From a virus, in IMG/VR virus record IMGVR_UViG_3300049491_000021, positions 1 to 26,234 of that record: DNA of 26,234 nt. One strand, given 5' to 3'. Of the stretch, positions 1 to 26,234 are shown piece by piece (position 1 is the stretch's first letter; each line of letters begins with the position of its first letter). Position numbers and translations under genes: made by a program. The notes under the pieces were generated by a model that was not told the DNA's origin, made no database searches, and saw only the letters and a list, made by a program, of their open reading frames with translations.

Positions 1-6
1 TCAGAA

Positions 7-39
7 AAGGCCTTGGCGAAATCCAAGGCCTTCTCTTTT
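7..39 (+). terminator. Rho-independent terminator upstream of the capsid gene
   Basis: A perfect 10-bp stem (7-16 with 23-32) with a 6-nt loop is followed by a T-rich tail, CTCTTTT. It should end transcription of whatever gene lies to the left, outside the window, so the capsid gene needs its own promoter just downstream. Confidence 0.85.
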
Positions 40-44
40 GGGGG

Positions 45-72
45 TTGACATCTTAACCATGAATCATGTATT
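45..72 (+). promoter_or_regulatory. Probable sigma70-type promoter for the capsid gene
   Basis: A perfect -35 hexamer TTGACA (45-50) is followed after 16 nt by TGTATT (67-72), which matches 4 of 6 bases of the -10 consensus. It sits directly after a terminator and ahead of the capsid gene, where a strong late promoter is expected. A second TTGACA at 76-81 has no acceptable -10 and is probably chance. The -10 assignment is the weak point. Confidence 0.5.
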
Positions 73-94
73 TCCTTGACAACGGTTTCTTCGC

Positions 95-209
95 GCATGT
101 CGCGTGAGGGGGACGGACCTTCTGAGGGAGAGCCAACGAAGGTTATGAAATCGGGAAACCGAGCCTCATGACCGTAGTGACTTTTAACCACCTAGAAGGA
201 GAACCGCCC
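95..209 (+). promoter_or_regulatory. Structured 5' leader of the capsid mRNA
   Basis: The stretch between the promoter and the capsid start holds no convincing gene. It can form ACCTTC/GAAGGT (117-122 with 138-143) and a small GAAA-tetraloop hairpin, TCGG-GAAA-CCGA (151-162). The capsid ribosome-binding site AAGGAG lies just after, about 8 nt before the ATG at 210. An mRNA-stabilising or translation-enhancing leader is a reasonable inference for the most heavily expressed phage gene; nothing proves it. Confidence 0.4.
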
Positions 210-1130
210 ATGGCTTCCGTAACCCTCGCAGAAAGCGCCAAGCTCGCTCAGAACCAGTTGGTTGCTGGCCTGATTGAGAACGTCATCACCGTCAACAAGT
301 TCTATGAAATCCTGCCGTTCGACGGCATCGAGGGTAACGCTCTCGCCTACAACCGTGAAAATGTCCTCGGTGACGTTGACGTTGAAGGTGTGGGTGACAC
401 CATCGGTTCCAAGGCGGCTGCGACCTTCACGCAGGTCACGTCCAGCCTGACCACGATTATCGGTGACGCCGAAGTCAACGGTCTCATTCAGGCCACCCGC
501 TCGGGTGACGGCAACGACCAGACCGGCATCCAGATCGGCTCCAAGGCCAAGTCGGCAGGCCGCAAGTATCAGGACATGCTCATCAATGGCACTGGTGCTT
601 CGGACCAGTTCACCGGCCTCGTCTCCCTCGCGGTCGCTGGCCAGAAGGTTGCGACCGGCGCCAACGGCGGTGCCCTGAGCTTCGCCTTCATGGACGAACT
701 GCTCGACCTTGTCGTGGACAAGGACGGTCAGGTTGACTACATCACCATGCATGCCCGTCCGCAGCGTTCCTACCTCGCGCTGCTCCGTGCTCTCGGCGGC
801 GCGAACATCTCGGAAGTCGTTCAGCTTCCGTCCGGTGTTCAGGTCCATGCCTACCGTGGTGTGCCCATCTTCCGCAACGACTGGATTCCCATCAACCAGA
901 CGAAGGGTTCGGGCTCCGCTCAGACCACCATCTTCGCTGGCACTCTGGATGACGGTTCGCGCTCGCACGGCATTGCCGGTCTGACCGCCGCGAACGCCGC
1001 TGGCCTCAGCGTCGTGGACGTTGGCGAAAGCGAGACCAAGGACGAGCACATCTACCGCGTCAAGTGGTACTGTGGTCTGGCCATGTTCTCTGAGAAGGGC
1101 CTGTCGGCGGCTGAAGGCATCACCAACTAA
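210..1130 (+). CDS. Major capsid protein (HK97-type)
   Basis: This gene encodes 306 residues and is the likely main shell protein of the head. The start at 210 has a clear AAGGAG about 8 nt upstream; the frame is open further upstream to 168, but without a good ribosome-binding site. The N-terminal part is a short helical region followed by a G/D/V-rich stretch ending in G-D-T-I-G. The middle has a GRKYQDMLINGTG segment leading into a conserved-looking F-x-G-L. The second half is rich in beta structure and Gly, as in the peripheral and axial domains of HK97-fold capsids. No long N-terminal scaffold (delta) domain is present, so a separate scaffold/protease would lie upstream of the window. 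Position and size fit; the HK97 assignment comes from pattern and context, not a search. Confidence 0.8.
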   Translation: MASVTLAESAKLAQNQLVAGLIENVITVNKFYEILPFDGIEGNALAYNRENVLGDVDVEGVGDTIGSKAAATFTQVTSSLTTIIGDAEVNGLIQATRSGDGNDQTGIQIGSKAKSAGRKYQDMLINGTGASDQFTGLVSLAVAGQKVATGANGGALSFAFMDELLDLVVDKDGQVDYITMHARPQRSYLALLRALGGANISEVVQLPSGVQVHAYRGVPIFRNDWIPINQTKGSGSAQTTIFAGTLDDGSRSHGIAGLTAANAAGLSVVDVGESETKDEHIYRVKWYCGLAMFSEKGLSAAEGITN

Positions 1131-1137
1131 TCGGATG

Positions 1138-1157
1138 GGGCGGGGTAACACCCGCCC
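1138..1157 (+). other. Strong intergenic hairpin after the capsid gene
   Basis: GGGCGGG (1138-1144) pairs perfectly with CCCGCCC (1151-1157) around a 6-nt loop, starting 7 nt after the capsid stop codon. There is no T-run after it, so it is not a standard intrinsic terminator. It could protect the 3' end of the capsid mRNA or partly reduce read-through. Confidence 0.6.
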
Positions 1158-1192
1158 TCCCACCTTCATCTCATTCACAAGGAGAACATCCA

Positions 1193-1411
1193 ATGGCTGT
1201 ATATCTGGTTAAGCTGCCCGCATCCGCCATGAACTCATTGGTCAACAATGTTGACTGTATGGTGGTCGAGGCCGCGAGTGGTGGAGCCGCGATCACTCAG
1301 GCTCAGGCGAGTCTGAATACGCCGAATGACACTGCTTGGGCCACTGCAACCGCGACGGCATTGGCGGCGGGCACCATCTATCTTGAGGCCAAGCTGGTTT
1401 CGAGCGTCTAA
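1193..1411 (+). CDS. Small hypothetical protein next to the capsid gene
   Basis: This is a 72-residue protein with an AAGGAG ribosome-binding site about 7 nt before its ATG. I do not recognise a family. It starts MAVYLVKLP and becomes Ala/Thr-rich in the second half, with no signal peptide, membrane helix or cysteine pair. It lies between two hairpins, 62 nt after the capsid gene and ahead of the terminator at 1436, so it is probably expressed with the capsid. A head decoration or other small virion protein is possible from position alone. A - strand frame crosses the same DNA but has no ribosome-binding site. Confidence 0.65.
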   Translation: MAVYLVKLPASAMNSLVNNVDCMVVEAASGGAAITQAQASLNTPNDTAWATATATALAAGTIYLEAKLVSSV

Positions 1412-1435
1412 TCCGACCCACCACATACCATCTTG

Positions 1436-1459
1436 ACGGGGGCCTTGCGTCCCCGTTTT
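1436..1459 (+). terminator. Rho-independent terminator after the capsid unit
   Basis: ACGGGG (1436-1441) pairs with CCCCGT (1451-1456) around a 9-nt loop, followed by TTTTGATT. It lies 25 nt after the small gene and closes the capsid transcription unit. Confidence 0.75.
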
Positions 1460-1505
1460 GATTCGTGATATAGGGTGTGAATAACCTCAACAAGGAGACA
1501 TGACA

Positions 1506-2099
1506 ATGAAGTTTGAAATGACCGGCTTCTATGCTGGCAATACGATGAAGGTCAACCACATCGACTTCGTCAATGGCAAGGCCGAAGTGAAGGGTGAACT
1601 CGCCAAGATGGGCGGCGTCATCGCGTATCTGGCCACCTACAATGCATATCCGGTCGGCTCGGATGAACTCGCGGCGGCTCAGGAACGCGACAGTGTGAAC
1701 AAGGGAGAGAGCAATGGGATGCCAGAGGTTCTGGATAGACAATCAGGGTCGGACACGGGTGGAGCACCAGCCGACATCACCAGCCCCGGCACCGGCAGCG
1801 GGGTTGGAGCAACTGGAGCTTCGACCGATGGCACCGGGGGTGGTCCCGATGGGGACGGAGTACCGGAAGGACACAGTGTCGATGAAGGGGCACCGAAAGG
1901 GTCACCCGACTCGACTGTGCTGAAAATCATCGACGGCATCAAGGCTCTCGACCCGTCGAATGATGACCACTGGACCGATGCTGGACTGCCGCGTGTGGAT
2001 GCTGTGGCATCTGCCTCCAGTGTGGTCAACGTCACGCGCAAGGACATCAACATGGCCATCCCCGAGTGGAACCGTGAGAAGGCCATGGCTGAGGTCTGA
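1506..2099 (+). CDS. Head-associated protein with a DDHWT / VTRxDI C-terminal motif
   Basis: This encodes 197 residues from the ATG at 1506. An in-frame ATG at 1500 lies only 2 nt after AAGGAG (1492-1497), so the later ATG at 8 nt is favoured. There are three parts: an N-terminal domain of about 65 residues (MKFEMTGFYAG...), a low-complexity linker of about 60 residues rich in Gly, Asp, Ser, Thr and Pro, and a C-terminal domain containing LDPSNDDHWT, GLPRVDAV and VTRKDI. That last pattern recurs in small head or connector proteins of Mu-like and other tailed phages; its function is not known to me. The linker suggests a flexible tether between two folded parts. The position between capsid and connector genes supports a head role. 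Confidence 0.65.
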   Translation: MKFEMTGFYAGNTMKVNHIDFVNGKAEVKGELAKMGGVIAYLATYNAYPVGSDELAAAQERDSVNKGESNGMPEVLDRQSGSDTGGAPADITSPGTGSGVGATGASTDGTGGGPDGDGVPEGHSVDEGAPKGSPDSTVLKIIDGIKALDPSNDDHWTDAGLPRVDAVASASSVVNVTRKDINMAIPEWNREKAMAEV

Positions 2100-2128
2100 C
2101 TTCTCTGACTCCTCTGACTTTCACGAAG

Positions 2129-2160
2129 TATAAAGGGGGTGGCGCAAGCTGCCCTTTATA
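2129..2160 (+). other. Intergenic RNA hairpin with a GCAA tetraloop
   Basis: TATAAAGGG (2129-2137) pairs with CCCTTTATA (2152-2160). After a 2-nt bulge (GG), the inner stem TGGC/GCTG (2140-2143 with 2148-2151, including G-U pairs) is capped by GCAA, a GNRA tetraloop. No T-run follows. It ends 37 nt before the next start codon. This looks like a deliberate RNA structure, for example a processing or stabilising element, rather than a terminator. Confidence 0.6.
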
Positions 2161-2197
2161 GTTTAAGGTCCCTCGTAAGAAGGAAGGGAGTTCACTA

Positions 2198-2818
2198 ATG
2201 GCTATCATCGTTGAAGACGGCACCATTGTTACGGATGCCAATGCCTACATCACAGTGGCATTCTTCCGCGCGTGGCACACTGCTCGTGGGGTGGATGCTA
2301 CAGAGTTCGACACTGCGGATATAGAGGCTGCCATAGTCAAGGCTACGGACTATGTGGATAAACGCTTCGGCACCAAGTTCGTCGGCGTGTTGCGCGACCG
2401 TGAGCAGAGCCTTATGTGGCCCCGTTCGGATGCTTTCACCAATCAGAACGACTACATTCAGACGAACACTATCCCCAAGGAACTGAAGCGTGGTGTTGTC
2501 GAGTACGCGCTGATTGCGCTCAAGCTCGGTGAACTGCTGCCAGTGCCAGCACCGAGCTACAATCCTGTGGACCTTGATACCGGCGACACGACTGTGTCCA
2601 CGGGCGGGTTGGTCCAGCGTCAGAAGACGGTTGTCGGTCCTATCGAAGAGGACACGTGGTACAGCCAAGAGCAGTGGAGGTTGGTACTCAATGGCCGCGC
2701 GCCCGGCGCGCTGTCCGATATGTCTTCGCTCGTCAACCTGCCAGAGTACCCGGTAGCTGATGAGTGGTTGAAGCCCATCGTGAAGACTGGAATGGCTACG
2801 AGGTTGTCGAGGGGATAA
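2198..2818 (+). CDS. Head-tail connector (DnaT-like / gp6-like adaptor)
   Basis: This 206-residue protein opens with MAIIVEDGTIVTDANAYIT followed by a helical stretch with ATDYVDKRFG. That start is characteristic of the phage family labelled 'putative DnaT-like ssDNA binding protein', which sits in the adaptor position of many siphophages and is generally read as a head-tail connector forming a ring below the portal. The rest contains a W-P-R segment after a short helix and a Tyr/Trp-rich C-terminus. A GGGAG-type ribosome-binding site precedes the ATG. The stop overlaps the next start (TAATG at 2816-2820), so the two are translationally coupled. The DnaT link is a database label; I infer a structural role. 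Confidence 0.7.
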   Translation: MAIIVEDGTIVTDANAYITVAFFRAWHTARGVDATEFDTADIEAAIVKATDYVDKRFGTKFVGVLRDREQSLMWPRSDAFTNQNDYIQTNTIPKELKRGVVEYALIALKLGELLPVPAPSYNPVDLDTGDTTVSTGGLVQRQKTVVGPIEEDTWYSQEQWRLVLNGRAPGALSDMSSLVNLPEYPVADEWLKPIVKTGMATRLSRG

Positions 2819-3195
2819 TGGTCAACCACGTCAAGGCAGCGGTAACGGCCAAGCGACTCATTGAAGCCAATGGGCGAGATGTCACGCTTGTCCGTAAGAA
2901 CCAGACTTCGGCGGATGCCGCCAAGCCTTGGCGCGGACCCGCCACTGCCGTGAACGTGACGGTCGGCACCGTCAAGGCTGTCTTCTATCCGATTGACGAA
3001 GAGGACGAGAAGGGTGGACTCCTTCGTCGCGGCGAAGAGAAGATGATGATTGCGCATGACTCACTCGCCACGCCGGAAGACCTTGAGGACATCGACCACG
3101 TGTCGGATAATGGCCGCATCTACAAGGTGGTCAAGGCCTGCCCCATCCGGCCCGGTGACGTAACTATCGTTTATGAATTTGTTGTGAAGAGGTAA
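2818..3195 (+). CDS. Putative head-closure / head-tail joining protein
   Basis: This encodes 125 residues from the ATG at 2818, which overlaps the previous stop codon. A longer frame with a GTG at 2764 would run into the previous gene and is less likely. The protein starts with a short helix (VKAAVTAKRLIEANGRDVTLVRK) and then becomes mostly beta with charged loops, ending VYEFVVKR. Small beta-barrel proteins of this size lying between adaptor and tail terminator are usually head-closure (stopper) proteins. I see no catalytic motif. The call depends on gene order. Confidence 0.55.
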   Translation: MVNHVKAAVTAKRLIEANGRDVTLVRKNQTSADAAKPWRGPATAVNVTVGTVKAVFYPIDEEDEKGGLLRRGEEKMMIAHDSLATPEDLEDIDHVSDNGRIYKVVKACPIRPGDVTIVYEFVVKR

Positions 3196-3197
3196 GC

Positions 3198-3629
3198 ATG
3201 CCCATCGCCAACTCAACGGATGCCCGTGATGCCATCTATGGATGCCTCAAAGCAGCCGTAGACGCTTCTGCGTACTCTTCAATCCCCGTGTACTATCCCG
3301 ACCGTGTGAAGGTATCACCGGATGGTGATGATGAGCACATCCGCGCCTTCGTTGACCTGACCAATGAGGTGCAGAAGTCCCTTGGCTCCAGCGGCAATCG
3401 AAGGTTCCGGGTTTACGGCGTGGTCATGGTCCAAATCTTCACGAAGTACGGTTCCGGGCAGGAAAACGCTGACCTCATTTCGGGGGTTGTCAAGGGTGCG
3501 TTTCGGGGTGTAAATACGGGCTCTGACGCAATCACCTTCCGCAATGCGCGGGTCATCGACGTGGGCCATACGGGTCCGTATCTTCAGACCAACGTGTTCG
3601 CAGAGTTCGACTACGACGAAATCGCCTAA
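3198..3629 (+). CDS. Tail terminator-like protein (DUF4128 type)
   Basis: This 143-residue protein starts 2 nt after the previous stop, with AAGAGGTAAG as ribosome-binding site. It begins with a helix (DARDAIYGCLKAAVD), continues with YPD and an FVDLTNEVQKS strand, then FRVYGVVMVQIFTKYGSG and ends in TNVFAEFDYDEIA. Size, order of elements and placement just before the tail-tube gene match the DUF4128 / phage tail terminator family, which caps the tail tube and joins it to the head. There is no enzymatic signature. Confidence 0.7.
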   Translation: MPIANSTDARDAIYGCLKAAVDASAYSSIPVYYPDRVKVSPDGDDEHIRAFVDLTNEVQKSLGSSGNRRFRVYGVVMVQIFTKYGSGQENADLISGVVKGAFRGVNTGSDAITFRNARVIDVGHTGPYLQTNVFAEFDYDEIA

Positions 3630-3644
3630 CCAAAGGAGACACAA

Positions 3645-5180
3645 ATGGCCGCTGTAAACAAGATTGACTCGAACGGCACTGGCCTTCGCTACTCGCTGGA
3701 AACCAGCATTGGTGTGGCGAACGGCTCGGCAGTCTGGTATCCGCTGGAGCCCAACGAGTATGACGACTTCGGTGGTCAGTACAAGCTCGTTGCCCGCAAC
3801 CCCATCAATCAGGGGCGCCAGCGCAAGAAGGGCGTCATCGTTGACCTCGACTCGAACGGCGGCTTCACTTCCGACCTGCTTCAGACCGGCCTTCAGGACC
3901 TCCTTCAGGGCTTCTTCTTCGCTGACTTCCGCCGCAAGGGCGAAGAGGTTGTCACCGCTGTTGACATCGATGGCGGTAACCCGGATGAATACGAAGTGGC
4001 TTCCACTTCCGGCTTCCTCGCGGGTTCGCTCATCAAGGGCTCTGGCTTCACCAACACCGGCAACAATGCGCTGAACGTGGTCACTGTCGTCACTTCGAAC
4101 GTCTCCGTCGAAGTCGCCACTGGCCAGTTGACCGCTGAGGCCTCGCCGCCATCTGGTGCGAAGATCACTGTTGTCGGCTACCAGTCTGCGACCGGCGACA
4201 TCGACGTGGACGCATCGGGCACTCTCCCGGCCATCACCTCTACCACCTTGGACTTCACCACTCTCGGTATCATTCCGGGCGAGTGGATTTACATGGGTGG
4301 AGATACTTCGCCCATGCAGTTCTCGACTGCCGCGAACAACACGTGGGCTCGCGTCTACACGGTGGCTGCAAACCGCATGACGTTCGACAAGACCAACACT
4401 ACGATGGTCACCGAAGCCAACACCACGAAGACCATCCGTCTGTGGTTCGGTCGCGTCATCAAGAATGAATCGTCCGGCAGCCTTCAGGTCCGCCGCACCT
4501 TCCAGCTTGAGCGCACGTTGGGTGCTTCGGATGATGCTTCGCCCTCGCAGATTCAGAGCGAGTACGTGGTTGGTGCCGTTCCGAACACTGCCGAGTTCAG
4601 TTTCTCGACGGCTGACAAGGCCACCGTCTCCATGGCCTTCATGGGTACGGACCACGAGCAGCGCACGGGCGTCACGGGAGTGAAGGCCGGTACGCGCCCG
4701 AGCATCGTGGCTGAAGACGCCTACAACACCAGCAATGACTTCGCGGTGCTGAAGATGTCTATCCTTGATCGCACTGCCGGTGCCAATCCCTCTGCACTGT
4801 TCGCCTTCCTGTCGGAGTTCACCATTCAGGTGAACAACAACATCAGCGCGAACAAGGCGGTCTCCTACCTCGGATCGTTCGACATGACCGCTGGCCAGTT
4901 CATCGTGGATGGCGGCGCCAATGCGTACTTCTCGAATGTGACCGCCGTCAGCGCCGTCCGCAACAACAGCGATGTCACGATCCACGGCATCGTCATCAAG
5001 GACAACGCCGGTATCGCCATCGACATTCCGCTCATTGCCCTTGGCGATGGCCGGTTGAAGGTGGAGCAGGACAAGCCGATCATGTTGAACCTTGAGATGC
5101 CTGCTGCGGCTGATGAGGTGTTCGATCACACCTTGCTCATGGTGTTCTACGACTACCTGCCGACTGCCGCCTCTTCGTAA
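3645..5180 (+). CDS. Major tail tube protein
   Basis: This is a 511-residue protein with a good AAAGGAG ribosome-binding site. It is the likely subunit of the tail tube through which DNA passes. It is beta-rich with few cysteines; the N-terminal part includes NPINQGRQRKKG and DLDSNGGFTSDLLQ. A central Thr/Val/Gly-rich section (around residues 100-270) looks like an inserted domain. The C-terminal third has the NNNISANKAVSYLGSFDMTAGQFIVDG pattern seen in large tube proteins of the 'Phage_tube_2' kind. It is followed by a promoter-like element and hairpin and then by the chaperone genes, the normal place for a tube gene. It is longer than the common 150-300 residues, which fits the two-domain reading. 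Confidence 0.7.
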   Translation: MAAVNKIDSNGTGLRYSLETSIGVANGSAVWYPLEPNEYDDFGGQYKLVARNPINQGRQRKKGVIVDLDSNGGFTSDLLQTGLQDLLQGFFFADFRRKGEEVVTAVDIDGGNPDEYEVASTSGFLAGSLIKGSGFTNTGNNALNVVTVVTSNVSVEVATGQLTAEASPPSGAKITVVGYQSATGDIDVDASGTLPAITSTTLDFTTLGIIPGEWIYMGGDTSPMQFSTAANNTWARVYTVAANRMTFDKTNTTMVTEANTTKTIRLWFGRVIKNESSGSLQVRRTFQLERTLGASDDASPSQIQSEYVVGAVPNTAEFSFSTADKATVSMAFMGTDHEQRTGVTGVKAGTRPSIVAEDAYNTSNDFAVLKMSILDRTAGANPSALFAFLSEFTIQVNNNISANKAVSYLGSFDMTAGQFIVDGGANAYFSNVTAVSAVRNNSDVTIHGIVIKDNAGIAIDIPLIALGDGRLKVEQDKPIMLNLEMPAAADEVFDHTLLMVFYDYLPTAASS

Positions 5181-5183
5181 GGC

Positions 5184-5212
5184 TTGCATTCGCGTTAACC
5201 ATAAGCTATAGG
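5184..5212 (+). promoter_or_regulatory. Possible promoter ahead of the tail chaperone genes
   Basis: TTGCAT (5184-5189) and TATAGG (5207-5212) are separated by 17 nt, with 4 of 6 matches in each hexamer or better. It starts 3 nt after the tube gene stop. This would let the chaperone and tail-tip genes be transcribed independently of the tube. Support is moderate only. Confidence 0.4.
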
Positions 5213-5214
5213 GA

Positions 5215-5242
5215 TGAGGCCGGGGTGAAAACTCCGGCCTCA
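5215..5242 (+). other. Strong intergenic hairpin before the chaperone gene
   Basis: TGAGGCCGGGG (5215-5225) pairs with CTCCGGCCTCA (5232-5242), 11 bp including one G-T pair, around a 6-nt loop TGAAAA. No T-run follows. Coming directly after the putative -10 at 5207, it would form at the 5' end of the new transcript, or at the 3' end of the tube mRNA if transcription reads through. Confidence 0.6.
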
Positions 5243-5261
5243 ACCATATCAGGAGATGACA

Positions 5262-5708
5262 ATGACCAATTTGCTTTTCGATGCCTTTGAAACCGATGCC
5301 AATGTGGAGGTCACCGGCAAGTGGGTTTACCCCACGGGTGAGCCGACCGAGTCCAACAAGAACCCCCCGGCCTTCAAGATTGCTCGTGCGGGCGGCGCCA
5401 ACAAGCGTTACATCAAAGTCCAGACCATGCTCATGAAGCCGAACATGGCCCTGTTCCGCAACAGCAAGGACATCACGCCGGAGCGCATGGACCTCATCAA
5501 CGAAATCGCCAAGAAGTGCTTCTTCGAAACTCTCCTGCTCGACTGGAAGGATGTCAAGAACAAGCAGGGCGAAGTCGTTCCGTTCAACCGCGAGAACGCC
5601 GAGAGCCTGATGAAGCAGCTTCCGAACCTGTACGATTTCCTCATGGGCGAATCGCAGGCTCTGTCCACCTTCAACTCGGCCACCGTCGAGGACGAAGCGG
5701 GAAACTAA
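5262..5708 (+). CDS. Tail assembly chaperone, short form (gpG-like)
   Basis: This encodes 148 residues starting MTNLLFDAFETDANVEV. The ATG at 5262 is 6 nt from AGGAG (5251-5255); an in-frame ATG at 5256 directly abuts the ribosome-binding site and is unlikely. The protein probably binds the tape measure during tail assembly, as lambda gpG does, and is absent from the virion. It ends EDEAGN-stop, and the last codons form the slippery heptamer GGGAAAC, so a fraction of ribosomes continue into the -1 frame to make the long form. Position between tail tube and tape measure and the frameshift architecture are the main evidence; the sequence alone is not diagnostic. Confidence 0.8.
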   Translation: MTNLLFDAFETDANVEVTGKWVYPTGEPTESNKNPPAFKIARAGGANKRYIKVQTMLMKPNMALFRNSKDITPERMDLINEIAKKCFFETLLLDWKDVKNKQGEVVPFNRENAESLMKQLPNLYDFLMGESQALSTFNSATVEDEAGN

Positions 5709-6064
5709 CCGAGGTCCTTGTCTACTACCTAGATCACGGGGACAAGGACGGCGACATCGTATTGCAGGCCATCAAGGCAAGGCAGAAGGTTCCCGACCGC
5801 ATCGCAAATGCGCCGGAGCTTCTGCCTTGGCTCAGTGGAGAGTACGAAGCATTCTTCGAACTCAGTACCTGCCGGGCAGATGGAGTAATCCCGTGGACCG
5901 CTCTGCATGCGTATGCCAATGCGTGTGGCTTCAACGACTCACCTGCTGACTTCCAACGATTCACTTGGTTGATGCGAGCCATGGACAAGGTGTATATTGA
6001 GAAGAAGGCTGAGAAGCGTATTCAGGCCGCGCCGAAGGGACCCCATAACGCAAGAGGAAAGTAG
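5262..6064 (+). CDS. Tail assembly chaperone, -1 frameshift product (gpGT-like)
   Basis: This is the predicted fusion of the 148-residue short form with 119 residues read in the -1 frame from position 5705, 267 residues in total. After the shift the protein reads LTEVLVYYLDHGDKDG and continues through a helical domain (LLPWLSGEYEAFFEL, FQRFTWLMRAMDKVYIEKKAEKR) to a basic C-terminus. The -1 frame has no good start codon near 5708; its upstream part simply overlaps the short form. Fusion is therefore the natural reading. In lambda the T part recruits the tube protein while the G part coats the tape measure; the same division of labour is inferred here. Confidence 0.8.
5699..5749 (+). promoter_or_regulatory. 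Programmed -1 ribosomal frameshift site
   Basis: The slippery heptamer G-GGA-AAC (5699-5705) is in the correct phase for tandem slippage and is followed immediately by the zero-frame TAA (5706-5708). An 8-nt spacer leads to a perfect 9-bp stem, GTCCTTGTC (5714-5722) with GACAAGGAC (5741-5749), closing an 18-nt loop. This is the classic arrangement of heptamer, short spacer and stimulating stem-loop. I did not find a convincing pseudoknot partner for the loop. Confidence 0.85.
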
Positions 6065-6066
6065 CC

Positions 6067-6513
6067 ATGCCCACCTACCCGTTCGATCAGATGCCCAAGG
6101 TCGTTGCCACGTGGGGTGAGGGTGTAAAGGCGGGCATGGATGCTGCCGTTCAGTCTATCGTGGAAGCTGGCTTGGAGGTCATCGCTGACCAGACGCCGGT
6201 CGATACCACGCGGGCCGTATCCAACTGGCAGGTTACCGTGGGCGGGCCCGCTGGTGGAGAGGTCGCCCCGCACGTTAAGGGCTCTGTGGGCGGCTCTGGA
6301 GCCTCGGCGGCTAGGTCGGTGACCAAGAGCCGGGGAAAGGCAGCCATGGCGGGCTACAAGGGCGGGAAGGCAGCCTACATCACGAACAATGTTCCCTACA
6401 TTGGAGTGCTCGAATACGGTGACGCAAAACACCGTCCTACGGGCATGGTAGCCAAGGGATTGCAGGCCATGGGAGCACGTGCTAGTTCTATCACCGTCAT
6501 CAAGAAGGAATAG
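6067..6513 (+). CDS. HK97 gp10-like tail completion / neck protein
   Basis: This 148-residue protein begins 2 nt after the chaperone stop. It has an N-terminal helical part (GVKAGMDAAVQSIVEAGLEVIADQTPVDTTRAVSNWQV) and a C-terminal YITNNVPYIGVLEYGDAKHRPTG. The pattern 'TPVDTxxxxxxW ... NxxPYIxxLEYG' is typical of HK97 gp10-like proteins, which take part in joining head and tail or completing the tail. A Gly/Ala/Lys-rich middle (residues 70-105) looks disordered. Such genes usually lie between the connector and tail-terminator genes; here it comes after the chaperones, which is unusual. Confidence 0.65.
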   Translation: MPTYPFDQMPKVVATWGEGVKAGMDAAVQSIVEAGLEVIADQTPVDTTRAVSNWQVTVGGPAGGEVAPHVKGSVGGSGASAARSVTKSRGKAAMAGYKGGKAAYITNNVPYIGVLEYGDAKHRPTGMVAKGLQAMGARASSITVIKKE

Positions 6514-6519
6514 AACATA

Positions 6520-9500
6520 GTGGCCACCCATACCTTCCAGATTGTCGTCACCCAGTCCGGCGCTCAGGCGACGGCGGCTGCGATTGGTCAGGTCGGTGCT
6601 TCCGCTCAGAAGTCAGCCAGCGCACTTCAGTTCTTTCGGCAGGCCCTCGTCGTGGCGTCTACCATCCGAGCGGCCACTGGACTCGTGGACATCATCGACG
6701 CAGCGACTCGCATGGACAACCGTCTGCGTGTGGCCACGAAGTCCTTGGAAGAGTTCAACAGGGCTCAGCAGTTCGTCTCTCAGATTTCCCGGCAGACTCG
6801 TACCGACATTGAAGGCAACGCGATCACCTATGCTCGTCTCCTTCGTTCGACCGAAGGTCTCGGCTACTCGACGGAATACCTTGAGAAGGTCATGAAGGGC
6901 CTCGCCCTGTCTGTCAAGGTCGGTGGCGCAACCTCCATGGAAGCTCGAAACTCCATGATTCAGTTCACGCAGTCTCTCGCGTCCGGCGCGCTGCGTGGTG
7001 ACGAGCTTCGTTCCGTGGCCGAGCAGTTGCCCGCCCTTGCTACCGCAATCGGTAAGGAGTTCGGCATCAGCGGTGGTCAGTTGATCGCATTTGCCAAGGC
7101 CAACCCCGGCATCCTTGAGACCGAGCGTGTCATCAAGGCCGTGGCTGCTGCCGCGCCTGAACTTCAGAAGGAGTTCGACAAGACTCTGCCGACTATCGAA
7201 GAGGGGTTCATCGCCATCAAGACCGGCGCTATTGAGATGTTCGGTGAAATCAATCGTGGCACCGGCATCTTCGGTGGTCTCAGCCGTGCGCTTACTTTCA
7301 TGGGCAACAACTTGAACCTCGTGGTCGTGGCTGCTGCTGCCCTCGTGGCTGTTCGGTACGCGGCCACCATGGCTGGATGGATTGGTGCTTCGTCTAATGC
7401 TGTCGGTGCATTCATCTCGCTCGCGGGTGGTGTGCGTTCGCTGACGAGTGCCATGGCCCTCATGCAGGCTGCCTTCCTGATCAACCCCATCACTGTGTGG
7501 GTTGCGGCCATTGCGGCTGCGGGTGTTGCGCTGGTCGGGTTCTACAATACCGTGCCTGCCGTGAAGCGCGCGGTTGATGGTCTCTACACTGCCTTCATCA
7601 CCATCGTGGATGTCTACTTCAAGATGGTCTCTGCCATTGGTGACTCGCTGCCCTCTTGGTTCACGTTCTCGAATGTGATGGAGGCTGTCGGCAAGACCAT
7701 TGCCCTGCTCATCGCGGCATTCACCAACGTCATCACGTTCGCCTTCGTGCCCTTCGTGGTCGGTGCTGAGGTCGTGGCACGTGTACTGAATGCCCTTGGA
7801 CTCGCTTCAAACGAGACGGTCCATAACATGGCTGTGGCTCGCACGGAAATAGTCAGCTATGCGCAGAGCCTGCTCGACGGCGGTAAGGCTGCGAATGATG
7901 CAGGCACGGCGGTGAGGGGTGCAAGCGATAGCATCGTAGGCATGATCAATCCGTTGGTTAGTGCCAAGTCTGGCACTGATGCGGCCAAGGCATCTGCTGC
8001 TTCTTTGGCCGACGAAATCAAGAAGGTCGATGAGGGTTATCGGATTGCGGGTGAGCGCTTCACCGGCTTTGCAACCACCATCCCTTCCTCGGTTGATGGC
8101 TTCAACAACCTCGCGCGTGTCACCAAGGACTGGGAGAAGTACACCACGGACGCAGGTACGGCGGTGACCAACACGGCTTCCGCATCCACGGCTGCCAAGG
8201 CCCCGACCGACCAGCTTGGCGGGTCCATGAGCAACGTGAACAAGCAGGCATCCGGCGCGGCCACTGCCTCGCGCACGTTGGCTTTTGCAATGCAGTCCAG
8301 CGCAGAGTCCTCGACCACCGCTGCAAAACAGGTGAAGGAGTTCGCTGACTTCATGGCTCAGTTGAACCCTCTCATGGTGGCTGCCAAGGCTGCTGGTGAG
8401 GCTGCTGCCGCTGGTTTCAATGCGGCTGGCAATGCGGCCAATGATTCGTCTGCTGGCATCCGCAACCTTGCGGCGGCCTATCGTGAGCTTGCAGCGGCCA
8501 AGGCAGCGGCTGGCTCTGGTGGTTCGGGCAGCGGCTCGGGTAGTGCTCCTGTCGAGGCGCGCGCAGGTGGTGGCCCGGTGCTTTCCGGCAGCACCTATCT
8601 CGTTGGTGAGAAGGGTCCCGAACTGTTCACCGCTGGTGCAACCGGCAACATCATTCCGAACCATGCGCTTCAGTCGAACGGCACGACCGCCGCTAACGAC
8701 AACACTGTGCTCATCGTCAAGGCCATCAACCGCATGGCCAATGCTGTCGTGGCCAGCAACAAGGTTGCCGCGTCCGCCAACAATCAGGTGGCTCAGGAGA
8801 TTGCTGTCCAGAATGACAACAGTACCAAGATGCTCAGGAACTCGGCTGTTGCTTATCAGAACTCTCAGTCCTTCAAGGGCACAGGGTACTCGGCGGAGGG
8901 CCGTTCTTTTGAAAATGACCCGAACTTCAACTGGTTGTCCTACGGCGAGGGCCAGCTTCAGTATGGTGCTAACTACCATGTTGGCACAGATGAGTTCGGT
9001 GACCAGAAGTACGCCAACCCGGAAGACTATTCAAAGTGGATGAAAGCCAACAAGGTTCTTGCTGGTGACGAAGCATACCGTGCGAGCACTAAAATGGCCA
9101 ACGGTACCTTTGGTGGGATGGCTGGATACTCTGGCACCTTCGATCCCAACAAGCCGTATGATGAGGAATCCTTGCGTGAAAAGTCCAAGCTGGCTATGCT
9201 TGAGGCATCTTTGGAGCGCTATGGACTTGATGCCTTTGCATACAGCAACATCGACATTCTCGGGATGATTGAAGATCAGAAAAAGGTTGTGGCTTTCCTT
9301 GCGGAGAAGTCTGATACTGCGGTCGCAAAGCTCAAGGAATATCGTGATGCTGGTGAGAACTATAACCAGTTTCAGGCTGCCTTGCCGGAGATGATGAAGG
9401 TCGCGTCCAAGATTCAGGACTTCCAGACCCTGACCCCCATGCAGGGTGGCAAGGACTACGGCAGCAATGACCCGTATGGCCTCGGCAACGCGCCGCGCCC

Positions 9501-9684
9501 GGAACCGGAAGCCATGGAAGCAATGCAGGGTGCCAAGGGCACGGGTGCGCAGGACAACCGTGTGCAAGTCTCCATGACGGTCAACACGCCGAACGCGGAG
9601 AGCTTCCGTGCGAACAAGGCTCAGCTTGAGTCTCAGGTGGCCAGCATGGTTGACCGCGCAAATCGAAGGGCAGGTAGGCGATGA
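6520..9684 (+). CDS. Tape measure protein
   Basis: This encodes 1054 residues from a GTG start at 6520, with GAAGGAA upstream. It should set tail length and sit inside the tail tube until DNA ejection. The first 200 residues match the tape-measure domain: a small N-terminal strand region, then MDNRLRVATKSLEEFNRAQQFV, a LLRSTEGLGYSTE segment and QSLASGALRGDELRSVAEQLPALA. Hydrophobic segments lie near residues 263-290, 318-343 and 393-416, as expected for a protein that reaches the host membrane. An Ala/Ser/Thr-rich helical region follows. At about 700-730 is the common motif YLVGEKGPELFTAG...IIPN. At the usual 1.5 angstrom per residue the tail would be near 158 nm (inference). It lies directly after the chaperone genes and overlaps the next start by 4 nt. 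Confidence 0.9.
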   Translation: MATHTFQIVVTQSGAQATAAAIGQVGASAQKSASALQFFRQALVVASTIRAATGLVDIIDAATRMDNRLRVATKSLEEFNRAQQFVSQISRQTRTDIEGNAITYARLLRSTEGLGYSTEYLEKVMKGLALSVKVGGATSMEARNSMIQFTQSLASGALRGDELRSVAEQLPALATAIGKEFGISGGQLIAFAKANPGILETERVIKAVAAAAPELQKEFDKTLPTIEEGFIAIKTGAIEMFGEINRGTGIFGGLSRALTFMGNNLNLVVVAAAALVAVRYAATMAGWIGASSNAVGAFISLAGGVRSLTSAMALMQAAFLINPITVWVAAIAAAGVALVGFYNTVPAVKRAVDGLYTAFITIVDVYFKMVSAIGDSLPSWFTFSNVMEAVGKTIALLIAAFTNVITFAFVPFVVGAEVVARVLNALGLASNETVHNMAVARTEIVSYAQSLLDGGKAANDAGTAVRGASDSIVGMINPLVSAKSGTDAAKASAASLADEIKKVDEGYRIAGERFTGFATTIPSSVDGFNNLARVTKDWEKYTTDAGTAVTNTASASTAAKAPTDQLGGSMSNVNKQASGAATASRTLAFAMQSSAESSTTAAKQVKEFADFMAQLNPLMVAAKAAGEAAAAGFNAAGNAANDSSAGIRNLAAAYRELAAAKAAAGSGGSGSGSGSAPVEARAGGGPVLSGSTYLVGEKGPELFTAGATGNIIPNHALQSNGTTAANDNTVLIVKAINRMANAVVASNKVAASANNQVAQEIAVQNDNSTKMLRNSAVAYQNSQSFKGTGYSAEGRSFENDPNFNWLSYGEGQLQYGANYHVGTDEFGDQKYANPEDYSKWMKANKVLAGDEAYRASTKMANGTFGGMAGYSGTFDPNKPYDEESLREKSKLAMLEASLERYGLDAFAYSNIDILGMIEDQKKVVAFLAEKSDTAVAKLKEYRDAGENYNQFQAALPEMMKVASKIQDFQTLTPMQGGKDYGSNDPYGLGNAPRPEPEAMEAMQGAKGTGAQDNRVQVSMTVNTPNAESFRANKAQLESQVASMVDRANRRAGRR

Positions 9685-10280
9685 TTATTGACGCAGTAAG
9701 GATGCCGGTGGATGTTGAGCGCGGTGTGCGCGGCGGTCCTCAGTTCAGCACCATCGTGAACCGCACTGATGGCGGCAGCCTCGTGACGAATCAGAACTGG
9801 AGCTATCCGCTCTATCGCGGACAGATCGGATACGGCATTCAGTCGAAGGACAACCTTCGTGATGTCATCAAGTTTTTCTATGCGCGCCGTGGCCGTCTGC
9901 GTGGCTTCCTGTTCCGTGATTGGTCGGACTACCAGTTCGACGGCGAGACGCTTGGCACCGGCAATGGAGCTACGGTGGACTTCTCGTGCATCAGGTACTA
10001 CGCCGATGACGTGCTGCCCTTCACGCGCCCCATCAAGCGCCCCATTGAGTCGACTCTGGTAGTCTATGATAACGGCGTGGCCGTGTCTGAGTCCTTGTGG
10101 TCCCTCATCACGGGCGGTATCATCCGCTTCAGCATCGCTCCACTCAATGGCCACGTCATCACGTTGCAGGGTGAGTTCGACATCCCGTGTCACTTCGCGT
10201 CCGATACTCTCGACGTGGAAATGGAAATCTGGAATGCAGGCTCCATCCCCAACATTCCAATCGAAGAGGTCCGTGAATGA
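9681..10280 (+). CDS. Distal tail protein, DUF2460 (GTA gp12-like)
   Basis: This 199-residue protein has an ATG overlapping the tape-measure stop (ATGA, 9681-9684). It carries the hallmarks of DUF2460: an early RGGPQFSTIV, W-S-Y-P, then FFYARRGRLRGFLFRDWSDYQ and a C-terminal GEFDIPCHFASDTLD segment. In alphaproteobacterial gene transfer agents the homologous protein forms the distal tail ring below the tube. It begins the tail-tip series and is translationally coupled on both sides, overlapping the next gene by 4 nt. Confidence 0.85.
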   Translation: MIIDAVRMPVDVERGVRGGPQFSTIVNRTDGGSLVTNQNWSYPLYRGQIGYGIQSKDNLRDVIKFFYARRGRLRGFLFRDWSDYQFDGETLGTGNGATVDFSCIRYYADDVLPFTRPIKRPIESTLVVYDNGVAVSESLWSLITGGIIRFSIAPLNGHVITLQGEFDIPCHFASDTLDVEMEIWNAGSIPNIPIEEVRE

Positions 10281-11149
10281 GTCGTACTATCAATGCCAGC
10301 CTTCAGACTCGTCTCGATAGTGGGACGACTACTTTGTGTCACATCATCACCATAACACGCACGGATGGCACCATACTTCGTATGACAGACCATGACCAAG
10401 ATGTGGTCTTCAGCAGTAATACCTACGCGCGTGATAAGTCTCTCGCGGTTGCGGCCATCACTTCTTCGGCCAACAATGGCATTCAGGCCACGAACTGCAA
10501 TGTCATCTTCTCTGACACCGGCATTTCGGAAGTTGATATTGCGCGCGGCGTCTATGACAAGGCAGTTATCGAGTTCTCTGTGGTGGACTACGAATACCCG
10601 ACATACGGCAAACTCATCCTGCTCACCGGCATACTGTCCACCATCACGGTCACCAACCGCAAGAAGGGCCAGTTCGAAATCCGTGGCCTGCTCACACGGG
10701 GTGACACTCGCATCGGGGAATACTACTCGGCTCAGTGCCGCGCTGACCTTGGCGATAGCCGATGCCAAGTGGCTCTCGCTGCCTTCACCACCACGGGCAC
10801 GGTCAATGTGATTGACACACAGAGCAAGCTTCGCGCGACTCTTGTAGGTGACCCCGCCAATGGATTCTACACACACGGCGTCATCACCTTCACGAGTGGT
10901 GACAATGACGGCATCTCCATGGAGGTGTTGAACCAGTTCGCGTATGGTGGCGGGCAGGACTCACTCTATCTTTCGCTTCGCTTCCCATTCGACATTCAGG
11001 TGGGAGATACCTTTGAACTCGTGGCTGGTTGTGATAAGACCCTCAGCACATGCCGCGTCAAGTTCAGCAACATTGCAAATTTTCGAGGTGAGCCCTTTGT
11101 CCCCGGACCCGACTTCATCACCGACTTCCTCCAGACGGGTACTTCGTGA
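10277..11149 (+). CDS. Tail hub protein, DUF2163 (GTA gp13-like), probable Fe-S protein
   Basis: This 290-residue protein is coupled to the preceding gene by an ATGA overlap. It has the DUF2163 layout: an N-terminal LCHIITITRTDGTILRMTDHDQD, SANNGIQATNCNV, and a C-terminal half with four cysteines at about residues 154, 163, 252 and 259 (QCRADLG...RCQ and GCDKTLSTC), ending NFRGEPFVPG. In the GTA hub protein and in lambda gpL this Cys-rich C-terminal region binds an iron-sulfur cluster; the four cysteines here fit that. Role: the ring linking the distal tail to the central tip protein. Confidence 0.85.
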   Translation: MSRTINASLQTRLDSGTTTLCHIITITRTDGTILRMTDHDQDVVFSSNTYARDKSLAVAAITSSANNGIQATNCNVIFSDTGISEVDIARGVYDKAVIEFSVVDYEYPTYGKLILLTGILSTITVTNRKKGQFEIRGLLTRGDTRIGEYYSAQCRADLGDSRCQVALAAFTTTGTVNVIDTQSKLRATLVGDPANGFYTHGVITFTSGDNDGISMEVLNQFAYGGGQDSLYLSLRFPFDIQVGDTFELVAGCDKTLSTCRVKFSNIANFRGEPFVPGPDFITDFLQTGTS

Positions 11150-11561
11150 GAGGTGCCTTGAGCTTGCACGGACCTACATCGGGACACCGTGGAAGCACAA
11201 GGGCCGGTCGCATCGCGGCATAGATTGCATCGGGGTCCCCTATGTCGTGGGGAAGGAACTCGGACTGCATGACTATGACGATGCCCTCGACTACGGCAGG
11301 GTCGCTAGGAACTACGATTTCATGCGGGCCATAGCGCCGTTTGGCTTCCGGGTGAAGGACCTGAAAGACATCCAGGATGCGGACATTCTCGTCATGCGAA
11401 TCCCCATCTTCCCTCAGCATGTCGTCATGGCCAGCCACATCGGGGATATGCCCACAATCATCCACGCCAGCGTCGATGCGAGAAAGGTGGTTGAAGAGCC
11501 CCTGTCCGATAAGGTAAGAAGGATGCTCATTGCCGCCTTCAGATATAAGGGACTCGCCTAG
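11097..11561 (+). CDS. NlpC/P60-type peptidase of the tail tip (GTA gp14-like)
   Basis: The frame runs to 11561 and encodes a papain-like cell-wall peptidase. RGIDCIGVPYV supplies the nucleophilic Cys, FPQHVVM and TIIHAS supply His residues. In GTAs and related phages this enzyme opens peptidoglycan during DNA entry. The start is uncertain because no ATG lies near the expected N-terminus (RERCLELARTYIGTPW). I use the TTG at 11097, preceded 6 nt upstream by GAGGTG, giving 154 residues and a 53-nt overlap with the hub gene; a GTG at 11088 is the alternative. The neighbours on both sides are the usual partners. Confidence 0.8.
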   Translation: MSPDPTSSPTSSRRVLRERCLELARTYIGTPWKHKGRSHRGIDCIGVPYVVGKELGLHDYDDALDYGRVARNYDFMRAIAPFGFRVKDLKDIQDADILVMRIPIFPQHVVMASHIGDMPTIIHASVDARKVVEEPLSDKVRRMLIAAFRYKGLA

Positions 11562-11563
11562 CC

Positions 11564-14500
11564 ATGGTTGACATGTTCAGTGACAGCAAGACGTTTGACA
11601 GTTGGGACCTTTTCGACCTGCAAATGGACATATCCTATACCGGGTGGGTTCCCGAGGGCAATGATGTCATTGAGTTCAAGGTCATTGACCCGCCTGACGA
11701 CCGCTACATTCCGGGTTACTCTATCGTTGAAGCTGACGGCGACAAGAAGACGGTCGGTCCACGCCTCAAGGACTTGAACATCCCGTTCTCGCTCTATGGT
11801 CTGCCCATCCCCATCACGTTCGGTGTGCGCCGTCTCTATGGCAACATCCTGTGGGCCATCCCGCTTCGTGAGAACATCAAGAAGACCAAGTCAGGCGGCT
11901 CCGGTGGCCCGACCGAGAAGACTTCTGAGTACCAGTATTTTGCCACCTACGCGGTGAGCTTTGGTGTGCCCGGCAACACGGATGCCACCAAGCGTGACGT
12001 GCTTCGCGTGTGGGCGGATGGCTCGCTCATCTATGACCGGCGCGGCACGGGTCAGGTGAAAATTCAGGGCTTCAACTTTGACTTCTATCCGGCAGACCCG
12101 GCTCAGTTGCCAGACCCGACCATGGAAGCGAAGATGGGAGTGGGCATGGTTCCCGCCTTCCGTGACTTCATGTATATGGTCATCAAGGATTTGCCGGTGG
12201 CCATGTGGGGCAACCGTCCGCCTTCAATCTCTGTTGAGATTGGTGATGCGACCTCGGCCACTTACACCGTGACCAACATCTACCCGACCGCTGATGTGGC
12301 GGGTTCCCGTGGCCAGAACTTCGGCTTCGCGGATTGGAACCGTATGCTCTACTACTCGGTGCGTTCTGATGGCAGCAACACGCAGGACACCGTTCGCACG
12401 TACAACATGGCCAGCGGCACTCTCATCAACACTGCTTACTTGAACTCAAGTGACGGTGTGGGTTGGGATAACAACTCGAATCAGACGACCGAAGATGACC
12501 TCGCACATGTGAAGGGACTCCAGACAACCAGCGTTGGTGACAGTGGTGTGTCCTACATCCCGTGGCTCAATGTCATCGTGGGTATGCCGCAAGGCGGACT
12601 GGGGCGCGGCCCTGTCGTGCTCATGGACCCTCTCACGGGTGTACCCGTCAACTGGGTAGGCGCCAAGATTGGGTTCACCGGCTCGCATCAGTACCCGGCC
12701 AACACGGTCACCATTACAGATGAGTTTCAGTTCTTTCAGGGCACCATCAACTACCCGAAGTTCTATTCGGCTCAGTTGGTATACGGCCAGTACAGTGTGG
12801 ACACCTACATCTACTGCCAGTCGTTCTACAGCGGCTCGGGTATCGCGGTCCTGCACCTGAGTGGTGACACCGGCTGGCTCGACATTGCCCTCATCGAAGG
12901 TGGTCCAAACTATGACTCGTTCTGTCCGGGCACCGTGGGCTATGGCTATTCGGACATGATGATTATTGATGACCGTTACATCTATCGTCATCGCATCAAG
13001 ACCGGCGCGGGCCGTACCAAGTCTGGCGCATCGAACATCGTCACGGGGTTCACCAAGAGCCTGTGGAAGAATTGCGGCTCAGGCATCAACAATGTCTACT
13101 ACCATGCCTTCGAAGATGTCTACATCGTCTTCTTGGACAATGGCACCTGCAACAAGTATGACCCCGAGGGTGACCTGCTCGCCACGGTGAGTGCTGTTGG
13201 CAAACTGCCGCCCGCGCATGACCACTACAACTTCCTGCATGACATGTCGAACGGCTACCTCGCTTGGCAGACGGTGACTGACGGCAGCACCCACGAACTC
13301 GACATCACCTTCATGACCATCACCACGTTCACTGACACCAATTCTCAGTACAACGTGGACTCCAGCACTCGCATGTTCTCTTCCAAGATGCGTATGTTCG
13401 CAGGCATCGGGCAGGCAGGCGGGGGTGCGAATGGCACCGGCCAGACGGACAGTATGGATGACGCGCTCTCGCTGTTCTACTATGACCGTCTCGGTGATGC
13501 CCGTATGCCGCTGGCCGACTTCTTGACCGGCATGGCTCTCTACGCCGGATACCTCATCAGCGAAATCTATGTGGACCCGGAGATTGACGATGAGATTGAC
13601 GGCGCCGTCATCTCGCAGATTACTTCCTATCGCGCGGTCATCAACGCATGCTCGGCCATCTACCGCATCGACGTGATTGAGTCCGATGGGCAGGTGAAGT
13701 TCTTGCGCAAGCCTGTCGGCTACAGTGATACCGATTTCGATGTGGCCGATGGTGAGACCATGCTGCCGTCGAACAACGCGCCGGACGGTGTGAGCTTCAC
13801 GACTCGTCGTGAAGAGGAAATCGCTGTGCCTCAGCGTGTCCTGCTGCGTTACCTCGACAAGAACCTGTCGTATAATTGGTCCATGCAGTTCGCCACACGC
13901 TCGCAGTTCATCAGCACGAACGGGTCGAACGAGCAGATTACTTACGAAGTGCCCATCGCAATGACGGCGGTCGAAGCCAAGACCCTCGCCAACCGCGCGC
14001 TGTGGACTGCGTGGTCTTCGCGCGTCTCGTATGACTTCCGTCTGCCTCAGAAGTTTTTCAAGGTGGAGCCGGGTGACGTGGGCTCGGTCATCATCGGCTC
14101 GTTGACATACACCTTGAAGGCGGCTGAGGTCACCTACAACAACGACTTCTCCGTAGGTATCCGTGGCACCAGCTTCCAGTCTGATGAGGCAGTCGAGTTC
14201 AACGCTGACGCAGGCAATGGATACACGCAGCAGATTCCGTTCGACCTCGGCGGCGACCTCTACATCCTTGACATCCCGTTGCTCAAGTCGAACCATGACT
14301 TGGCTTACACCAGCCAGTTCACACTCTACCTGCACCTGAGTCCCATCCTGAAGACCACGGCATGGATGGGTGCCAGTGCATACCTGTCCATCCTGACCAC
14401 TCCGTTCTATGAGGCAGTGGCCAACACGAATGAAGGCTGCGTCTCCGTGGCGTTGACCATCCCGACCGTGCCGGACTCTTTGCTCCAGACGGACAAATTG

Positions 14501-15424
14501 AACTCCTTCGACGTGATTGTGAGGGCGGGCGATGAGACCCTGTTGGCAAGCTGCACCGAGTCTGATTTGCTGGACGGCGCGAACCTCGCTGCCTATGGGG
14601 CCAATGGCCGTTGGGAACTCATCCAGTACATGACGGTGACTGAGAACGTGGATGGCTCCTACACACTGTCCAACCTCGTGCGCGCTCGCAACGGTACGGA
14701 CTATGCCGTCGATGGCCACAAGGTGGGTGACACTCTCATCCTCATCGGTGAACTGTTTACGGACCTCGTGCCGATGGCAATCACGAATGTGGAAAGCTCG
14801 CTGCGATACAAGGCGGTCGGGCCGACTCAGTCTGAGGCTGCCATCAACAGCAAGACGGTGGCCTTGCATGGGTATGGAGCCCTGCCGTGGGTTCCTACTG
14901 TGCCGACCATCACTCGCTCCATCAGCGCGTTGACCGGCAACATCACCATCGACTGGGAGCGCCGTGGCCGCAACATCCTTCACTTGCAGGATGGTACGGA
15001 TGCCGTCGCGCTGCCCACCAATGACGAGGACAACTACCTCGTGACCATCTACCGCTGGCCGTACTACACGTGGGCCTTCAGTGCTGGCCTGTGGCGTCCG
15101 ACGCTGGTTGAGGGCACGGGTGTGGAGTATGTCGTCACAGGGGCCTCCAGCCTCACGCTGAGCCTTGCGCAGATTCGTACTGCCGAACTTTACGAGTTCG
15201 AAGTTCCCGATGACTTGGGCGATTCCGGCTCGGCGTTCACTGCTCAGGCTGGCAGTTATATCTCGGAAAACGCTGATGCAAATGAGCTTGTAGCCGATAT
15301 TGGATACAGCGAGTTTGCGTCTTTCAAGTACCTTGACATCATGGTACAACAGGCCACTAGCCTTGCTACGGCAAGCGGCTATGGACCGGGTCGCATCACT
15401 CGCGTCACGATTCAGGACACGTAA
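11564..15424 (+). CDS. Large tail-tip / central fibre protein (GTA gp15 / Phage-tail_3 type)
   Basis: This 1286-residue protein starts 2 nt after the peptidase gene and is the likely counterpart of the GTA 'megatron' or lambda gpJ, forming the tip that touches the host and guides DNA. The N-terminal 240 residues include PFSLYGLPIPITFGVRRLYGN. Residues about 245-620 are rich in Tyr/Trp/Gly with repeated beta motifs and look like an inserted propeller-like domain. Residues about 625-880 carry the Phage-tail_3 pattern: DFLTGMALYAGY, DVIESDGQVKFL, VPQRVLLRYLD, YDFRLPQKFFKVEPGDVG. The C-terminal 400 residues are beta-sandwich-like (TVPTITRSISALTGNITIDWERRGR). There is no strong ribosome-binding site, so coupling with the preceding gene is probable. 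Confidence 0.8.
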   Translation: MVDMFSDSKTFDSWDLFDLQMDISYTGWVPEGNDVIEFKVIDPPDDRYIPGYSIVEADGDKKTVGPRLKDLNIPFSLYGLPIPITFGVRRLYGNILWAIPLRENIKKTKSGGSGGPTEKTSEYQYFATYAVSFGVPGNTDATKRDVLRVWADGSLIYDRRGTGQVKIQGFNFDFYPADPAQLPDPTMEAKMGVGMVPAFRDFMYMVIKDLPVAMWGNRPPSISVEIGDATSATYTVTNIYPTADVAGSRGQNFGFADWNRMLYYSVRSDGSNTQDTVRTYNMASGTLINTAYLNSSDGVGWDNNSNQTTEDDLAHVKGLQTTSVGDSGVSYIPWLNVIVGMPQGGLGRGPVVLMDPLTGVPVNWVGAKIGFTGSHQYPANTVTITDEFQFFQGTINYPKFYSAQLVYGQYSVDTYIYCQSFYSGSGIAVLHLSGDTGWLDIALIEGGPNYDSFCPGTVGYGYSDMMIIDDRYIYRHRIKTGAGRTKSGASNIVTGFTKSLWKNCGSGINNVYYHAFEDVYIVFLDNGTCNKYDPEGDLLATVSAVGKLPPAHDHYNFLHDMSNGYLAWQTVTDGSTHELDITFMTITTFTDTNSQYNVDSSTRMFSSKMRMFAGIGQAGGGANGTGQTDSMDDALSLFYYDRLGDARMPLADFLTGMALYAGYLISEIYVDPEIDDEIDGAVISQITSYRAVINACSAIYRIDVIESDGQVKFLRKPVGYSDTDFDVADGETMLPSNNAPDGVSFTTRREEEIAVPQRVLLRYLDKNLSYNWSMQFATRSQFISTNGSNEQITYEVPIAMTAVEAKTLANRALWTAWSSRVSYDFRLPQKFFKVEPGDVGSVIIGSLTYTLKAAEVTYNNDFSVGIRGTSFQSDEAVEFNADAGNGYTQQIPFDLGGDLYILDIPLLKSNHDLAYTSQFTLYLHLSPILKTTAWMGASAYLSILTTPFYEAVANTNEGCVSVALTIPTVPDSLLQTDKLNSFDVIVRAGDETLLASCTESDLLDGANLAAYGANGRWELIQYMTVTENVDGSYTLSNLVRARNGTDYAVDGHKVGDTLILIGELFTDLVPMAITNVESSLRYKAVGPTQSEAAINSKTVALHGYGALPWVPTVPTITRSISALTGNITIDWERRGRNILHLQDGTDAVALPTNDEDNYLVTIYRWPYYTWAFSAGLWRPTLVEGTGVEYVVTGASSLTLSLAQIRTAELYEFEVPDDLGDSGSAFTAQAGSYISENADANELVADIGYSEFASFKYLDIMVQQATSLATASGYGPGRITRVTIQDT

Positions 15425-15433
15425 GGAGAGAGC

Positions 15434-18400
15434 ATGTCGAACAACCTTGGGCGCACGGAAGTCAGCGTCTCGCAGACGCAAAAGGAACTGGCCATCAACA
15501 ACAGCGATGGTGTGCTTGATGCTGCCATCACGGCTCAGTTGATGGTATCGTGGTCCGGCGCCGATGCGTTGAAGGTCCTCACCACGACTCAGCTTCGTCA
15601 GAACAGCACGTTCGTCATGGATGGCACGACCTCTGAAGTTGCGCCGGTCCTGAAGATGGCTGCCGTCCAGCGCGGTATGGTGCTCGTTGACAATGACCTC
15701 AGTGTGGACATCATCGTCACGGACGACACTTCCACCGATGAAGTCGTCATCAGTGCTGGCGTTCTCGGTGCCATCTATGTTACCGCCACGGGTGTGCGCC
15801 GTATTTTCGAAGCTGACTCCATCGTGTTGCCGGGTGACGTGTCCGGCACCGTGCGTGTGGCCACGACTGCCAACATCACCATCGCCACCGCACTGAATAA
15901 CGGTGACACTATTGATGGTGTGGTGCTCGCAACCAACGACCGTGTCCTCGTCAAGAACCAGAGCACGGGTGCCGAGAATGGTATCTACGTTGTCGATGCG
16001 GTTCCGTTCCGCGCAACTGATTTCGATGATGGTACGACTGAGGTTTATGCGGGTGTGCTCGTCTCCGTCACAGAAGGCACGGCCAACGCCGATACTCTGT
16101 GGATGATGTCTACCAACAACCCCATCACTGTAGGGGTGACCGCGCTCAGCTTCAAGCAGTTGAACCAGACCGCCACCACCTACGCGACCAATGCGCAGGT
16201 CCTCGCGGGCACTGTCACGGGCCGCGCGGTTGACCCGGCCAAGCTGGCCTCGCTGTGGAAGAAGGGTTCGGACATCGCGTCCGCTGCCACCATCAGCGTT
16301 GGCAATGGCCGTTACTTCCATGTCACCGGCACCACCGGCATCACGGACATCGACTTCGCTACGGCCACCAATGGCCGCGAAGCTGTGCTCATCTTCAATG
16401 GTGTGCTCACCATCACGCACAATGCAACCAGCCTCGTCCTGCCGGGTGGTGCGAACATCACGACCGCTGCCGGTGACCGCGCTGCGTTCATTCAGGACAA
16501 CGCGGACAATGTCTATTGCGTCTGGTATCAGCGCGCGGACGGCACGGCTCTTGTGGCTTCCGCTGGCCTCGGTGCATCCACGACCGAAGAAGTCTTGCAG
16601 GGCTCGGATACGGCGGTTTATGTCACGCCCGATGCCTTGGCGGCTCTTTGGGAAAAGGGTGCGGATGTCGCGTCGGCCAGCACCACCTCGCTCGGTGAGG
16701 GTGGACTCTTCCACATCACCGGCACGACCACCATCAACGACATCGACTGGTCTACCGCCAAGAATGGCCGCGCTGCGGTCCTCATCTTCGATGGCATCCT
16801 GACCATCACGTATAACGCAACGACCATGAAGCTGCCGGGTGCGGCCAGTATCACCACGGCTGCCGGTGACACTGCGATGTTCGTTCAGGACTCGTCCGAC
16901 AATGTGGTCTGCGTCTGGTATCAGCGCGCCGATGGCACTCCCATCACCAACGTGGCTTTCACTGCTGCCAGCACCACTGACATCCTGACCGGCACGAATA
17001 CCACGAAGGCTGCCACGGCTGACGCGATTGCGGCTCTGTGGGAAAAGGGCTCCAACGTGGCTTCGGCTGCCACCATCTCACTCGGTGAGGGTGGATATTT
17101 CCACATCACAGGCACGACCACTATCACTGACATCGACTGGGCGACTGCGAAGAATGGCCGCGCTGCGGTCCTCGTGTTCGATGGTGCCCTTACCCTCACC
17201 CACAATGCCACTACTCTCATTCTGCCCGGTGGCGCGAACATCACGACCGCTGCCGGTGATCGTGCCATGTTCATTCAGGATGCGTCGGACAACGTCTATT
17301 GCGTCTGGTACACCAAGGCGGATGGTACATCGGTTGTTAGCTCCAGCATTTCGCTCACGAGCACGACCGAAATCCTGACCGGCACGGATGCGGCCAAGGC
17401 TGCCACGGCTGACGCGATTGCGGCTCTGTGGGAGAAGGGTGCTGACGTTGCTTCGGCGGCTACGGTCACTTTTGCTGAGGGTGGGTACTTCCACATCACC
17501 GGCACGACCACGATCACTGACATCGACTGGGCGACTGCGAAGAATGGCAGGTGGGCTTGGGTGATCTTCGATGCGGCTCTCACGTTGACGCACAATGCCA
17601 CCACTCTGCTCCTGCCCGGCGCGGCCAACATCACGACTGCCGCGAATGATCGTGCGTTGTTCATTCAGGATGCGGCGGATAACGTCTACTGCGTTGTCTA
17701 CCAGCGCGCCGATGGCACCGCGATTGACGGTGGTGGCTCCTTCCTCGCCGCATCCACGACTGAAGCACTGACGGGCACCAATACGACCAAGGGTGTGACC
17801 CCGGACGCATTGGCCGCGCTGTGGGAGAAGGGCTCCAACGTGGCTTCGGCTGCCACTGTCAGCCTTGGTGAGGGCGGACTCTTCCACATCACCGGCACGA
17901 CCACCATCACCGACATCGACTTCGGCACTGCCAAGGATGGCCGCTCTGCGTGGCTCATCTTCGATGGCGCGCTGACACTGACGCATAACGCCACGACCCT
18001 TGTCTTGCCGGGTGGCGCAAACATCACGACCGCTGCCGGTGACATGGCCTTCGTGACTCAGGATAGCGGCGACAACGTCTATGTTCGCTACTTCCGTGCG
18101 AATGGTAAGTCTGTCATCCCCACGACTCAGGTGATCGCAATCGCTGTGTCTGATGAGACCACCAACCTCACCACGGGCACCGCCAAGACGACTTTCCGTA
18201 TGCCCTTCGCTTTCACGGTCACTGATGTGCGCGCAAGCGTCACGACTGTGGCCACTGGCGGCACCCTGCTCACTGTGGACGTGAACGAGTCTGGCTCCAG
18301 CATCATCTCGACCAAGCTCACTTTCGATGCTTCCGAGAAGACGACAACTACTGCTGCCACGCCGCGTGTTATCTCTGACACGGCGCTGGCTGATGATGCG

Positions 18401-18490
18401 GAAATCACCATCGACATTGACGCGATTGGTAACACCACTCCGGGTCAGGGCCTGAAGGTGTACCTCATCGGCTATCCGACCAACGGGTGA
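15434..18490 (+). CDS. Repeat-containing tail fibre protein
   Basis: This 1018-residue protein has a ribosome-binding site AAGGAGAG. Residues 1-125 form an N-terminal part probably attached to the tip. Residues about 130-250 contain a domain common in phage fibres: NGDTIDGVVLATNDRVLVKN, then AENGIYVVD, RATDFDDGTTEV and TLWMMST. From about 273 to 905 come five tandem copies of a 130-131-residue unit beginning LWEKG-x-x-V-A-S-A and containing FHITGTTTITDIDW, LTHNATTLxLPGGANITTAA and QD-x-x-DNVYCVWY. The last 110 residues (SDETTNLTTGTAKTTFRMPFAFTVTDVRAS to the end) match a C-terminal domain found on many alphaproteobacterial phage fibres. Receptor binding is the likely role; which domain binds is unknown. 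Confidence 0.75.
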   Translation: MSNNLGRTEVSVSQTQKELAINNSDGVLDAAITAQLMVSWSGADALKVLTTTQLRQNSTFVMDGTTSEVAPVLKMAAVQRGMVLVDNDLSVDIIVTDDTSTDEVVISAGVLGAIYVTATGVRRIFEADSIVLPGDVSGTVRVATTANITIATALNNGDTIDGVVLATNDRVLVKNQSTGAENGIYVVDAVPFRATDFDDGTTEVYAGVLVSVTEGTANADTLWMMSTNNPITVGVTALSFKQLNQTATTYATNAQVLAGTVTGRAVDPAKLASLWKKGSDIASAATISVGNGRYFHVTGTTGITDIDFATATNGREAVLIFNGVLTITHNATSLVLPGGANITTAAGDRAAFIQDNADNVYCVWYQRADGTALVASAGLGASTTEEVLQGSDTAVYVTPDALAALWEKGADVASASTTSLGEGGLFHITGTTTINDIDWSTAKNGRAAVLIFDGILTITYNATTMKLPGAASITTAAGDTAMFVQDSSDNVVCVWYQRADGTPITNVAFTAASTTDILTGTNTTKAATADAIAALWEKGSNVASAATISLGEGGYFHITGTTTITDIDWATAKNGRAAVLVFDGALTLTHNATTLILPGGANITTAAGDRAMFIQDASDNVYCVWYTKADGTSVVSSSISLTSTTEILTGTDAAKAATADAIAALWEKGADVASAATVTFAEGGYFHITGTTTITDIDWATAKNGRWAWVIFDAALTLTHNATTLLLPGAANITTAANDRALFIQDAADNVYCVVYQRADGTAIDGGGSFLAASTTEALTGTNTTKGVTPDALAALWEKGSNVASAATVSLGEGGLFHITGTTTITDIDFGTAKDGRSAWLIFDGALTLTHNATTLVLPGGANITTAAGDMAFVTQDSGDNVYVRYFRANGKSVIPTTQVIAIAVSDETTNLTTGTAKTTFRMPFAFTVTDVRASVTTVATGGTLLTVDVNESGSSIISTKLTFDASEKTTTTAATPRVISDTALADDAEITIDIDAIGNTTPGQGLKVYLIGYPTNG
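16253..18110 (+). repeat. Five tandem 390/393-bp repeats inside the fibre gene
   Basis: Units begin near 16253, 16646, 17036, 17426 and 17819, so successive spacings are 393, 390, 390 and 393 bp and the frame is always kept. Adjacent copies share long near-identical stretches, especially around the GGCACGACCACCATCAC segment. The last unit diverges after about 18080. This pattern points to in-frame duplication by recombination and could change copy number between isolates. Confidence 0.9.
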
Positions 18491-18497
18491 TAGGAAC

Positions 18498-19712
18498 ATG
18501 AGCTTCATCATCAATGCATTCAGGTTCGCTGCTGCGGTTGTCGGCTGGTACTCAATGGCTGACGGTGCCAATGCTGACATCGTTGACACACCGAACATTC
18601 AGTCGGGTGGTAGCTTCACCATCCCGGCTGCGTGGGATGGCCGTCGCGTTCGTGTGAGTGCCAACGGGCAGGGTGGTGGTGACCTCTACTCAGCTAAGGG
18701 CGGCAGCAGCTACATGGGCGCGGCGCGGACCACCATCGACGTGACCGCAAGCTCCCATGCTTTTGGTCATGCTTTCTCTGCACCCATCACGGTCGTAACA
18801 GGTGAGGTGTTTACTTTCACAGGCAGGGGCTCTGATGCAAACTCTTCATGGGGTTCGGTTGAGCTTTTGAAGAGCGGCATGAAGGGAGCCCTCGTCAAAC
18901 GCAGTGGCACTATGACGGTCAATACGACCAGCACTGAGCTTCTATGGAATGCTGAAGAGTACAAAGATGACTCCAGTATGCATGATAACTCGACTAACCC
19001 CGGTCGATTGATTGTGCAGTCTGGCACGACCGGCCTTGTGCGTCTCACTTGCTCAATTCAAGTCGATACCTCTGGTGGGCAGATTTATCTTGAGCTTCGC
19101 AAGAACGGAACGCAGGTCGCGTATCTGTGCCCCAGTGTTGATACCGTGGGTGAGTACGTCAGTTTGATTTCACCGCCTATCGCTGTGGTGGCCAATGACT
19201 ACTTTACCGTCCATGCCCTCACCAGTTCTTCTTCCAACTTGCAGGCCGGTAACTATTCGTGGTTCGCCATGGAAGAGCTTGAGTCTGGTTTGAATTATGC
19301 AATCGCTGGCAGGTCCAGCAACGGCACGACCGGCACGGCGGGTTCGGACAGGCAGCAGGCCTTGAACAATGAAGCCGTCGATGTCGGCTCTTGGTTCACT
19401 TCGGGCAACGCATACTTCACGGTGCCTTCTGGTTTGACGGCTGTTCGCATGGGTGGGTGGGGCACTCACGGTGCTTCCACGACCGGCTATTGGAAGATGT
19501 GGATGGCCAAGACCAGCAGCGGCACGAACTTCCCCGGAATGGGGGCTCATGCAACCGACAATTCGGGCACGGATAACTCGCATTTCGCAAGTGGTATTGT
19601 CGCATGCACTGCTGGTGATGAATACTACTGCTACATCCGTGCTGGTGCAGGCTCTCAGTATCTCGCAACAGGTGGCACTTATTGGATTGAGGAAGCCAAG
19701 GACTACACCTAA
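18498..19712 (+). CDS. Putative receptor-binding / virion protein with three jelly-roll-like modules
   Basis: This 404-residue protein starts 7 nt after the fibre gene and is probably virion-associated. A short hydrophobic N-terminus (AFRFAAAVVGWYSM) is followed by three related beta-rich modules ending near residues 125 (SSWGSVELL), 260 (YSWFAMEEL) and 400 (GTYWIEEA). The second module has the C1q/TNF-like pattern W-N-A-E-E-Y, S-M-H-D-N-S-T-N-P-G-R-L and GQIYLELRKNGTQVA, common in phage fibres and depolymerase caps. No catalytic site is visible. It is the last structural gene before the lysis cassette. Confidence 0.6.
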   Translation: MSFIINAFRFAAAVVGWYSMADGANADIVDTPNIQSGGSFTIPAAWDGRRVRVSANGQGGGDLYSAKGGSSYMGAARTTIDVTASSHAFGHAFSAPITVVTGEVFTFTGRGSDANSSWGSVELLKSGMKGALVKRSGTMTVNTTSTELLWNAEEYKDDSSMHDNSTNPGRLIVQSGTTGLVRLTCSIQVDTSGGQIYLELRKNGTQVAYLCPSVDTVGEYVSLISPPIAVVANDYFTVHALTSSSSNLQAGNYSWFAMEELESGLNYAIAGRSSNGTTGTAGSDRQQALNNEAVDVGSWFTSGNAYFTVPSGLTAVRMGGWGTHGASTTGYWKMWMAKTSSGTNFPGMGAHATDNSGTDNSHFASGIVACTAGDEYYCYIRAGAGSQYLATGGTYWIEEAKDYT

Positions 19713-19722
19713 ACTGACCGGG

Positions 19723-19751
19723 TTGACGTAGCCCTCCACGGGCGGCTAGGG
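19723..19751 (+). promoter_or_regulatory. Possible promoter of the lysis cassette
   Basis: TTGACG (19723-19728) is followed after 17 nt by CTAGGG (19746-19751). The 69-nt gap between structural and lysis genes also has short complementary runs (AGCCC with GGGCT). The -35 is good and the -10 weak; the element resembles those near 1469 and 5207, which share a TATAGGG core. Confidence 0.35.
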
Positions 19752-19781
19752 TGGGCTCCTGTTTCAAAAGGAGTTTCCCAT

Positions 19782-20825
19782 ATGTTCTCGTCTGCCGTAA
19801 TTGCCAAGGTCAAGAAGACCGCAACCGAAATTGATGTCGAAGCTGCTGCCCTGTTGGCGGTCGGTGAGGTCGAATCTGCGGGCAACCCCATGTGGGATGT
19901 GGCCGGTGAGAAGTTGCCACCCATCCGCTTCGAAGGCCACTACTTCCACAAGCGCCTCAAGGGCGACAAGCTGGCCGCTGCGGTGGCTGCGGGGCTCGCC
20001 AACCCCAAGGCAGGTGCTGTCAAGAATCCGGGCTCCTACGGGGCTCGCTATGCCCTTCTGGAACGCGCTGCCCGCATCGACAAGCAGGCTGCCTACGAGT
20101 CCACCTCGTGGGGCCTCGGTCAGGTCATGGGTGCCCACTGGAAGAAGCTCGGCTACGGCTCGGTCGATGCCCTCGTAGCTGCCGCCAAGTCCGGCGTCGA
20201 TGGACAGATTGCCATCATGGCCAAGTACATCCTGAAGTTCGGCCTCGTGGACGAGCTTCAGACCAAGGGGTGGCAGTCGTTCGCTGACCAGTACAATGGC
20301 CCGGCCAGCCGCAAGAACCGCTACGGCGAGAAGATTGCCGCTGCCTACAAGAACTACGTCAAGGTGCTGGCTGGCTCCGTCACTTCCGATGGCATCCCGG
20401 CAGATGGCAATGACACCATCAGGCATTACCAGCGCGACCTCAAGCGCCTCGGCTTCTACAAGGGTGAGGTGGACGGTGTTGCAGGTGCTCGCACCAAGGC
20501 AGCCGTGAAGGCTCTCCAGAAGGCCAACGGGCTCGTGGCAGACGGCAAGTACGGGAAGATGACCGATGAGGTTGTGGACCGCCTGATTGCCGCCCTCGAC
20601 CGTTCTGGCGGCGACACGGCGGTAAAGACTGGCACCGGCATCACCGGCACGGGCGCGGTCGTGGACATCATCAAGGAGCAGACTGATACCCTTCAGTCCG
20701 TGGCCGACTACTCGCACATCATCACCTACGCGGTTATCGCGCTGGTGGTCATCGGCGTGGCCCTGACCCTTGTCGGCGTATGGAAGAAGTACAAGGCCGG
20801 AATGGCAACTGACGGGACGGTGTAA
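19782..20825 (+). CDS. Endolysin: muramidase plus peptidoglycan-binding domain, membrane-anchored
   Basis: This 347-residue protein has an AAAAGGAG ribosome-binding site. The N-terminal domain (about 1-195) matches the N-acetylmuramidase family: LLAVGEVESAGNP with the likely catalytic Glu near 31, PPIRFEGHYFHKRL, STSWGLGQVMG and FADQYNGP. It should cut the glycan strands of the cell wall. Residues about 212-270 form a PG-binding repeat (IRHYQRDLKRLGFYKGEVDGVAGARTKAAVKALQ...). A Gly/Thr-rich linker leads to a C-terminal membrane segment at about 312-333 followed by a short basic tail. A C-terminal anchor on a lysin is uncommon and suggests the enzyme is held in the membrane before release. Confidence 0.85.
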   Translation: MFSSAVIAKVKKTATEIDVEAAALLAVGEVESAGNPMWDVAGEKLPPIRFEGHYFHKRLKGDKLAAAVAAGLANPKAGAVKNPGSYGARYALLERAARIDKQAAYESTSWGLGQVMGAHWKKLGYGSVDALVAAAKSGVDGQIAIMAKYILKFGLVDELQTKGWQSFADQYNGPASRKNRYGEKIAAAYKNYVKVLAGSVTSDGIPADGNDTIRHYQRDLKRLGFYKGEVDGVAGARTKAAVKALQKANGLVADGKYGKMTDEVVDRLIAALDRSGGDTAVKTGTGITGTGAVVDIIKEQTDTLQSVADYSHIITYAVIALVVIGVALTLVGVWKKYKAGMATDGTV

Positions 20826-20827
20826 CC

Positions 20828-21259
20828 ATGTGGATTATCAAACTGCTCATGCTGCCTTTCAGCTTCCTCGGGAAGTGGATGGACCATCGGACTCAGGTCG
20901 CCGTCATTCAAGGTGAGGTGGCCCGTGAGAGCATTCGCGCGAACGTGGAACTCTCTCACGTCAAGAAGCAGATGCACGAACTGAATATGGGTTGGTGGGC
21001 GACACGTTGGATTGTCCCGCTCATTGCATACCCGGTCATCGCATGGTGGATTTGCGTGTGGGCCGACACCATCTTTGCCTTTCCGAATTGGAGTGTGGCC
21101 GCACCGCCTGAGCCTGTCTACAGTTGGTCCGGTGAAATTATCCTGAGCTTCTTCATCATCCGTGGTGCGGAGATGGTGGCCAGCAGCGTGACGGCATGGA
21201 GCGCAGCCAGTACGGTTGCCAAAGTAGTGGGCCGCGCGTTCGGTCGTAATGAGAAGTAA
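20828..21259 (+). CDS. Holin (GTA three-segment type)
   Basis: This 143-residue membrane protein starts 2 nt after the endolysin stop. Three hydrophobic stretches are visible: the N-terminus (MWIIKLLMLPFSFLG), the middle (WIVPLIAYPVIAWWICVWADTIFAF) and the C-terminal half (GEIILSFFIIRGAEMVASSV), with a charged helix between the first two and a basic tail. Layout and position fit the GTA_holin_3TM family, which opens the inner membrane at the time of lysis and so works with the neighbouring endolysin. Confidence 0.8.
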   Translation: MWIIKLLMLPFSFLGKWMDHRTQVAVIQGEVARESIRANVELSHVKKQMHELNMGWWATRWIVPLIAYPVIAWWICVWADTIFAFPNWSVAAPPEPVYSWSGEIILSFFIIRGAEMVASSVTAWSAASTVAKVVGRAFGRNEK

Positions 21260-21270
21260 AGGAGTCGAGC

Positions 21271-21582
21271 ATGGAACGTAACGGTGAAAACGATGTGTTC
21301 ACGAAGGCTGAGGTGGAAGCCATCGCTGAAACTGCGGCTGACCGTGCGCTCGCTTCTCTCTTTGAGAAACTGGACATCGACGTGAACAGCAAGGAGTCGA
21401 TGCGCAAGTTCAGGGACAACCTCACCTTCCTTGATGACCAGCGGCAGGGCTCCATTGCCCTCAAGCAGAACATCAAGAAGTCCATGCTCTATGTGTCCGG
21501 CACGGCGCTGCTCGGGCTCATGTACTTCCTGTGGGATGCGCTGAAGGATGGCTTGCACATGTGGCTCGTCAACCTGAAGTAA
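21271..21582 (+). CDS. Lysis-cassette protein with one C-terminal membrane segment
   Basis: This 103-residue protein has an AAAGGAG ribosome-binding site. The first 65 residues are charged and helical (KAEVEAIAETAADRALASLFEKL, then SMRKFRDNLTFLDDQRQGS), followed by one hydrophobic helix (MLYVSGTALLGLMYFLWDAL). Similar short proteins (N-terminal helix with the MRxFRxNLxFLxxxR motif, then one membrane segment) occur next to holins in alphaproteobacterial phages and are poorly characterised. A holin partner, antiholin or regulator is possible; I cannot decide. Confidence 0.65.
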   Translation: MERNGENDVFTKAEVEAIAETAADRALASLFEKLDIDVNSKESMRKFRDNLTFLDDQRQGSIALKQNIKKSMLYVSGTALLGLMYFLWDALKDGLHMWLVNLK

Positions 21583-21592
21583 GGAGGACACT

Positions 21593-21727
21593 ATGTGGAA
21601 GGGTATAAAGAGCTTTTGGATAGATGCTAACATGCGTATGCGCGACCTGTTTTATATTGCCATCATCGGGTTTCTTATGATGGTTATAACAGACAGGTTC
21701 GCAGCTTGGTTTTGTAACTGCAACTGA
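21593..21727 (+). CDS. Small membrane protein, 44 residues
   Basis: MWKGIKSFWIDANMRMRD is followed by one membrane segment (LFYIAIIGFLMMVIT) and a C-terminal tail with two cysteines (FCNCN). A strong AAGGAGG lies over the preceding stop codon, 5 nt before the ATG, which supports translation. I do not recognise a family. The position in the lysis cassette and the tail with two Cys suggest a spanin-like or holin-regulating role, but this is only context. Confidence 0.6.
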   Translation: MWKGIKSFWIDANMRMRDLFYIAIIGFLMMVITDRFAAWFCNCN

Positions 21728-21747
21728 AGTAGAGAAGGAGAGAAGCC

Positions 21748-21870
21748 ATGATTGAATTTGTTCTGACACTCGGCCTCGGCATCCTCATCGGTGCCGCTGG
21801 ATGGGACCGCCTCAAGGCTTGGTGGTTGAAAGCCAAGGCTGCCGTGGATGACCTTGACAAAATCGGGTGA
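21748..21870 (+). CDS. Small membrane protein, 40 residues
   Basis: This peptide has an N-terminal hydrophobic helix (IEFVLTLGLGILIGAAGW) and then a short amphipathic basic/acidic stretch (DRLKAWWLKAKAAVDDLDKIG). AAGGAG precedes the ATG by about 9 nt. It ends one base before the 3' end of the convergent tRNA-Gln gene. No family is recognised; it is the last gene of the + strand block and probably belongs to the lysis group. Confidence 0.55.
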   Translation: MIEFVLTLGLGILIGAAGWDRLKAWWLKAKAAVDDLDKIG

Positions 21871-21871
21871 G

Positions 21872-21949
21872 TGGCGGGGGAGCTAGGATTCGAACCTCGA
21901 TAACTTGGTTCAGAGCCAAGGGTCCTACCGTTAGACGAACCGAGAATGG
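21872..21949 (-). tRNA. tRNA-Gln (anticodon CTG), acceptor stem does not pair
   Basis: On the - strand the anticodon arm is CTTGG-CTCTGAA-CCAAG, giving anticodon CTG (codon CAG). The D-arm (GTTC...GGAC with a GG in the loop) and T-loop TTCGAAT are normal, and CCA is encoded (21872-21874). The 3' acceptor strand CTCCCCC needs GGGGGAG at the 5' end, but the sequence there reads CCATTCT, and the T-stem has a G-A mismatch. The 5' end overlaps the CCA of the next tRNA by 3 nt. It may be a degenerate gene, or one that needs repair. Confidence 0.6.
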
Positions 21950-22022
21950 CACATAGGGAAGGACTCGAACCTCTAGCTGCTGGTTTCTGAAACCAGTGCG
22001 TCTACCATTTCGCCATCGGGGC
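21947..22022 (-). tRNA. tRNA-Leu-like (anticodon CAG), non-matching halves
   Basis: The 5' half is Leu-like: GCCCCGA, then TGGCGAAATGGTAGACGC as D-arm, then CTGGT-TTCAGAA-ACCAG with anticodon CAG (codon CUG). The 3' half differs: the variable loop is only about 5 nt, where Leu tRNAs have a long arm, and the acceptor strand CCTATGT-G-CCA would need ACATAGG at the 5' end rather than GCCCCGA. The T-stem is weakened by one mismatch and a G-U pair. CCA is encoded at 21947-21949. It looks like the 5' part of a Leu tRNA joined to the 3' part of another class. Confidence 0.55.
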
Positions 22023-22023
22023 T

Positions 22024-22099
22024 TGGTTGACAGGGCAGGGTTTGAACCTACGACCACTCGATTATCGGTCGAGCGCTCTACCAACTGAGCTACCTGTCA
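22024..22099 (-). tRNA. tRNA-Ile (anticodon GAT)
   Basis: This is a complete 76-nt cloverleaf with encoded CCA. The acceptor stem TGACAGG/CCTGTCA is perfect, the D-arm is GCTC-AGTTGGTA-GAGC, the anticodon arm CTCGA-CCGATAA-TCGAG, and the T-arm GTAGG-TTCAAAC-CCTGC has one G-T pair. The anticodon GAT reads AUC, a codon used very often in this phage. Position 33 is C instead of the nearly universal U. Confidence 0.9.
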
Positions 22100-22254
22100 T
22101 CACTGCGAGTAGGCGTGTACTGACGCCTCGTGTTAGTTGCTCCGGCTGTGAGACCGGCTACCCGTTGGGCAGGGTGCTAGGGTTTCACACCCCTAAGCCA
22201 TTTTCAGGCGGCAACCCGTCATGAAGGAGAACCCCAACGGCTCTCGCAGAAAGT

Positions 22255-22297
22255 GAAGGCCGGAGTTAGCAGTCCTTGCTCCGGCCTTCTGAATTTT
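22255..22297 (+). terminator. Probable terminator of the + strand late block
   Basis: GAAGGCCGGAG (22255-22265) pairs perfectly with CTCCGGCCTTC (22279-22289) around a 13-nt loop, followed on the + strand by TGAATTTT. The T-tail is short and interrupted. On the - strand the same stem is followed by ACTTT. It is the strongest stem downstream of the lysis genes and may stop transcription in either direction. Confidence 0.55.
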
Positions 22298-22332
22298 AGC
22301 GGGTCTTACCCCAGTCCTTCTAGCGATTCGTC

Positions 22333-22351
22333 GGGCTCTTTTTAGGAGCCC
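22333..22351. other. Short hairpin in the tRNA leader
   Basis: GGGCTC (22333-22338) pairs with GAGCCC (22346-22351) around a 7-nt loop that is TTTTTAG on the + strand and CTAAAAA on the - strand. There is no T-run after it on either strand. In the - strand transcript it would lie about 25 nt from the predicted RNA start. Confidence 0.5.
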
Positions 22352-22380
22352 TATTGGTCGATGTGCTGCGTCCTTCAAGT

Positions 22381-22409
22381 CTGATAGCATATGGTATATC
22401 GGCTGTCAA
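22381..22409 (-). promoter_or_regulatory. Sigma70-type promoter for the tRNA transcript
   Basis: On the - strand a perfect TTGACA (22409-22404) is followed after exactly 17 nt by TATCAG (22386-22381). The spacer is A+T-rich compared with the surrounding DNA. Transcription would start near 22374 and run through the leader into the tRNA-Ile, Leu and Gln genes. It lies just beyond the ribonucleotide reductase stop codon and its hairpin. Confidence 0.65.
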
Positions 22410-22449
22410 CAGGAAAATCGACCGTAGGCTATCACCAATATCCGCGAAT

Positions 22450-22472
22450 GCGTATAACCCGGCTTTATACGC
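22450..22472 (-). other. Hairpin after the ribonucleotide reductase gene
   Basis: GCGTATAA (22450-22457) pairs with TTATACGC (22465-22472), 8 bp with a 7-nt loop, 8 nt beyond the reductase stop. It has no T-run, so if it ends transcription it does so weakly; 3'-end protection is also possible. Confidence 0.5.
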
Positions 22473-22480
22473 GGTCGCGT

Positions 22481-24259
22481 CTATTCGCAGTTCCGGCGTC
22501 CAGTGGCCGGGTCGAAGGTGCAGGTGGAGCCTTCCATCACAGCGGACATCACTGGGGCCTCTGGCGTGGCCACTGATGCCCTGTCATCCCCATCCTTGTC
22601 CGTGAGCAGGGCGAAGCGCTTGCCGTCCTTGTTGAAGGTCGTGAGGCCCTTGGCACCCCCTTCATAGGCCGTCTGGTAGATGCCCACGAAGTCCTTGAAG
22701 GCGACATGCTTGTCCACGTTCACGGTTTTGCTGACGGCAGAGTCGACTCGGGCAGCCGCCACGAGGAAGACGGACAGGTGCTCGGCCACTGTGACCTGAG
22801 CCGTGGTCTTGCCCCTCACCCCAAGCTGAGACAAGCCGTAGTCCTGCACCGTGACAATATGCTTGCCGCCCGGCATGTCCACTGGGCGTTCGGTCTCCAG
22901 CGCGAACACAGGCTCAATACCGCCCGACATGTTGTCAGCCGTGAAGCTGATGGTGCCAGTCGGCGCGATAGAAGTCAGGTGTGAATTGCGGATGCCGTAC
23001 CGCTGGATTCCATCCTTGATGTCCTCGGGCAGGTCCTTCACGAAGTTGCCTTCCAGATAGAGGTCCGCGTCGAAGAGTTTGAATACACCCTTCTCCTTGG
23101 CAATATCAATACTAGCAAGGTAGGCCTCGTCACGCAGGATGTTCAGCAGTTTGGTTTCGAAGGTGGTGAACCCGATGGAGCCATAGGGGAGCCCCATAGC
23201 CTCCAGCGCGTTGGCAAGGCCGGTGATACCCAAGCCCATGCGGCGCTTGTTGATGGCCTCTTCCTTCTGCTGAGGCAGTGGATAGTTCGCCTTGTCGATG
23301 ACGTTGTCCATCATGCGAACCACGGGCGCGATGTCAGCAATGAACTGCTCCCAGTCGAAATAGTACCCCGCCAAGTCGCGTTTCAGGTACTTGGGCACAG
23401 CGAAGCTGCCGAGCAGACACGCACCATAGGGCGGCAGCGGCTGCTCACCACACGGGTTGGTCGCTGCGATGCGTTCGCAGTACCAGAGGTTATTCATGCG
23501 ATTGATGGTATCAAGGAAGAGCACACCCGGCTCTGCCCACTCCCAAGTGGTCGTCATGATGAGGGTCCAAAGCTCGCGGGCATCGACGGTCGAATAGACA
23601 CGGCCACCAAAACGCAAATCGAAAGTCCCGTTGCGAGCAACCGCCTCCATGAGTTCGTCGGTGACTCCGACCGACACATTGAAGCCGGTCAGGAACTTGT
23701 TGTTCATCTTCATGGTGATGAATTTGATGATGTCCGGGTGGTCGCAACGGAGCACACCCATCTCGGCACCACGGCGGTCACCGGCAGACGAGGTAGCCTG
23801 ACAGACGGCGTCGAACACCGGCATGAAAGCAATCGGCCCGTCAGTTCTGGCGCGAACGCCCATAATCATGTCGCCTGCCGGACGCAGAGTCGAAAAGTCG
23901 TAGCCGATACCACCACCCTGCCGCATGGTTTGCGCGGCCAGCTTCGCGGCATCCATGATGGAGACCGAGCGCATGTCATCTCCAGCCACACGTGGACCAT
24001 CGACAAACGAGTCATGGATGGTGGGTGAGACGAAGCAGTTGTAAGGCGTGACAATCTTGGGGGAGCCAGCCCACGCCTGAATGCGGCCAGCGGGCATGAA
24101 GCGCATGTTGCTGGTGATGTCGAACAGAACCTGCTCATGCTGGTAGTCGTCGGACAACGCCAAGGAGATGCGCTTGGCATAACCCTCATAGGACTCCCCC
24201 TCAGCGCGGTACTTCGTGGCATGCAGATGGTCGCAAAAAGGGAGCGAGGGTCCGGTCAT
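22481..24259 (-). CDS. nrdJ: Class II ribonucleotide reductase (adenosylcobalamin-dependent)
   Basis: This 592-residue enzyme reduces ribonucleotides to deoxyribonucleotides for phage DNA synthesis. I start it at the ATG at 24259, 6 nt after GGAG (24269-24266); the frame is open to 24337 but has no better site. Key residues: Cys75 in PYNCF; Asn268, Cys270 and Glu272 in NPCGEQPL; and Cys281, the redox partner of Cys75, exactly 11 residues after Cys270 as in known class II enzymes. GGGIGYDFSTLRPAG, TGFNVSVGVTD and APTGTISFTADNMSGGIEP are further family motifs. A C-terminal pair (CTFDPATGRRNC) would pass electrons from thioredoxin. No small subunit gene is nearby, which also fits class II. Confidence 0.92.
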   Translation of the reverse strand: MTGPSLPFCDHLHATKYRAEGESYEGYAKRISLALSDDYQHEQVLFDITSNMRFMPAGRIQAWAGSPKIVTPYNCFVSPTIHDSFVDGPRVAGDDMRSVSIMDAAKLAAQTMRQGGGIGYDFSTLRPAGDMIMGVRARTDGPIAFMPVFDAVCQATSSAGDRRGAEMGVLRCDHPDIIKFITMKMNNKFLTGFNVSVGVTDELMEAVARNGTFDLRFGGRVYSTVDARELWTLIMTTTWEWAEPGVLFLDTINRMNNLWYCERIAATNPCGEQPLPPYGACLLGSFAVPKYLKRDLAGYYFDWEQFIADIAPVVRMMDNVIDKANYPLPQQKEEAINKRRMGLGITGLANALEAMGLPYGSIGFTTFETKLLNILRDEAYLASIDIAKEKGVFKLFDADLYLEGNFVKDLPEDIKDGIQRYGIRNSHLTSIAPTGTISFTADNMSGGIEPVFALETERPVDMPGGKHIVTVQDYGLSQLGVRGKTTAQVTVAEHLSVFLVAAARVDSAVSKTVNVDKHVAFKDFVGIYQTAYEGGAKGLTTFNKDGKRFALLTDKDGDDRASVATPEAPVMSAVMEGSTCTFDPATGRRNCE

Positions 24260-24298
24260 GATATTCTCCATGTTGGTGTGGGTTCGCTGAAATGCGAA

Positions 24299-24323
24299 CG
24301 AGCGGACATGGTTAATCCGCTCG
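24299..24323 (-). other. Hairpin in the leader of the reductase gene
   Basis: CGAGCGGA pairs with TCCGCTCG (8 bp, 9-nt loop). On the - strand it is followed by TTCGCATTTCAGCGAA, itself a 5-bp hairpin (24283-24298). The pair sits between the diphosphohydrolase stop and the reductase ribosome-binding site. A TTGACC (24336-24331) followed after 17 nt by TAACCA overlaps the first stem and could be a promoter. A control element for reductase expression is possible but unproven. Confidence 0.45.
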
Positions 24324-24343
24324 TGAAGTGTGGTCAAGCCTGT

Positions 24344-25246
24344 TTATTTTTCTTCTTCAGTCTTGACAAGAGAATCCACGGCTGAGTTCAAATGCGTGAA
24401 CGCTTCCTCGGGGTTAGGATACCGTTCGAACAGCCGGTCAATGAGAGGCTGGTACTTGTTGACCATGTCTCGCGGGCTCACGGTGCGCGGCGGGCGGTCG
24501 TCCACGAGGTTGCCGGTGATGATGGCATCGGCCAACACATAGAGCGAGCAGATGGCCTTGATCACGTGCGGCAGCCCGCTATCCGGGTCGAGGTCTTCAC
24601 CTTCCCACCAGCAGTCCATGTGCTCATTCGTGGCATCATAGTAGACCGAGCCGCGCACGGCAGCAGGCCTGTAGTTGTGACGCCCGTACTTCATTGCCCC
24701 TTCCATCATGCCAATGCTCACGAGACGGCGCACGTGTGCTGACATACCGGAATAGAAGCGCGGCTTGCGAATACCCACCGCGTCCTTCGGATTGGTCGGC
24801 TTCTTCACCGAGGGCTTCTCCGGCATGGGCATACCGACTGCTTGGAAGTTCTCGATGTTGTTGAGCTTACTCTTGTCGATGGTGTTCTGCCTTTCAATCT
24901 TGGTGGCCAAGTCCGTGAGGTCGCTGAAGGTGTGCCGCTTGCGGGTGCCGTACTTGTCAGCATTGCGAATGATGTCAAGCAGCTTGTCTTCTTCCCACGG
25001 CGGCAGGCACGTCCGGTTCCATTCGGACATCAGGCTCATGACCATGCCCACATCAAGATCATAGCCAAGAAGGATTTGAGCCGTGACATAGGTATGTTCG
25101 GTCCCGCCGCTGCCCGAGATAGCAGGAGCACGAAGAGCCAACCAAGCTCTCGCGGCTACGAGGCGGTCACGCACCATGCCGCCGACACGCTCACTGACCA
25201 GAGGCTTTTGAGGCACGTTGAAGTCGTGTTCATCACACTTGTCCAT
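24344..25246 (-). CDS. PriCT-like domain fused to dATP/dGTP diphosphohydrolase (DUF5664-type)
   Basis: This 300-residue protein starts at 25246, preceded by GAGGTGG, 8 nt after the upstream stop. Residues about 33-100 (AWLALRAPAISGSGGTEHTYVTA, then MSEWNRTCLPPWEEDKLLDIIRNADKYG) resemble the PriCT domain that normally follows a primase-polymerase domain in phage primases. Residues about 150-245 carry TNPKDAVG, MMEGAMKYGRHNYR, YYDATNEHMDCWWEGEDLDPDSGLPH and a helical tail: the DUF5664 / dATP-dGTP diphosphohydrolase pattern, an all-helical nucleotide-clearing enzyme with acidic metal ligands. A Lys/Pro/Asn-rich linker separates the two. The family shapes purine dNTP pools, in some phages as part of base replacement; no purZ is seen here. 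Confidence 0.7.
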   Translation of the reverse strand: MDKCDEHDFNVPQKPLVSERVGGMVRDRLVAARAWLALRAPAISGSGGTEHTYVTAQILLGYDLDVGMVMSLMSEWNRTCLPPWEEDKLLDIIRNADKYGTRKRHTFSDLTDLATKIERQNTIDKSKLNNIENFQAVGMPMPEKPSVKKPTNPKDAVGIRKPRFYSGMSAHVRRLVSIGMMEGAMKYGRHNYRPAAVRGSVYYDATNEHMDCWWEGEDLDPDSGLPHVIKAICSLYVLADAIITGNLVDDRPPRTVSPRDMVNKYQPLIDRLFERYPNPEEAFTHLNSAVDSLVKTEEEK

Positions 25247-25254
25247 GGTCCACC

Positions 25255-25749
25255 TCACACAGGGTTCGGGATGAGCAGAGCCTTGGCACATTCAATGCCT
25301 TGCTCGACGGATTCGCAGACGTAGGTGGCAATGCCCTTGTAGAAGGCATGGTCGTGGCAGCCACCCTTGTCGAGAATGAGAATCACCGGCTTTCGAAAAG
25401 CATCCGCCCATCCAAGCTCGACTGTGGTTCCGATGCTGACACTCTTGGCACCGAGCACGTTCATGAATACGGCGTCAGCCATAATCACATCGTTGCGGTC
25501 GCGGCCAATGATGCCCTGCATGGAGGACATCGGGTGGCTATCGTAGCCCTGCTTGCCGATGATTTCACCGGAGCCCTTCAGGAACACCTTGCCACGCATG
25601 GGAGAGTAGCAGGCGATTTCGGTGATAAGCTTGTCTGAGAAGTGGGTCCCATGCAGTTCGTTGATCACACGTTCGCGCCAATTGAGCGCAGCTTCTTCGT
25701 AGGTCAGCCCCGCAATGGGGCCAGCCAGATAGAGTCTCTTAGTCGTCAT
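25255..25749 (-). CDS. Nucleoside 2-deoxyribosyltransferase-like protein
   Basis: This 164-residue protein starts at 25749, 6 nt after GGAG; an upstream extension to 25851 would overlap the neighbouring gene. Features: KRLYLAGPIAGLTYEEA at the N-terminus, GRDRNDVIMADAVFMNVLG in the middle, and GTTVELGWADAFRKPVILIL with the probable catalytic Glu near 111. This is the layout of the nucleoside 2-deoxyribosyltransferase family, which swaps bases on deoxyribose or hydrolyses deoxynucleotides. An insertion at about 45-80 (CYSPMRGKVFLKGSG...) is longer than in simple members. It is operonic with the diphosphohydrolase and reductase, so a role in the deoxynucleotide pool is likely; the substrate is unknown. 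Confidence 0.7.
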   Translation of the reverse strand: MTTKRLYLAGPIAGLTYEEAALNWRERVINELHGTHFSDKLITEIACYSPMRGKVFLKGSGEIIGKQGYDSHPMSSMQGIIGRDRNDVIMADAVFMNVLGAKSVSIGTTVELGWADAFRKPVILILDKGGCHDHAFYKGIATYVCESVEQGIECAKALLIPNPV

Positions 25750-25763
25750 TGTCGTCTCCTTGG

Positions 25764-26234
25764 TTATCTTTTTGCGCACCACTTGTTGTTCCACATCGTG
25801 ACCAAGGTGCGTTTCCCATTCGGGTACGTCACGATGTGGGTGTGCGACCAACCACCGGGGCCGGTCGTCCAGTCAGGGTCCAGCGAGCTACAGGTGCCGC
25901 CGAAGTAGACGCCATCAAGGATGCCAGCCGAATGATAGTGGCCGAGATTCGCCTTGCGCCCGAGCTTGGCGAAAGCACGGGGGTTCCCGCGTCCACCATT
26001 TGGCCCGGCATGGCCATGCATACCACATTCGATTCCGCCGTTGCGATCCGGGCAGATGACGTAGCTCATGTCCCGGTCGAGGATCGTGAGCACACCCTGA
26101 AGACCCGGCTGCACTGCCTGAATCATCAGGCGGAAGTAGTTCGGCGTCTGAGCCCCGGCGCGCAAGTCGGCCCACACCCTGCCCTGCATTTCCGTCCAGA
26201 ACTCGGCGTTCTTGGGGTCGAAGCGGCCATCGAC
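25764..26234 (-). CDS. Metallophosphoesterase-like phage protein, partial at the 5' end
   Basis: The reading frame stays open to the end of the window, so the gene begins outside it; the visible part is about 156 residues. After an ATG-containing WTEMQGRVWADL it has ECGMHGHAGPNGGRGNPR, GRKANLGHYHSAGILDGVYFGGTCS and WSHTHIVTYPNGKRTLV, ending MWNNKWCAKR. The HGH, GHYHSAG and SHTH histidine clusters fit the C-terminal part of a calcineurin-like phosphoesterase domain, as found in several phages next to replication genes. It ends 14 nt before the deoxyribosyltransferase start, whose ribosome-binding site lies in the gap. Confidence 0.65.
   Translation of the reverse strand, partial: VDGRFDPKNAEFWTEMQGRVWADLRAGAQTPNYFRLMIQAVQPGLQGVLTILDRDMSYVICPDRNGGIECGMHGHAGPNGGRGNPRAFAKLGRKANLGHYHSAGILDGVYFGGTCSSLDPDWTTGPGGWSHTHIVTYPNGKRTLVTMWNNKWCAKR

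What the first reader, a model, noticed from the sequence alone, without database searches (positions are those of the whole stretch)
21872..22022. Two phage tRNA genes whose acceptor strands cannot pair
The Gln and Leu genes have normal anticodon arms, D-arms, T-loops and encoded CCA, but their 5' acceptor strands (CCATTCT and GCCCCGA) do not match their 3' strands (CTCCCCC and CCTATGT). The Leu gene has a Leu-type 5' half but a short variable loop, so it reads as a hybrid of two tRNAs. Either both genes are decaying, or the RNAs are edited, act as decoys for anticodon nucleases, or work without a normal acceptor stem.
Basis: partly seen in the sequence, partly recalled or inferred. Interest (0 to 1): 0.72.

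Follow-up and report, generated by a model that had tools for sequence, protein, structure and literature searches.

The report
Two phage tRNA genes fused by deletions
Two phage tRNA genes that look impossible to fold are the leftovers of two short deletions, each of which joined the front of one tRNA gene to the tail of another; a related virus still carries the intact genes, so this is ordinary gene decay and not a new kind of RNA.

Summary
The cause was found in a related virus contig (L005, IMGVR_UViG_3300049491_000072). It holds the intact array Ile-Leu(CAG)-Met-Asn-Gln-Trp. Removing 158 bp and 79 bp from that array, each between two copies of a 13-bp T-arm repeat, gives the window sequence over 221 bp with 3 substitutions and no gaps. 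Those two repeats are the only exact direct repeats of 10 bp or more in the array segment. The window genes are therefore Leu(5')/Asn(3') and Gln(5')/Trp(3') fusions, almost certainly non-functional and recent (2 differences in 151 bp, against 26-43% at fourfold sites of nearby genes). Only tRNA-Ile remains intact. The short variable loop is not a sign of hybridity: the intact Leu gene has it too, as do at least 60 intact Leu-type tRNAs in other viral contigs. Editing, decoy or stemless function is neither needed nor supported.

The parts
22024..22099 (-). tRNA-Ile (GAT), intact, first gene of the array
   Evidence: ARAGORN; Rfam tRNA 68.5 bits over the full model; most of it lies in an exact 127-bp match to L005
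21947..22022 (-). Chimeric tRNA pseudogene: 5' part of tRNA-Leu(CAG) fused to 3' end of tRNA-Asn; acceptor 3/7 pairs
   Evidence: Partial Rfam hit; exact matches to L005 Leu and Asn genes on either side of the junction
21960..21972 (.). Deletion junction 2: single remaining copy of AGGACTCGAACCT (T-arm); 158 bp absent (Leu 3' end, all of Met, Asn 5' part)
   Evidence: L005 has two copies, at 8624 and 8782
21872..21945 (-). Chimeric tRNA pseudogene: 5' part of tRNA-Gln(CTG) fused to 3' end of tRNA-Trp; acceptor 2/7 pairs
   Evidence: Partial Rfam hit; matches to L005 Gln and Trp genes on either side of the junction
21885..21897 (.). Deletion junction 1: single remaining copy of AGGATTCGAACCT (T-arm); 79 bp absent (Gln 3' end, Trp 5' part)
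   Evidence: L005 has two copies, at 8470 and 8549

Best explanation
The two genes are chimeric tRNA pseudogenes. An ancestor carried the array Ile-Leu(CAG)-Met-Asn-Gln-Trp, as relative L005 still does. Two deletions, of 158 bp and 79 bp, took place between short direct repeats in the T-arms (the most conserved part of tRNA genes). Slipped mispairing during replication or single-strand annealing is the likely route. Each deletion kept one repeat copy and joined the 5' part of one tRNA (acceptor 5' strand, D-arm, anticodon arm) to the 3' acceptor strand and CCA of another. The acceptor strands therefore come from different tRNAs and cannot pair. Shown: the intact array in a relative, the exact junctions, the repeat lengths and the reproduction of the window sequence. 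Inferred: the direction of change (deletion, not insertion), the slippage or annealing route, and loss of function.
For: L005 has five ARAGORN tRNA genes (Trp, Gln, Asn, Met, Leu) with acceptor pairing of 6, 7, 7, 5 and 7 of 7, plus tRNA-Ile at the contig edge. Exact-match blocks switch from Leu to Asn and from Gln to Trp at 13-bp repeats. Simulating both deletions on L005 gives 218/221 identical bases and no gaps. The two repeats used are the only exact direct repeats of 10 bp or more in that array segment; the next longest are 9 bp. Both chimeras carry a T-stem mismatch as well as a broken acceptor, as a T-loop junction predicts. The deleted pieces are not found elsewhere in the window; only generic tRNA similarity appears. 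Precedent: phage deletions flanked by direct repeats, with many borders inside tRNA genes (PMC5449768).
Against: There is only one relative with the intact array, and its contig ends inside tRNA-Ile. The window is an uncultivated assembly without reads, so an amplification or assembly chimera is not formally excluded, although 13 bp is shorter than usual assembly k-mers (own knowledge). The rest of the genome is unseen and could hold intact copies. Loss of function is inferred from structure, not measured.
Confidence: 0.93

Rival explanations
1. Assembly or amplification artefact: the virus has an intact array, and the contig was mis-joined at the T-arm repeats (polymerase template switching or assembler collapse).
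For: The junctions lie exactly at the longest repeats; the window is a metagenomic virus record; no second contig with either junction was found.
Against: 13 bp is shorter than the k-mers of common assemblers (own knowledge), and two separate mis-joins within 100 bp would both have to win the consensus. The collection scans may leave out the window's own record, so the lack of a second contig is weak evidence.
Confidence: 0.04
2. The fused RNAs are kept as decoys or sponges (for example for anticodon nucleases), or work without an acceptor stem, or are repaired by editing.
For: D-arm, anticodon arm, T-loop and CCA remain; only 2 of 151 bases differ from the intact parts in L005.
Against: Low divergence is expected if the deletions are recent. 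Four to five substitutions per acceptor stem would need editing. Both RNAs fold no better than shuffles. No homologue shares the fusions.
Confidence: 0.02
3. Insertion in the opposite direction: the chimeras are ancestral, and L005 gained tRNA pieces at the T-arm repeats.
For: The alignment alone is symmetric.
Against: Two insertions would each have had to restore matching acceptor and T-stems of canonical tRNAs by chance.
Confidence: 0.01

Closest known systems
Direct-repeat deletions in phage tRNA regions (T4-like phages CHI14, X20 and CBH8 escaping ToxIN; PMC5449768)
   Same: Deletions flanked by short direct repeats; many 5' borders lie within tRNA genes; slipped mispairing or recombination is proposed there too.
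   Different: Those deletions are 6.5-10 kb, selected in the laboratory and also remove ORFs. Here two small deletions (79 and 158 bp) lie inside the array, both borders fall in T-arms, and two tRNA-tRNA fusions result.
Pseudo-tRNA genes reported in phages (Felix O1; also mentioned for Bxz1, S-PM2 and LP65; PMC3185647)
   Same: tRNA-like genes that lack conserved structural features or carry insertions or deletions.
   Different: Here the exact origin of each part and the mechanism could be traced.

Membership tests
Functional tRNA (RF00005) | 7-bp acceptor stem | tested here: not met
   3/7 and 2/7 pairs; no better boundary than chance; the Rfam matches cover the core only
Functional tRNA (RF00005) | D-arm, anticodon arm and T-loop present, 3' CCA encoded | tested here: met
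   Both cores score above the gathering threshold (33.2 and 33.0 bits); CCA is present
tRNA pseudogene formed by deletion between direct repeats | Intact parental genes in a relative, with a single repeat copy left at the junction | tested here: met
   L005 array; 13-bp repeats; 218/221 identity after simulated deletions
tRNA pseudogene formed by deletion between direct repeats | Loss of aminoacylation and decoding | not testable with these tools
   Needs tRNA sequencing or charging assays
Split or trans-spliced tRNA | Matching partner halves encoded elsewhere | tested here: inconclusive
   The deleted parts are not found elsewhere in the 26-kb window; the rest of the genome is not held

The most novel reading that the evidence does not exclude
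The fused RNAs are expressed and kept because their anticodon arms and elbow still bind a host or defence factor (a nuclease decoy), so that the deletions were selected and not merely tolerated.
Probability: 0.02. Interest if true: 0.6.

Novelty: new member of a known kind. Interest (0 to 1): 0.2.

Why it matters
It shows, to the base, how phage tRNA arrays lose genes: T-arm sequences act as built-in short direct repeats, so deletions remove about one or two tRNA lengths at a time and leave diagnosable fusions. Such fusions can be misread as exotic tRNAs. They appear rare in viral arrays: among 1,257 tRNA cores scanned in sampled loci, the only clear cases with both T-stem and acceptor broken were these two.

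Tried and rejected
Better gene boundaries: no rescue. Short variable loop as a sign of hybridity: rejected, since intact L005 Leu has the same loop and at least 60 viral hits with short loops have 6-7/7 acceptor pairing and discriminator A. A second T-arm chimera was suspected in L018 (Tyr) and dropped: a two-base shift of the 5' boundary restores its acceptor (sequence). Searches for other contigs with either junction: none. Further relatives through the adjacent 103-aa protein: only the same contig. Plasmids: no match. A degenerate pattern for other T-arm fusions gave nothing. Literature on chimeric tRNA genes in phages and on short-armed phage tRNA-Leu: no direct hit in the held library. 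In one search the label printed for the Gln 5' strand is offset by 2 nt; the slide covers the correct position.

Full report
WHAT IS THERE. The window is a 26,234-base virus record with siphophage-like head, tail and lysis genes and a ribonucleotide reductase. Between a small ORF ending near 21582 and the reductase (22481-24337, minus strand) lie three tRNA-like genes on the minus strand. ARAGORN reports only tRNA-Ile. The Rfam tRNA model gives a full match for Ile (68.5 bits) and core-only matches for the other two (33.2 and 33.0 bits, model positions 10-63 and 8-63). The acceptor stems really are unpaired: GCCCCGA/CCTATGT gives 3/7 and TCTCGGT/CTCCCCC 2/7, and both T-stems have one mismatch. 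Sliding the boundaries does not help beyond chance, and both RNAs fold no better than shuffles.

WHERE IT COMES FROM. A search with the endolysin-like protein at 19782-20822 found one close relative, L005 (IMGVR_UViG_3300049491_000072; 90% aa identity). At the same place it has an intact array: Ile (cut by the contig end), Leu(CAG), Met(CAT), Asn(GTT), Gln(CTG), Trp(CCA). Exact-match blocks show that the window reads Ile-Leu up to the T-arm word AGGACTCGAACCT and then continues in the Asn T-arm; it reads Gln up to AGGATTCGAACCT and then continues in the Trp T-arm (words given on the + strand). In L005 these two 13-bp words occur twice each, 158 and 79 bp apart, and no other exact direct repeat of 10 bp or more exists in the segment. 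Applying both deletions to L005 gives 221 bases, of which 218 equal the window, without gaps. The T-stem mismatch in each gene is what a junction inside the T-loop predicts.

DIRECTION, AGE AND FUNCTION. The L005 genes pair properly (7/7 for Leu, Asn and Gln), so the fusions are the derived state. Within the two fusions only 2 of 151 bases (21876 and 21953) differ from L005, whereas fourfold-degenerate sites of three adjacent genes differ by 26-43%. The deletions are therefore recent relative to the split of the two viruses, and the low divergence is not evidence for a retained function. Each fusion combines the anticodon half of one tRNA with the discriminator and acceptor 3' strand of another. 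Without an acceptor stem, RNase P processing, charging and EF-Tu binding are not expected (established tRNA biology; not tested here). The net effect is loss of working Leu, Met, Asn, Gln and Trp genes; only Ile remains in this window.

MECHANISM AND PRECEDENT. Deletion at the longest short direct repeats is the signature of replication slippage or single-strand annealing (inference). There is precedent in phages: in T4-like phages that escape ToxIN, every large deletion was flanked by direct repeats and most 5' borders lay within tRNA genes, whose conserved sequences the authors call readily recombinogenic (PMC5449768). Phage pseudo-tRNAs with deletions have also been reported (PMC3185647). 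In a scan of 1,257 tRNA cores from sampled viral loci, the window's two genes were the only clear cases with both acceptor and T-stem broken; the sample was chosen by patterns that favour intact genes, so this is only a rough rate.

SIDE RESULT. The short variable loop of the Leu gene is original. A pattern for Leu-type D-arm, Leu-type anticodon and short variable loop hit 75 viral stretches, nearly all with intact acceptor stems and discriminator A. The same pattern hit 34 stretches in a collection of 84,980 bacterial and archaeal genomes. Short-armed tRNA-Leu genes thus recur in phages; whether host LeuRS charges them is unknown. No paper on this was found in the held library.

VERDICT. It is a clear, base-level example of a known process.

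Noticed in passing
L005:8769-8844 (minus), L012-L086, L207-L240: tRNA-Leu genes with Leu-type D-arm, Leu anticodon and discriminator A but a short (4-6 nt) variable loop recur in viral contigs (75 stretches) and more rarely in bacterial genomes (34 stretches in 84,980 genomes); nearly all have intact acceptor stems. Charging and identity are unknown.
   Followed up: partly
window 22100-22300: About 200 bp of non-coding DNA between the tRNA array and the reductase gene, with several hairpins (for example 22111-22128) and no Rfam match; fold only slightly better than shuffles (z about -1).
   Followed up: partly
L048:5414-5878 (+): A viral contig matches the permuted tmRNA family (RF04321, 119.7 bits).
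   Followed up: no
L044:5088-14590 (minus): A viral contig with 26 tRNA genes and a tmRNA match (RF00023, 57.2 bits).
   Followed up: no
window 16250-18080: Internal repeats of about 73-75% identity within the large tail-fibre-like gene, seen when the window is compared with L005.
   Followed up: no
L053:8183-8241 and L021:11520-11580 (minus): Two other tRNA cores with poorly paired acceptor ends but intact T-stems, so apparently decayed without a T-arm fusion.
   Followed up: partly
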